Below are positions 1 through 64,000 of a DNA stretch of 64,000 bases, piece after piece (the stretch's first letter is position 1; the number at the start of each line of letters is the position of its first letter). The stretch is from an uncultured Hyphomicrobiales bacterium (lineage in GTDB: Bacteria; Pseudomonadota; Alphaproteobacteria; Rhizobiales; Devosiaceae): positions 43,196-107,195 of the forward strand of contig CAIKKY010000031.1 in the NCBI GenBank assembly GCA_903828145.1. Reading direction: 5' to 3'. The translations under genes and the position numbers were made by a program. Under the pieces are notes generated by a model that was not told where the DNA came from, did no database searches, and was given only the letters and a program-made list of their open reading frames with translations.

Positions 1-135
1 ATCCCAACCGCCGGTGCCGAGCGAGTAGTCGGCCCCCATGCTGGGCTGGGCGTTGATCAGAAGATCGGCGGCGTGGGCGGAAATCGGGCCAGAAGCGGCA
101 ACGCCGCACAGAAGGGCCAGGGCAATACGCTTCAT
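1..135 (-). CDS. Outer membrane beta-barrel protein, N-terminal part (truncated by window edge)
   Basis: Minus-strand ATG at 135; translates MKRIALALLCGVAASGPISAHAADLLINAQPSMGADYSLGTGGW..., a Sec signal peptide followed by an AADLxIN start similar to the next gene. Confidence 0.7.
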   Translation of the reverse strand, partial: MKRIALALLCGVAASGPISAHAADLLINAQPSMGADYSLGTGGWD

Positions 136-261
136 TTCAAACTCCAAGGTACGCGAGGGACAATGTCCTTGTGAGCCCTATGAATCATCGGCAATTGCAA
201 AGATTCCGTTTACGCCATTTTCACCATGGTTAGCAGAGGGTTAACGGTTGGTAATCCGGAG

Positions 262-296
262 CAAAAAAACACCCCGCCAGGCGGTGCCGGCGGGGT
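262..296 (-). terminator. Rho-independent terminator of the downstream OMP gene
   Basis: ACCCCGCC-N-GGCGGGGT hairpin followed by a T-tract on the minus strand. Confidence 0.75.
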
Positions 297-332
297 GAGG
301 GTTGAGCGCTCGGGCGCGAGCGCGCGGAGGAC

Positions 333-1013
333 CTAGAAGCGGAAGTGCAGGCCGGCCGTGACCTGCTGGCTGGTGAGGCTCAGGCTGGCCGTATCGTACA
401 GATCGTAATCGGCAGAACCGAAATCATTGTAACGGTACTGAAGATCGATCGACATGTTTTCGGACGCGGCGATTTCAACGCCGACACCGGCGGTCCAGCC
501 CACATGGGTCTGGGTGTCTTCATAGTCATAATATTCGTCGGTCGCGGTGGCGTTGGCGAAGGCCAGACCGGCGGTGACGTAGGGCATGAAGGTTCCGGCA
601 TCAATGCCCAACCGGCCACGCAGCGAGCCCGTCCAGTTGACGTTGTAGTCGAAATCATCCGGAACATCGTATTCGGTCGAGCCGCTGATATTGGTCCAGG
701 CGATATCGCCCACGATGCCCGCGACAATGCCGTCCGTCATGTGGAAATTCACGCCCGCGTCAACGCCGGCAAGCCAGCCGCTCGCATCGAAATCGTCTTC
801 GGTCAGATCGTAATAGTCCGTGTCCGAGCTGGTCACGGTGCCCCAAGCGGTGCCAGCAAAGACGCCGACGAAGGCCCCATCCCAGTTGCCGCCCGTTTCG
901 ACCATGCCGACCATCGGAGCGGGTTCGTTAATGATGAGGTCCGCTGCGTGAGCAGCCGAGCTTACGGCGATAGCCGCGACGCCGGCCAGAAGAAGTGCGG
1001 AAATTCGAGTCAT
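333..1013 (-). CDS. Outer membrane beta-barrel protein (Omp25/Omp31-like porin family)
   Basis: MTRISALLLAGVAAIAVSSAAHA signal peptide, ADLIINEPAP..., ends ...VTAGLHFRF with C-terminal Phe typical of OMPs; start set at the internal Met of the 264-aa ORF. Confidence 0.8.
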   Translation of the reverse strand: MTRISALLLAGVAAIAVSSAAHAADLIINEPAPMVGMVETGGNWDGAFVGVFAGTAWGTVTSSDTDYYDLTEDDFDASGWLAGVDAGVNFHMTDGIVAGIVGDIAWTNISGSTEYDVPDDFDYNVNWTGSLRGRLGIDAGTFMPYVTAGLAFANATATDEYYDYEDTQTHVGWTAGVGVEIAASENMSIDLQYRYNDFGSADYDLYDTASLSLTSQQVTAGLHFRF

Positions 1014-1324
1014 AAGGTGCCTCCAAGCAAGGTCATAAGGTGACGCCGGGACTATTTCCAACTCAAATTGGATCGGTTGTCGCCTCATTTTTTCATAAAA
1101 CCGGCATGAAATGTCCAATTGTTGCACTATTGCATCAAATAGGCAGTCAATCCTGTAGAGGTAATACTAAATAGTACGTATTTATTTTGACTAAATCGAC
1201 ATTGGTTTATACGTAATGACCAGCGAAATTGCGCTTGCTGCATCCGCACTTGCGCGTGGGCCAAAAAGAGAGCGGGGAGGTTGCCCGCCCGGCCCGATTC
1301 ACGCTGTGGAGACCTGAGTTTCGA

Positions 1325-1627
1325 TCAGGGGCGGCGCGTGTTGTCTCGGATTTCCTTGAGCAGATCGTGGATGGAGAAAATCACCAGCCACAGCTCAACC
1401 GAAATGCGCCAGACGACGATGGCGGCAAAGCCGCCAACGAGGGCCAAGAGCAGCGCCAGGCCGCTGTTGTAGCCCGAGCCGCGCATCATCGGGCTTGACC
1501 CGGCAACGAGCGCCCCGACGACGGCCCCCAGCGTCAGCACGACGATCAGGATGAGACCGATCCAGTAAATGACACGCACAATGCGCGGATAGATGAAGAT
1601 ATCGAAATTCAGAAAGGCTTTGAACAT
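1325..1627 (-). CDS. Small membrane protein, DUF4282-like
   Basis: 100 aa, MFKAFLNFDIFIYPRIVRVIYWIGLILIV... two TM segments, RISVELWLVIFSIHDLLKEI. Confidence 0.65.
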   Translation of the reverse strand: MFKAFLNFDIFIYPRIVRVIYWIGLILIVVLTLGAVVGALVAGSSPMMRGSGYNSGLALLLALVGGFAAIVVWRISVELWLVIFSIHDLLKEIRDNTRRP

Positions 1628-1738
1628 GCGGGGCCCCCGGTTGACTGTCAGGGGCCGACCCTAGGCGGGTGCGCAGCGAAAGCAAGGCATTGCGGCTATC
1701 GGATTGTCGATCTCAATCTGGCGGATCGACTTGCGTCC

Positions 1739-1827
1739 TGCCACCAGATGGTGGGTGCGACAGGGATTGAACCTGTGACCCCTACCGTGTGAAGGTAGTG
1801 CTCTCCCGCTGAGCTACGCACCCGACC
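1739..1827. repeat. Left copy of 89-bp direct repeat (att-like), containing a complete tRNA-Val
   Basis: tgccacca[g]atggtgggtgcg...cacccgacc; matches 7949-8037 with one mismatch. Confidence 0.85.
1749..1823 (-). tRNA. tRNA-Val(CAC), left copy
   Basis: Minus strand GGGTGCGTAGCTCAGCGGGAGAGCACTACCTTCACACGGTAGGGGTCACAGGTTCAATCCCTGTCGCACCCACCA; full cloverleaf, encoded CCA, anticodon CAC. Confidence 0.9.
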
Positions 1828-1912
1828 TTTTTGTTGGGTAGGAAAATCAACTGCTTAGCGCAGTGTATCCGAAGACGGATGTCGCTGCAAAGTACCCGCC
1901 TGACACAGTTGG

Positions 1913-1930
1913 TGTGACACGGTTGTGACA
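1913..1930. promoter_or_regulatory. Candidate integrase arm-type site (left)
   Basis: TGTGACACGGTTGTGACA; 17/18 match to 7893-7910, each just inside one end of the element. Confidence 0.5.
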
Positions 1931-2124
1931 AGGTGGCATATCGGCGTGCAAGTGGGAGTTCAGCGCAAAGGGGGGTACATGGACCGGCAAAGGCACTGCC
2001 CCCCGTATAGCTGGCAATAGCTTTCACCCTAAGATCACCCACTATTTTTAAGTATTATCACGCATTTCTTGACTTACAAAATGTCGCGGGAACAACTCGC
2101 CTAGTTTACAATTCTAATTCTCAT

Positions 2125-2916
2125 TTATCCGGGCCATCGATCATCAACCTTAAGATCACCATCGCAATGCGCATACTCTGCAAACTGGCCCGTTTGGACA
2201 CCCCTGCATACCCAAACATAGTTCCCCTGATTGTCAAATCCGTCCCAGTCCCAGTCCACATCTACAGTTTCGGTATTTAAAATTGGCAGGGCGTCTATCG
2301 CCTCGTCAATAGTCATCACTTCGCCATAAGGCTTAAGGCAAATGCTGGCCCAATTACTGTCCTTCAAACCTGCAAGACATATTGCCTCTCCTAGGCTGAT
2401 CCCAAATGGCCTGCCGCAAATTATTGACCAACGGGCCCCAGTTGCTCCGCGACAAATGCCCTGAGCCAACGGCAAGTGCTCTCCAAAAGTGCGACATACG
2501 CCGACGACGTCTCCACCAGTTAGGGCACGGCACACAGCGTCACCCAAGCTGTATCGCATGGGTATTCCAAAGCTGAGAACATCACAGGCATCTGCGTTGA
2601 CATCTCCAACGCCAGCAGCACAAACGCCCTCTTCAAAGCTTATGGCCTTATCAATACCGGGCAACAACGATCTATGTTTGCATCGCGCGGCGTCTTTATT
2701 CCACACGACGCAAAATGCAAAGCCCGCCGCTTGGGAAACCGCATATGTATTATTATCGTACACATTCTCTTTGATCAGGAGATTTATTATCGAGTCCAGC
2801 AATGGGGACCCTGTTGTTCTCTGCTGCGCAAGAGACGGACCTGTCAGTGTCAAGGATATGAGGAAAAAAAGTGCGAAGAGGTGACCAAAATATAATCGGC
2901 GTGAGCATATTCTCAT
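2125..2916 (-). CDS. Predicted exported protein with tandem two-Cys repeats
   Basis: 263 aa; N-terminal signal MRICSRRLYFGHLFALFFLISLTLTGPSLAQ; repeated modules such as ISFEEGVCAAGVGDVNADAC, YSLGDAVCRALTGGDVVGVC, LPLAQGICRGATGARWSIIC, ISLGEAICLAGLKDSNWASIC. Confidence 0.75.
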   Translation of the reverse strand: MRICSRRLYFGHLFALFFLISLTLTGPSLAQQRTTGSPLLDSIINLLIKENVYDNNTYAVSQAAGFAFCVVWNKDAARCKHRSLLPGIDKAISFEEGVCAAGVGDVNADACDVLSFGIPMRYSLGDAVCRALTGGDVVGVCRTFGEHLPLAQGICRGATGARWSIICGRPFGISLGEAICLAGLKDSNWASICLKPYGEVMTIDEAIDALPILNTETVDVDWDWDGFDNQGNYVWVCRGVQTGQFAEYAHCDGDLKVDDRWPG

Positions 2917-3118
2917 GATTAAGCAGCCCCCCCTAAACTAGCACCTAAAATCGAACTACGAAGTCAGAGATTACATCTCTCCGCAGGGCTTTAGGCTAGC
3001 AGCTTGAATGAAGCGGTCAACTCGATTCAGCTAAGAGAAAGCCTAGGTCATTGTGCGCGTCACAGTTCCGGAGGGCTGTAGAATGCCGTACTGGCCTACC
3101 TATATGCGGTTGGCCCCA

Positions 3119-3454
3119 TTAGGCCGTATTGCGCCAGAGCCGACAACCTAAACCATGATGTGACCAGTCCCTAACTCTGTCCCATCCCAAACGTCTCAAT
3201 GCAGAACCTACATCCTTCGCGTGCGGATGTGTTCGGTATTTCCCTTGTAGCCTGAGCACCAGTTCCTCCATAGACCAGTGGCGGTCCCTCTGCGCAGGGG
3301 GGAGCGAGCGCATCAATTCCTCGATCTGCTGGTCGAGGGGTTTGTAGGGTGGCGCTGCACTCTGACTTGCCTTGCGTTGGCGCTGCTCCTCCTCCGCACG
3401 GAGGCTCGCTTCCCTGATTTGCCGTAGCTGTTCTCGGTAATGTCGTAGGTACAT
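3119..3454 (-). CDS. Hypothetical protein, possible C-terminal winged-helix
   Basis: 111 aa; charged N-terminal helix then DRHWSMEELVLRLQGKYRTHPHAKDVGSALRRLGWDRVRDWSHHGLGCRLW, wHTH-like. Confidence 0.55.
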   Translation of the reverse strand: MYLRHYREQLRQIREASLRAEEEQRQRKASQSAAPPYKPLDQQIEELMRSLPPAQRDRHWSMEELVLRLQGKYRTHPHAKDVGSALRRLGWDRVRDWSHHGLGCRLWRNTA

Positions 3455-3485
3455 GGCTTCTCACTGGTGGTGGTCGAGGGCGTCT

Positions 3486-3585
3486 GCGCACTTTGCGCAC
3501 TTTTCAGGCTTTTTCAGAAAATTTTCTATAGACGAATATAATAGAAAATTTTCCTCAAAACAGCTGAAAAGTGCGCAAAGTGCGC
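3486..3585. repeat. 100-bp interrupted palindrome with four AAAGTGCGC iterons around an AT-rich core
   Basis: Outer 22-bp arms GCGCACTTTGCGCACTTTTCAG (3486-3507) and CTGAAAAGTGCGCAAAGTGCGC (3564-3585) are perfect reverse complements; inner arms GAAAATTTTCTAT (3517-3529) and ATAGAAAATTTTC (3541-3553). Confidence 0.9.
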
Positions 3586-3597
3586 AGCACCCTTGTA

Positions 3598-6033
3598 TTA
3601 CGGCACGATTGGCGCTGCGGTAGATTGCAACGGTTGAAAGTCAATGTCTTTGTAGTGACGGCGACCCAGATCAAGTTCAATATTCCGTTCAGCGAGACGT
3701 TTTGTGAATTTTGCTTGCGAAACAGGATGATGTCCAGTGTCAGTGCAGTAGTTATAGTATGAAGTGTATACCTTCCCCTTTTCGATCGTATTACCATACG
3801 CGTTTATCATGTGTTGACTGAACCAATCACCAATAATGTCCTCTGCGGTTTTATAGTCCAAAACTGCATCTGATATGCTCTGAGGAATTAGCAGGCCATT
3901 GAGGCGATAGTCTTTTAGACCTTCCAGCGCCCAGTTCAGCACCCCAGTCCCCTCTTTCTGCAACTTGGCTGCTAGGTTCGGATCACGCTGAGCCTCAGGC
4001 ACCACATGTGTAAATGGGATCAGGAGCATACGACGCCACATACCGTCGGACATGTCGCGAATTTCAGGCTTGTGATTACCCACCATCACGAAGTTGAACT
4101 GCGGCTGGAAATTGAAGGGTTTCCCGTACAACGGGCGCGCTTGAATTGTATCTCCGCCGGTTAGGTCCTTAACTAAGGCAGAGTTCATTTTGCCGTTTTC
4201 CGGCAACTCATTGCAGTACACCAAGCGCATCCCCTTAAGGACTGCCAACTCAGGGGTCGCTCCAGTTCCCGCCCTCAGCCCCTCCATGATCAGGTCGGTT
4301 GAGACCTTGTGTGCATAGTCACCGAGAAGCCATTTCATCAGCTCGATGAAGGTCGATTTGCCATTTGCTCCGGCCCCGTAGAGGAAGATGAGTTTCTGGA
4401 TTTCGGGCTTTCCAAACAAAAAGAGCCCCGCGAGCTGCTGAAGCAGCCGCTGCACATCTTTATCGGGCTGCACTGTATCCAAGAACTGCTGGAATATGGG
4501 GTAAGCAGCTGTCGCGTCGAAATGAACGGCCAAGCGCTTGCTGATTAGCAGACTAGGATCGGGGGCAAGAAGCGTTTGACGTCCTAGATCAAGGACCCCA
4601 TTCCCCACGCCCACCAGATGCGGGTCGACATTGAACTCGGCGATGCTGGCGCTCATTTCGGACTGTGCAAAGCCCAATTCGGCCATAGCCTTCATGCGGG
4701 CCAACGTGCTGCCCTCCGTAGCCACTTTAAGAAGGCGCGCCCCTTCCTTGGGGTCGCCTAAACTGAACGCCGCGCGCGCATCTGCCTTGATCGCTTCAAG
4801 TGCTTCCTGCGCCAAGATCAACTCTCTGGTCGGCTGGCAGATGTTCCAGCCCGAAGTGGCCGAGAACTCCAAGACGTCGCCGGTTTCGTAAATGCGAATG
4901 AACCTGTCGCGGTAAAGCTGCGCGAACTTCTGGCCCCGCAGCACATCATGGTCACCCTGCGAAAGATCAAAAGGACCAATAACTGAGGGGCTGAGCCGAT
5001 AACCATTTACCTGCGCAATATGGAACAAAGTTCCTAAAGTGACGCCGCCATCAGCCTGAAGGCTGCTCCAAGTGGTGTCAAAGACCATTGGATCGTACTT
5101 CGAAGCGGTAGGGTTGGCAGGATCGCCGCCTGCGCTCCAATTACGTGCAACGGTTTCCGCACACAACCAACCCGTCCAATGCACAGCGGCCAGCATCTGG
5201 AACCAAACGGGGTAGTCACAGTCGGGGTCGATATGGCCCAAGGCATCCACAACCCTGTCAACCTCGCCCTGCGCTTCAATAGGCGGTGCATTAGGCGCAA
5301 TCGCCAGTGGAACCCTAGAAATCGTAGTTTTGGGAGCGCGCCCCGCGTATACGCCCCCCGTTGCACTCGCCCGCGTCAGCGCACTCTCAAACACGCCGAA
5401 ATCCAAAGGCAGGCAGCTGTTGGAGGCCATGACAATCGGCGAGTCATACTGAGGTTTCCGGTTAGTGGTTCCGACCGGCCGCAGGACGCTTGAAATGTCG
5501 CCGTTGCGGGCAGGATCAGCCAACAACTCAGTGCCGGACGTAGCGACTAACTGCCTCATGATCGCGGCGACGCGCAGATAATCGTCCTTCGGCACATCCT
5601 CAGAGAACGGCCAGTAGCAGTGCAGACCACCGCCGGATCGGATAATCAACGGAATGGGCAGACCGACCTTGCCGCAGAAGCACCGCAGCGCAGCCTCAGC
5701 ATCTCCCTCGTTTGCGTACCCCTTGCCCTGAGCGGCTTTGTCAGCGCCGCAGTCGATGTCCAGCCAATAACTCCGGACATGCCCGGCGTTTTCTTTCGTA
5801 CGCTGCTTCAACTCCCCCTTTTCGTTCGCGTAGCTCGGCTGCAAATAGGAGGCACATGCGTGGTACACGTTGAAGCCCATACCATCGTGGGCGCGAACCA
5901 CCTCTGTCAACTCGTCAAGGGAGTTACAGGGGACGTTGATTTTTGCGACCCCCTTCATGAGGAAGGCAAAATAGGTGCCGCCCGATGGGAGGATAAGGGC
6001 CAAGAAATCCTCGAGGGTCAGGGTGTCGCTCAT
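3598..6033 (-). CDS. P4-family phage/satellite primase-helicase (D5/DUF5906-type C-terminal helicase)
   Basis: 811 aa from the ATG (the ORF track uses an upstream TTG at 6036); Walker A IFLYGAGANGKSTFIELMKWLLG; PriCT-like DALGHIDPDCDYPVWFQMLAAVHWTGW; TDTGHHPVSQAKFTKRL C-terminus. Confidence 0.88.
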   Translation of the reverse strand: MSDTLTLEDFLALILPSGGTYFAFLMKGVAKINVPCNSLDELTEVVRAHDGMGFNVYHACASYLQPSYANEKGELKQRTKENAGHVRSYWLDIDCGADKAAQGKGYANEGDAEAALRCFCGKVGLPIPLIIRSGGGLHCYWPFSEDVPKDDYLRVAAIMRQLVATSGTELLADPARNGDISSVLRPVGTTNRKPQYDSPIVMASNSCLPLDFGVFESALTRASATGGVYAGRAPKTTISRVPLAIAPNAPPIEAQGEVDRVVDALGHIDPDCDYPVWFQMLAAVHWTGWLCAETVARNWSAGGDPANPTASKYDPMVFDTTWSSLQADGGVTLGTLFHIAQVNGYRLSPSVIGPFDLSQGDHDVLRGQKFAQLYRDRFIRIYETGDVLEFSATSGWNICQPTRELILAQEALEAIKADARAAFSLGDPKEGARLLKVATEGSTLARMKAMAELGFAQSEMSASIAEFNVDPHLVGVGNGVLDLGRQTLLAPDPSLLISKRLAVHFDATAAYPIFQQFLDTVQPDKDVQRLLQQLAGLFLFGKPEIQKLIFLYGAGANGKSTFIELMKWLLGDYAHKVSTDLIMEGLRAGTGATPELAVLKGMRLVYCNELPENGKMNSALVKDLTGGDTIQARPLYGKPFNFQPQFNFVMVGNHKPEIRDMSDGMWRRMLLIPFTHVVPEAQRDPNLAAKLQKEGTGVLNWALEGLKDYRLNGLLIPQSISDAVLDYKTAEDIIGDWFSQHMINAYGNTIEKGKVYTSYYNYCTDTGHHPVSQAKFTKRLAERNIELDLGRRHYKDIDFQPLQSTAAPIVP

Positions 6034-6257
6034 CAAAACTCCTCCCCACCAGTCGCAGCGCCTTCAACCTGCTTCTGAGCAAGCCAATCGGCGACCTGCT
6101 CACTGCTCCAGGCGGTGACGGCTTGCGACAGCCGGATAGGAGCCGGGAAGTCCCCCCGAGCGACCCAGCGGTAAAGCGTGCTGGAACTGATGGAGAGGAG
6201 GGACGTAAGGTCCCGCTCGCGAAGAAACGCGCTCTTGCGCAGAATTTCAGGAAGCAT
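6033..6257 (-). CDS. AlpA-family DNA-binding regulator / excisionase-like
   Basis: 74 aa; FLRERDLTSLLSISSSTLYRWVARGDFPAPIRLSQAVTAWSSEQVADWLAQK; TGA overlaps the primase ATG. Confidence 0.85.
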   Translation of the reverse strand: MLPEILRKSAFLRERDLTSLLSISSSTLYRWVARGDFPAPIRLSQAVTAWSSEQVADWLAQKQVEGAATGGEEF

Positions 6258-6333
6258 TTGCCGCCCTCATGATTAAACATGAAGGTTCTACGGACTGTAG
6301 GTAGCCGGCGCATTGGCATGAAATGCACGAAAA

Positions 6334-6861
6334 TTAGGAAAGGTGCTTTCCAGCAGTTCGAGCCTGTTGCCGCAGGCTCTGAGCATGTTGCACGCCCATC
6401 GAGGCATAAGCCCTTCGAGTGACCCGCTCCAAGATCGGCGGCCTACCACCATTCTTGGTGTAGTCCTCCCAATACCCGTTGATTTGCTCAATAAGCCTAG
6501 CTGCCTCCATCGAATCCCCGTCCGCGAGAATATCGGCAAACTGGGCGAGCAGCTTTGCATCTTGAAGTTCAGGCCGTCTGCCTTTGCTGCCCGGTTTCCG
6601 ATTGGCGCTTTTCCGGAGGTTGGACAAGACTGAATTCCCCATAGCCGCTACGGCCAGCTTGCGTGCGACGTCGGCGGACAAGGAGGGCTCTTCGTCCTGC
6701 AAAGCGGCCTCAACTAACTGTACCTGACTGAAGTCAACCTCTACCTCAAACCACGTGCCGGGCTCGGCCTTGGTGCGCGGGCGACCGCGACCGCGTTTCT
6801 GTGTGACTGGCTGCACAGCAACCCTCGCTGCTTCAGATTTCCACTTTGCAGCCAGTCTCAT
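6334..6861 (-). CDS. Hypothetical protein with AT-hook-like N-terminus
   Basis: 175 aa; QKRGRGRPRTKAEPG contains an RGRP core; no other domain recognised. Confidence 0.6.
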   Translation of the reverse strand: MRLAAKWKSEAARVAVQPVTQKRGRGRPRTKAEPGTWFEVEVDFSQVQLVEAALQDEEPSLSADVARKLAVAAMGNSVLSNLRKSANRKPGSKGRRPELQDAKLLAQFADILADGDSMEAARLIEQINGYWEDYTKNGGRPPILERVTRRAYASMGVQHAQSLRQQARTAGKHLS

Positions 6862-6894
6862 GTCTCACACTGAGGTGTGAACTCCCCCAAACGG

Positions 6895-7878
6895 CTAGGC
6901 CCCAAGCTTCGCAGCCAACTCCTCAACCTTGGCATGCGCATAGCGCAGCAACATGCGGGCATCCCTATGCCCGGAGATTGACCCCACCTCAGGCATCGTC
7001 AGTCCCATCTCAAAGAACCGGCTGATGGCTTCGTGTCGCAGATCGTGAAAGTGCAGGTCATCTATCCCCGCTTTGCGGGTCACTCTTTCCCACGCAAGTC
7101 GGAGTGCATTGGCTGACAGCGGGAACACCCGACCGGACGCAGCCAGTCTCGCGCTGAGCAGCCACTTTGCTCTTGCCGTTAAGGGGATCGTGCGGGGGTG
7201 GCCCGTCTTGGTCTCAGGTATGAGCAACAGCCCCTTGTCGAGCTGCAGATGCTCCCAGCGCATGGCGAGGATTTCGCCGCGCCTCATGCCAGTCTCGACC
7301 GCGAACTCGATTATGGCTGCAAGGTGCGGGGTCTGGCACGCAACTGCCACTCGCATGAGGCGCTCAAACTCTCCCGGCTTCAGCCGTCGCTCGCGCCGCT
7401 GGTCGGCTCCCTTCACCTTCACTTTGGCGAGCGGGTTCTCGGGCAGGGGTATGCCCCATTCATCAATGGCGACATTGAACATGTGCCGGATGGGATTGAG
7501 CTGACGGCGCACAGTGGCCGCAGCCACCTCTTCCAGTCTCTCGTCCCGGTAGCGGACGAAGTCCGCCATCTTCAGTGCGAAAAGGCTCTTGTTGCAGATC
7601 GCATGCCGAGCGAAGGCATCCAGCACGATGGTCTCAACCTGTGCGCTCTTCTTCTTGGCAACTATCTCGTCCCGGTAGCGGCGCACCAGCTCGCCAAGCG
7701 TCAGCTTCTTCAGTGCACTCCTATCTGCACCAAGCCCCTCGCGGTCAGCAGCCACTTCGGAGCTGCGTGCCCATTCCTGGGCATCCTTCAATCTAATGAA
7801 TGTGCGTGACACGCTTCGCTGCCCAAGCCGTCTGACTTGGACCTGCCACTTCTCACCACGCTTGCGTATTGCGGCCAT
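6895..7878 (-). CDS. int: Tyrosine-type site-specific integrase
   Basis: 327 aa; ETGMRRGEILAMRWEHL, LHFHDLRHEAISRFFEMG, SGHRDARMLLRYAHAK catalytic R/HxxR/H/Y motifs. Confidence 0.93.
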   Translation of the reverse strand: MAAIRKRGEKWQVQVRRLGQRSVSRTFIRLKDAQEWARSSEVAADREGLGADRSALKKLTLGELVRRYRDEIVAKKKSAQVETIVLDAFARHAICNKSLFALKMADFVRYRDERLEEVAAATVRRQLNPIRHMFNVAIDEWGIPLPENPLAKVKVKGADQRRERRLKPGEFERLMRVAVACQTPHLAAIIEFAVETGMRRGEILAMRWEHLQLDKGLLLIPETKTGHPRTIPLTARAKWLLSARLAASGRVFPLSANALRLAWERVTRKAGIDDLHFHDLRHEAISRFFEMGLTMPEVGSISGHRDARMLLRYAHAKVEELAAKLGA

Positions 7879-7892
7879 TGCCGGTCCCTCGC

Positions 7893-7910
7893 TGTGACAC
7901 AGTTGTGACA
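7893..7910. promoter_or_regulatory. Candidate integrase arm-type site (right)
   Basis: TGTGACACAGTTGTGACA between the int start and the right repeat. Confidence 0.5.
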
Positions 7911-7948
7911 GCTGAGTTTCCTAAACCACGCCGGAACGGCTAAGTCCT

Positions 7949-8037
7949 TGCCACCAAATGGTGGGTGCGACAGGGATTGAACCTGTGACCCCTACCGTGT
8001 GAAGGTAGTGCTCTCCCGCTGAGCTACGCACCCGACC
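7949..8037. repeat. Right copy of 89-bp direct repeat (att-like)
   Basis: 88/89 identity with 1739-1827. Confidence 0.85.
7959..8033 (-). tRNA. tRNA-Val(CAC), right copy
   Basis: Sequence identical to the tRNA at 1749-1823. Confidence 0.92.
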
Positions 8038-8082
8038 GTTCTGGTCGGCAAAACAAGGGCTTACGCCTCAGTCAACGAAGGA

Positions 8083-8157
8083 TGGTGGGTGTAACAGGGA
8101 TTGAACCTGTGACCCCTACCATGTCAAGGTAGTGCTCTCCCGCTGAGCTATACACCC
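8083..8157 (-). tRNA. tRNA-Val(GAC)
   Basis: GGGTGTATAGCTCAGCGGGAGAGCACTACCTTGACATGGTAGGGGTCACAGGTTCAATCCCTGTTACACCCACCA. Confidence 0.93.
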
Positions 8158-8253
8158 ATCGCTTCGCCGAGCCCCGCCAAGGCGGCCGCCCGTGTGGGCG
8201 CGATACACCACAAATACCGCGCCGGGGTCAAGGGGTGAAAGCCGATGAATGGT

Positions 8254-8613
8254 TCAGGCGGCCAGGAGCCGCTCCACCTCGTGCACGAGATCCTTCAGAT
8301 GGAAGGGCTTCGACAGCACCGACGCATCGCGCGGGGCTTCGGAATCGGGGTTGAGCGCCACGGCGGCAAAACCGGTGATGAACATCACTTTGAGATCGGG
8401 ATCGAGTTCGGTGGCGCGGCGCGCCAGTTCGATGCCGTCCATCTCCGGCATGACGATATCGGAGAGCAGCAGCGAGAAGGGTTCTTCGCGCAGGCGCTCG
8501 TAAGCGGATTTGCCATTGTCGAAACTCACGACATCATAGCCGGCGTTTTTGAGGGCACGCGTCAGAAACTGGCGCATGTCATTATCGTCTTCGGCGAGCA
8601 GGATGCGCTTCAT
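8254..8613 (-). CDS. cpdR: Response regulator CpdR (single receiver domain)
   Basis: MKRILLAEDDNDMRQFLTRALKNAGYDVVSFDNGKSAYERL...LLLSDIVMPEMDGIELARRA...SKPFHLKDLV. Confidence 0.88.
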   Translation of the reverse strand: MKRILLAEDDNDMRQFLTRALKNAGYDVVSFDNGKSAYERLREEPFSLLLSDIVMPEMDGIELARRATELDPDLKVMFITGFAAVALNPDSEAPRDASVLSKPFHLKDLVHEVERLLAA

Positions 8614-8746
8614 TTCCAACCTATGGAGCATTCAACAGGGCGCGAAACTATCCGCTGATGCTTAACGCATGTTTGCTGAAGCGGATACGGATTTGCTGAC
8701 ATCAATTTGACCGCTCGCGAAGAAATGCTCGGTTGGTCAGTCGATT

Positions 8747-9694
8747 ATGGACAATCGGGGCGACAGCGGTCAGAGTGCGGGAATCGTGCGCCGGAGGGGA
8801 TCGTTGCAGTCCGACTATTGGGACAGGCCAGCTTTCGAAACCGTTCGCCCCAGGCGGCTGACGGCGCCTGTGGTTTTCAACTCCGCCCATTCCGGCCGCG
8901 ACTACCCGCAGCGCTTTCTCGACATGACCCGGCTGGACCATCTGTCGATCCGGCAATCGGAAGATGCTTTTGTCGATGCGCTGGTGGCGCGCGCCCCGCA
9001 CATGGGCACGCCGCTGCTTCGGGCGCATTTTCCGCGCTGCTATCTCGATGTGAACCGCGAGCCGTGGGAACTCGACCCCGCCATGTTCGAGGGGGCGCTG
9101 CCCGATGGCATCAATAGCGCCAGCCCCCGGGTGGCAGCGGGGCTCGGCACGCTCGCCCGCGTCGTGGCGGAAAACAAGCCGATCTACCGCGAGCCGCTCA
9201 CCTTTCAGGATGCGCGGATGCGGATCGAGGGCATTTACCAGCCCTATCATGCCACGCTGCAACGGCTGTTGAGCGAAGCCTTTACGGCGTTCGGGGTGGC
9301 GGTGCTGGTGGATTGCCACTCCATGCCGCGCCTGCCGCGCACCGGCGACAGGGCGGCGCCTGATATTGTTTTGGGCGATCGTTACGGCACCACCTGCGCG
9401 CCGATCATTATTGATCTGGCTGAAATGGTGTTTGCGTCCGCCGGCATGCGGGTCATGCGCAACCGGCCCTATGCCGGGGGCTTTGTCACCCGATCCTATG
9501 GACGGCCGCGCCACGGCATCCATGCGCTGCAGGTCGAAGTGAGCCGCCACCTCTATATGAATGAAGTGACACTCGAGCGGCACGAGGGCTTCGATATGGT
9601 GCGGGCGCTGATGGACCGGCTGATTGTCGCGCTGATCGGACTCGATCCGGCGCTGCTCGCGGGGTTTTCAGACGACAAGGCGGCTGCTGAATAA
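8747..9694 (+). CDS. N-formylglutamate amidohydrolase family protein
   Basis: PVVFNSAHSGRDYPQRF, VLVDCHSMP, GGFVTRSYGRPRHGIHALQVEVSRHLYMNE. Confidence 0.88.
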   Translation: MDNRGDSGQSAGIVRRRGSLQSDYWDRPAFETVRPRRLTAPVVFNSAHSGRDYPQRFLDMTRLDHLSIRQSEDAFVDALVARAPHMGTPLLRAHFPRCYLDVNREPWELDPAMFEGALPDGINSASPRVAAGLGTLARVVAENKPIYREPLTFQDARMRIEGIYQPYHATLQRLLSEAFTAFGVAVLVDCHSMPRLPRTGDRAAPDIVLGDRYGTTCAPIIIDLAEMVFASAGMRVMRNRPYAGGFVTRSYGRPRHGIHALQVEVSRHLYMNEVTLERHEGFDMVRALMDRLIVALIGLDPALLAGFSDDKAAAE

Positions 9695-9731
9695 AGCAGC
9701 GTGCAGCTATCCCCAAACAACGCTGAACAAG

Positions 9732-9815
9732 AAAAAGGGCCGCGACGAATGCGGCCCAGTTCAAGGGAGGAAACGAGAGCAGTACCGAGCGCGCCGGACT
9801 TGGCGCGAACATGAC
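9732..9815 (-). ncRNA. MmgR/alpha-r8-like trans-sRNA candidate
   Basis: Minus strand: 5' stem GCGCC..GGCGC, single-stranded CTCGTTTCCTCCCTTGAACT, then terminator GGGCCGC-ATTCGTC-GCGGCCC-TTTTT; contains TTTCCTCCCT. 5' end approximate. Confidence 0.6.
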
Positions 9816-10001
9816 TCTGCCACACATCATGCACGATCTGGCGTGAACTGATTTGCACGGGACCACAAGGCATCAAACATTGATGCACAGGCGGTTGTCC
9901 TGTGTTGTTGCATAAATGAATCAGGTCGGCTCTTGCCTCAGGCCCGTCGGCGCGGCTACGCAGGGGCAGCACTTCTGCCGCACATTGCTCAAGAGGCTCC
10001 C

Positions 10002-10805
10002 ATGACGACCGAACTCGGTGGACTGCCGCGCGACCTTGTGCGCGATACCCTGCTTGAGGCGGCAGCGATTGCCGCAACGCATACCCTGCCGCGGTTCCGC
10101 GCGGGTCTCGCCGTTGACACCAAGGAAACGGATCATTTCGACCCGGTGACTGAAGCCGACCGCGAAGCCGAGCGCGGCATTCGCGACCTGATCGGCGCGC
10201 GCTTTCCGGACCATGCGATTATCGGTGAAGAATGGGCGGATAAGCCCGGGGCCGGGGATATCGCCTGGATCATAGATCCGATTGACGGCACGCGGGCCTT
10301 TATTGCCGGGGTTCCGGTCTGGGGGACGCTTGTCGGGCTGATGGTCGGTGGCCGGGCCGTGGCCGGGCTGATGGCGCAGCCCTTTACCGGTGAAACCTGG
10401 CTGAGCCTGCCGGGCGAGGCCACCTATTCCCGCCACGGGATAAGCCAGCCGATTGCCGTTTCGGCGGTGACAACGCTCAAGGCCGCCAAGATGACCGCGA
10501 CCTCGCCTGATATTTTCGAGCGTTCGGGTACGGTGGCGACCTGGGACAGGTTGCGGCACTCGGTGCTGACCACGCGCTATGGTCTGGATTGCTATGGCTA
10601 TGCGCTGATGGCGTCGGGCCAGATCGATCTCGTGGTCGAGGCGGCGCTGAAGCCGGTGGACATTGCGCCGCTCATTCCGCTGATCCGCAACGCGGGCGGG
10701 ATCGTCACGACCTGGGACGGCGGTCCGGCGGAGCAGGGCGGCCATTGCGTCGCGGCGGCAACGCCGCAATTGCACGCCGAAGCGCTTCGGGTGCTTGCAG
10801 GCTGA
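10002..10805 (+). CDS. hisN: Histidinol-phosphatase / inositol monophosphatase family
   Basis: DHFDPVTEADREAERGIRDLI, GEEWADK, WIIDPIDGTRAFIAGVPVWGTLVGL, VDIAPLIPLIRNAGG. Confidence 0.85.
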   Translation: MTTELGGLPRDLVRDTLLEAAAIAATHTLPRFRAGLAVDTKETDHFDPVTEADREAERGIRDLIGARFPDHAIIGEEWADKPGAGDIAWIIDPIDGTRAFIAGVPVWGTLVGLMVGGRAVAGLMAQPFTGETWLSLPGEATYSRHGISQPIAVSAVTTLKAAKMTATSPDIFERSGTVATWDRLRHSVLTTRYGLDCYGYALMASGQIDLVVEAALKPVDIAPLIPLIRNAGGIVTTWDGGPAEQGGHCVAAATPQLHAEALRVLAG

Positions 10806-10811
10806 CGCGGC

Positions 10812-11777
10812 TCAAGCGGATGGATTGGTCACGAAGGCATCGAAGGCGGCCATGACCTGGGCGCGGATCGGGTCTGATTCCTGAAACAGTTCGTGCTGGG
10901 CGCCGGGCACTACGATGTGGCGGCCCGTGCGCATTCTGAGGCCCAAAGCCTCGATAGCCGGGGACGACACCACGCGGTCGCGGGCAGCGACAAGCATCAG
11001 GACGGGAATCTTGATTTCGGTGGGAAAGGCATCGCCTGCGGCTTCGGCCATGGCGGTAAAAGCAGCGGCGGCCCAGCCATAGGTCGGCGCCAGGGTTTCA
11101 AGATCGGGGCGCGCGCGCAGGATATCGCCATTGCGGGTAAAGCGCAGGGCGTCGCCCGTCAGCGGGTTATCGGCAAAGGGCATCAGGCTTTGCGGCACGT
11201 CCTTGCGCGAGGCGCTGGCGTGGCCGAGCCCCAGCAGCGTGAGCGTCCGCCCGAAGCGGGCCATGCCGCGCGTTGAAAACGGCATGTGGTCGATGGCGAT
11301 CATCGGGGCCGAGAGGAAGACCCGATCAAACATCAGCCGATCGCGCTCAGCCGCCAGCAGCGAGACGAGCCCACCCGTCGAATGGCCCACGAGGTAGAAC
11401 GGCCCCGGGCAATCGGGCAGGAGCACATCGGCGTGGAAGCTTTTGAGGTCGCACCAGTAATCCTCAAAGCTCTTCACATGGCCGAGCTTTGAGGGCGTGA
11501 GGCGCTGGCTGCCGCCCTGGCCGCGCCAATCGAAGGTGGCGACGGCGAAGCCGCGCGCCAGAAAATCGCTGATGGTCTCGAAATATTTCTCAATGAACTC
11601 GGTGCGGCCGTGCACGAGGCAGATGGTGCCGCGCGTGCCGCCGCCCTTGGGCTTGAACACGGCGCTGCGCAGCCGCACCCCATCGGATGTGGTGAACCAG
11701 CCCGGGCGAACGCCCAGCGGCACCGGATTTCCGGCGATTTCACAAAACTCGGGCAGGGGCGGGGCTTTTGCATCCAT
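10812..11777 (-). CDS. Alpha/beta hydrolase, lysophospholipase-like
   Basis: GTICLVHGRTEFIEKYFETI, VATFDWRGQGGS, YLVGHSTGGLVSLL, VPGAQHELFQE; start set at internal Met. Confidence 0.82.
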   Translation of the reverse strand: MDAKAPPLPEFCEIAGNPVPLGVRPGWFTTSDGVRLRSAVFKPKGGGTRGTICLVHGRTEFIEKYFETISDFLARGFAVATFDWRGQGGSQRLTPSKLGHVKSFEDYWCDLKSFHADVLLPDCPGPFYLVGHSTGGLVSLLAAERDRLMFDRVFLSAPMIAIDHMPFSTRGMARFGRTLTLLGLGHASASRKDVPQSLMPFADNPLTGDALRFTRNGDILRARPDLETLAPTYGWAAAAFTAMAEAAGDAFPTEIKIPVLMLVAARDRVVSSPAIEALGLRMRTGRHIVVPGAQHELFQESDPIRAQVMAAFDAFVTNPSA

Positions 11778-11800
11778 GCCCTGTGCTAGCACGCCGATTT

Positions 11801-11850
11801 TAAACAAAAAAGAAAGCCAGCACATCCGGTGACGGATCGCGCTGGCTTTC
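11801..11850 (-). terminator. Orphan Rho-independent terminator (minus strand)
   Basis: GAAAGCCAGC(11812-11821)/GCTGGCTTTC(11841-11850) perfect 10-bp stem with nested ATCCG/CGGAT, followed on minus strand by TTTTTTGTTT. Confidence 0.75.
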
Positions 11851-12021
11851 ATGGACCATCCAGTTGGGGGGGGGCGGAAGGCTGGTGGCCCGGGACGTGC
11901 CCGCTGGGGAGCGGGTACAGCGCTGTTCATAGGCCCCAGGGCCTGAACCGCGATTGAGGGGCGCATTCAGTTTCGGTTCATCCGCTGGGAGGCCTTGAAC
12001 GGATCAAACGGACACCTAAAT

Positions 12022-12138
12022 CAAGCCTGTCCGCCGGCAGTGCCGGGGATCGGGGCACCCGGGAGTGCTGCTCGCCCAGATGGGGAGCAGGCATGGGACA
12101 CCCGTTAACACGTTGCTCATCACGGAGAATGTGACATG
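12022..12138 (+). promoter_or_regulatory. ROSE-like RNA thermometer in hsp20 5' UTR
   Basis: Serial hairpins; final hairpin GUU(G)CUC-AUCACG-GAGAAU sequesters the GGAGAA Shine-Dalgarno with a bulged G, as in ROSE elements. Confidence 0.6.
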
Positions 12139-12591
12139 GCTAGCTATGATTTTTCCCCCTTCTATCGCTCGACCGTCGGTTTTGACCGGGTCTTCAACCG
12201 GCTCGACAGCCTTGTCGGGCAGGAGGCCAAGAGCTACCCGCCCTATAATATCGAAAAGGTCGGGGCCGACGCCTACCGGATTTCGATTGCGGTCGCGGGC
12301 TTTGCCGATGGCGATATCGCGATTGAAAGCAAGGAGAACAACCTTGTGGTGAAGGGCGCGAAAGCGGCCGAAACCGACGATAAATCGCGCGAATTCCTGC
12401 ATCGCGGCATTGCTGAGCGCGCTTTCGAATTGCGCTTCCAGTTGGCCGATTATGTGGAAGTCACCGGCGCGCGGCTTGAGAACGGGCTGCTTCACCTCGA
12501 GTTGAAGCGCGAACTGCCCGAGAGCAAGAAGCCCCGGCAGATCCCGATTTCGACAGCGCCGAAATCGCTTGAGGACAAGACGGTCAACTGA
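12136..12591 (+). CDS. Small heat-shock protein Hsp20/IbpA
   Basis: YNIEKVGADAYRISIAVAGFADGDIAIESKENNLVVKGAK...FLHRGIAERAFELRFQLADYVEVTGARLENGLLHLELKRELPE. Confidence 0.93.
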   Translation: MASYDFSPFYRSTVGFDRVFNRLDSLVGQEAKSYPPYNIEKVGADAYRISIAVAGFADGDIAIESKENNLVVKGAKAAETDDKSREFLHRGIAERAFELRFQLADYVEVTGARLENGLLHLELKRELPESKKPRQIPISTAPKSLEDKTVN

Positions 12592-12625
12592 TCCGGTTCG
12601 CATCCGCGATACGTTAGGTCTGGTG

Positions 12626-12658
12626 CGGGGGGTGTCGCTGACGCCCCCCGTGTTTTTT
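12626..12658 (+). terminator. Rho-independent terminator after hsp20
   Basis: CGGGGGGTGTC-GCT-GACGCCCCCCG followed by TGTTTTTT. Confidence 0.85.
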
Positions 12659-13211
12659 ACGGGCGCTGGGCGTGGTGCCAGGCGGGGGAATCAGCGGGGC
12701 GGGTCGGGCCGGTCAAGGCGCGCTGCGAAATCCTATTGTTTCGATTTCACGGCCGACGGCGGGACGGCAAAACCCCATATGGCGCCTGTTCTGGCATCTC
12801 CTACGCTTTTCCTATTCTGTGGGGTGGAACTCCTACGCCTCGGTCTGATTTGAGTGAAAAAATGGCGGGCGGACGCTTGCCCGGTCCCTGGTTTTATGCA
12901 AATGTAAGGGTGATAGGACAACGTTATTGTCCAATTTCCGTGAACCGCCGGTCTCCCCGGAGGGGTTCACACGCCGATCCGGCTGGCCCGCTTGACGAGA
13001 GCGGAAACGGAATGGCGGGGCCTTATCGAGCCCATGAGCGGCCATTTGGATGCAGAGCCGCTGCCCACTGAAAGAGCCCGCGCGTTTTCGCGCCCCATGC
13101 TGCATGGCGTATTTCCATGTCCATCGGGGCCTGAACCCTGCGCCGAAAGGACGACCACGACCCCGGTGCCGCCGGGACATGTAAATCGACTGCCAACGCG
13201 AGGATCGAAGA

Positions 13212-17927
<4,716 letters not shown>

Positions 17928-17932
17928 GACCC

Positions 17933-19351
17933 ATGGGAAAGATCACCGGTTTCCTCGAGATCGACCGTGTTGACCGCGACTATCGTCCGGTTGATGAGCG
18001 GCTGAAGAGCTATAACGAGTTCATTATCCCCCTTGGGGATAAGGGCACGCGCGACCAGGCGGCACGCTGCATGGATTGCGGCATTCCGTATTGTCACAAC
18101 GGCTGTCCGGTGAATAACCAGATCCCGGACTGGAACGATCTCGTTTATCGCGGCGATTGGCTGAAGGCGCTCAAGAACCTTCATTCGACCAACAACTTCC
18201 CGGAATTTACCGGCCGCATCTGCCCCGCCCCATGCGAGGCGAGCTGCACGCTCAACATTCCCGACACCCCGGTCAACATCAAGTCGATCGAGTGCGCGAT
18301 TGTCGACAAGGGCTGGGAAGAGGGCTGGATTACGCCGCATATCAACCCGAACAAGACCGGCAAGAGCATTGCCGTGATCGGGTCGGGCCCGGCCGGCATG
18401 GCCTGCGCCCAGCAGTTGGCGCGCGCCGGGCACGATGTGCACCTTTATGAAAAGAACCATAAGGTCGGCGGGCTGATGCGCTATGGCATCCCCGACTTCA
18501 AGATGGAAAAGCGCCATATCGACCGTCGCGTCAGCCAGATGCAGGCCGAAGGCGTGACCGTACACACCGGCGTGCATGTGGGCGTCGACATTACGCTCGA
18601 TGAGCTGGCCAATCGCCATGATGCCGTGGCGCTGGCGGGTGGTGCTGAGAAGCCGCGCGATCTGCCGATCCCGGGTCGCGAACTCGATGGCATTCACTTC
18701 GCCATGGAATTCCTGCCCCAGCAGAACCGCCGCGTGGGCGACGAGCCGCTGAGCAACGTCAAGCCGATCATGGCGACGGGCAAGCATGTGGTGGTCATCG
18801 GTGGCGGCGATACGGGCTCCGATTGTATCGGCACCTCGAACCGTCATGGCGCGGCCTCGGTCACGCAGATCGAAATCATGCCGATGCCGCCGGAAAAGGA
18901 AAACAAGGCGCTGACCTGGCCGAACTGGCCGTTGAAGCTGCGCACCTCATCGTCGCATGAAGAGGGCGTCACGCGCGATTTCGCGGTGGCCAGCGTCAGG
19001 TTTGAGGGTGAAGACGGCCGGGTAACCGGGCTGCGCTGCGCCCGCGCCGATGACCGGTTCCAGCCGATTCCGGGCACCGAATTCACGCTCAAGGCCGATC
19101 TTGTGCTCCTTGCCATGGGCTTTCTCGGCCCGGTGCAGGAGGGCATGATCCGCCAGGCGGGCATTGAACTCGACAAGCGCGGCAACGTGCAGGCCGATAC
19201 GGTGCAGTACAAGACCAGCAAGGAAAAGATCTTCACCTGCGGTGACATGCGGCGCGGCCAATCGCTCGTCGTCTGGGCCATCCGCGAGGGTCGCCAGTGT
19301 GCGCGCTCAATCGACCAGTGGCTGATGGGCGCGACCGAACTGCCGCGCTGA
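17933..19351 (+). CDS. gltD: Glutamate synthase small subunit
   Basis: [73 protein letters not shown]. Confidence 0.96.
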
Positions 19352-19377
19352 GGCTTCTCGATACCGAAACCGGATCA

Positions 19378-19403
19378 AGGGGTGCCTGAGGGCGCCCCTT
19401 TTT
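19378..19403 (+). terminator. Rho-independent terminator after gltBD
   Basis: AGGGGTGCC-TGA-GGGCGCCCCTTTTT. Confidence 0.8.
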
Positions 19404-19406
19404 CAT

Positions 19407-20045
19407 TCAGGGCTTTTGGCGCAGGAGCGCCGGAATGCGGCAATGCGGCTTGATCCACCGGGCCTTTGCGGGCGATAGCCAACCGAGGAATTGCATCAGA
19501 CGGCCAAAATCGCCGGAGAGATCGCGCGAGAAGATTGGCTCGTGGTGCGAGATACGGTTGCGGAGCGTGCGGATGGCTTGGGCTGCCGCCTCAATCTCAT
19601 TCCGCTCGGGTACGTCAGGACTACCCTGAAATACAGGGGCAACGCCGTTGATCCAGAGGGTCTGGCCATAGCGGCCATCCAGCAGGCTGACCCAAAATCC
19701 CAGCGAGAGTTGGGCAATGAGATTGGAGGCGGCGAGGGGCTCGCCTGGGCGAAGCGCACCGGCCGTGGCGCGCCGGATTGAGGCCATTTCATGCGGTCCG
19801 GCGACCTGCGCGAAACGCCTTGAAGTCCACCACTCTGGCCCAAAACTTGCCACCAGGGCAGTCGCAAGGTGGTTCCTCAAAGCGACCTCTGTCGCGTGGA
19901 GGGGCAAATGGAACGCTGCGCTGATTTCAATATCCCACAGATAGAGCTTCAATGCATGCTCAACGCTGTCGCTTGCCGCTGCCAAGAACGGACGCAGCCG
20001 CTCCGCTGAAATGGCGGCCAAGACGCGCTGTACGTCAAAATCCAT
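19407..20045 (-). CDS. Abi family protein (HEPN-type, AbiD/F-like)
   Basis: LKLYLWDIEISAAFHLPLHATEVALRNHLATAL ... IRTLRNRISHHEPIF (Rx4H HEPN motif); start set at internal Met (ORF extends to 20132). Confidence 0.72.
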   Translation of the reverse strand: MDFDVQRVLAAISAERLRPFLAAASDSVEHALKLYLWDIEISAAFHLPLHATEVALRNHLATALVASFGPEWWTSRRFAQVAGPHEMASIRRATAGALRPGEPLAASNLIAQLSLGFWVSLLDGRYGQTLWINGVAPVFQGSPDVPERNEIEAAAQAIRTLRNRISHHEPIFSRDLSGDFGRLMQFLGWLSPAKARWIKPHCRIPALLRQKP

Positions 20046-20140
20046 GCCGAAACCTTGCTTAAAACCAAAATGTGGTCTATACGGATAGTGGGTGCCGATG
20101 CCCTTCCGGCCACGAAGGACGGCTTCGGACATTGACAGAT

Positions 20141-20180
20141 CCCCCGGACAGGCCCTCAGCTCCTCCGGGGGTTTCGCTTT
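20141..20180 (+). terminator. Terminator-like hairpin between the Abi gene and prfC
   Basis: CCCCCGGA-N15-TCCGGGGG followed by TTTCGCTTTT. Confidence 0.55.
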
Positions 20181-20299
20181 TCAGGGCACCGCTCTTTTTC
20201 AGTTACGCATCTCTGCTTAAGCGGGTCAACGCCCGCTTGCTGGCTTTGCATTCGCGGCGCTGATCCCGTAAAACGCGCCATTCATTGGATTTGAGTGCC

Positions 20300-21892
20300 A
20301 TGACAGCCCTGAGCGCCGCGCCCGCGACGAAGCTTTTGCCGTTCCAGACCCGCCGGACTTTTGCGATCATTTCGCACCCTGACGCGGGTAAAACGACCCT
20401 GACCGAGAAGCTGCTCGCGTCGTCGGGCGCCATCCAGCAGGCGGGGGCGGTGCGGCACCGGGCCAACCAGCGCGCCACACGATCGGACTGGATGGAGATC
20501 GAGCGCCAGCGCGGGATTTCGATCACGTCCTCGGTGATGACGTTCGAGCATCAGGGCCTGACCTTCAACCTGCTCGATACGCCGGGCCACTCGGATTTTT
20601 CTGAGGATACCTATCGCACGCTGACGGCGGTGGATGCGGCGGTGATGGTGATCGACGTCGCCAAGGGCATTGAAGCGCAGACGCTCAAGCTGTTCGAGGT
20701 CTGTCGCCTGCGCGATATCCCGATCATTACCTTTGCCAACAAGGTGGATCGCGAAGGCAAGGACCCCCTCGCTATTCTCGATGAGATCGCGGCGACGCTG
20801 GCGCTCGATGTGTCGCCCGTGGTCTGGCCGCTCGGCGGCGGGGTGGATTTCAAGGGCATCGTCGATCTCGTTGCGGGTCAGGTGCTGACCCCGCAGGGCG
20901 AGGTGATCCGGACTTTTTCGGCGCCCGAGGAGCTGTTTACGGACGCGGACCTGAATGCTGATCCGGTCATCAAGACCGCGCTTGAAATGCTTGATCTGGC
21001 GCTCGTCGGCTATCCGGCCTTCGATCTTGAGACCTATCGGGCGGGCCACCTGTCGCCGGTGATTTTCGGCTCGGCGTTAAAGAGCGTGGCCGTGCCGCAA
21101 CTCTTGGCGGCACTTGGCCGCTGGGCCCCTGAGCCGCGGCCGCAGCCGGCTGATCCGCAGCCGATCCAGCCCGAGAGCACCAAGGTGAGCGGGTTCGTGT
21201 TCAAGGTGCAGGCGAATATGGATGCCAATCACCGCGACCGGATTGCCTTTGTGCGGCTCTCGTCGGGCACGTTCAAGCGCGGCATGAAGCTGCGCAATGT
21301 GCGCACCGGCAAGGATCTGGCGGTCACGAACCCGATGTTCTTTTTCGGCCATGATCGCGAATTAGCCGAGGAGGCCGTGGCTGGCGACATTGTCGGCATT
21401 CCTAACCATGGCGCGCTCAGTGTGGGCGACACGCTGACCGAGGGCGCAGCGATCAAGGTAACGGGCATCCCGAACTTCGCGCCGGAAATCATCCGCCGCG
21501 TGCGGCTGGGCGATCCGATCAAGGCCAAGCAATTGGCCAAGGCACTGTCTGATCTTGCTGAAGAAGGCGTGGCCCAGATTTTCCGCCGCATGGTGGGGGC
21601 GGATTACATTGTGGGCGTGGTCGGGCAGTTGCAGCTTGAAGTGCTGCAATCGCGCATCGAGAGCGAATATCACGTGCCCATCAATTTTGAGCCGATCAAT
21701 TTTGAGCTGGCGCGCTGGATCACCAGCGACGACCGGAAGGAACTTGATCGCTTTATTTCCACCAACAAGCTGGAAATGGCTGAAGATAAATATGGCGACC
21801 CGGTGTACCTCGCGCAGAGCACCTGGTGGCTGGCGCGGGCGCAGAAGGACTGGCCGGCGATCACGTTCCATACCACCAAGGAACGGCACTAA
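20300..21892 (+). CDS. prfC: Peptide chain release factor 3
   Basis: RRTFAIISHPDAGKTTLTEKLL GTPase; RQRGISITSSVMTFE; GVVGQLQLEVLQSRIESEY. Confidence 0.95.
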   Translation: MTALSAAPATKLLPFQTRRTFAIISHPDAGKTTLTEKLLASSGAIQQAGAVRHRANQRATRSDWMEIERQRGISITSSVMTFEHQGLTFNLLDTPGHSDFSEDTYRTLTAVDAAVMVIDVAKGIEAQTLKLFEVCRLRDIPIITFANKVDREGKDPLAILDEIAATLALDVSPVVWPLGGGVDFKGIVDLVAGQVLTPQGEVIRTFSAPEELFTDADLNADPVIKTALEMLDLALVGYPAFDLETYRAGHLSPVIFGSALKSVAVPQLLAALGRWAPEPRPQPADPQPIQPESTKVSGFVFKVQANMDANHRDRIAFVRLSSGTFKRGMKLRNVRTGKDLAVTNPMFFFGHDRELAEEAVAGDIVGIPNHGALSVGDTLTEGAAIKVTGIPNFAPEIIRRVRLGDPIKAKQLAKALSDLAEEGVAQIFRRMVGADYIVGVVGQLQLEVLQSRIESEYHVPINFEPINFELARWITSDDRKELDRFISTNKLEMAEDKYGDPVYLAQSTWWLARAQKDWPAITFHTTKERH

Positions 21893-21915
21893 ATCTCAGG
21901 TAAGGGGGCGGTCTG

Positions 21916-22893
21916 ATGCACATGCGGCGTTTGGGCAAGACGGGGTTTGAGGTCTCGGAAATCGGGCTTGGCACCTGGCAGTTGGGCGAAAGCTTCGGGC
22001 CGGTGAGCGATGCGGATGCCGAGGCGATCCTCAAGACCGCGCGCCACCTTGATGTGAATTTCTGGGACACGGCGGACGTCTATGGGGGCGGCCAATCGGA
22101 AAGCCGTATCGGCAGCTTTGCCGACAAGGCGGGCGTGTTCGTCGCCACCAAGCTTGGCCGCAATGGCGAGCTGTTCCCCAATCTTTCGGGCTTTTCGCGC
22201 AAGGCGATGAAGGAGAGCCTCGCGGGCTCGATCAAGCGGCTCCGGGTCGAGACGCTCGATCTCGGGCAATTGCACTGCGTGCCGACCGACGTGCTGCGCG
22301 ATGGCGAAGTCTTTGAAATTATGGAAGATTTAAAGCGCGAAGGCCTGATGCGGCACTGGGGTGCCAGCGTCGAAAATGTTGAGGAAGCGAAGCTCGCCCT
22401 GCGCCACGAGGGGCTCGCGACGCTGCAGCTCATCTTCAACCTGTTTCGCCAGGATTACATCGATGAGGTGTTTCCTGAGGCGCAGAAGAAGGATGTCGGC
22501 ATCATCGTACGGTTACCGCTCGCGTCGGGCCTCCTCTCGGGCAAGTGGACCAAGGCCACGACATTCAGCGCCAAGGACCATCGCAATTTCAACCGCGACG
22601 GGCAGTTCTTCAATGTCGGGGAGACCTTCTCGGGCATTCCGTTCGACAAGGGTGTCGAGCTGGCCGATGCGCTGAAGCAGATGGCGCCAAACTATCCGCT
22701 CAGCCAGTTCGCGCTGCGCTTTATTCTCGATCAACCGGCGGTCTCGACGGTCATTGCCGGCGTGACGCGGCCGCAGCAGCTTGACGATAATGTGACGGCC
22801 ACCCGGCGCGACCCGGTTGACCCTGCGCTCCTCGAAAAGCTGAAGGACTGGTACCAGGAGCGTGTCCGGCCCCTGATCCGCGGCCGCATCTGA
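21916..22893 (+). CDS. Aldo/keto reductase
   Basis: MRRLGKTGFEVSEIGLGTWQLG; DTADVYGGGQSESRIG; ETLDLGQLHCVPTD. Confidence 0.9.
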   Translation: MHMRRLGKTGFEVSEIGLGTWQLGESFGPVSDADAEAILKTARHLDVNFWDTADVYGGGQSESRIGSFADKAGVFVATKLGRNGELFPNLSGFSRKAMKESLAGSIKRLRVETLDLGQLHCVPTDVLRDGEVFEIMEDLKREGLMRHWGASVENVEEAKLALRHEGLATLQLIFNLFRQDYIDEVFPEAQKKDVGIIVRLPLASGLLSGKWTKATTFSAKDHRNFNRDGQFFNVGETFSGIPFDKGVELADALKQMAPNYPLSQFALRFILDQPAVSTVIAGVTRPQQLDDNVTATRRDPVDPALLEKLKDWYQERVRPLIRGRI

Positions 22894-22985
22894 AAAACGG
22901 CGGTTTTCCCGAGGGTTGGCACTTACAACCCAGGGTTGCCCGCCTTAAATACACGTGGTGTGTCTCCAGCCGAAAGAAGCATTTC

Positions 22986-25901
22986 ATGTCCGAGCATCCC
23001 GCTTTTGAGCTTTTGAAATCCGAAAACCTCGTGGAGGTTGGCTCAAAGGTGTCGCTCTACCGCCACAAGGCGACGGGCGGTGAAGTGCTGAGTTTTGAAA
23101 ACGACGACGAGAACAAGGTTTTCGGCGTGACGTTCAAGACCCCGCCGGAGGACTCGACGGGCATTGCGCATATTCTCGAGCATTCGGTGCTGTGCGGATC
23201 GCGTAAATACCCGGTGAAAAAGCCCTTCGTTGAAATGCTGAAGGGCTCGCTGCACACGTTCCTCAACGCCATGACCTTTCCGGACAAGACGGCCTATCCG
23301 GTGGCGTCGCAGAACCTGCAGGACTTCTACAATCTCGTGGATGTGTATCTCGACGCGGTGTTTTTTCCGCTCCTTACCGAAGACACGCTGAAGCAGGAAG
23401 GCTGGCACTACGAGCGCGAAAGCGCGCAGGGGCCGATGCAGTTCAAGGGCGTGGTGTTCAATGAAATGAAGGGGGCCTATTCGTCCCCGGCGGCGCTGCT
23501 CGGGCGGCTGACGCAGCAATCGCTGTTTCCCGATACGACCTATGGCGTCGATTCCGGCGGCGACCCGACCAAAATTCCTGATCTCAGCTACGCCCAGTTC
23601 GAGCGCTTCCACGAAACCTATTATCACCCCTCCAATGCACGGGTGGTGTTTTACGGCGATGACGAACCGGCGAAGCGTCTTGAGCTGATTGAAGAGTATT
23701 TCAAGGAATTTCGCCGCGCCGATCCGACGCCGCCGATTGCCCTGCAAAAGCGCTGGAGCGGGGCGAAGCAGTTCGTCCACACCTATGTCGCCAGCGAGGA
23801 CGAAGCAAAGCGCCCCAGCGCCATGGTCAGCATCAACTGGCTGCTCGATGAGGTGACGGATTCCGAAACGGTTCTGACCCTCAACATCCTTGAAAGCGTA
23901 CTGGTGGGAACGCCGGCGGCGCCGCTACGCAAAGCGCTGATCGATTCCGGGCTTGGCGAAGGACTGACCGGATCGGGCTTTGCCGATGGCATCCGCCAGC
24001 CCTATTTCACCTTCGGGCTGAAGGGGATTGTGCCCGAAGACGCCGATAAGGTGGAAGCGGTGATCGTCTCGACCCTCAACCATCTGGTGCGCGACGGCAT
24101 TGACCCCGCGACCATTGAAGCGGCGATGAATACCGCTGAATTCAACCTGCGCGAAAACAACACCGGGTCATTCCCGCGCGGGCTGTCGCTTATGTTCCGG
24201 GCGCTTGGCACCTGGCTGTATGATGGCGACCCGATTGCACCGCTCGCTTTTGAAGCGCCGCTGGCGGCGATGAAGGCGCGGTTGCGAGCGGGCGAGCGGG
24301 TGTTTGAAAGCCTGATTGAAACGCATATCCTCAACAACCCGCATCAGACGAGCGTGCTGTTGAAACCGGATCCGACGCAGGCGGCGCGGGAGGCGGCGGC
24401 TGAGCGCGCGCGGCTCGATGCAGCGGCGGACGCTCTCGGTGAGGCCGGGCTCAAACAGGTGGCCGAAGATACCAAACGGCTGATCGGTTTGCAGCAGAAG
24501 CCGGACGATCCGGCAGCGCTTCAGCGTATCCCGATGCTGACGCTCAAGGACTTGCCACGCACCAATAAGCCTATTCCGGCGGTGATCGAAACGCTCAGCG
24601 GGCGGCCGTTCCATGTCCATGAAATGGCGACCAATGGCGTGGTCTATCTCGATCTCGCTTTTGATCTCAAAACCCTGCCGGGCGCCCTGTGGCCCTATCT
24701 GCCGCTGTTCACCCGGGCCCTGACGCAGACCGGCGTCGGGCACGAGGATTTCGTGACGCTGACGCAGCGGATTGGCCGCCTGACGGGCGGTGTGGGCGCG
24801 AGCCGCTGGTCGACGACCCGCGCGGATGGTCAGGGCACTGCGGCCTATCTGTTCTTGCGCGGCAAAGCCGTGCCGGAGCGGCTGCGCGACCTGCTCGATA
24901 TCATGAAGGACGTGCTGACGGACGCGCAGCTGGGCAACCGCGAGCGGCTGAAGCAGATGGCGCTTGAAGCCAAAGCCGGGTTTGAATCCTCGCTTGCGGG
25001 GGCTGGGCATTCCATTGCCGCGGCCCGGCTGCGGGCGGGGTTCACCGAGGGCGGTTGGCTCAACGAAATCACGGGCGGAGTCAGCCAGTATGAGTTCATC
25101 AAGGCGCTGATCGCGCGGATCGATAGCGATTGGCCGAGCATCGAGGCGGCGCTCAAAGATATCCGGCGCCGGGTGCTGGGCCGCGCCGGGCTGGTGGCAA
25201 GCGTCACAGCCGACAGCTTTGCACTGGGCAAGGTGCGGCCGATCCTTGCGGATTTTATTGCCGATCTGCCCGAAGGCGAGCGGAAAGTGGCGGATTGGGG
25301 CTTTAAGTTGAACCCGAAATCCGAAGGGCTGAGCTTCCCCGGACAGGTCAATTATGTGACCAAGGGCGCCAATCTCAAGGCGCTCGGCTATAGCCCGACT
25401 GGCGCGAGTGCGGTCGTTCTGCAGCATCTCAATACCACCTATTTGTGGGACAGGGTGCGCGTGGAAGGTGGTGCCTATGGCGCGGGGGCGGGGCTAGACC
25501 TGCATTCGGGGCTCATCGCATTCACCTCCTATCGCGACCCCAATGTGACCAACACGCTCAAGGCCTATGACGCGGCGGCGGACTTCCTCAAACAGGGCGT
25601 CAACGCCCAGCAGTTGACCAGCTCGATCATCGGGGTCATCGGCTCGGTGGATACCTACCGGTTGCCGGATGCCAAGGGCTTCGCGGCGCTCACCTGGAGC
25701 CTGATGGGCGATACCGACGCGGCGCGGCAGGCGCGGCGCGAGTCGGTGCTAGGGGCGACGAGCGCGGATTTCGTCCAGCTGGGCGAAGCGCTTGCGGCCC
25801 TGTCGCGTCAGGGTGAGGTTGTGGTGCTGGGCTCGGAAGCGGCAATCAAGGGGGCCGCCGAGGATGGCGGACCCACCCTGCCGATCACCCGGGTGTTGTG
25901 A
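22986..25901 (+). CDS. M16C metalloprotease (insulinase/PreP-like)
   Basis: 971 aa; TGIAHILEHSVLCGSRKYPVKKPFVEMLKGSLHTFLNAMTFPDKTAYPVAS with HxxEH. Confidence 0.92.
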   Translation: MSEHPAFELLKSENLVEVGSKVSLYRHKATGGEVLSFENDDENKVFGVTFKTPPEDSTGIAHILEHSVLCGSRKYPVKKPFVEMLKGSLHTFLNAMTFPDKTAYPVASQNLQDFYNLVDVYLDAVFFPLLTEDTLKQEGWHYERESAQGPMQFKGVVFNEMKGAYSSPAALLGRLTQQSLFPDTTYGVDSGGDPTKIPDLSYAQFERFHETYYHPSNARVVFYGDDEPAKRLELIEEYFKEFRRADPTPPIALQKRWSGAKQFVHTYVASEDEAKRPSAMVSINWLLDEVTDSETVLTLNILESVLVGTPAAPLRKALIDSGLGEGLTGSGFADGIRQPYFTFGLKGIVPEDADKVEAVIVSTLNHLVRDGIDPATIEAAMNTAEFNLRENNTGSFPRGLSLMFRALGTWLYDGDPIAPLAFEAPLAAMKARLRAGERVFESLIETHILNNPHQTSVLLKPDPTQAAREAAAERARLDAAADALGEAGLKQVAEDTKRLIGLQQKPDDPAALQRIPMLTLKDLPRTNKPIPAVIETLSGRPFHVHEMATNGVVYLDLAFDLKTLPGALWPYLPLFTRALTQTGVGHEDFVTLTQRIGRLTGGVGASRWSTTRADGQGTAAYLFLRGKAVPERLRDLLDIMKDVLTDAQLGNRERLKQMALEAKAGFESSLAGAGHSIAAARLRAGFTEGGWLNEITGGVSQYEFIKALIARIDSDWPSIEAALKDIRRRVLGRAGLVASVTADSFALGKVRPILADFIADLPEGERKVADWGFKLNPKSEGLSFPGQVNYVTKGANLKALGYSPTGASAVVLQHLNTTYLWDRVRVEGGAYGAGAGLDLHSGLIAFTSYRDPNVTNTLKAYDAAADFLKQGVNAQQLTSSIIGVIGSVDTYRLPDAKGFAALTWSLMGDTDAARQARRESVLGATSADFVQLGEALAALSRQGEVVVLGSEAAIKGAAEDGGPTLPITRVL

Positions 25902-25972
25902 TACCACCGGCTTGGCCCCGATACCGTGTCCCCCAGTGAACCTGTGGGCGCGCGGGGCCGTTTGGTGAGGTG

Positions 25973-26986
25973 ATGAGCGAGAGTTTCCTTGGCCGCGATC
26001 TCGCGGTCCTGCCAATCGATGCCTATATCGATCCGCCGGTGCCCCGCGCGCGGGCCATCATTACCCATGGGCATTCGGACCATGCGCGGGCGGGCCACGG
26101 TGCCGTGCTCGCCACCCCCGATACGATCGCCATTATGAAGACCCGCTATGGCGAGGCGTGTGCCGGGCAGTTTCAGGCGCTCGATTTCGGCGTGCCGCTG
26201 CAGGTCGGTGCGGTGACGATCACGTTTTTCCCCGCTGGGCATATTCTGGGGTCGGCGCAGGTGCTGCTCGAGTATCGGGGCGAGCGCGTGGTGGTGACCG
26301 GCGACTACAAGCGACTGCCCGATGCCACAGCGGCGGCCTTTGAAATTGTGCCCTGCGATCTCCTCGTGACCGAAGCCACCTTCGGCTTGCCGGTGTTTCA
26401 GCATCCCGACCCGCTTGACGAGATCGGCCGACTGATCCGTTCGGTGGCTGCCGACAGTACGCGGTGCCATGTCATTGGGTCTTATGCACTGGGCAAGGCG
26501 CAGCGCATCATCTCGCTGTTGCGGCGGGCGGGCTATGATGCGCCGATCTATCTCCACGGCGCGATGGTGCGGCTCTGTGCGCTCTATGAGGAACGCGGCA
26601 TCGGGCTGGGCGATCTGCGGCTTGCGGCCGAGGCCGGGCCGGAGGCCCTTCAGGGCGGCATTGTGATTGCGCCGCCCTCGGCGCTCAAGGATCGGTGGAG
26701 CCGCCGGCTGCCGGACCCGGTGCTGGCCGTGGCATCGGGCTGGATGAGTGTAAAGCAGCGGGCCCGGCAGGCCGGGGTGGAACTGCCGCTCGTCATTTCC
26801 GACCATGCTGATTGGGGCGAGCTGACCGCTACCATCGCCGACACTGGCGCGAGCCGGGTATGGGTGACCCATGGGCGCGAGGATGCGCTGGTGCATTACT
26901 GCCGGACCCAGGGCATCGAGGCCGAGCCCCTGGCTCTTCTCGCCTATGATGAGGCTGGTGATGAGGGCGGGGAGGCGGCGGCATGA
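25973..26986 (+). CDS. Ligase-associated DNA exonuclease, MBL-fold
   Basis: IITHGHSDHARAGHG, FFPAGHILGSAQVLLEY, VVTGDYKR; overlaps the ligase start by 4 nt. Confidence 0.87.
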   Translation: MSESFLGRDLAVLPIDAYIDPPVPRARAIITHGHSDHARAGHGAVLATPDTIAIMKTRYGEACAGQFQALDFGVPLQVGAVTITFFPAGHILGSAQVLLEYRGERVVVTGDYKRLPDATAAAFEIVPCDLLVTEATFGLPVFQHPDPLDEIGRLIRSVAADSTRCHVIGSYALGKAQRIISLLRRAGYDAPIYLHGAMVRLCALYEERGIGLGDLRLAAEAGPEALQGGIVIAPPSALKDRWSRRLPDPVLAVASGWMSVKQRARQAGVELPLVISDHADWGELTATIADTGASRVWVTHGREDALVHYCRTQGIEAEPLALLAYDEAGDEGGEAAA

Positions 26987-28560
26987 AGGCCTTTGCCCAG
27001 CTGATGGAGCTGTTGGCGCTCACCCCGTCGCGCAACCGCAAGCTCGATGCCCTGACGCGCTATTTTGCCGAAACGCCCGACCCCGACCGGGGGCTGGCGC
27101 TGGCCATTCTCACCGGAGCGCTGAGCTTCCGCAATGTGAAACCGGCGCTATTGCGCGATCTGGTGGAGCGTGAGGTCGATCCGGTGCTGTTCCGGCTGAG
27201 CTATGATTTTGTCGGCGACCTCGGGGAAACCATTGCGCTCATCTGGCCGCATAAAAGCGACAGCGGTGATCTGCCGAGCCTTGGCGCGCTTGTGGAGCGT
27301 CTCTCCCTCACCAGCAAGGCGGACTTGCCGGGCGTCATCGGGGCGCTGCTCAGCAGGGCATCGATCACCGAGCGCTGGGCGCTCGTTAAGATCGCCACCG
27401 GCGCCTTGCGCATCGGGCTCTCGGCGCGGCTGGCAAAAACGGCGCTGGCGCAGATGAGCGGCGTTGAGCTTAGCGCCATCGAGGAAGTGTGGCACGGGGT
27501 GAGCCCGCCCTATCTGCCGCTGTTTGACTGGCTGTCGGGGCGCGCGGGGCGGCCCGAGATTGATCCGACGGCGCGGTTTCACCCCCTGATGCTGGCGCAG
27601 CCGATTGATGAGGCGAAGGATTTTCCGAAGCTCGATCCGGCCGATTTCGCGGCCGAATGGAAGTGGGACGGCATCCGGGTGCAGATCATCGCCTCGGGCG
27701 GGCGCGTCTCGCTGTTCAGCCGCACGGGTGATGATATCGCGGCGGCGTTTCCGGACGTTACCGAAACGATCGTCGGGGATGGTGTGCTCGATGGTGAACT
27801 GCTGGTCGGGGCTGAGTTCACCCCTGGTGCCTTCAACGATCTGCAGCAGCGGCTCAACCGCAAGACGCCGCTCAATCGGCACCTCCTCGAACTGCCGGCC
27901 TTTGTGCGGGTCTATGATGTGCTGTTCGATGGCGCAGAGGACGTTCGGGCTCTGCCCTGGTCGGCGCGGCGGGCGCGGCTTGAGCGCTGGTTCACCCGGC
28001 ACCCGCAGCGGCGGCTCGACCTGTCGCCCACGCTCGATTTTATGTCGTTTGAGGACTTGGACGCGATCCGTCGGCGCGGGGCCGACGAGCAGGGCCATGA
28101 AGGCGTGATGCTGAAACGGCGCGATGCGCCCTATGTGCCGGGACGGCCCGCGGGGCTCTGGTACAAGTGGAAGCGCGACCCGGCGATGGTCGATGCGGTG
28201 CTGATGTATGCTCAGCGCGGGCACGGCAAGCGCTCGTCCTACTATTCCGATTTCACCTTCGGGGTGTGGCGCGAGGGCGAAATCGTGCCCATCGGCAAGG
28301 CCTATTTCGGCTTCACCGACGCGGAACTGAAGGCGCTCGACCGGTTTGTCCGTAATCACACGATCAAGAGCTTCGGGCCGGTGCGGGAAGTGGACAAGAC
28401 TCTGGTGCTTGAAGTCGCCTTCGATAGTGCGCAGCGCTCGGGGCGGCATAAATCGGGCATTGCGCTGCGGTTTCCGCGGATCAACCGTATCCGCTGGGAC
28501 AAGCCGGCCGCCGAGGCGGCCCGGATCGAGGATATGGACGTGTTTCTGGCGGCACCCTGA
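26983..28560 (+). CDS. ATP-dependent DNA ligase
   Basis: AEWKWDGIRVQIIA (motif I KxDG), DGELLVG, HEGVMLKRRDAPYVPGRPAGLWYKWKRDP. Confidence 0.92.
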   Translation: MKAFAQLMELLALTPSRNRKLDALTRYFAETPDPDRGLALAILTGALSFRNVKPALLRDLVEREVDPVLFRLSYDFVGDLGETIALIWPHKSDSGDLPSLGALVERLSLTSKADLPGVIGALLSRASITERWALVKIATGALRIGLSARLAKTALAQMSGVELSAIEEVWHGVSPPYLPLFDWLSGRAGRPEIDPTARFHPLMLAQPIDEAKDFPKLDPADFAAEWKWDGIRVQIIASGGRVSLFSRTGDDIAAAFPDVTETIVGDGVLDGELLVGAEFTPGAFNDLQQRLNRKTPLNRHLLELPAFVRVYDVLFDGAEDVRALPWSARRARLERWFTRHPQRRLDLSPTLDFMSFEDLDAIRRRGADEQGHEGVMLKRRDAPYVPGRPAGLWYKWKRDPAMVDAVLMYAQRGHGKRSSYYSDFTFGVWREGEIVPIGKAYFGFTDAELKALDRFVRNHTIKSFGPVREVDKTLVLEVAFDSAQRSGRHKSGIALRFPRINRIRWDKPAAEAARIEDMDVFLAAP

Positions 28561-28569
28561 GGAGGTCGC

Positions 28570-28845
28570 ATGTCGCTTTCCGCGCTCGAGAGAAAAATCG
28601 CGGCGTTGACCCGCGCCATGGCGGAGGCCGTTGCCCGCGAAGAGTTCGAACAGGCGGCCCGGTTGCGCGATGAAATCGCAGCGCTGGGCGCTGGAACGGG
28701 TCTGAAGGTTGGCCAGCCGCCGCCGGGGCAGATGGGGCTTGGCACGCATGTGCCGGTCAAAGCCCCGCCGCGGGATTGGACAGCACCGAAAAAGCCCGAT
28801 CCGCTGACGCGCGGTCATCGCCCGGGGCGGGGACGAAGGGCCTAA
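28570..28845 (+). CDS. Small protein with UvrB/UvrC (UVR) motif
   Basis: AVAREEFEQAARLRDEIAAL, typical UVR motif; 91 aa. Confidence 0.75.
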   Translation: MSLSALERKIAALTRAMAEAVAREEFEQAARLRDEIAALGAGTGLKVGQPPPGQMGLGTHVPVKAPPRDWTAPKKPDPLTRGHRPGRGRRA

Positions 28846-29234
28846 CGCGGCTCCAGCCGATCCGTGGCGAGGCGGCGGATTTCGCGCAGTTCGGCGATGG
28901 TGGTGGCGAGGTCCGCCTGCTGCCGCTCAAGGCGGGCGAGCCGGGTTTCGACTTTGGCGAGGAGCAGGTTAACCTGGGCGTGCTGGGATTGCGCGTCATA
29001 GAGGCTCAGGTATTCGGCAATATCCTTGAGCGAAAAGCCGAGGCGCTTACCGCGCAGGATCAGCATCAGCCGCGCACGGTCGCGGCGGCGGAACACGCGT
29101 GTGGCCCCCACGCGCTCGGGGGTGATCAGCCCCTTGGATTCATAAAAGCGGATGGCGCGGGCGGTGATGCCGAATTCCTTCGCCAGATCGGCGATGGCAA
29201 ACAGATCGCGGTGTTCGGTTTCGATGCGGTTCAT
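28842..29234 (-). CDS. MerR family transcriptional regulator
   Basis: FAIADLAKEFGITARAIRFYESKGLITPERVGATRVFRRRDRARLMLILRGKRLGFSLKDIAEYL; overlaps the fadD end. Confidence 0.9.
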   Translation of the reverse strand: MNRIETEHRDLFAIADLAKEFGITARAIRFYESKGLITPERVGATRVFRRRDRARLMLILRGKRLGFSLKDIAEYLSLYDAQSQHAQVNLLLAKVETRLARLERQQADLATTIAELREIRRLATDRLEPR

Positions 29235-30937
29235 GCCGATGTCGCTGTGCGGGACTCGTAATCGCGGCGCAGTTCTTTTTTGTCGTGCTTGCCCACCAGG
29301 GTTTTCGGCAGGTCGGCGCGGAAGATCACCTCGCGCGGCTGTTCGAGCTTATTGAGCTTATCGGCCAGAAAAGCCCGCATTTCGCTCTCGGTGGCGCTAT
29401 TGCCTGCGCGCGGTTTGACATAGGCCACCGGCGCTTCGCCGCGATAGGAATCGGGCACGCCGATGACATTGACCTCCGCCACGCCGGGGTGGGACAGCAG
29501 GGCTTCCTCGATGACACGCGGATAGACGTTGAAGCCCGAGCAGATGATGATGTCTTTCAGCCGGTCGACCAGAAACACATAGCCATCCTCGTCCATGAAG
29601 CCGACATCGCCGGTTCTGAGCCAGCCGTGATCGAAGGTTTCGGCCGTGGCGTCGTCATTGCGGAAATATCCGGCCATGACCTGCGGACCCTTGACCTGCA
29701 CTTCGCCGCGCTGGCCAATGCCCACGACCTTGCCGGTTTCGACATCGACAAAGCGGATATCGGTGTGGGGCAGGGGCTGGCCGACCGATAGCGGCTTGCC
29801 GGGCACCTTGAGGGCCGCGCAGCAGACGACCGGCGAGGCCTCGGTGAGGCCGTAGCCTTCGGCAAGGAGAGCGCCGCTGACCCGGGCCCAGGCCGCCCGG
29901 ACTTCGAGCGGCAGAGCGGCGCCGCCAGAAATCACGAGGCTGATCGAGGCCAGCGCGGGCTTGATGGCTTCCCCCAGCCGCGACAGCGCATGGATCAGCG
30001 TCGGCACGGCGGGCAGGATGGTGGGTTGGGTGCGCCGCACAGCGGCAAGGAACATTTTCTGTTCGTAGCGCGGCAGCATGATCACGAGGGCGCCATTACA
30101 CAGCGGCACATTCATGCACACCGTCATGGCGAAGATATGGAAAAACGGCAGAACGGCGAGGATACGGGCGTGGGGCGGGTAGAACCGGCCATCGGCCCAG
30201 GCGTCGATCTGGCTCATGTTGGCCGCGACATTGGCGTGGCTCAGCATGGCGCCTTTGGGCACGCCGGTGGTGCCCCCGGTGTTCTGCTGCACGGCAATGT
30301 CGTCGGCTGAAATCTCGACCGGCTCGGGGCTCAGCCCCTTGGCGAGCAGCGTTTCGTACAGGGTGATGCGCTCGCGCACGGGGCTGTTGTCGGGCCGGGC
30401 GAGATCGCGCGATTTGGCAGCGCGGAACAGAACGGCCTTCACGGGCGGCAGCGCCTTGAGGAAGGGGGCGACGATCAGATCGCGCACATGGCCGCCGCGC
30501 ACCAGCGCCTCGGCCTTGTCGAAGGTCACTTTGAGGTCAAGGGTGATGAGGATTTCGGCCCCGGCACCGCCTACGACATGCTCCAGTTCGGCAAGGGTGT
30601 AGAGCGGGTTGCAGTTGACCGCTACGCCGCCAGCGCGCAGCACGGCATAATAGGCGATGACGAAAAACGGCGTGTTGGGCATGAGCAGCGCCACGCGCGT
30701 GCCCTTTTTCACCCCATGCAGCTTTTGCAGCGCGCCGGAAAACCGGGTGATCGCGTCGCCAAGCTCGCGATAGCGGGTGATTTTGCCCATGAAATCGAGC
30801 GCCGCCCGATCGGCATGTTCGGTGCAGGCGGCCAGCACCTGCGTATGCACAGGCGTCAGGTCGAGCGGCGTATCCCACACGATGCCGGGCGGATAGTGCG
30901 CCACCCAGGGGCGCGGAAAGGCTGGCGTCGTCGTCAT
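29231..30937 (-). CDS. fadD: Long-chain fatty acid-CoA ligase
   Basis: QQNTGGTTGVPKGAMLSHANV AMP-binding motif; GWLRTGDVGFMDEDGYVFLVDRLKDIIICSGFNVYP. Confidence 0.92.
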   Translation of the reverse strand: MTTTPAFPRPWVAHYPPGIVWDTPLDLTPVHTQVLAACTEHADRAALDFMGKITRYRELGDAITRFSGALQKLHGVKKGTRVALLMPNTPFFVIAYYAVLRAGGVAVNCNPLYTLAELEHVVGGAGAEILITLDLKVTFDKAEALVRGGHVRDLIVAPFLKALPPVKAVLFRAAKSRDLARPDNSPVRERITLYETLLAKGLSPEPVEISADDIAVQQNTGGTTGVPKGAMLSHANVAANMSQIDAWADGRFYPPHARILAVLPFFHIFAMTVCMNVPLCNGALVIMLPRYEQKMFLAAVRRTQPTILPAVPTLIHALSRLGEAIKPALASISLVISGGAALPLEVRAAWARVSGALLAEGYGLTEASPVVCCAALKVPGKPLSVGQPLPHTDIRFVDVETGKVVGIGQRGEVQVKGPQVMAGYFRNDDATAETFDHGWLRTGDVGFMDEDGYVFLVDRLKDIIICSGFNVYPRVIEEALLSHPGVAEVNVIGVPDSYRGEAPVAYVKPRAGNSATESEMRAFLADKLNKLEQPREVIFRADLPKTLVGKHDKKELRRDYESRTATSA

Positions 30938-31090
30938 ACAGAACTCCCCTGTGCATGAACGACCGGAACTCACACCAGTCCTAGTGGATTGTGCCCGGTA
31001 ACTTGAGACGGGAAAACCCGTATAAACTCGACTGAATGCTCCGCTTTTCCGGGCAGAGTGGCGGTGGGCGGTTGATGTCTCGCTTATGAG

Positions 31091-31127
31091 TTACCAAGTT
31101 GACGTATAGGTAAACTTGACGCTTTAT
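31091..31127 (+). promoter_or_regulatory. Candidate MerR-family (LiuR-like) operator and promoter of the fad operon
   Basis: TTACCAAGTTGACGTATAGGTAAACTTGAC: dyads TTACC/GGTAA and CAAGTT/AACTTG; TTGACG-17 bp-CTTTAT. Confidence 0.45.
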
Positions 31128-31196
31128 GGATGGACGCGTCAAGGGGCATCGGTCCCGATCGGGGTCGTTGTCCGCCACCTGAGCGGGAGGCCGACC

Positions 31197-33650
31197 ATGC
31201 TGATAGCCCTTATAGTCCTTGGCCTTTTTGCCACGCTGGCGCTGGCTTTGGCCGAAGCGCGGCTCTGGGCCATTGCGACAGTGCTGGCCGTCTTTGGCTA
31301 TGCGGCTACGGTCTTTTCGGGTGATCCGCTTAACCCCTTGCCCGTCGTGCCGGGCGCCATCCTCCTGCTGTTTGCGCTGACGCCGATCCGTCGGGCGCTC
31401 ATTGCGCGGCCCATGCTGAGGATCGTGCGCCGAATGTTGCCCAGGGTGAGCCGCACCGAGCAGGATGCGCTTGATGCGGGCACTGTGGGGTTTGATGCCG
31501 ATCTGTTTTCGGGTCGGCCCAACATGGCCAAATTGCTGGCGACCCCCAGACCGACGCTCAATGCGGCCGAACAGGCGTTTCTCGATGGGCCGGTCGAAAC
31601 CCTGTGCGCCATGCTCGATGAATGGGACATCAGGCAGAACCGGTCCGATCTGCCGCCCGAGGTCTGGCGGTTTTTGAAGGACAACGGCTTTTTCGGCATG
31701 TTGATTGCGCCCGAGTATGGTGGGCTTGGCTTTTCGGCTGAGGCGCAGAGCCGGGTGGTCGCCAAGGTCGCGAGCCGCTCGATTGCGGCCGGGATTACGG
31801 TGATGGTCCCCAATTCACTCGGGCCGGGCGAATTGCTCGAACGCTACGGCACCCCCGAGCAGAAGGCGAAATACCTGAAGCGGCTTGCGCGCGGCGATGA
31901 GATCCCGTGCTTTGCGCTCACCGGTCCGCATTCCGGATCGGATGCGGCGGGTATGCGCGATACCGGCACCGTGGGCTACGCCATGATCGACGGCGAAAAA
32001 GTGCTGGGTGTTCGGCTCCATTGGGACAAGCGCTACATCACACTGGCACCGGTTGCGACGCTCATCGGGCTCGCGGTGCATCTTCGCGACCCTGACCATG
32101 TGCTGGGCGAGACCGAAGACCTCGGCATCACGCTGGCGCTTGTCCCCGCGACGACACCCGGGGTGAGCATCGGGCGGCGGCACCGGCCGGCGGGGTCGGC
32201 GTTCATGAATGGCCCGACGCAGGGCACGAATGTGTTCGTGCCGATGGACCAACTGATCGGCGGCGTGCAGTACATCGGGCAGGGCTGGCGCATGCTGATG
32301 GAGTGCCTCGCCACCGGGCGGGCCATTTCACTGCCGGCCATCGGCACGGTGTCCATCAAGCACGCGCTGCGGGTCAGCTCGGCCTATGCGCGCATTCGGC
32401 GGCAGTTCGGCATTCCCATCGGGCAGATGGAGGGCGTGGCCGACCCGCTGTCGCGGCTGGTGCGGCTCGCGTACCAGTATGAAGCGGCGCGCGGCCTGAC
32501 GGCGACCATGGTCGATCAGGGCGAGCGGCCCTCGGTGCTGTCGGCGCTGCTCAAATATCGCACCACCGAGGCGATGCGGCAGGCGGTAAATGACGCGATG
32601 GATATCCATGGCGGGCGCGGCGTGCAGGAGGGGCCCTCCAACTACCTGTTTTCGGCCTATGCCGCGACGCCAGTGGCCATCACGGTGGAAGGCGCCAACA
32701 TCCTCACGCGCTCGCTCATCAGCTTTGCGCAGGGCGCGCTCAGGGCCCACCCGTTCCTCTATGCTGAAATCGCGGCGGCGCAGAACCCCGACCAGCGGGC
32801 GGGTCTTGCGGCGTTTGACGCCACTTTCAGCGGCCATGCGCGCTTCATGGGCCGCAGCATGGTTGCCAGTCTGCTCCATGGGCTCAGCGCGGGGCTGCTC
32901 ATCCAAAGCCCGGTGCGGCATGGCCTCGCGAAATGGTATCGGGCGCTTGGGCGCTACGCGCAGAATTTCGCGCTGGTGGCCGATCTGACCGTGGTGACGC
33001 TCGGCGGCGATTTGAAGCGCAAGCAACAGATTGCCGGACGGCTCGCCGATGTGCTGTCGGACCTCTATCTCCTCGCGGCGACGCTCAAGCGCTTTGAGGA
33101 TGATGGTCGGTTTGATGAGGACCAACTGGTGGTCGAGTGCGTGGCGCGCGACACCTGCGCCTCAATTGAGCGCCATCTGGGGGCCGTGCTCGATAATTTC
33201 CCCAACCGCCTGCTGGCATTCGCCCTCGGGGTTCTGGCCTTTCCGCTCGGCCGCCACGCGCGTCCGGCCGCGGATCGGGCAACCTATCGGCTGGCGCGGG
33301 CGGTGATGGTACCGGGCAGCTTTCGCGACCGGCTGACCCGGGGGGTCTATGTCACCGATGATCCGCGCGATCCGACCGGTGCCCTCGAAGATGCGTTCCT
33401 CAAAGTCGTGGCCGCGAGCGATATCGAGACCCGGTTCATCAAGGCGTTGAAAGCGGGCCAGATCACGAGGCGGCTCGACCGCGATGCGATGACCGATGCG
33501 ATCGAGGCCGGTATCCTGACCGAAGGCGAGGCAGCCACGCTGCGGCTGGCCGACCGGGCGACCGATAAGGTGATCCGGGTCGATGATTTTGCGCCCGATG
33601 CGTTCGCCATGACGGCGATTGGCAAACTTAAACGCGAGGCCGCCCAATGA
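31197..33650 (+). CDS. fadE: Acyl-CoA dehydrogenase (FadE-type, N-terminal TM)
   Basis: MLIALIVLGLFATLALALAEARLW N-terminus; PEYGGLGFSAEAQSRVVAK; FALTGPHSGSDAAGMRDTG; AMDIHGGRGVQEGPSNYLFSAY. Confidence 0.9.
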   Translation: MLIALIVLGLFATLALALAEARLWAIATVLAVFGYAATVFSGDPLNPLPVVPGAILLLFALTPIRRALIARPMLRIVRRMLPRVSRTEQDALDAGTVGFDADLFSGRPNMAKLLATPRPTLNAAEQAFLDGPVETLCAMLDEWDIRQNRSDLPPEVWRFLKDNGFFGMLIAPEYGGLGFSAEAQSRVVAKVASRSIAAGITVMVPNSLGPGELLERYGTPEQKAKYLKRLARGDEIPCFALTGPHSGSDAAGMRDTGTVGYAMIDGEKVLGVRLHWDKRYITLAPVATLIGLAVHLRDPDHVLGETEDLGITLALVPATTPGVSIGRRHRPAGSAFMNGPTQGTNVFVPMDQLIGGVQYIGQGWRMLMECLATGRAISLPAIGTVSIKHALRVSSAYARIRRQFGIPIGQMEGVADPLSRLVRLAYQYEAARGLTATMVDQGERPSVLSALLKYRTTEAMRQAVNDAMDIHGGRGVQEGPSNYLFSAYAATPVAITVEGANILTRSLISFAQGALRAHPFLYAEIAAAQNPDQRAGLAAFDATFSGHARFMGRSMVASLLHGLSAGLLIQSPVRHGLAKWYRALGRYAQNFALVADLTVVTLGGDLKRKQQIAGRLADVLSDLYLLAATLKRFEDDGRFDEDQLVVECVARDTCASIERHLGAVLDNFPNRLLAFALGVLAFPLGRHARPAADRATYRLARAVMVPGSFRDRLTRGVYVTDDPRDPTGALEDAFLKVVAASDIETRFIKALKAGQITRRLDRDAMTDAIEAGILTEGEAATLRLADRATDKVIRVDDFAPDAFAMTAIGKLKREAAQ

Positions 33651-35608
33651 GCGACGCCCTGCCGAAAAACTGGCTCTTTCACGTGGATGTCGAGGCCATC
33701 GGCTGGCTCACGCTGTGCACCGAGGGCAGCGGGCCGAATGTGCTCGGGCGCCGGGTGATCGAAGAACTTGACGGGCTTGTTGCCCATATCGCCGACCTGG
33801 CCGAGCGTAAACGGCTGAAGGGCGTGGTGCTGATGTCCGGCAAGCCCGGCGGGTTCATTGCCGGGGCGGATATCGCCGAATTTGATACGCTCAGCGACCC
33901 GGCCCTGTTGCGAACGGCCCTTGAGGACACCCATGCCCTGCTTGCCCGTATCGAGGCCCTGCCGGTGCCCATGGTCATGGCGATTGACGGCTATTGTCTT
34001 GGCGGCGGGCTCGAACTGGCGCTGAGCGGCCACTACCGGATTGCGACCGATAGTGAGGCAACGCGGATTGGCTTTCCCGAAATCCGGCTCGGCATTTTTC
34101 CGGGCTTTGGCGGTACGGGGCGGGCTTTGCGGCAGGCTGGGGCACTTGACGCCTTGTCGATCATGCTGGGAGGCACGCTGCTGCGGGCTGCAGCGGCGCG
34201 GCGGATGGGGCTCGTCGACATGCTGGTCAAGCACAAGGATCAGCTGCGCTGGGCGGCCCGCAAGGCCGTGCTCGAAGGCCGCCGCAGCCGACCGGTGGCG
34301 GGCTGGAAGCGGTTGCTGCAACTTGATGCGGTCCGGCCGCTTCTGGCCAACCGGATGCGCCGGGCGGCGGCGATGAAGGCGCGGCCCGAGCATTTTCCGG
34401 CGCCCAAGGCGTTGATCGACCTGTTCGAAATGAAGGGCCGCGACTGGCGCACGCTGTTGGGCGGCGAGACCGAGGCCTTTGTGCCGCTGCTTGCGACCCC
34501 AACGGCCCGCAATCTGCGGCGCGTGTTCTTTCTGTCCGAGGGGCTGAAAAAACTGGGGCTGAGGGGCAAGGATGCCCCGGTGTTCCGCCGCGTGCATGTG
34601 ATTGGCGCGGGGATCATGGGCGGCGATATTGCAGCCTGGTGCGCCTTGCGCGGTTTTGCCGTGACGCTGCAGGACCTCGACATGGAGCGCATCAAGCCGG
34701 CGCTCGAGCGGGCGAAGGGGCTGTTTCGCAAGCGGCTGCGCGGCAGGGCCGAGCAGGATCGTGCCGTGGCGCGGCTCATCGCCGACCCTGAGGGCCGGGG
34801 TGTCGCCCGGGCGGATGTGATCATCGAGGCCGTGGTCGAAAAACTCGCCATCAAACGGAAAATTTTCGAAGAGGCCGAGCGGCGGGCGCGGCCCGAGGCG
34901 ATCCTCGCGTCCAATACCTCGTCCATTCCGCTCGAAGATATTGCGACCGCGATGAAAGACCCCGGCCGGCTGATCGGGCTGCATTTCTTCAACCCGGTGG
35001 CGCAGTTGCCGCTGGTGGAAGTGGTCGAGCAGAAATCCGGCGGTGCGGCAGTGGCGCGCGGCGCGAGCTTTGCGCTCGCCATAGGCAAGAGCCCGGTCGT
35101 CGTGCGCTCGGCGCCGGGCTTTCTCGTCAATCGGGTGTTGATGCCCTACCTGCTTGGCGCGGTTGAGCGGCTGGAGCGGGGGGAGGCGCCCGAGCGGCTC
35201 GATGCGGCGGCGCTGGCCTTCGGCATGCCGATGGGGCCGATTGAACTGATGGATGTCGTCGGGCTCGACATCGGGCGGTCGGTGGCCGAGGAACTGGGCA
35301 CGACGATTGATAGCTCCAGTCGCTTTGCGCGGCTGATCGCAGCGGGCAAGCTCGGCCGCAAGACCGGCGAGGGCTTTTACCGCTGGGTCAATGGCAAGGC
35401 GCTGAAGGCGAAAACGCCGGTGGCACGCGAGGGGCTTGAAGCCCTGGGCCGGGCGCTTCTCAAGCCCCTGGCCGACGAGGCTGAAAAAGCTGTCGCGGAG
35501 GGCATCGTCGACAGTCCCGATCTGGCCGATATCGGCACCATCCTCGGGACCGGGTTTGCGCCCTTTCTCGGCGGACCGATCAATGCGCGGATGGAAGGAC
35601 GAGTGTGA
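33647..35608 (+). CDS. fadJ: 3-hydroxyacyl-CoA dehydrogenase / enoyl-CoA hydratase (FadJ/FadB-type)
   Basis: MSGKPGGFIAGADIAEF, GGGLELALSGHYRIATDS crotonase motifs; HVIGAGIMGGDIAAWCALRG; IGLHFFNPVAQLPLVEVV. Confidence 0.92.
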   Translation: MSDALPKNWLFHVDVEAIGWLTLCTEGSGPNVLGRRVIEELDGLVAHIADLAERKRLKGVVLMSGKPGGFIAGADIAEFDTLSDPALLRTALEDTHALLARIEALPVPMVMAIDGYCLGGGLELALSGHYRIATDSEATRIGFPEIRLGIFPGFGGTGRALRQAGALDALSIMLGGTLLRAAAARRMGLVDMLVKHKDQLRWAARKAVLEGRRSRPVAGWKRLLQLDAVRPLLANRMRRAAAMKARPEHFPAPKALIDLFEMKGRDWRTLLGGETEAFVPLLATPTARNLRRVFFLSEGLKKLGLRGKDAPVFRRVHVIGAGIMGGDIAAWCALRGFAVTLQDLDMERIKPALERAKGLFRKRLRGRAEQDRAVARLIADPEGRGVARADVIIEAVVEKLAIKRKIFEEAERRARPEAILASNTSSIPLEDIATAMKDPGRLIGLHFFNPVAQLPLVEVVEQKSGGAAVARGASFALAIGKSPVVVRSAPGFLVNRVLMPYLLGAVERLERGEAPERLDAAALAFGMPMGPIELMDVVGLDIGRSVAEELGTTIDSSSRFARLIAAGKLGRKTGEGFYRWVNGKALKAKTPVAREGLEALGRALLKPLADEAEKAVAEGIVDSPDLADIGTILGTGFAPFLGGPINARMEGRV

Positions 35609-36885
35609 TGGCCGAAGTACGGAAAGTCGTTCTGGTCGGGGGCAGTCGTATTCCGTTTCAGCGGGCCTATACCGGCTACCGCGACAAGGGCAATCTCGAC
35701 CTGATGGCGGCGGCGATTGGCGGGCTGGTCGAGCGCTTTGACCTCAAGGGGCAGGCGGTGGGCGAGGTGATGGGCGGCGCGGTGCTCAATCACGTGCGCG
35801 ATTTCAACCTGGCCCGCGAGGCTGCGCTGAATGCCGGGCTCAGTCCCGCGACCCCGGCGACCAGCATCCAGATGGCGTGCGGCACTTCACTGCAGGCGGC
35901 GCTGCTGCTTGCCGGCAAAATCGCCACGGGCGAGATCGACAGCGCCATTGCAGCCGGCTCGGATTCAGTCTCCGACAGTCCCGTGGTGGTCACGGACCGA
36001 TTGCAGCACCGGCTGATCGATCTGTCACGGGCCCGCACCATCCGGGAGCGTTTCCGCGCGCTTAAGGGATTTTCGTTTGCTGAGCTGAAGCCGGTGGCAC
36101 CCTCGACGGCCGAGCCGCGCACGGGCCTCTCCATGGGCGAGCACTGCGAGCTGATGGCGAAAGAGTGGGCGATTGCGCGCGCCGATCAGGACGAATGGGC
36201 GCTCAGGTCGCACCGGCTGGCGGCGGAGGCCGAAGCCTCGGGCCTCCTTGACGATCTGATCGTGCCGTTTTCGGGCGTGCTGCGCGATAATAACGTGCGC
36301 GCCGAAACCAGCATGGCCAAGCTCAATGACATGAAGCCGGTGTTTGACCGGCGTTCGGGGCAGGGCACGCTGACCGCGGGCAATTCGACGCCCCTGACCG
36401 ATGGCGCTGCCGCGGTGCTTCTGGCCAGCGAGGCCTGGGCCAGGGCGCGCGGCTTGCCCATTGTGGCAACGCTCCGGGCCGGGCAGGTGGCGGGCAATGA
36501 CTTTGCCCATGGCGACGGGCTGTTGATGGCGCCTACGCTTGCCGTGTCGCGGCTCCTTGACCGGCTCGGCCTCGGCTTTGCCGATTTCGACCTGTTTGAG
36601 CTGCACGAGGCCTTTGCCGCGCAGGTTTTGTGCACGCTCAAGGCTTTTGCCGACCCGGCCTATTCGCGCGCCCACCTGGGCCGGGCAGAACCGCTCGGCG
36701 AGATCGAGGAAACGCTAATCAACCCCATGGGCTCGTCGCTGGCTTACGGGCATCCGTTTGCCGCCACAGGGGCACGCATTCTGGCGCTCGCTGGTCAGCA
36801 GATTGCGGCGGGGCGGCAGCGGGCGTTGATTTCGGTCTGCACGGCTGGCGGCATGGGCGTTGCTGCGGTGCTCGAAGCGGCGTGA
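35608..36885 (+). CDS. fadI: Acetyl-CoA C-acyltransferase (FadI/FadA-type)
   Basis: IQMACGTSLQAALLLAGKIATGEID; ELHEAFAAQVL; NPMGSSLAYGHPFAATGAR; SVCTAGGMGVAAVLE. Confidence 0.92.
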   Translation: MAEVRKVVLVGGSRIPFQRAYTGYRDKGNLDLMAAAIGGLVERFDLKGQAVGEVMGGAVLNHVRDFNLAREAALNAGLSPATPATSIQMACGTSLQAALLLAGKIATGEIDSAIAAGSDSVSDSPVVVTDRLQHRLIDLSRARTIRERFRALKGFSFAELKPVAPSTAEPRTGLSMGEHCELMAKEWAIARADQDEWALRSHRLAAEAEASGLLDDLIVPFSGVLRDNNVRAETSMAKLNDMKPVFDRRSGQGTLTAGNSTPLTDGAAAVLLASEAWARARGLPIVATLRAGQVAGNDFAHGDGLLMAPTLAVSRLLDRLGLGFADFDLFELHEAFAAQVLCTLKAFADPAYSRAHLGRAEPLGEIEETLINPMGSSLAYGHPFAATGARILALAGQQIAAGRQRALISVCTAGGMGVAAVLEAA

Positions 36886-36966
36886 CGCCGCAGCGGTGCC
36901 AAACGAACGGGCCATTAAGTATTTACCCTTAGTGTTGGGCGCGATTGACCCTGCCGAGAGGCTCCC

Positions 36967-38592
36967 ATGCGCCCGATCCTCGTTGCTGTTTTTTTAGCGG
37001 TTATGCCCGCGGTTCTTGGCCCGTCCCTTGCGGCTGAGGTGCCAGCGGGCACCCGGCTCGCCAAAGAGCAGGTGCTGCGCTACCGCGTGATGGATCAGAT
37101 CAACACGCTCGATCCGCAGATGATCGAAGAGGTGGATTCCCATGCCGTGGCGGCCAACCTGTTTGAGGGTCTCGCGACCGGAACTGAAGACGGGGGTATC
37201 GTTCCGGCGCTCGCCGAAGGCTGGGAGATCAGTGCGGACGGGCTGACCTATACCTTTCACCTGCGCGACGCGACATGGTCAGACGGCCAGAAGGTCGTGG
37301 CCGATGATCTGGTCTATGCCTGGCGACGGGCGGTCGACCCGGCGATCGGGTCGAGCTATGGCTATTTCCTCGCGCTGGGCGGGATTGAAAACGCCGATGC
37401 CGTGCTCAGCGGCGCGATGCCGCCCGACGGGCTGGGCGTGACGGCACCCGACGCGAAAACTTTGGTGGTGAAGCTTGCCACCCGCACTCCCTTTTTCCTG
37501 AGCATGCTCACCCAGGCGACCCTCTTTCCGGTGCCGCGCCATGTGATTGAAAAATACGGCAAGGACTGGACCCTGGTCGGCCACATCGTGAGCAATGGCG
37601 CCTATACGCTGAAGGAGAACCAGCCCGGCGAGCGCCTCGTCATCGAGCGTAACCCGCTGTATTGGAACGATGCCAAGACGGTGCTCAACCGGGTGGAATT
37701 CATCAGCGTTCCTGAAAACGGCCAGGCCCTCACGCGGTTTCTGGCCGGGGAACTGGACTACACCGACATTCCGCGGGGCCGGAAGCAGCAGATGGTCGGG
37801 CTCGTTGGCGACCAAATGACCATTCGGCCGCAATTGTGCACGGATTACCTGTCGCTCAATGTGAGCGAGACGGGTCCCGTGGCGCTGCGCGACCGGCGGG
37901 TGCGCAAGGCGCTGTCGCTGGCGATAGACCGCGACCTGCTGGTGAAGAGTGCGTTGCGGGACGCGGGCCTGCCGACCTTTGATTTTACGCCCCCCTATGT
38001 GCATGGCTTTGCCGCGCCGGACCTGCCCGAAAGCCATATGTCGCAAACCGAGCGCGATGCGGAAGCGCAGCGCCTGATGCGTGAGGCGGGCTATGGCCCG
38101 GATCATCCGCTGACCCTCAACCTGTCCATTGTGCGCTACGAGAGCCACCAGATCATGGCGCGGGTGCTGAAACAGATGTTCAGGCAGAAGCTCGGCGTTA
38201 ATCTGGTGACCACCGAGACCGAAAATTCGGTGCTGGCCGAGCGCATGCATGCCAAGGACTATGAAATTGCCCGCACCGGCTGGTGCGGCGACTACAACGA
38301 AGCCTCGACCTTTCTCACGCAACTGGCCTCGTCGACGGAGAGTGGCATGGCGCAGAACGACGCGGGATACAGCAATCCCGAGGTTGATCGCCTGCTCAGG
38401 GAGGCGCGGGAGGCCGAGGACTCCGGTCCCATTTATGGCGAGGCCGAGCGCCTCATCATTGAGGATCAGCCGATCATTCCCCTCTACTTCGGGGTGGATA
38501 CGGTTGCGATCAGCTCTCACCTTAAAAACTGGCCTGTGAACGCCGTAACGGTCCTGTGGTACGCCAAGGACCTCTATCGAACCGAGGACTAG
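36967..38592 (+). CDS. Oligopeptide ABC transporter substrate-binding protein 1 (OppA-like)
   Basis: Signal peptide; LRYRVMDQINTLDPQMIEEVDS; WCGDYNEASTFLTQLASS. Confidence 0.92.
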   Translation: MRPILVAVFLAVMPAVLGPSLAAEVPAGTRLAKEQVLRYRVMDQINTLDPQMIEEVDSHAVAANLFEGLATGTEDGGIVPALAEGWEISADGLTYTFHLRDATWSDGQKVVADDLVYAWRRAVDPAIGSSYGYFLALGGIENADAVLSGAMPPDGLGVTAPDAKTLVVKLATRTPFFLSMLTQATLFPVPRHVIEKYGKDWTLVGHIVSNGAYTLKENQPGERLVIERNPLYWNDAKTVLNRVEFISVPENGQALTRFLAGELDYTDIPRGRKQQMVGLVGDQMTIRPQLCTDYLSLNVSETGPVALRDRRVRKALSLAIDRDLLVKSALRDAGLPTFDFTPPYVHGFAAPDLPESHMSQTERDAEAQRLMREAGYGPDHPLTLNLSIVRYESHQIMARVLKQMFRQKLGVNLVTTETENSVLAERMHAKDYEIARTGWCGDYNEASTFLTQLASSTESGMAQNDAGYSNPEVDRLLREAREAEDSGPIYGEAERLIIEDQPIIPLYFGVDTVAISSHLKNWPVNAVTVLWYAKDLYRTED

Positions 38593-38601
38593 GCCGGGCT
38601 C

Positions 38602-39528
38602 ATGTTCACCCGGGTCCTCAAGCGGATCGCCATTGCGCTGGTCACCATCCTGGTGACCGGAACCCTTGCGTTTATCCTCGTGCGGGTCGCGCCGGGCAGT
38701 CCGATCGCCGCCAAACAGCTCCCGTCGCAGGCGGCACTCAACCTCACTGCCTATTACGGGCTCGATCAGCCGCTGTGGGTGCAATATCTCGACTACCTTC
38801 GACGGGTATTTGTCGACTTCGATTTTGGGCCAAGCTTCCAGTATCACGGACGCAGCGTGCGCGATGTGCTGGCCACGGCGCTTCCGGTGACGTTGACCAT
38901 CGGGCTGTGGGCGGCGCTCGTGGCGACGGTGTGCGGTGCGGCCATCGGAACGGCTGCCGCCATCTGGCGCGGACAGTGGATCGACCATCTGGCCGTGGGG
39001 CTGACCATCCTCATGCAGATGGTGCCGACGTTCGTTGTTGCCCCGGTGCTGGTGCTGGTCTTTACGCTGACATTGCGCTGGTTGCCCGGCGGGGGGTGGA
39101 ATGCGGGTGACCCGGCCCATGTCATCCTGCCGGTTTTCACCCTGGCGCTGACGCAATTGCCCAATGTCACGCGCATTGTGCGCGCTTCGGCGATTGAGGT
39201 GCTGGGTTCGAACTATATGCTGGTGGCGCGCGGCAAGGGCCTGCCCTGGCCGCTCCTGTATTTCCGTCACGCGCTGCGGCCCACGCTCCTGCCGCTGGTC
39301 AGCTACCTTGGACCCATGCCGCTGTCGCTCGTGGCCGGGATGACGCTCACCGACCTGTTCTTTTCGACCGGCGGGGTCGGCACGGTGTTCGTCAGTGCCG
39401 CGCTGGCGCGGGACTATGCGGTGGTGGTGACAATCACGCTGGCCTCAGCCGTACTGATCACCCTCAGCAATTGCCTGATTGATCTGCTCTACGCCGCGCT
39501 CGACCCGCGGATCGGGGTTGAGCGCTGA
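38602..39528 (+). CDS. Peptide ABC transporter permease (OppB-like), system 1
   Basis: MFTRVLKRIAIALVTILVTGTLAFILVRVAPGSP; DPA(H)VILPVFTLALTQLPNVTRIVRASAIEVLGSNYMLVARGKGL. Confidence 0.92.
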   Translation: MFTRVLKRIAIALVTILVTGTLAFILVRVAPGSPIAAKQLPSQAALNLTAYYGLDQPLWVQYLDYLRRVFVDFDFGPSFQYHGRSVRDVLATALPVTLTIGLWAALVATVCGAAIGTAAAIWRGQWIDHLAVGLTILMQMVPTFVVAPVLVLVFTLTLRWLPGGGWNAGDPAHVILPVFTLALTQLPNVTRIVRASAIEVLGSNYMLVARGKGLPWPLLYFRHALRPTLLPLVSYLGPMPLSLVAGMTLTDLFFSTGGVGTVFVSAALARDYAVVVTITLASAVLITLSNCLIDLLYAALDPRIGVER

Positions 39529-40439
39529 TGGCAATCTCCGGCCGATCGCTGAACTTTGACGCGCCGCCGATGCTGCGGTCGGGATGGACGAGCATTGTCG
39601 CGCGGATGGCCCGCAGCGCAAGAGGGCGCTTCGGGATCGGGATCTTCGTGCTGATCGCCCTCTTTGCGGTCTTTGGTCCCGCGCTGACGCCCTGGACGCC
39701 CGACGTCATTGACTGGAACGCAGTTGGCGAGGATGCGAGCCTTCGTGCGCCATCCCTTGCGACCGGTCACCCATTAGGAGTCGACGATCTCGGGCGCGAT
39801 CTGTTCGCCCGGCTGGCCCATGGCACCCAGACATCGTTGACGATCTCGTGTCTCGCCGTCGCGATTGCCGTGATCTGCGGCACTGCCTATGGGGCCATTG
39901 CGGGCTATGTCGGTGGGGTCATCGATCAGGTGATGATGCGGATCGTCGATACGCTCTACGCGCTCCCGATGACCTTTGTGCTTGTCGTCATGGTGCTGTT
40001 GTTCGGGCAGGCTACCGAGGTGCTGTTCATCTGCATTGGCGGCTTCAGCAGCCTTGGCCTCGCGCGGGTGGTGCGCGGCCAGACCCTGGTCATCAAGACC
40101 CAGCCCTATGTCGAAGCGGCCGTCATCGGGGGGGCGCGGCCCCTCGATGTGGTGTTCACCCATATCGTGCCCAATCTGCTGGGCCTTGTGGCGATCTATG
40201 CCACCATCCTGGTGCCCGAACTGGTGTTCACCGAATCCCTCATCAGCTTCATGGGGCTCGGGGTGCAGGATCCGGATGTGTCGTTGGGCGTGCTCATCAG
40301 CGAAGGCATGTCGGGGCTGCTCTTTGGAATTTCGCTGCACCTGGCCTGTCCGCTCCTCATGTTCGTGTCGGTGCAGGTTGCTCTCTACTGCATCGGTGAC
40401 GGCTTGCGTGAAGCCAGCGATGTGAAGGGGGAGGGCTGA
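39528..40439 (+). CDS. Peptide ABC transporter permease (OppC-like), system 1
   Basis: HPLGVDDLGRDLFARLAHGTQTSL; LARVVRGQTLVIKTQPYVEAAVIGGARPLDVVFTHIVPN. Confidence 0.92.
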   Translation: MAISGRSLNFDAPPMLRSGWTSIVARMARSARGRFGIGIFVLIALFAVFGPALTPWTPDVIDWNAVGEDASLRAPSLATGHPLGVDDLGRDLFARLAHGTQTSLTISCLAVAIAVICGTAYGAIAGYVGGVIDQVMMRIVDTLYALPMTFVLVVMVLLFGQATEVLFICIGGFSSLGLARVVRGQTLVIKTQPYVEAAVIGGARPLDVVFTHIVPNLLGLVAIYATILVPELVFTESLISFMGLGVQDPDVSLGVLISEGMSGLLFGISLHLACPLLMFVSVQVALYCIGDGLREASDVKGEG

Positions 40440-40442
40440 CGC

Positions 40443-41417
40443 ATGCCCCGGATCATGTCGGTTGAAAACCTCTCCGTCCGCTTCGCCTCGCGCAGCGGCC
40501 AGATCGAGGTGGTGAAAGACCTGAATTTCGATCTGTGGACCGGTCAGGTTCTGGGGCTCGTGGGCGAAAGCGGCTCGGGCAAGACCCAGGCCTTCCTCGC
40601 CATCATGGGGCTTCTGGCGCGTAACGGCCGGGCCGAAGGGCGCGCCCTGTTAGGCGATGTCGACCTCCTGCAGCTCAAGCCGCGCGCGCTTAACCGCATG
40701 CGTGGACGCGAGATTGCCATGGTGTTTCAGGATACGGCCGCAGCGCTCAACCCGACGCTGCGGATCGGCATCCAGATGGCCGAAGTGCTGGCGCTGCATC
40801 ATGCAGTGCCTCTGCCGCAAGCCGAACTGGCCGCCATCGACATGCTCGACATGGTGGGTATTTCCGACCCGGAGCGGCGGGCGCGCTGCTATCCGCACGA
40901 GCTGTCCGGCGGCATGCGGCAGCGCGTGCTGATCGGCATGGCGCTGATGTGCCGTCCCAAGGTGCTTATTGCCGACGAGGCTACGGCCTCGCTCGACGCG
41001 ACCGTGCAGGCCCAGATTCTCACCCTGTTCAAGACTGTCTGCGACCGGCTGGGCACGGCGCTGGTGCTGATCACCCATGATCTCAGTCTGGCGGCCAGCA
41101 TCGCTGACCGGATGATGGTGATGTATGCCGGGCAGGCCGTGGAAATCGCGACGACCGATGCGCTGTTTCATGATCCACGCCACCCCTATACGCGGGGCCT
41201 TCTGGCCTCAACGCCTGCGGCGACAGTCACGCGCGGCAAACTTTATACCATACCCGGTCCGCCGCCCCGGCTGCTTGAGGGCGAGCGTGGTTGCCGGTTC
41301 AATCCGCGCTGTCCGCATCGGGCGGCCCATTGCGTCGAGCTGGCGCCGATCCTGCGGCCCGTGGCGCTGGACCATCAGGTGGCGTGCCATTTCGATATCG
41401 GCGGAGCGTCCCAGTGA
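40443..41417 (+). CDS. Peptide ABC transporter ATPase (OppD-like), system 1
   Basis: [53 protein letters not shown]. Confidence 0.93.
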   Translation: MPRIMSVENLSVRFASRSGQIEVVKDLNFDLWTGQVLGLVGESGSGKTQAFLAIMGLLARNGRAEGRALLGDVDLLQLKPRALNRMRGREIAMVFQDTAAALNPTLRIGIQMAEVLALHHAVPLPQAELAAIDMLDMVGISDPERRARCYPHELSGGMRQRVLIGMALMCRPKVLIADEATASLDATVQAQILTLFKTVCDRLGTALVLITHDLSLAASIADRMMVMYAGQAVEIATTDALFHDPRHPYTRGLLASTPAATVTRGKLYTIPGPPPRLLEGERGCRFNPRCPHRAAHCVELAPILRPVALDHQVACHFDIGGASQ

Positions 41418-42421
41418 TGACCCAACCCCCGGCCGCCGATGACCTGCTCAATGTGGTTGGCGTCAGCAAGATCTATGTCACGGGCCAGAGCGTGTTGCGG
41501 CGCGGCACCATGCTGCGCGCGCTCCATGATGTCAGCTTCAACGTCCAGACGGGCGAGACTCTGGGGATCGTGGGCGAAAGCGGTTGCGGCAAGACCACGC
41601 TCGGCAAGATCATCGTGCGGCTGTTGCGCCCGAACACGGGGCGCGTCCTGTGGATGGGGCGCGACCTCACCGCCATGGCGGGCGAGGAATTGCGGCTGGT
41701 GCGGCGCGACCTGCAGTTCATTTTCCAGGACCCGCAGACTGCGCTCAATCCGCGTATGACAGTGGGCGAAATCATCGCCGAACCGCTGCGCGTGCTGCGG
41801 CCCGACCTCAAGCCGCGCGACCGCATGCAGCGGACACTCGACATGATGGCGGCGGTAAATCTCCTGCCCGACCATGCCGGGCGGTTTCCGCACGAGTTTT
41901 CGGGCGGGCAGGCGCAGCGAATCGGCATTGCCCGCGCGCTGATCACCGGGCCGCAGATGATCGTGTGTGACGAGCCGGTTTCGGCGCTCGATCTGTCGGT
42001 GCAGGCGCAGATCCTCAACCTGCTACAGGATGTGAAGGACAAGCTTGGACTGACCCTGATCGTGATTTCGCACAATCTCAACGTCGTGCGGCACATTGCC
42101 GATCGTGTGCTGGTGCTCTACCTCGGTCAGGTGATGGAAATCGCCAGCGTGCAGGCGCTGCGCAGCCGACCGCTGCATCCTTATACCAGCCTCCTGCTGT
42201 CAGCCGCGCCGGTGCCAGACCCTCGGCTGTCGCAATTGACGGAGCAGGATTGGTTCGACACGGAGCTACCCTCGCCGCTTGATATGCCCACCGGGTGCCC
42301 CTTTCACACCCGGTGCGCCTATGCGACCGACCGCTGCCGCCTCGAGCGGCCCCAGCCCGAAATCGTGCCCGGCCACGGGCAGGTCTCGTGCCACAACTGG
42401 CGCAGCATCGAGATGGCCTAG
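41417..42421 (+). CDS. Peptide ABC transporter ATPase (OppF-like), system 1
   Basis: GIVGESGCGKTTLGKIIVRLL; FSGGQAQRIGIARALITGPQMIVCDEPVSALD; start at the Met overlapping the OppD stop. Confidence 0.92.
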   Translation: MTQPPAADDLLNVVGVSKIYVTGQSVLRRGTMLRALHDVSFNVQTGETLGIVGESGCGKTTLGKIIVRLLRPNTGRVLWMGRDLTAMAGEELRLVRRDLQFIFQDPQTALNPRMTVGEIIAEPLRVLRPDLKPRDRMQRTLDMMAAVNLLPDHAGRFPHEFSGGQAQRIGIARALITGPQMIVCDEPVSALDLSVQAQILNLLQDVKDKLGLTLIVISHNLNVVRHIADRVLVLYLGQVMEIASVQALRSRPLHPYTSLLLSAAPVPDPRLSQLTEQDWFDTELPSPLDMPTGCPFHTRCAYATDRCRLERPQPEIVPGHGQVSCHNWRSIEMA

Positions 42422-42719
42422 GCCCGGCGTTTTGCAAAGGGTCGGCCGCGGTCGGAGCGGCCGCTTCACCCCCTGCAGAAGGGGCGTTGGCGAGGGGGCA
42501 AGAAATAGGTATGTTTCGGTACGCTCGCATCCAATTGGGCGGTCATACGTTCATTCCCCTCGGGAAGATGCGTAGACTTCACCGCCGAAATGGACCGATG
42601 CGACATTGACGTAATGGGCAGGGGACGGGTTCTCTTGGTCCAAGCGCGCGCGACTGTCGTAGCAGGCGGTCCGTGACCTGCAACAAGACTTTCACCAGAA
42701 CACCTTGGGAGACGACTAT

Positions 42720-44348
42720 ATGACAATGCTGAAAACTCTATCGAGGGCCGCACTGGTTGCGGGCCTGTTGTCGACGACGATGATCACCGCATCCTATGCG
42801 GCCACCGTGCCGGAAGGCACCAAGCTCGCTGCCGAGCAGACGTTCCGCTACCGCGTGCTCGATGCGATCAATTCGCTCGATCCTCAGGTCGTGGAAGACG
42901 TCGACAGCGCCAACGTGGTCAATAACCTGTTCGAAGGTCTGTTCAGCGAAGACGCCGCTGGCAATCCGGTGCCGGGCGTGGCCGAAAGCTTCTCCGTGAA
43001 TGCCGATAACTCGGTGTACACCTTCAAGCTGCGCGATGCGAAGTGGTCGAACGGCGAGCCCGTGACGGCCCAGGATTTCGTGTTCGGCTGGCGCCGTGCG
43101 GTCGATCCCGCGCTTGCATCGCCCTATGCCTATTTCGTGGGCCTCGCCGGTATCAAGAATGCCGATGACATCGTTGCCGGTAAGCTGAAGCCCGAAGATC
43201 TGGGCGTGAAGGCCATCGACGACAAGACGCTGGAAGTCACGCTGTCGGGTTCGGTCCCGTATTTCGTGAAGACGCTGGCGCATGCCACACTGTTCCCCGC
43301 GCCGCAGAAGGTGGTTGAGCAGTTCGGCAAGGATTGGACCAAGGTCGAGAACATCGTCGGCAACGGCGCGTACAAGCTGACCGAAAACAATCCCGGCGAA
43401 CGCGTCGTGATCGAACGCAACCCCGGCTATTGGGATGATGCCAAGACCGTCATCAACCGCGTCGAATTCCTGACCATCAACGACGAGAACCAGGGCCTCA
43501 CCCGCTATCTCGCCGGTGAAGTGGACCAGACCGATGTGCCGGCCGGCCAGTTCCCCAAGCTCAAGGGCGAATATCCGGAAGAGGCCTTCTCGGTGCCGAA
43601 CCTGTGCACCTACTACTTCAGCATCAACGTGACCGATTCGGCCCCGGATGCGCTGAAGGATGCCAAGGTGCGCGAAGCGCTGTACCTTGCGGTTGATCGC
43701 GATGTGATCGTGAACAACATCCTGCAGGGCGGCCAGCAGCCGGCCTATACCTTCACCCCGCCGGCGACAGCAGGCTTCAAGGCGCCGGACGCTCCGGCCG
43801 CAGCGATGACCCAGGCCGAGCGCGATGAAAAGGCCAAGGCTCTGCTCGCCGAAGCCGGTATCACCGCCGAAAACCCGCTGAGCTTTGAATACATCTACAA
43901 TACCTCGGACGCGCATAAGAAGATCGCGACCGTGGTTGCCCAGATGTACAAGGAAAAGCTGGGCGTCGAGATGACTATCCGCGATATGGAATTCGCGACG
44001 TTGCTCGATACCCGTCACCAGAAGAATTACGCCGTGGCGCGTAATGCGTGGTGCGGCGACTACAACGAAGCGTCGACCTTCCTGAGCCTTATGGACTCGA
44101 AGTCGAGCCAGAATGACTCGGGCTACAACAACGCTGACGTTGATAAGCTGCTGGCAGACAGCAAGGTTTCGACCGATCCGAATCCGCTCTACACCCAGAT
44201 CGAGGAAAAGATCCTCGCTGACGTGCCGATCGTGCCGATCTACTTCTACACCAAGGTCTTCATGCAGAAGCCGGCGGTGAAGGGTTGGCCGTACAACAAC
44301 GTTGAGCAGATCTGGTACGCCAAGGACTTCTACAAGGTCGCTGAGTAA
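42720..44348 (+). CDS. Oligopeptide ABC transporter substrate-binding protein 2
   Basis: MTMLKTLSRAALVAGLLSTTMITASYA signal; FRYRVLDAINSLDPQVVEDVDSANVVNNLFEGL; WCGDYNEASTFLSLMDSKSSQND. Confidence 0.92.
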   Translation: MTMLKTLSRAALVAGLLSTTMITASYAATVPEGTKLAAEQTFRYRVLDAINSLDPQVVEDVDSANVVNNLFEGLFSEDAAGNPVPGVAESFSVNADNSVYTFKLRDAKWSNGEPVTAQDFVFGWRRAVDPALASPYAYFVGLAGIKNADDIVAGKLKPEDLGVKAIDDKTLEVTLSGSVPYFVKTLAHATLFPAPQKVVEQFGKDWTKVENIVGNGAYKLTENNPGERVVIERNPGYWDDAKTVINRVEFLTINDENQGLTRYLAGEVDQTDVPAGQFPKLKGEYPEEAFSVPNLCTYYFSINVTDSAPDALKDAKVREALYLAVDRDVIVNNILQGGQQPAYTFTPPATAGFKAPDAPAAAMTQAERDEKAKALLAEAGITAENPLSFEYIYNTSDAHKKIATVVAQMYKEKLGVEMTIRDMEFATLLDTRHQKNYAVARNAWCGDYNEASTFLSLMDSKSSQNDSGYNNADVDKLLADSKVSTDPNPLYTQIEEKILADVPIVPIYFYTKVFMQKPAVKGWPYNNVEQIWYAKDFYKVAE

Positions 44349-44358
44349 CAGTGACGGA

Positions 44359-44384
44359 GGGCGCCTCGTTCGGGGCGCCCTTCA
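44359..44384 (+). terminator. Terminator-like hairpin after SBP2
   Basis: GGGCGCC-N8-GGCGCCC followed by a short T-rich stretch. Confidence 0.55.
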
Positions 44385-44501
44385 TCCCGTTCGATCGACC
44401 CTTGTTCTATGGGTAAATCCGTAGTTAATTTAAGGGCCTATGCCATCGTCACCGACCGGCTGTTCCGGGCTGGCGGGGCGGCAAGTCCGGGAGAAACCCT
44501 C

Positions 44502-46136
44502 ATGACAGATCCTTTGCGCGCCGCGATCCGCGGCCTCTTTTGTGCATCCGCTCTTTGTGCCGTGCTCACGGCCCCGGTCCTTGCGGCCGAAGTTCCGGCG
44601 GGCACCAAGCTCGCCGACGAGCAGACATTTTCGACATCGGTTGGCGCAGCCATCGGCGCGTTCGATCCGCAACTGGCCGAGGATACCGACCAGTCGGCGG
44701 TCATCAATAATCTGTTCGAAGGGCTCTATTCGGAGGATGACAAGGGCAATCTCGTGCCCGCGCTGTCTGATGGCTATACGCTCAGCGACGATCGCACGGT
44801 CTATACGTTCAAGATCAAAGCCGCGAACTGGTCGAACGGCGATCCGGTGACGGCCCAGGATTTCGTGTTCGCCTGGCGCCGGGCCGTCGATCCCGCGCTT
44901 GCGTCCAACTACGCTTATTTCCTCGGCCTTGCCGGGATCCTGAACGCCGATGACATTGTGGCGGGCCAGAAAAAGCCCGAGGAGTTGGGCGTCAGGGCGA
45001 TTGACGACAAGACGCTTGAAGTCACCCTCAGCTCGCCGCGCCCTTATTTCCCCATGACCCTGACCCAGACGACACTGTTCCCGGTGCCGCAGAACGTGGT
45101 TGAGGCTTTCGGCAAGGATTGGCTGAAGCCTGAGAACATCGTTGGCAATGGCGCCTATGTGCTGAAGTCGAATTCGCCGGGCGAAGTGGTGGTGCTGGTG
45201 CGCAACCCGCGCTATCGCGACGACGCCAAGACGGTGATCAACGAAGTGCGCTTCGTCACCATCACCGACGAAGCGCAGGAAGTAGCGCGCTATCTTTCCG
45301 GCGAAGTCGACCATGTGGGCGTGCCGACCGGACAATTGCCCAAGTTCAAGGCCGAATACCCGAATGAAGTGACGGTCGCGCCGCGGCTCTGCACCTATTA
45401 TTTCGACGTCAATGTGGGGGCGAAAGCCAGCAACAAGGCGCTGACCGACCAGCGCGTCCGCGAAGCGCTCTATCTGGCGATTGACCGCGACGTGCTTATC
45501 AATAACGTGCTGCAGGGCGGGCAGATTCCGGCCTATTTCCTCACACCAGCGGCGACAGCGGGCTTCACCACGCCGGACGTTCCGGCGCTGAACATGACCC
45601 AGGCCGAACGCAATGAGCGCGCGAAGGCCCTCCTCGCCGAGGCCGGGTACGGCCCGGATAATCCGCTGAAATTTGAATATATCTACAACACCGGCGAAGG
45701 GCACAAGAAGATCGCCGTGGTCGTCGCGCAGATGTATAAAGAGACGCTCGGCGTCGAGATGACTATCCGCGATATGGAATGGGCGACGCTGCTCGATACG
45801 CGCCACCAGCAGAACTTCGAAGTGAGCCGATCGGCCTGGTGCGGCGATTACAATGAAGCCTCGACCTTCCTGAGCCTGGTTGACACCAAGTCGACGCAAA
45901 ACAGTTCGGGCTACAGCAATGCCGAGATCGACAAGCTGCTGGCGGACTCGGCTACCAAGGATGATCCGACGGCGGACTACACCAGAATCGAGCAGATTCT
46001 GGCCACCGATCTGCCGATCATTCCCGTGTATCACTACACCAGCAATGCTCTGATGAAGACCAATGTCAAAGGCTGGCCCTACGACAATGTCGAGGGCAAG
46101 TGGTACGCCAAGGATCTCTATAAGATCGCCGAATAA
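44502..46136 (+). CDS. Oligopeptide ABC transporter substrate-binding protein 3
   Basis: MTDPLRAAIRGLFCASALCAVLTAPVLA signal; EVPAGTKLADEQTF; WCGDYNEASTFLSLVDTKSTQNSSGY. Confidence 0.92.
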   Translation: MTDPLRAAIRGLFCASALCAVLTAPVLAAEVPAGTKLADEQTFSTSVGAAIGAFDPQLAEDTDQSAVINNLFEGLYSEDDKGNLVPALSDGYTLSDDRTVYTFKIKAANWSNGDPVTAQDFVFAWRRAVDPALASNYAYFLGLAGILNADDIVAGQKKPEELGVRAIDDKTLEVTLSSPRPYFPMTLTQTTLFPVPQNVVEAFGKDWLKPENIVGNGAYVLKSNSPGEVVVLVRNPRYRDDAKTVINEVRFVTITDEAQEVARYLSGEVDHVGVPTGQLPKFKAEYPNEVTVAPRLCTYYFDVNVGAKASNKALTDQRVREALYLAIDRDVLINNVLQGGQIPAYFLTPAATAGFTTPDVPALNMTQAERNERAKALLAEAGYGPDNPLKFEYIYNTGEGHKKIAVVVAQMYKETLGVEMTIRDMEWATLLDTRHQQNFEVSRSAWCGDYNEASTFLSLVDTKSTQNSSGYSNAEIDKLLADSATKDDPTADYTRIEQILATDLPIIPVYHYTSNALMKTNVKGWPYDNVEGKWYAKDLYKIAE

Positions 46137-46198
46137 GCCTAAGCAAAACAGGTCGTCGCGCCCGGCGCGGCGACCTGACCTCACGGGAGTTCCGCTGC

Positions 46199-47122
46199 AT
46201 GATCCGTTTCATCCTCAGGCGATTGGCGATTGCGATCCCAACGCTGCTTGCGCTGATCGTGGTCAGCTTCATCCTGATGAAGGTGGCGCCGGGCAATCCC
46301 TTTACGGGGGAGAAAACCCTGCCCAAGGAAGTGATGGCCAATATCATGGCGCGCTACGGGCTCGATAAGCCCGAGTGGCAGCAATTGCTCGATTATATCA
46401 GCAATATCGTGCTGCATTTCGATTTCGGCCCCTCGTTCAAATACAAGGACAGGTCGGTTACCGAGATCATTGCGCAGGGCTTTCCGGTCACGTTCACCTA
46501 CGGCATGTGGACCTTTGTGGTCTCGACCGTGCTCGGGGTGTTCGTGGGCGTGCTGGCGGCAGTGCGGCAGAACAGCTGGGTCGATTATCTCAGCCTCGGC
46601 ATCACCATCGGCGCGCAGGTTGTGCCGGTTTATGTGGTCGCGCCGCTGCTCGTTCTGATCTTTACCCTGTGGCTCGGCTGGCTGCCGGGCGGCGGGTGGA
46701 ACGGCGGGCACTGGAGCAATGTGATCCTGCCGGTGGTCGCGCTCAGCTTCTCGCTGGTGGCCAGCGTGGCGCGCATCATGCGGTCGTCCATGCTGGAGGT
46801 TCTGGGGTCCAACTATATCCGCACGGCGCGGGCCAAGGGCATTCCGGGCTACAAGATCATCCTGCGGCATGCGCTGCGGCCGGCGCTCCTGCCCGTGGTG
46901 ACTTATCTCGCGCCCATGCTGGTTTATGTCATCACCGGGTCGGTGATCATCGACATGTATTTTTCCACCGGCGGGATCGGGTCGGCGTTCGTCAACAGCG
47001 CCCTCAACCGCGATTATTCCACGGCAATGGGCATCACCATTCTGTATGGCACGCTGACCATTGCCGGTAACCTTCTTGTCGATCTCATCTATGCGTGGAT
47101 CGACCCCAAGATCAGGCTCTAG
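46199..47122 (+). CDS. Peptide ABC transporter permease (OppB-like), system 2
   Basis: MIRFILRRLAIAIPTLLALIVVSFILMKVAPGNPF. Confidence 0.93.
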   Translation: MIRFILRRLAIAIPTLLALIVVSFILMKVAPGNPFTGEKTLPKEVMANIMARYGLDKPEWQQLLDYISNIVLHFDFGPSFKYKDRSVTEIIAQGFPVTFTYGMWTFVVSTVLGVFVGVLAAVRQNSWVDYLSLGITIGAQVVPVYVVAPLLVLIFTLWLGWLPGGGWNGGHWSNVILPVVALSFSLVASVARIMRSSMLEVLGSNYIRTARAKGIPGYKIILRHALRPALLPVVTYLAPMLVYVITGSVIIDMYFSTGGIGSAFVNSALNRDYSTAMGITILYGTLTIAGNLLVDLIYAWIDPKIRL

Positions 47123-47128
47123 GAGGCG

Positions 47129-48058
47129 ATGATGCTGGTGAAGAGCCGAACTGCAACGCTGGCCGAAGACGGGTTCGCCCGCCTGCCCGAAAAGGGTCGC
47201 TCGCTCTGGGCAGATGCGCTGTCGCGTTTTGCGCGCAATCGCGCGGCCATGATGGGCGTGATCATTCTCGCCCTCGTGATCCTGTTCATGGCACTCGGGC
47301 CCCTGCTTGGGCGCTGGACGATTGAAAAGATCGATTGGGACGTGATGGGCATGGTGGCCGAAAAGGGCATGCCCAGCCTTGAAACCGGGCATTATTTCGG
47401 CACCGACGATGTGGGGCGCGATCTGTATTCGCGCGTCATCCAGGGCATTGGCATGTCGCTGATGGCCGGGCTCGTCAGCGCCGGGGTGGCCGTGGCCATC
47501 GGCACGTTCTACGGGGCCGTGTCCGGATATTTCGGCGGCCGGATCGACAGCGCCATGATGCGCTTTGTCGATATTCTCTATGCCGTGCCCACCATGTTCC
47601 TCGTCATTGTCATCCTGATGATGTTCGGGCGCACGGTTGAGGTGCTGTTCGTCAGTCTCGGCGCCATTTCGTGGATGGGGCTGGCGCGTGTGGTGCGCGG
47701 GCAGACCATTGCGCTCCGCCATCGTGAGTTTGTCGAGGCGGCGGTGGCCGGTGGGGCGCGTCCGCTCGCTATTGTGTACCGGCATGTGCTGCCCAATCTG
47801 CTGGGGCTCGTGGCGGTTTATGCCTCGCTGCTCATTCCCGACATGATCATGGTCGAAAGCTTCCTGAGCTTCCTCGGGCTCGGCATCCAGGACCCCAATA
47901 CATCGCTCGGCATGCTGATTTCCGAAGGCTCGGCCACCATGATGTATGGCACGCTGTGGCAATTGGCCTTTCCGCTGTTTTTCTTCGTGCTCATCCTGTT
48001 CAGCCTCTACTTCGTGGGCGACGGCCTGCGCGACGCGCTCGACCCGAAGGATCGCTAA
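47129..48058 (+). CDS. Peptide ABC transporter permease (OppC-like), system 2
   Basis: GHYFGTDDVGRDLYSRVIQGIGMSLMAGL; LARVVRGQTIALRHREFVEAAVAGGARPLAIVYRHVLPN. Confidence 0.93.
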   Translation: MMLVKSRTATLAEDGFARLPEKGRSLWADALSRFARNRAAMMGVIILALVILFMALGPLLGRWTIEKIDWDVMGMVAEKGMPSLETGHYFGTDDVGRDLYSRVIQGIGMSLMAGLVSAGVAVAIGTFYGAVSGYFGGRIDSAMMRFVDILYAVPTMFLVIVILMMFGRTVEVLFVSLGAISWMGLARVVRGQTIALRHREFVEAAVAGGARPLAIVYRHVLPNLLGLVAVYASLLIPDMIMVESFLSFLGLGIQDPNTSLGMLISEGSATMMYGTLWQLAFPLFFFVLILFSLYFVGDGLRDALDPKDR

Positions 48059-49041
<983 letters not shown>

Positions 49042-49045
<4 letters not shown>

Positions 49046-50040
49046 CCATTCGTGAAGGCGAACCGCTGCTCAGGGTTGAGGGTCTGTCGAAGAGCTTCAT
49101 GGTCTCGGGTGGGATGTTCCGCGCCCCGCGCGAACTGAAGGCGCTGCAGGATATCAGCTTCACCGTGCGGCCCAATGAAACGCTGGGCATTGTGGGCGAA
49201 AGCGGCTGCGGAAAATCAACGCTCGGCCGCTCGATCCTGCAATTGCTGCGGCCTGAACTGGGCCGGGTGGTGTGGCTGGGACAGGATCTGGTCGCCACGC
49301 GCGGCGAGGTTCTGCGCAAGAAGCGCAAGGACGTGCAGATCATCTTTCAGGACCCCTTGGCATCGCTCAACCCGCGCATGACCGTGGGCGAAATCATTGC
49401 CGAGCCGCTGCGCTCGCTGATGCCCGAGCTGAATGGCGCCGAACGCCGTGCCAAGGTCGCTGAGACCATGAAGGCCGTGCACCTCAGCCCCGACATGGTG
49501 AACCGCTATCCGCATGAGTTTTCGGGCGGGCAGGCGCAGCGTATCGGCATTGCGCGGGCGCTGATCACCGGCCCCAAGCTTATTGTGTGCGACGAGCCGG
49601 TTTCGGCGCTCGATGTATCGATTCAGGCGCAGATCCTCAATCTGCTGGCCGAACTCAAGGAGCGGATGGGGCTGACGCTCATCTTTATTTCGCACAATCT
49701 GAGCGTGGTGCGGCACGTCTCCGACCGGATCATGGTGCTCTATCTCGGGCGGGTGGTTGAACTCGCCGATGGGGAGCAGCTCTATCTGCATCCCCGCCAC
49801 CCTTACACGCGCGCGCTGCTCGCCTCGGTGCCGATTCCCGATCCACGCCGGGCGCGGGGGCGGGACCTGAAGGGGCTGAGCGGCGAAATTCCGTCGCCCA
49901 TCGACCAGCCCTCGGGCTGCGCGTTCCGCACGCGGTGCCCCTATGCAGTGGCCCCTTGTGCCGAAGTCCGGCCGCCGCTGGAAGCGGTGCCGAACCATGG
50001 TGATGTGGCCTGTCACCGCTGGCGTGAGATTGGCGAATAG
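49042..50040 (+). CDS. Peptide ABC transporter ATPase (OppF-like), system 2
   Basis: GIVGESGCGKSTLGRSILQLL; FSGGQAQRIGIARALITGPKLIVCDEPVSALD. Confidence 0.93.
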
Positions 50041-50086
50041 CGCCTGTTACGGGCGTTGACAGCCGGTGGTTTTGCCCTTAGACACA

Positions 50087-50119
50087 GCGCCAACCGATGG
50101 CGCGCCTGCGCGCCTTTTT
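50087..50119 (+). promoter_or_regulatory. Attenuator-like alternative hairpins in rpmJ leader (or opp terminator)
   Basis: GCGCC(50087-91), GGCGC(50099-103), GCGCC(50110-114)+TTTTT; upstream TTGACA at 50056-50061. Confidence 0.5.
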
Positions 50120-50138
50120 AGTTTATTCTGAGGTTATC

Positions 50139-50264
50139 ATGAAGGTCACGAACTCGCTGAAGGCCCTGTTGGGGCGCCACCGCGCCAACAAGCTCGTCCG
50201 CCGCCGCGGGCGCGTGTACATCATCAACAAGGTGGACAAGCGCTATAAGGCGCGCCAGGGCTGA
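50139..50264 (+). CDS. rpmJ: 50S ribosomal protein L36
   Basis: [41 protein letters not shown], 41 aa; below the ORF-track length cutoff. Confidence 0.93.
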
Positions 50265-50283
50265 GGCTCCGGTCACCTGTTGG

Positions 50284-50307
50284 AAAAGGGCCCTGCTGGG
50301 CCCTTTT
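50284..50307 (+). terminator. Terminator 1 after rpmJ
   Basis: AAAAGGGCCC-TGCT-GGGCCCTTTT. Confidence 0.8.
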
Positions 50308-50330
50308 GCTTTTGTATCAGCGCATTGAAG

Positions 50331-50358
50331 AAGGGCCCCGCAGGGCCCTTTGTTTTTT
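50331..50358 (+). terminator. Terminator 2 after rpmJ
   Basis: AAGGGCCCCGCAGGGCCCTTTGTTTTTT. Confidence 0.75.
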
Positions 50359-50384
50359 GCCCGGTGAGCCGGGCCGCTGCCCCC

Positions 50385-50413
50385 ATAAAAAAAGGGCCCG
50401 CACGGGGCCCTTT
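50385..50413 (-). terminator. Terminator of the convergent M20 peptidase gene
   Basis: On minus strand AAAGGGCCCCGTGCGGGCCCTTTTTTT. Confidence 0.75.
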
Positions 50414-50437
50414 GTCGTTTCGTCGCTGGTTGTGTGT

Positions 50438-51823
50438 TTAGCGCGCGAACGCATCGAGGACGCGGATCCAGCTGCGGATACCGCGGTGGAAGCTCTCGAT
50501 GTCGTATTTCTCGTTGGGCGAGTGAATGCGGTCGTCATCGCGCGCAAAGCCGATCAGCAGCGTATCGAGCCCGAGGATGCGCTTGAAATCACCGGCGACG
50601 GGAATCGAGCCACCAGACCCGATAATCGCAGCCTCGCGGCCCCATTCATCGGCCAGCGCCGCAGCGGCCTTTTTGAGCAACGGCCCATCGGTCGGCACGC
50701 TGACGGCGGGGCTGCCGCCGTGCATGCGGAACGAGACCTTGGCATCGGGCGGCAGGCGCGCTTCGACATGGGCGCGGAAGGCGGCGCGGATCTTGTCGGG
50801 GTCCATGCCCGACACCAGCCGGAACGAAATTTTCGCGTGGGCCTTGGCCGGAATCACGGTCTTGAAGCCTTCGGCGGTATAGCCGCCCCAGATGCCGTTG
50901 ATTTCACAGGTCGGGCGCGCGCGGGTCTGCTCGAGTACCGAGCGGCCATGTTCGCCGGCAGGCGTCGTCAGCCCTGCGCCCTTGAGGAAACCGGCTTCAT
51001 CATAGGGCAGGCGCTTCCAGAGTGCAGCGATTTCGGCCGGGAGTTCGGCCACATCATCGTAAAAGCCCGCTATGGCCACGCTGCCATCGGGGTTGCGCAG
51101 CGACGCGATGATCTCGGCCAAAACCTGAATGGGGTTGCGCGCCGCGTTGCCATACATGCCTGAATGCAGGTCGTGGCTCGCGCAGGTCAGTTCGATTTCT
51201 TCCCCGACAAGGCCGCGCAGCATGGTGACGATGGCCGGGGTCTTTTCGTCCCACATGTCGGTATCGCAGACGAGGGCGATGTCGGCGGTTTCGAGTTCGG
51301 CCCGTGCTGCCGTCAGCGCGCCGGGCAGGTTGACGCCGCCGGTTTCCTCTTCGCCTTCGAGCAGGATGGTGACGCCAACGGGCAGCTTGCCCCGCACGGC
51401 CTTATAGGCGCGACAGGCCTCGATGAAGGTCAGGAGCTGGCCCTTGTCGTCGGAGGTGCCGCGCCCCACCATCCGGGCCGGAGCGCCGTCGCCCTCGACG
51501 ATCGTGCCGACGAACGGATCGGTGTGCCAGAGGTTGAGCGGATCAACCGGCTGCACGTCATAATGGCCGTAAAACAGCACGCGCGGCCCGGGGGTCGCGT
51601 GATCGTGCCCGATCACCACCGGGTGCCCCGGCGTTTCACGCAGGGACGTTGAAAACCCCAGGGCCTCCAGGTCGGCCTTCAGCCAGTTGGCTGCATCGCG
51701 CACTTTGCCGGCAAAGGCCGGATCGGTGGAAATCGACGGAATGGCGACCAGCCGCTGCAGCCGCTCAAGGCTTGCGGGCAGAGCGGCGTCGGCCGCGGCG
51801 AGCACAGTATCGAGATCGGTCAT
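50438..51823 (-). CDS. M20/M25/M40 family dipeptidase
   Basis: VLFYGHYDVQPVDPLNLWHTDPF; GRGTSDDKGQLLTFIEA; LLEGEEETGGVNL. Confidence 0.9.
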   Translation of the reverse strand: MTDLDTVLAAADAALPASLERLQRLVAIPSISTDPAFAGKVRDAANWLKADLEALGFSTSLRETPGHPVVIGHDHATPGPRVLFYGHYDVQPVDPLNLWHTDPFVGTIVEGDGAPARMVGRGTSDDKGQLLTFIEACRAYKAVRGKLPVGVTILLEGEEETGGVNLPGALTAARAELETADIALVCDTDMWDEKTPAIVTMLRGLVGEEIELTCASHDLHSGMYGNAARNPIQVLAEIIASLRNPDGSVAIAGFYDDVAELPAEIAALWKRLPYDEAGFLKGAGLTTPAGEHGRSVLEQTRARPTCEINGIWGGYTAEGFKTVIPAKAHAKISFRLVSGMDPDKIRAAFRAHVEARLPPDAKVSFRMHGGSPAVSVPTDGPLLKKAAAALADEWGREAAIIGSGGSIPVAGDFKRILGLDTLLIGFARDDDRIHSPNEKYDIESFHRGIRSWIRVLDAFAR

Positions 51824-51869
51824 GGCCACTCACACTCTAAGGCAACGGTAAGGCGGGGCAGGCAGGGGC

Positions 51870-53306
51870 TCAGGATGAGCCCGCGCCATCCTGCCGGACA
51901 AAGGCAATGCGCAGCATATTGGTCGCGCCCGGTGTGCCGAGCGGAATACCGGCGGTGATCGCAATGCGGTCGCCGGGGCGGGCAAGGCCCTCCTGATAGG
52001 CGATGAGACAGGCGCGATCGACCATATCTTCGAGGTTCACCGCATCCGGGGTTTCAACGCATTGTACGCCCCAGACCACCGCAAGGCGGCGGGCGGTGCG
52101 GATATTGGGCGACAGCGCGAGAATCGGCTTCGAGGGACGCTCACGCGCGGCGCGAATGGCGGTCGAGCCCGACGAGGTGTAGGTGACGATGGACGCGAGA
52201 TCGAGCGTTTCGGCGACCTGACGGGTTGCGGCGGAAATGGCATCGGCGGCCGTCGCTTCGGGCTCAGCAGCCTGGGCGCGGATGATGCCGCGATAGTTGA
52301 TATCGCCTTCCACGGCCACGGCGACCTTGCTCATCATCGATACGGCTTCGATCGGGTACTGGCCCGAGGCGCTTTCGGCCGAGAGCATGATGGCGTCGGC
52401 GCCTTCGAACACGGCAATCGACACGTCCGAGACTTCGGCGCGGGTCGGGACCGGCGCGGTGATCATGGATTCGAGCATCTGGGTGGCGACGACCACCGGC
52501 TTGCCGTAGCGGCGGGCGATACGGATCATGCGTTTTTGCAGGCCCGGTACGGTTTCAATCGGCATTTCCACGCCGAGGTCGCCGCGCGCGATCATGAAGG
52601 CGTCGCACAGCTTGATGATTTCTTCGAGCCGCTCGACGGCCTGCGGCTTTTCGATCTTGGCCATCACGCCGGCGCGGCCCTGCACGATCTTGCGCACATC
52701 GATGATGTCTTCAGGCCGCTGCACGAAGCTGAGGGCGATCCAGTCGGCTTCGGCGGCGAGACCGGCCAAGAGGTCCGCGTGGTCCTTGTCGGTGAGCGCG
52801 CCCATCGGCAGCAGCGTATCGGGCAGGCTGACGCCCTTTTTGTCCGACAACTTGCCGCCGTAAATGACTTCGGTCTCAATCGAGCCGCCGCCGACGCGGG
52901 TCGCGCGCAATTGCAGCTTGCCATCGTCGAGCAGCAGGCGGTCGCCGACCGAGACGCTTTCGAGAATTTCGGGGTGCGGCAGTTGCACGCGCCGCAGGGT
53001 GCCCGGCGTCGTGTCGCTATCGAGGGTGAAGGTCTGGCCCTGGGCCAGGTGCACTGCGCCTTCAGCGAACTTGCCGACGCGGAGCTTGGGGCCCTGCAAA
53101 TCGACCAGAATACCAATCGGGTGCTTGAGGCGCGCCTCCACCGAGCGGATGCGGCGCACCGTCTCGTGCATCAACTCATGGCTCGCATGGCTCATGTTGA
53201 TGCGGAACACGTCGGCGCCAGAGCGCGCGAGCTTTTCGATCATCGCTTCTTCATGCGAGGCGGGGCCGAGGGTGGCGATGATCTTGACGCGGCGATTGCG
53301 TTTCAT
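51870..53306 (-). CDS. pyk: Pyruvate kinase
   Basis: RRVKIIATLGPASHEEAMIEKLARSGADVFRINMSHASHE; MIARGDLGVEMPIETVPGLQKRMI; VVATQMLESMI. Confidence 0.96.
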   Translation of the reverse strand: MKRNRRVKIIATLGPASHEEAMIEKLARSGADVFRINMSHASHELMHETVRRIRSVEARLKHPIGILVDLQGPKLRVGKFAEGAVHLAQGQTFTLDSDTTPGTLRRVQLPHPEILESVSVGDRLLLDDGKLQLRATRVGGGSIETEVIYGGKLSDKKGVSLPDTLLPMGALTDKDHADLLAGLAAEADWIALSFVQRPEDIIDVRKIVQGRAGVMAKIEKPQAVERLEEIIKLCDAFMIARGDLGVEMPIETVPGLQKRMIRIARRYGKPVVVATQMLESMITAPVPTRAEVSDVSIAVFEGADAIMLSAESASGQYPIEAVSMMSKVAVAVEGDINYRGIIRAQAAEPEATAADAISAATRQVAETLDLASIVTYTSSGSTAIRAARERPSKPILALSPNIRTARRLAVVWGVQCVETPDAVNLEDMVDRACLIAYQEGLARPGDRIAITAGIPLGTPGATNMLRIAFVRQDGAGSS

Positions 53307-53953
53307 TGGGTGTCAGTACCTTCATCAGTTGGGGCGCTGTCTGCGCCATCGCCGCCTCCGCCGGGGACCGTTTCGTCTCCGAGCGGTGCGTCGCTTTCAA
53401 GCGGCTGTGTTGAATCGAGCGAACCGGGGTCTTCGCCGCCAGTCACCGCGCCTTCGGTGAGCTGGAGGGTCCAGTTGCTGCTGTTATGCGTATCGACCTC
53501 GAAAAATCCGGTGCGTTCATAGCCACGCGCGAGGCAGTCTTCCACACCAAAGATGGTGAAGCTTTCATCGCGTGTACACATGTATACGGAGCCATCCCAG
53601 GCGCCGCCACCAATATCGTCTGCGGCGTACACGTAATAGTAGCGCTGGGCGGCAACATCGCCCCGATAGACCGAGACGCAGGCATTGGGTTCGGCCACCC
53701 ACCAGCCTTCAGACTGCCAGCCCTTTTCGGTCTTGTAGCCAAAGGCAATGGAAACGCGACTCGCCACCTGGTTGCACACCCGGAACTCGCCGGCCTCGGG
53801 CGCGGTGGCGTCTGTGTCGGCCGTTGCCGCCACTTCGGTTGCGGGTGCGGCCTGCCCGGCCGTCGGGGTTTCCGCCCGCGGCCACAACATGAACAGCGCA
53901 AGCGCCGTAAGCGCCGCGACCACAACACCGCCGATAGCCAGATAAATCCGCAA
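53303..53953 (-). CDS. DUF1036 domain protein
   Basis: FRVCNQVASRVSIAFGYKTEKGWQSEGWWVAEPNACVSVYRGDVAAQRYYYVYA; single N-terminal TM; overlaps pyk start. Confidence 0.85.
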   Translation of the reverse strand: MRIYLAIGGVVVAALTALALFMLWPRAETPTAGQAAPATEVAATADTDATAPEAGEFRVCNQVASRVSIAFGYKTEKGWQSEGWWVAEPNACVSVYRGDVAAQRYYYVYAADDIGGGAWDGSVYMCTRDESFTIFGVEDCLARGYERTGFFEVDTHNSSNWTLQLTEGAVTGGEDPGSLDSTQPLESDAPLGDETVPGGGGDGADSAPTDEGTDTQ

Positions 53954-54183
53954 TAAAAAGGACCCGAAGCGGCCACACGCCGCGCGCGCTGTTTGTGCAA
54001 AGCGCTCGCCCGGCTGTCAACCGCTAAGGGGCCCCAGCGGCGCAATTGCGGTCAAGTCCGGCCCGGATGCGCTTTTGGCAGCAATCAACCCCTGTCCTGA
54101 TGTGAATTGCCGCGATGGAAGACTTGAACCGCCGGGCGGGAGCGGGTTGAACAGGGCATCATCCGCACAGCAAGGTTAAGAGC

Positions 54184-54453
54184 ATGTCCACCGTCTCTCC
54201 CGACAGCGTCGCCCAGGATCAACTGCGCGCCTTCATCGAGCGTATCGAGCGCATGGAGGAAGAGAAAAAGGCCATCGCCGAGGACATCAAGGAAATCTAC
54301 GCCGAAGCCAAGGGCAACGGCTTTGATACCAAGGTCCTGCGCAAGATCGTCACCATCCGCAAGCAGGACCGCGCCGAGCGCATGGAGCAGGAAGCCCTGC
54401 TCGAACTCTATATGAGCGCCCTCGGCATGGTTGATATCCCGCCGGAGGAGTGA
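54184..54453 (+). CDS. gapR: GapR family DNA-binding protein (DUF2312)
   Basis: 89 aa; [52 protein letters not shown]. Confidence 0.93.
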
Positions 54454-54474
54454 GGCCCGCCCGCTGGTGACGGG

Positions 54475-56391
54475 TCAGCCCTTCGCGATCAGCGTGGGTT
54501 GGGCGATGCCCAAGGTGGTGAGCACGGTTTCGACGAGGCCCGCGCGATCAAGACCGGCGTGGGCATAGAGGTCGGCGATGCCGGCCTGTTCGGCGTAGGC
54601 GTCGGGGATCATCAGCGGTCGGAACTTCAGCTTGCCATCAAGCAGGCCCGCGCGGGCAAGATAGGTGGCCACATGGCTGCCGAAGCCACCAATGCCGCCT
54701 TCCTCGATGGTGACGAGCAGCTCGTGCTCGCGGGCGAGCCGGGTGATCAGATCGGTATCGAGCGGCTTCATGAAGCGCGCATCGGCAATGGTCGGGGTCA
54801 GCCCGAAGCTGGCCAGCCGGTCGGCGGCGGCCAGCACTTCACCGAGCCGCGTGCCGAAGTTGAGAAGGGCCACGGTCTTGCCCTCGGTGATTATCCGGCC
54901 CTTGCCGATTTCAAGCGTAGCCCCGCGCGCGGGCATATCAACGCCCAGTCCTTCGCCGCGCGGGTAGCGGAAAGCGATGGGGCCTTCGTCATACAGCGCG
55001 GCCGTTGTGACCATATGCTTGAGTTCCGCCTCATCGCCTGCGGCCATGATGACGAGGCCCGGGATCGCGCCGAGAAAAGCATTATCGTAATTGCCGGCGT
55101 GGGTCGGGCCATCGGCGCCGACATAGCCCGCCCGATCAATGGCGAAGCGCACCGGCAGGCCCTGCACGGCGACATCGTGAATCACCTGATCATAGGCGCG
55201 CTGCAAGAAGGTGGAATAGATCGCGCAGAAGGGTTTCAGGCCCTCGCTTGCCATGCCGGCAGCGAAGGTCACGGCATGCTGTTCGGCAATGCCGACATCG
55301 AAACAGCGTGACGGGAAGAGGTCGCTGAAGCGGTCGAGCCCGGTGCCGTTCGGCATGGCGGCGGTCACGGCGACAATGCGGCTGTCGCGCTCGGCCTCGG
55401 CAATCAGGCTCTCACCAAAGACCGATGTATAGCTCGGGGCGTTGGAGACCGGCTTGCTCTGGGCGCCGGTGATGACGTTGAATTTGTTGACGCCGTGATA
55501 CTTGTCGGCCGAATCCTCGGCGGGGGCATAGCCCTTGCCCTTTTTGGTGACGACATGAATGAGCGCCGGGCCCTTTTCACTGGCGCGAACATTATCGAGC
55601 ACGTCGATGAGGTCGTTGAGATTGTGGCCATCGATGGGCCCGACATAGAAAAAGCCCAGCTCTTCGAACAGCGTGCCGCCGGTGAGGAAGCCGCGCGCAT
55701 ATTCTTCGGTCTTGCGGGCGGTTTCCTGCACAAAGCGCGGCAACTTGCCGGTGATGGATTTGGCGGTATCGCGCAGGCCCTGATAGGCGCGACCGGAGAC
55801 CAGTTTGGCGAGGTACGAGCGCATGGCGCCGGTCGGCGGCGCAATCGACATGTCGTTGTCGTTGAGGATGACGATGAGACGCGCATCCATCGCACCGGCA
55901 TTGTTCATGGCCTCATAGGCCATGCCGGCCGACATGGCGCCATCGCCGATGACCGCAATGACATTGCGCGAATGGCCCAGGAGGTCGGATGCGACGGCCA
56001 TGCCCAGTCCGGCCGATATCGAGGTTGAGCTGTGCCCGGCGCCAAAGGGGTCGTAGACGCTCTCGGCGCGACGGGTGAAGCCCGATAGACCGTCCTTTTG
56101 CCGCAACGTGCGGATGCGGTTGCGGCGGCCGGTGAGAATTTTGTGCGGGTAGGCCTGATGGCCCACATCCCAGATCAGCCGATCATCGGGGGTGTTGAAC
56201 ACGGTGTGGAGCGCCACAGTCAGCTCGACCACGCCGAGCCCGGCCCCGAGGTGGCCGCCCGTCACCGACACGGCATCGATCATTTCGCTGCGCAACTCAT
56301 CGGCCAGCGTGCGCAGGTCCTCGCGGCTCATGGCTTTGAGATCGGCGGGAGAATGTACCCGATCGAGCAGCGGGGTCGGCAGTTTGTCCAC
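54475..56391 (-). CDS. dxs: 1-deoxy-D-xylulose-5-phosphate synthase
   Basis: [65 protein letters not shown]; likely GTG start at 56391. Confidence 0.95.
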
Positions 56392-56489
56392 GAGGTCGTC
56401 CTTTGGGGCGCATGAGCGCAAGCGAGGAAACTAGGCGTTTGGGCCCGCTATTGCAACGCCAGCGGGGGTCTTTGCCTATGGGTTTGCGC

Positions 56490-57947
56490 CTAAAGATCAG
56501 CCACTGCGATGAGGCGGCCGCCGATAAACCGATCGTAAGCCGGTATCGCGGCATCGGCTTTGACGAGGTGCATCAGCACCGTGTTGGCCCCAAGCTCGGT
56601 GGTTTTGTCGAGGTAGCCTTCAGCCTCGGTCAGGTCAGCCCAGAAGGCGGCCGTGATGGGCTGGGGCACGACCAGGGTTTCGTTCACATGATCCATGTCT
56701 GGGGCGATGAAATCGATCCCCGCGCGCAGGGCGAGCGCGCTGGCGAGCCCGTTTGACCGGATATGATGGTCGAGCGCGTCGGCCATCAGGGTCTGCGGGT
56801 CGGCAAGCGCGGTAAACGTACCTTCAAAGAACCGGGTCACGAGGCCCGGTTCGTCCGACAGGCTATCGTCGGCGGCGCCGTCAATCAGGGCGGCGAGGGG
56901 GTCGAGGTCGCCGACCTCCGGCGCATAGGCGGTGATCAAGGTGCCATCGGCGGCCTCTGTCGGCACGGCGCCCTCAAGCATGCGGCTGGCGGTTCGGAGG
57001 CCTGATGGTCGGGTGGCAGGTATTGGCGCGAGCCGGGCGCTATCGAGACTGCCGGGCAGGGCGGCAACCAGCGTGCGGCCCGGGCGGTAGAGCGGAATCG
57101 GCGCGGTTACCGTGGTGGTTGCCACAAGGCGTTGCGCCGGATCATCGCCAATCGCCTCGCGCGCTGCCGGTCGGGGCGCGATGGCGGCGCCATCGACGGC
57201 GGCGACCAGCACGTTATCCGCGAGGGGCGGCAGATTGCCGGTGCAGGGCACGGTGTGGCAGCGCGACCACTCGGCCATGGCGAAGACCCGACCGGGTTCA
57301 GACAGCGGCTTGCCATCGGACGGCAGGTGCAGGGTCTTGCCATCGGGGAAGATTTTCTTGAGCTGCGCCCGTGTCATTCGCGGCCAGGCGCGGACATTGC
57401 CGGTATCGACATGCACGAAGGGACTGCCCGAGGTGGGGTAATAGCCGACTCCGCCCACCTGATAGCGCATTGCGGCTTCGCGCAACTTCGCGAGCGGCAC
57501 GCCGGGGATATAGATGTCCATGGCCTTGCCGCGCATATGCTGGGAGTTTTCTGCGACACCCATCGAGGTTTTGCGCAGGTTGGCATTGGTCTGGGGCGTG
57601 CGGTAGGACGACACGATATTGACCGGCTGGGTAGCGCCGACCTGCTGGTAGATCTGCCAGATGAGATCAAACAGGGCGGGGTCCATGCGGGTGGGCTCCT
57701 TGGTCCGCCAATCGGCGAGGAACCGGTTCATGGCACTCAGCACCGACTGATCGTACTGGCCGTTTTTGCGGAAGGTGAAGCGGGCGGTTTCGCCCGTATG
57801 GGTGTGGTGCAGCCACAGGGTGCGGTCGCCGCCATTGGCGGTAACGGGGTTGCTGGCCATCATCGGCACGACGAGCGCGACAAGCACCAGCACGGCTATG
57901 CCGAACCGCCGCAAAATCCGTGTGCTGTGTGCCAATCGTCCCTGCAC
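56490..57947 (-). CDS. DUF882 / M15-like peptidase (MepK-type) with long C-terminal extension
   Basis: RTLWLHHTHTGETARFTFRKNGQYD; SSYRTPQTNANLRK; AENSQHMRGKAMDIYIPGV; FVHVDTGNVRAWPR. Confidence 0.82.
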   Translation of the reverse strand: MQGRLAHSTRILRRFGIAVLVLVALVVPMMASNPVTANGGDRTLWLHHTHTGETARFTFRKNGQYDQSVLSAMNRFLADWRTKEPTRMDPALFDLIWQIYQQVGATQPVNIVSSYRTPQTNANLRKTSMGVAENSQHMRGKAMDIYIPGVPLAKLREAAMRYQVGGVGYYPTSGSPFVHVDTGNVRAWPRMTRAQLKKIFPDGKTLHLPSDGKPLSEPGRVFAMAEWSRCHTVPCTGNLPPLADNVLVAAVDGAAIAPRPAAREAIGDDPAQRLVATTTVTAPIPLYRPGRTLVAALPGSLDSARLAPIPATRPSGLRTASRMLEGAVPTEAADGTLITAYAPEVGDLDPLAALIDGAADDSLSDEPGLVTRFFEGTFTALADPQTLMADALDHHIRSNGLASALALRAGIDFIAPDMDHVNETLVVPQPITAAFWADLTEAEGYLDKTTELGANTVLMHLVKADAAIPAYDRFIGGRLIAVADL

Positions 57948-58112
57948 GCTTGCGCAACCGCTTTCGTTTGAGAAGGCTGAAGTCTAGCACGGCTGGGGGC
58001 ACGAATTGTTAACGCTACCCATCCGTAAAGACCTTGGCCCTCGCCCGTATAGGGGCTGATCTACACGTCTAAATCGGGCCGAAGCATGGCCTCAACTGCG
58101 GCAATCCGATGC

Positions 58113-59834
58113 TTATTGCGCCGCCTCGGCGACGGTTTCTGGTTTCGGGGCCGGGGCTTTCAGCCCCAACAGCTCGATGATCTTGCGATTGGCGCCATAG
58201 ACATCGCCATAGGAGCGAATGGTCCCATCGGGGTCAACGCGCAGGGTGAAATAGGTGATGTGCACCGGAATACTGGACTTGAGCGTGACCCAGCGTTCCT
58301 TGGGCCCGAAAAGCGCTTCAAGGCTGGCGCGGTCGAGGCCCGGCTCTTCAGCGAGCAGCGCATCGGCGAATTCCAGGGGGTTTTCCACCCGCACGCAGCC
58401 GTGCGAATAGGCCCGGAAACTGCGGGAAAACAGCGATTTCGATGGCGTATCGTGCAGGTAAACATCATGCACATTGGGGAACAGGAATTTCACGCGGCCG
58501 AGCGCATTGCCATCGCCGGGCAATTGCCGGATCTGGAACTGGTTGATGTTGGTGCTCGACCAGTCGATGGCCGACGCATTCACCACCTTGCCGCTGTACA
58601 GCATTTCCATGTTCTGGCTGGAGAGATAGCCGGGGTTTTTGACGAGCGCCGGTTTGATCTCATTGACCGCAATCGAGGGCGGCACGTTCCAGTAGGGATT
58701 GACGACGATATGCTCGATCTCGTCGTTGAACACCGGGGTCCGGTTTTCAGGACGGCCGACGACGACGCGGGTGGTGTAGGCAATGTCGCCCTTGTTGACG
58801 ATCCAGAGCCTGAACTCGGGAATGTTCACCGTCACTTCAAAGACGCCGAAGTCGTTCGGCTCCCAGCGCCAGCGTTCCATATTGGCGATGATGTCTTCTT
58901 TGGTCGTGGCTGAGGCGCCATTGAGCGCGGCAATGGTCGCGGGTCCGATCACGCCATCGGCATTGAGGCCGAGGTCGGCCTGAAAGGCCTCAACCGCCTG
59001 CACCAGCGGCTGATCGTAGGTGATATCGGCTTTGGCCTCGGCTCCGGCGGTTTCCGGCACTTCGGGCTCTGCCACCTGCAGACGCTGGCGCAGCAGGGTG
59101 ACGCGTTCGTCCTGCATGCCGGGCTTCAACAGCTCGCCTTCGGGAATGAGGATCGCGGCATCGACAACGGTGCCGTCGTAGAATTTCGCGAGCGCCGACT
59201 TCAGGCCGAGAAATTCAGGCTGGGTCGGGGACAGTGCCAACAGGAGCTTGTCGGGCTCGGCCGACGTCGCGAGGTCAATCAGGGTTTTGGCTTCATCAAG
59301 CCGCTTGGGCGTGATCGTCCAATCGGGATCAACGTCGCGCGGGCGGACGCGGCCACCGAAGGCGTCGGCGGCATAGCGCAGCGCTGCGGAGGAAAAGGCC
59401 GCTTCCAGCTTGGCGAGTTTGGCCGGGTCACTGCCTGCGGCGGCGATATCGATATCCGGTGTCAGATAGTCGGCGGGGTTAAAGCCCTCGCGCTCGGCCG
59501 CTTTGAACACGGTGATGATTTTTTCGGCGGTCGCGGAGAACACCGGCGGCTTCGTTCCGTCCTGATGCACCCACAGCGGGGCGAAGTGCCGCGCGCCATA
59601 GAAATAATAGAGATCACGCGCGGCGGCAAAGGCGCGGGTGCCTCGCTCAAGGCTCTGATAGCGCGCGCTCAATGCCGCTTTGATGGCACGGCCGAGATCA
59701 TCGAGCGGTGGGGCGATCACCACGGGCGCCGAGGCCTCGGGTGCCGACGCGGGCGCTGCCTCGGCAGCCACAAGGGGCAGGCTCGCGGACCCGAGAATAA
59801 TGCCCGCAAGCAGCATGGCCTTCAATGTGGGCAT
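58113..59834 (-). CDS. L,D-transpeptidase (YcbB/LdtD-like)
   Basis: QDERVTLLRQRL, DLGLNADGVIGPATIAALN peptidoglycan binding; FRAYSHGCVRVENPLEFADALL catalytic motif. Confidence 0.92.
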   Translation of the reverse strand: MPTLKAMLLAGIILGSASLPLVAAEAAPASAPEASAPVVIAPPLDDLGRAIKAALSARYQSLERGTRAFAAARDLYYFYGARHFAPLWVHQDGTKPPVFSATAEKIITVFKAAEREGFNPADYLTPDIDIAAAGSDPAKLAKLEAAFSSAALRYAADAFGGRVRPRDVDPDWTITPKRLDEAKTLIDLATSAEPDKLLLALSPTQPEFLGLKSALAKFYDGTVVDAAILIPEGELLKPGMQDERVTLLRQRLQVAEPEVPETAGAEAKADITYDQPLVQAVEAFQADLGLNADGVIGPATIAALNGASATTKEDIIANMERWRWEPNDFGVFEVTVNIPEFRLWIVNKGDIAYTTRVVVGRPENRTPVFNDEIEHIVVNPYWNVPPSIAVNEIKPALVKNPGYLSSQNMEMLYSGKVVNASAIDWSSTNINQFQIRQLPGDGNALGRVKFLFPNVHDVYLHDTPSKSLFSRSFRAYSHGCVRVENPLEFADALLAEEPGLDRASLEALFGPKERWVTLKSSIPVHITYFTLRVDPDGTIRSYGDVYGANRKIIELLGLKAPAPKPETVAEAAQ

Positions 59835-59985
59835 CGGGGGAGACTCCGGAGAACGAAACGCCATCGGCGTGTGCTTGCCTTAAATAGATGCGCTTGGAAA
59901 AGCGGAAAGTCCGTAACGTAACAATTCCTCTCGGAAACGTGACTTTATGGTGTTGAAGTGGCGCAACATCGCATTTCTGCGCATC

Positions 59986-61416
59986 TTACGCCGCTTCGGC
60001 GGCCTCGAGGCCGTATTCGGCAAGCTTGCGATAGAGCGTCGAGCGCCCAATCCCCAGTGCGCGGGCAATACGCGACATGTGATGGTCATATTTGATCAGC
60101 GCATGGGCGATCAGATCGCGTTCCACTTCGGCCAGCGAGCGCACCTCGCCTTCGGCGCTGAGAAAGCGGTCGCTGGCGGGGTTTACGGCGGGCGGGTTGG
60201 CATCGACATGCACCGGGGCAGGGGCCGGCCCTGATTCGGCTGGGGCCGTCACGGGCAGGCCCATCTGGGCCGACAGGTGGGGCAGGGCGGCTGCCGCGAT
60301 CTCGGCATGGGGCGAGAGGGCGGCGGCGCGGTAGAGCGTTGATTCGAGTTCGCGCACATTGCCCGGCCAGCTAAAGGCGCGCAGCAGCGCTTCGGCTTCA
60401 GCCGAGAGGCCGCGCAGCGGCTTGCCCAATTCGGCACCAGCGCGAATGAGCGTCGCCGCCGTCAGGCCTTTCAGGTCCTCACGCCGGTCGCGGAGCGGCG
60501 GCAGATAGAGCGGCATGACGCCGAGACGGTAAAACAGCGGTTCGCTGAAGCTGCCGGATTTCGTCAGGTTCAGCAGCCGGATGCGCGTGCTGGCGATCAG
60601 GCGGACATCGGCCCGGAGCGGTCGCGGGCTGCCGAGTGGCGTCGAAAAGCCGGTTTCGAGCACGCCGAGGAGCTTGTCCTGCAGCGCGGGAGGCAAGCTG
60701 CCGATATCGCGCAGATAGAGCGTGCCGCCCTGGGCCTCGGCGATGGCGCCGGTCTGGTCTTCGCCGCGCTGGCGGCGGCCGAAGAGCCGGGCCTCAAGCT
60801 CGGCGGGCGGGATGGCCGCGCAATCGACGCGGACAAAGGGTTTGGCCGCGCGGGCGCTCTGGGCGTGAATGGCGCGGGCGAGCAGGGTCTTGCCGACACC
60901 GGCCTCGCCTTCGATCAGCACCGGCATATCGGCACGCGCGGCGCGGGCGGCCTGAGCCACGGCGCGTTCGACACCGGCAGATGCGGTTTCAATATCGCTG
61001 AGGGCCACTGTCCCCTGCTGGCGGCGGGCGTTTTGGGCCACCAGATCTTCAAGCGCTGCCATGCGCAGCACCAGCGCCAGCGAGGCGGCGAGGCGACCCG
61101 GTTCGGCAATGCGACCAATGACATCGGCGGCGCCGTGCCGCAGCGCGGTTTGCGCCATGGCTTCGTCGCGCGCACCAAAGGCAATGGCGGGCACGCGCAG
61201 CGCCTCGCGCGTCAGGGCGGCGAGAACAGCAAAGCCGTCGCGCTCGGGCATGACCAATTGCACGACCAGCGCACCGATGCCCCCTTCTTCGCGAAGGAGA
61301 TCCAGAGCCTCGTCGGCACCGCGGGCGAGGACGGGGCGATGGCCCAGTTTTTCGATCTCGCCTGCAAAATTACGCAACTCAACAGGGTCGTGACTGACCA
61401 CAAGAATACGCGACAT
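59986..61416 (-). CDS. NtrC-like AAA+/Fis regulator with degenerate receiver
   Basis: IEGEAGVGKTLLARAIHAQSARAAKPFVRVDCAAIPPAELEARLFG; GGTLYLRDIGSL; RIARALGIGRSTLYRKLAEYGLEA Fis HTH. Confidence 0.85.
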   Translation of the reverse strand: MSRILVVSHDPVELRNFAGEIEKLGHRPVLARGADEALDLLREEGGIGALVVQLVMPERDGFAVLAALTREALRVPAIAFGARDEAMAQTALRHGAADVIGRIAEPGRLAASLALVLRMAALEDLVAQNARRQQGTVALSDIETASAGVERAVAQAARAARADMPVLIEGEAGVGKTLLARAIHAQSARAAKPFVRVDCAAIPPAELEARLFGRRQRGEDQTGAIAEAQGGTLYLRDIGSLPPALQDKLLGVLETGFSTPLGSPRPLRADVRLIASTRIRLLNLTKSGSFSEPLFYRLGVMPLYLPPLRDRREDLKGLTAATLIRAGAELGKPLRGLSAEAEALLRAFSWPGNVRELESTLYRAAALSPHAEIAAAALPHLSAQMGLPVTAPAESGPAPAPVHVDANPPAVNPASDRFLSAEGEVRSLAEVERDLIAHALIKYDHHMSRIARALGIGRSTLYRKLAEYGLEAAEAA

Positions 61417-61567
61417 GCGACTGTACTCAACACAAGCGGCCGATCGGCGTTCTGCCGAATCGAACTGTACCGTTATGGGCCAGATTAGGGGGCACGGGTT
61501 AAAGCGCGCTTAAGCATAAAGCGGGTTTTGGCCCGGCCTGCGGGGCGGGAGCGCCTGCGCCGTCGGC

Positions 61568-63511
61568 TTGGCTTCACAGCGCCGTTCCGGGCGGTTAATG
61601 TCCCGGCGCTTTAGTGCAGGCGACCGTGCCGAAGATCGTGCGCGGCCCCCGTGTTTTCAGGAGCAGGCTTTGCCGTTTTTGCCAAAACCCTTTTTCGCCG
61701 CCGAGACCTCTGCCGAGCGCCCGTCTGGCCCCAATGCCTTCGGCGCGCTGCCCACCTGGGATCTTGATGATCTCTATGTCGGCAATGATGATCCGGCGCT
61801 TGCGGCTGATCTCGCCAAGGCCGAGGCCGAGGCGAAGGCCTTTGAGGCCGCGTTCAAGGGCCAGCTTCTGGCGCTCGCGCAAACGGGCGGACTGGCTGCG
61901 GCGGTTGCGCGCTATGAGGCGCTGAGCGATCTGTCGGGCAAGCTCGGCTCCTATGCGTTTTTGCAATATGTACGCAACACCGACGATCCGGCGCGGGTGA
62001 AGTTTCTGGGCGACTTGAGCCAGGCGCTGAGTGACCTCTCGACCGGGCTGATCTTTTTCGGGCTCGAACTCAACCGCATTGATGAAGCGGTGCTGGAGAC
62101 GGCCTTTGCCAGCGACGCGGCGCTCGCGCGCTACCGGCCGTGGTTCGCCGAGTTGCGGAAGGCCAAGCCGCACCAGCTCGAAGACCGGGTGGAAGAGCTG
62201 TTCCACGAAAAATCGGTGACCGGTGCCGGCGCGTGGAACCGGCTGTTTGACGAGACCATGGCGTCGCTGAAGTTTGAGGCCGAAGGCGAGGAAATGAACC
62301 TCGAAACCATCCTCAACCTTCTGGTCGATCGGGACCCCAACGTGCGGGAGGCGGCGTTTGGCGGGCTGTCGAAAACGCTCCACACCAATGAGAAACTGTT
62401 CACGCACATCACCAATGTCCTGGCGAAAGACAAGGAAATCTCGGATCGCTGGCGCGGCTTTGCCGACATTGCCGATAGCCGCCACCTGGATAATTCGGTG
62501 GAGCGCGAGGTGGTCGACGCGCTGCAGACGGCGGTGCGCGCGGCCTATCCGCGGCTCAGCCACCGCTATTATCAGATGAAGGCCAAGTGGTTCGGCCTCG
62601 ACAAGCTGAACGCATGGGATCGCAACGCGCCGCTCCCCAGTGCCGACGACCGGATTTTTGATTGGACGACGGCGCGCGAGACGGTGCTGTCAGCCTATGG
62701 CCGGTTTTCGCCGCAGCTGCGCAGCATAGCCGAGCCGTTTTTCGAGAAGGGCTGGATCGACGCTCCGGTGAGGCCGGGCAAATCTCCGGGGGCGTTCGCA
62801 CACCCCACCGTGCCGTCGGCGCACCCGTATCTGATGCTCAACTATATGGGCAAAGCCCGTGACGTGATGACACTGGCCCATGAGCTGGGCCATGGCGTGC
62901 ATCAGGTGCTGGCGGGGCCGCAGGGGGCGCTGATGGCCCCGACGCCGCTGACGCTGGCGGAAACGGCATCGGTATTTGGCGAAATGCTGACGTTCCGCGC
63001 CATGCTCGATGCGACGACCGATCCGAAACAGCGCTTTGCGCTGTTGTCGAGCAAGGTCGAGGACATGCTCAATACGGTGGTGCGGCAAATCGCCTTCTAT
63101 AGTTTTGAGCGCGAGGTCCATACCCGACGCCGTGCGGGGGAATTGACGACGGCGGATCTCAACCAGATCTGGCTCGATGTTTCAGCGGAATCGCTGGGGC
63201 CTGCCATCCGGTTGAATGCAGGGTACGAGATCTTCTGGTCGTATATCCCGCATTTCATTCACTCGCCGTTTTATGTCTATGCCTACGCGTTTGGGGATTG
63301 CCTTGTGAACTCGCTGTACGCTCAATATGAAAAAGCCCATGAAGGCTTTGCCGAGCGCTATTTCGAGCTTCTGAGGGCAGGGGGCAGCAAGCACCACTCC
63401 GAACTGTTGAAACCCTTCGGGCTTGATGCCCGCGACCCCGGTTTCTGGTCGCTGGGGCTCTCGATGATCGAGCGCCTGATCGACGAGCTGGAAGCCACGC
63501 AACCGAACTGA
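61568..63511 (+). CDS. pepF: M3 family oligoendopeptidase F
   Basis: VMTLAHELGHGVHQVLAGPQGAL (HExxH); true start probably downstream of the ORF start, near 61650-61680. Confidence 0.92.
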   Translation: MASQRRSGRLMSRRFSAGDRAEDRARPPCFQEQALPFLPKPFFAAETSAERPSGPNAFGALPTWDLDDLYVGNDDPALAADLAKAEAEAKAFEAAFKGQLLALAQTGGLAAAVARYEALSDLSGKLGSYAFLQYVRNTDDPARVKFLGDLSQALSDLSTGLIFFGLELNRIDEAVLETAFASDAALARYRPWFAELRKAKPHQLEDRVEELFHEKSVTGAGAWNRLFDETMASLKFEAEGEEMNLETILNLLVDRDPNVREAAFGGLSKTLHTNEKLFTHITNVLAKDKEISDRWRGFADIADSRHLDNSVEREVVDALQTAVRAAYPRLSHRYYQMKAKWFGLDKLNAWDRNAPLPSADDRIFDWTTARETVLSAYGRFSPQLRSIAEPFFEKGWIDAPVRPGKSPGAFAHPTVPSAHPYLMLNYMGKARDVMTLAHELGHGVHQVLAGPQGALMAPTPLTLAETASVFGEMLTFRAMLDATTDPKQRFALLSSKVEDMLNTVVRQIAFYSFEREVHTRRRAGELTTADLNQIWLDVSAESLGPAIRLNAGYEIFWSYIPHFIHSPFYVYAYAFGDCLVNSLYAQYEKAHEGFAERYFELLRAGGSKHHSELLKPFGLDARDPGFWSLGLSMIERLIDELEATQPN

Positions 63512-63529
63512 TTGAGGAAGGACCACACC

Positions 63530-63772
63530 ATGGCCAAAAAGCCTGCCGCCGCAGCGACTGCGGAATCCCCGATGGATTATGCCCAGCATAACGCGACCTA
63601 CACGAGCTTTATGGCCATGGTCAAAGCCGGTATCGCCTCGTGCGTGTTTCTGGTTCTGGCGCTTTACTGCTTTATCGTGGCGGCGCAGCCGTGGCTGGGG
63701 CTGGTGCTGATCCTCGCCATGCCGGTTGCCGGTGTTCTGGCGTTCAGTTCGGGCAAGAAACAGTCCAGCTAA
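63530..63772 (+). CDS. aa3-type cytochrome c oxidase subunit IV
   Basis: MAKKPAAAATAESPMDYAQHNATYTSFMAMVKAGIASCVFLVLALYCFIVA. Confidence 0.8.
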   Translation: MAKKPAAAATAESPMDYAQHNATYTSFMAMVKAGIASCVFLVLALYCFIVAAQPWLGLVLILAMPVAGVLAFSSGKKQSS

Positions 63773-63839
63773 GGTCGTAATCGGCCCCGGGCAGCCAGCG
63801 CGTGCTTAGCGGCGGTCCAGTGCCCAACTGGAGACTCCG

Positions 63840-64000
63840 ATGAAAATTGCGGTATTGCGCGAGCGCGCGGCGGGCGAGACCCGTGTTTCGGCGACGCCCG
63901 AAACAGTGGGCAAGCTCATTGGCCTTGGGGCCGAGCTGGCGGTCGAGAGCGGTGCGGGCGCGCACGCCCGCGTCCCCCACGCGGAGTACAAAACGGCCGG
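63840..64000 (+). CDS. pntA: NAD(P) transhydrogenase subunit alpha, N-terminal part (truncated by window edge)
   Basis: MKIAVLRERAAGETRVSATPETVGKLIGLGAELAVESGAGAHARVPHAEY. Confidence 0.85.
   Translation, partial: MKIAVLRERAAGETRVSATPETVGKLIGLGAELAVESGAGAHARVPHAEYKTA

Follow-up and report, generated by a model that had tools for sequence, protein, structure and literature searches.

Gene content and boundaries of the element

The analysed window, a stretch of 64,000 nucleotides from an uncultured Hyphomicrobiales bacterium, contains an integrated element of 6,210 bp (positions 1739-8037) located between two complete tRNA-Val(CAC) genes (Table 1). Its ends are direct repeats identical at 88 of 89 bases, each consisting of the whole tRNA-Val(CAC) gene with 4 bp on the 5' side and 10 bp on the 3' side, and not of a 3' fragment. 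Six genes are encoded between the repeats, all on the minus strand: an integrase, an AT-hook protein, AlpA, an AEP/SF3 primase-helicase, a winged-helix protein and a presumably secreted cysteine-rich protein. The GC content of 55.3% lies below that of 100 other 6.2-kb windows (mean 63.4%, s.d. 1.4, minimum 60.4%). The contiguous minus-strand gene set within 89-bp direct repeats and its low GC content relative to the flanks, both described in the initial annotation, are thereby confirmed, and its assignment of integrase, AT-hook-like protein and AlpA agrees with the scores and motif in Table 1.

Table 1. Features of the element and its attachment region (coordinates of the window)
Feature	Position	Strand	Remarks
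att repeat, distal	1739..1827	-	contains complete tRNA-Val(CAC) 1749-1823 (ARAGORN)
Perfect IHF consensus AATCAACTGCTTA, distal arm	1845..1857	+	sequence match
Candidate integrase arm-type repeat TGTCACAACCGTGTCACA, distal	1913..1930	-	repeat search, twin comparison
Cargo protein, 263 aa	2125..2916	-	N-terminal hydrophobic signal, 13 cysteines
Winged-helix protein, 111 aa	3119..3454	-	predicted fold; conserved in twin
Long inverted repeat, AT-rich centre	3484..3587		just after primase gene; candidate replication origin
Primase-helicase, 811 aa	3598..6033	-	PriCT_2, D5_N, SF3 helicase DUF5906
AlpA-type excisionase/regulator, 74 aa	6033..6257	-	PF05930 41.2 bits, cut-off 21; phrog_66
AT-hook-like protein, 175 aa	6334..6861	-	KRGRGRPRTK; directly after int
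Tyrosine integrase, 327 aa	6895..7878	-	PF00589 96.6 bits, cut-off 27.1
Candidate integrase arm-type repeat TGTCACAACTGTGTCACA, proximal	7893..7910	-	repeat search, twin comparison
att repeat, integrase-proximal	7949..8037	-	contains complete tRNA-Val(CAC) 7959-8033 (ARAGORN)
Host tRNA-Val(GAC)	8083..8157	-	conserved neighbour of target tRNA in genus (ARAGORN + congeners)

The integrase possesses the catalytic motifs TGMRRGEI, HDLRH, SGHRD and LRYAH. Profile searches against Pfam, PHROGs and NCBIfam gave no family match above cut-off for the 175-aa AT-hook-like protein, and a search of AlpA against phages found no relatives. The primase-helicase has an AEP-like N-terminus with the motif DIDCG and a helicase with the Walker A motif GANGKST; it matches DUF5906 with 47.5 bits (Pfam, cut-off 27.6), and its similarity to Pox_D5 is below cut-off (E 0.0017, 19.2 bits). 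Its earlier designation as P4-type holds for the SF3 helicase half, which matches TIGR01613 with 255.8 bits, but not for the primase half, which is AEP-like with a PriCT_2 domain. No close relatives of this protein are encoded in 328 genomes of the order. The 111-aa protein is predicted to adopt a winged-helix fold (mean pLDDT 76) and weakly resembles many winged-helix DNA-binding proteins (best E 0.02). The initial annotation was silent on this gene, on the inverted repeat following the primase gene and on the completeness of the tRNAs in the repeats. The 263-aa cargo is, judging by its N-terminal hydrophobic signal, a putative exported protein, the 13 cysteines of which are mostly paired with a spacing of about 10-14 residues. 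It had been considered undescribed, in agreement with the lack of a match in Pfam, PHROGs, NCBIfam, PADLOC, plasmids, phages and 398 genomes of the order; its structure prediction (pLDDT 37) was unusable.

The tRNA-Val(GAC)-tRNA-Val(CAC) pair is uninterrupted in 15 congeners, which represents the empty site that the initial annotation had proposed to look for; the congeners thus lack the insert at this site, instead of carrying the genes in synteny without the repeats. Integrase matches elsewhere in the genus are confined to two members with 42% and 38% identity, so that within the genus a close integrase is found only in this genome. The element shows both characteristics of a tRNA-targeted integrative element, namely att repeats at its ends and a site that is uninterrupted in relatives. 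Because of the empty site in the 15 congeners and of a twin with the same architecture elsewhere in the genome (see below), the element is confirmed as a real insertion and is not a product of chance. The earlier description as an integrative element that has replication genes but no virion genes is supported, and the element looks intact. Descent by decay from a prophage or a larger island, for which the lower GC content of the cargo region and the non-coding stretch between cargo and distal end could be taken as signs, is highly improbable in view of catalytic motifs that are all intact, long open frames, almost identical att repeats and the similar size of the twin.

Attachment site, twin element and related integrases

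The twin (contig C10, locus L016) has a size of 6.56 kb and is inserted at tRNA-Arg(CCG), with a complete tRNA gene at both ends. The integrases of the two elements are 95% identical at the amino acid level (18 of 327 aligned positions differ), the winged-helix gene is common to both (86% DNA identity; 88% amino acid identity over 107 residues), and the 164-bp distal ends share 81% DNA identity. The replication genes of the twin differ from those in the window and encode a 177-aa protein and a 551-aa AAA_25 protein, its cargo is an exported trypsin-like protease, and no AlpA was recognised among its genes. The elements cease to be similar about 18-20 bp short of the distal tRNA, and similarity is found again from about 37 bp past the proximal tRNA of the window; thus, the tRNA and its immediate flanks differ between the two as one block. 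In congeners, conservation at the target of the twin does not extend beyond tRNA-Arg itself, and this comparison does not confirm the insertion point. The pair suggests that such elements can change their target while keeping their integrase.

The inverted repeat next to the primase gene spans 42 bp and has a predicted folding energy of -48.9 kcal/mol (z -14.4). The twin carries another long inverted repeat of different sequence (z -6.2) just after its unrelated replication gene. Since differing inverted repeats are located at the same place behind unrelated replication genes, they are suggested to serve as replication origins.

Both ends of the element contain a complete tRNA-Val(CAC), and the excised circle should therefore carry a whole tRNA gene within attP, with arm sites for the integrase and an IHF site in its flanks; as a consequence, integration would leave two intact tRNA genes. 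Paired repeats such as TGTCACAAC-GTGTCACA occur at both element ends, and the arm-repeat motif is also found ahead of int in most relatives. The IHF consensus is likewise perfect in the twin, at nearly equal distance from the tRNA, and 300 shuffled-sequence trials yielded no perfect match. Arm repeats at both ends together with an IHF site would fit a lambda-like complex attP. A candidate promoter within the element, directed towards the distal tRNA (window TTGCAG-17-TACACT, twin TTGCAG-17-TAATCT), was rejected, as it matches at 8 of 12 positions only and the promoter scan was silent.

A survey of related integrases (38-100% identity) covered 31 loci, with L012 and L088 representing one place counted twice. 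The targets of 28 of these integrases are tRNA genes for Val, Arg, Thr, Asp, Gly and Ser and one protein gene (L091). Complete tRNAs at both ends are present in five loci, namely the window, the twin, L031, L038 and L092. In L087, L088 and L089, the proximal tRNA is complete and the distal copy is a 3' fragment of 60-69 bp, whereas a 5' tRNA fragment adjoins int in L028, L029 and L096; L033, L037 and L090 have the opposite orientation. The anticodon stem-loop, tRNA positions ~28-42, is contained in every resolved tRNA block and 5' fragment. These shared positions match the known class of crossovers at the anticodon loop (PMC4383910, PMC8371274).

The complete tRNA repeats could also have arisen later, when gene conversion extended an ordinary 3' fragment, and would then not be a feature of attP. 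The close relatives L087, L088 and L089 lend some credit to this explanation, because their distal fragments start in the D-arm, so that a short conversion patch would complete the tRNA. It is nevertheless unlikely, as five loci of the family are complete at both ends, three of them with distant integrases (43-45% identity), and as element sequence in both window and twin extends to within about 18-20 bp of the distal tRNA.

On the integrase tree, at least 14 target changes are required among 28 rows, compared with a mean of 15.6 for shuffled labels, and 43 of 300 label shuffles need 14 changes or fewer; with 13 of 25 inner branches weakly supported, this count is a rough one. By this rough count, the target is nearly unlinked to integrase phylogeny among the 28 related integrases. 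It is conceivable, at the level of a tentative proposal, that the tRNA carried in attP and not the integrase mainly sets the target: the enzyme would recognise the stem geometry of the anticodon arm and the tRNA would be selected by base matching within the loop, so that a swap would re-aim the element at once while the host would always keep a working tRNA.

Comparison with known mobile elements

The prototype of the phage-inducible chromosomal minimalist islands (PICMIs) is a 6,110-bp element from Vibrio chagasii (PMC10803314). The element in the window resembles PICMIs in its size, its six genes, its tyrosine integrase and the absence of capsid-remodelling genes. It also shares the gene order int, unknown gene, alpA, DUF5906-type primase, unknown gene, in which the 175-aa gene takes the position of the PICMI gene next to int, and integrase PF00589, AlpA PF05930 and primase DUF5906 (DUF3987 or DUF5906 being required) all score above cut-off. 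In contrast to PICMIs, the gene after int does not overlap with int, the cargo is unrelated to the known families, the repeat comprises 89 bp with a whole tRNA instead of 17 bp, the host belongs to the Hyphomicrobiales and not to Vibrio, and the target is tRNA-Val(CAC) and not fis. PICMIs occur at most once per genome; two related elements are present here, but no AlpA was recognised in the twin. Integration at fis was named as a hallmark by the authors of the PICMI study, who reported no complete PICMI outside Vibrio genomes (PMC10803314). The element thus looks like a PICMI in its anatomy but cannot be filed as one.

PICMIs are nevertheless a much closer match than P4 or PICIs. P4-like satellites are defined by five to seven of the components psu, delta, sid, epsilon, alpha, alpA and integrase (PMC8628076); searches that covered psu, delta, epsilon, alpha, alpA and integrase found two of the seven (integrase and AlpA) in the element, which falls outside this group, and no Pfam match to psu, delta or epsilon was obtained for its genes. 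It shares with P4 the integrase, AlpA and a replication protein with an SF3 helicase, but differs in its AEP-like primase half. With Gram-negative and helper-embedded PICIs (PMC10111431), it has in common an integration zone with integrase and AlpA and a replication zone, but no Bro-type or late/terminase zone was found: the six genes gave no match to a small terminase or to another late-zone gene (Pfam, PHROGs). Of the satellite hallmark modules named in the initial annotation, integrase, AlpA and the SF3 helicase half are confirmed. Furthermore, integrase clades of helper-embedded PICIs share one attB site (PMC10111431), whereas integrases with 95% identity use different tRNAs here.

Archaeal pT26-2 and SSV-type integrases have relatives at several different tRNA genes, and crossover at the anticodon loop is described for SSV1 (PMC8371274). 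Target switching itself is therefore not new; these systems differ in being archaeal and of other element types, and the available part of that report does not mention whole-tRNA duplication. An island in the sense of Islander consists of one complete tRNA and a displaced fragment, and matches inside a full-length tRNA gene are rejected (PMC4383910). The element does not conform to this definition since both of its tRNA copies are complete, and islands with two complete copies hence escape Islander. Literature queries for whole-tRNA attachment sites, with tycheposons outside the comparison, found nothing specific. Tycheposons are cargo elements with a tyrosine recombinase that are located at tRNA genes, and some of them are satellites; compared by description, they differ from the element in host lineage. 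Accordingly, no priority is claimed for the whole-tRNA attachment site.

Proposed mobilization and implications

The element is probably a minimal integrative element that looks complete, resembles PICMIs in gene content, has a tRNA-carrying attP and would be packaged by a helper. Crossover by the integrase would take place at the anticodon loop of the tRNA in the host, and the two strands of the stem would serve as core half-sites. Excision may be assisted by AlpA, and the circle would be replicated by the primase-helicase from the inverted repeat. Packaging by a helper phage is proposed in analogy to PICMIs, which depend on a virulent helper for excision, are packaged as concatemers and also lack capsid-remodelling genes (PMC10803314). 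If the carried tRNA were exchanged, the element might insert at another tRNA while its integrase changed little or not at all, a possibility that the twin suggests. The weakest step of this scheme concerns the exported cargo, which could be active at the envelope and perhaps counter competing phages.

Neither a small terminase nor a capsid-remodelling gene was detected in the element, and searches for PF03354 TerL and portal genes found no helper prophage in the genome, where a virulent helper would be invisible. PF03354 TerL is absent from this genome, and the one portal gene detected is part of a gene transfer agent cluster (TerL, portal, protease, capsid, tail genes, GTA_TIM; G000:C6, ~306-319 kb). 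With this cluster present, element DNA could be packaged by the cell's own gene transfer agent and acquired by recipients through recombination or integration. This is very improbable, since gene transfer agents package host DNA with no preference for this element and the capacity of the classical Rhodobacter particle is only ~4 kb, less than the 6.2-kb element; AlpA and primase would also be left unexplained.

The integrase relatives inspected are encoded in islands of 7-18 kb that carry restriction or other defence genes but no virion genes, and not in full-length prophages, a location that would have argued for a decayed remnant. Examples are the methyltransferase/Vsr/Mza-like island of L031, SIR2 with type I restriction in L092 and type IIG restriction in L087. 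These islands, together with the absence of a helper-hijacking gene, would be in line with a bare integrative element or defence-type island that would need no phage helper: after excision and a short phase of replication, it would spread via natural transformation, vesicles or generalized transduction. This scenario is less probable. AlpA and a DUF5906 primase next to int form a satellite set, and PICMIs also manage without capsid-remodelling genes. Moreover, none of the island relatives compared shares the AlpA of the window, the winged-helix gene is present only in the twin, and the sole primase relative among them, in L038, is distant.

Judged from its sequence, the element is real, intact-looking and PICMI-like in anatomy, with a whole-tRNA attachment site; this site and the twin, inserted at a different tRNA, deserve further attention. 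Because repeats made up of complete tRNA genes are discarded by at least one of the standard island finders, such elements may be under-counted. The two 95%-identical integrases at two tRNA genes of one genome form a natural pair with which the choice between enzyme and carried tRNA as the determinant of the target is directly testable. PICMI-like minimal elements, previously reported in complete form only from Vibrio, are extended by this element to the Hyphomicrobiales and to a tRNA site.

Related elements and their targets

The genome from which the window derives (G000) carries a twin of the window element on contig C10. The integrases of the two are 95% identical, whereas their replication genes differ, and the twin's cargo is an exported HtrA-like protease. 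The DNA methyltransferase-like gene next to the twin is perhaps part of another island at the same tRNA-Arg. Related integrases also occur in two larger islands, of which L031 encodes a methyltransferase, Vsr and MzaB/C/E-like proteins, and L092 combines type I restriction genes with one for a SIR2-domain protein. At L091, the target of a further relative appears to code for protein and may be a gene for dihydrolipoamide dehydrogenase. The gene transfer agent cluster of G000 encodes TerL, portal, protease, capsid and tail proteins and a GTA_TIM protein.

Coordinates of related elements and other loci
Feature	Position	Ends or context
Twin element	L016:6984-13639 (G000 contig C10, about 125984-132639)	two complete tRNA-Arg(CCG) genes
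DNA methyltransferase-like gene	L016:5148-6884	directly adjoins twin's tRNA-Arg
14.2-kb island	L031:1910-16211	complete tRNA-Val(CAC) at each end
17.8-kb island	L092:809-18684	complete tRNA-Arg(CCG) at each end
116-bp repeat	L091, oriented 702-817 and 11777-11892	locus of a relative of window integrase
Rhodobacter-type gene transfer agent cluster	L125 (G000:C6:301000-320900)	

Anticodon stem of the tRNA-Val(CAC) genes

Both tRNA-Val(CAC) genes of the window (1749-1823 and 7959-8033) have the anticodon stem CTACC/GGTAG, which is identical to that of the adjoining tRNA-Val(GAC), whereas most congeners have TCGCC/GGCGG in tRNA-Val(CAC). This stem may have arrived with the element or may stem from gene conversion.
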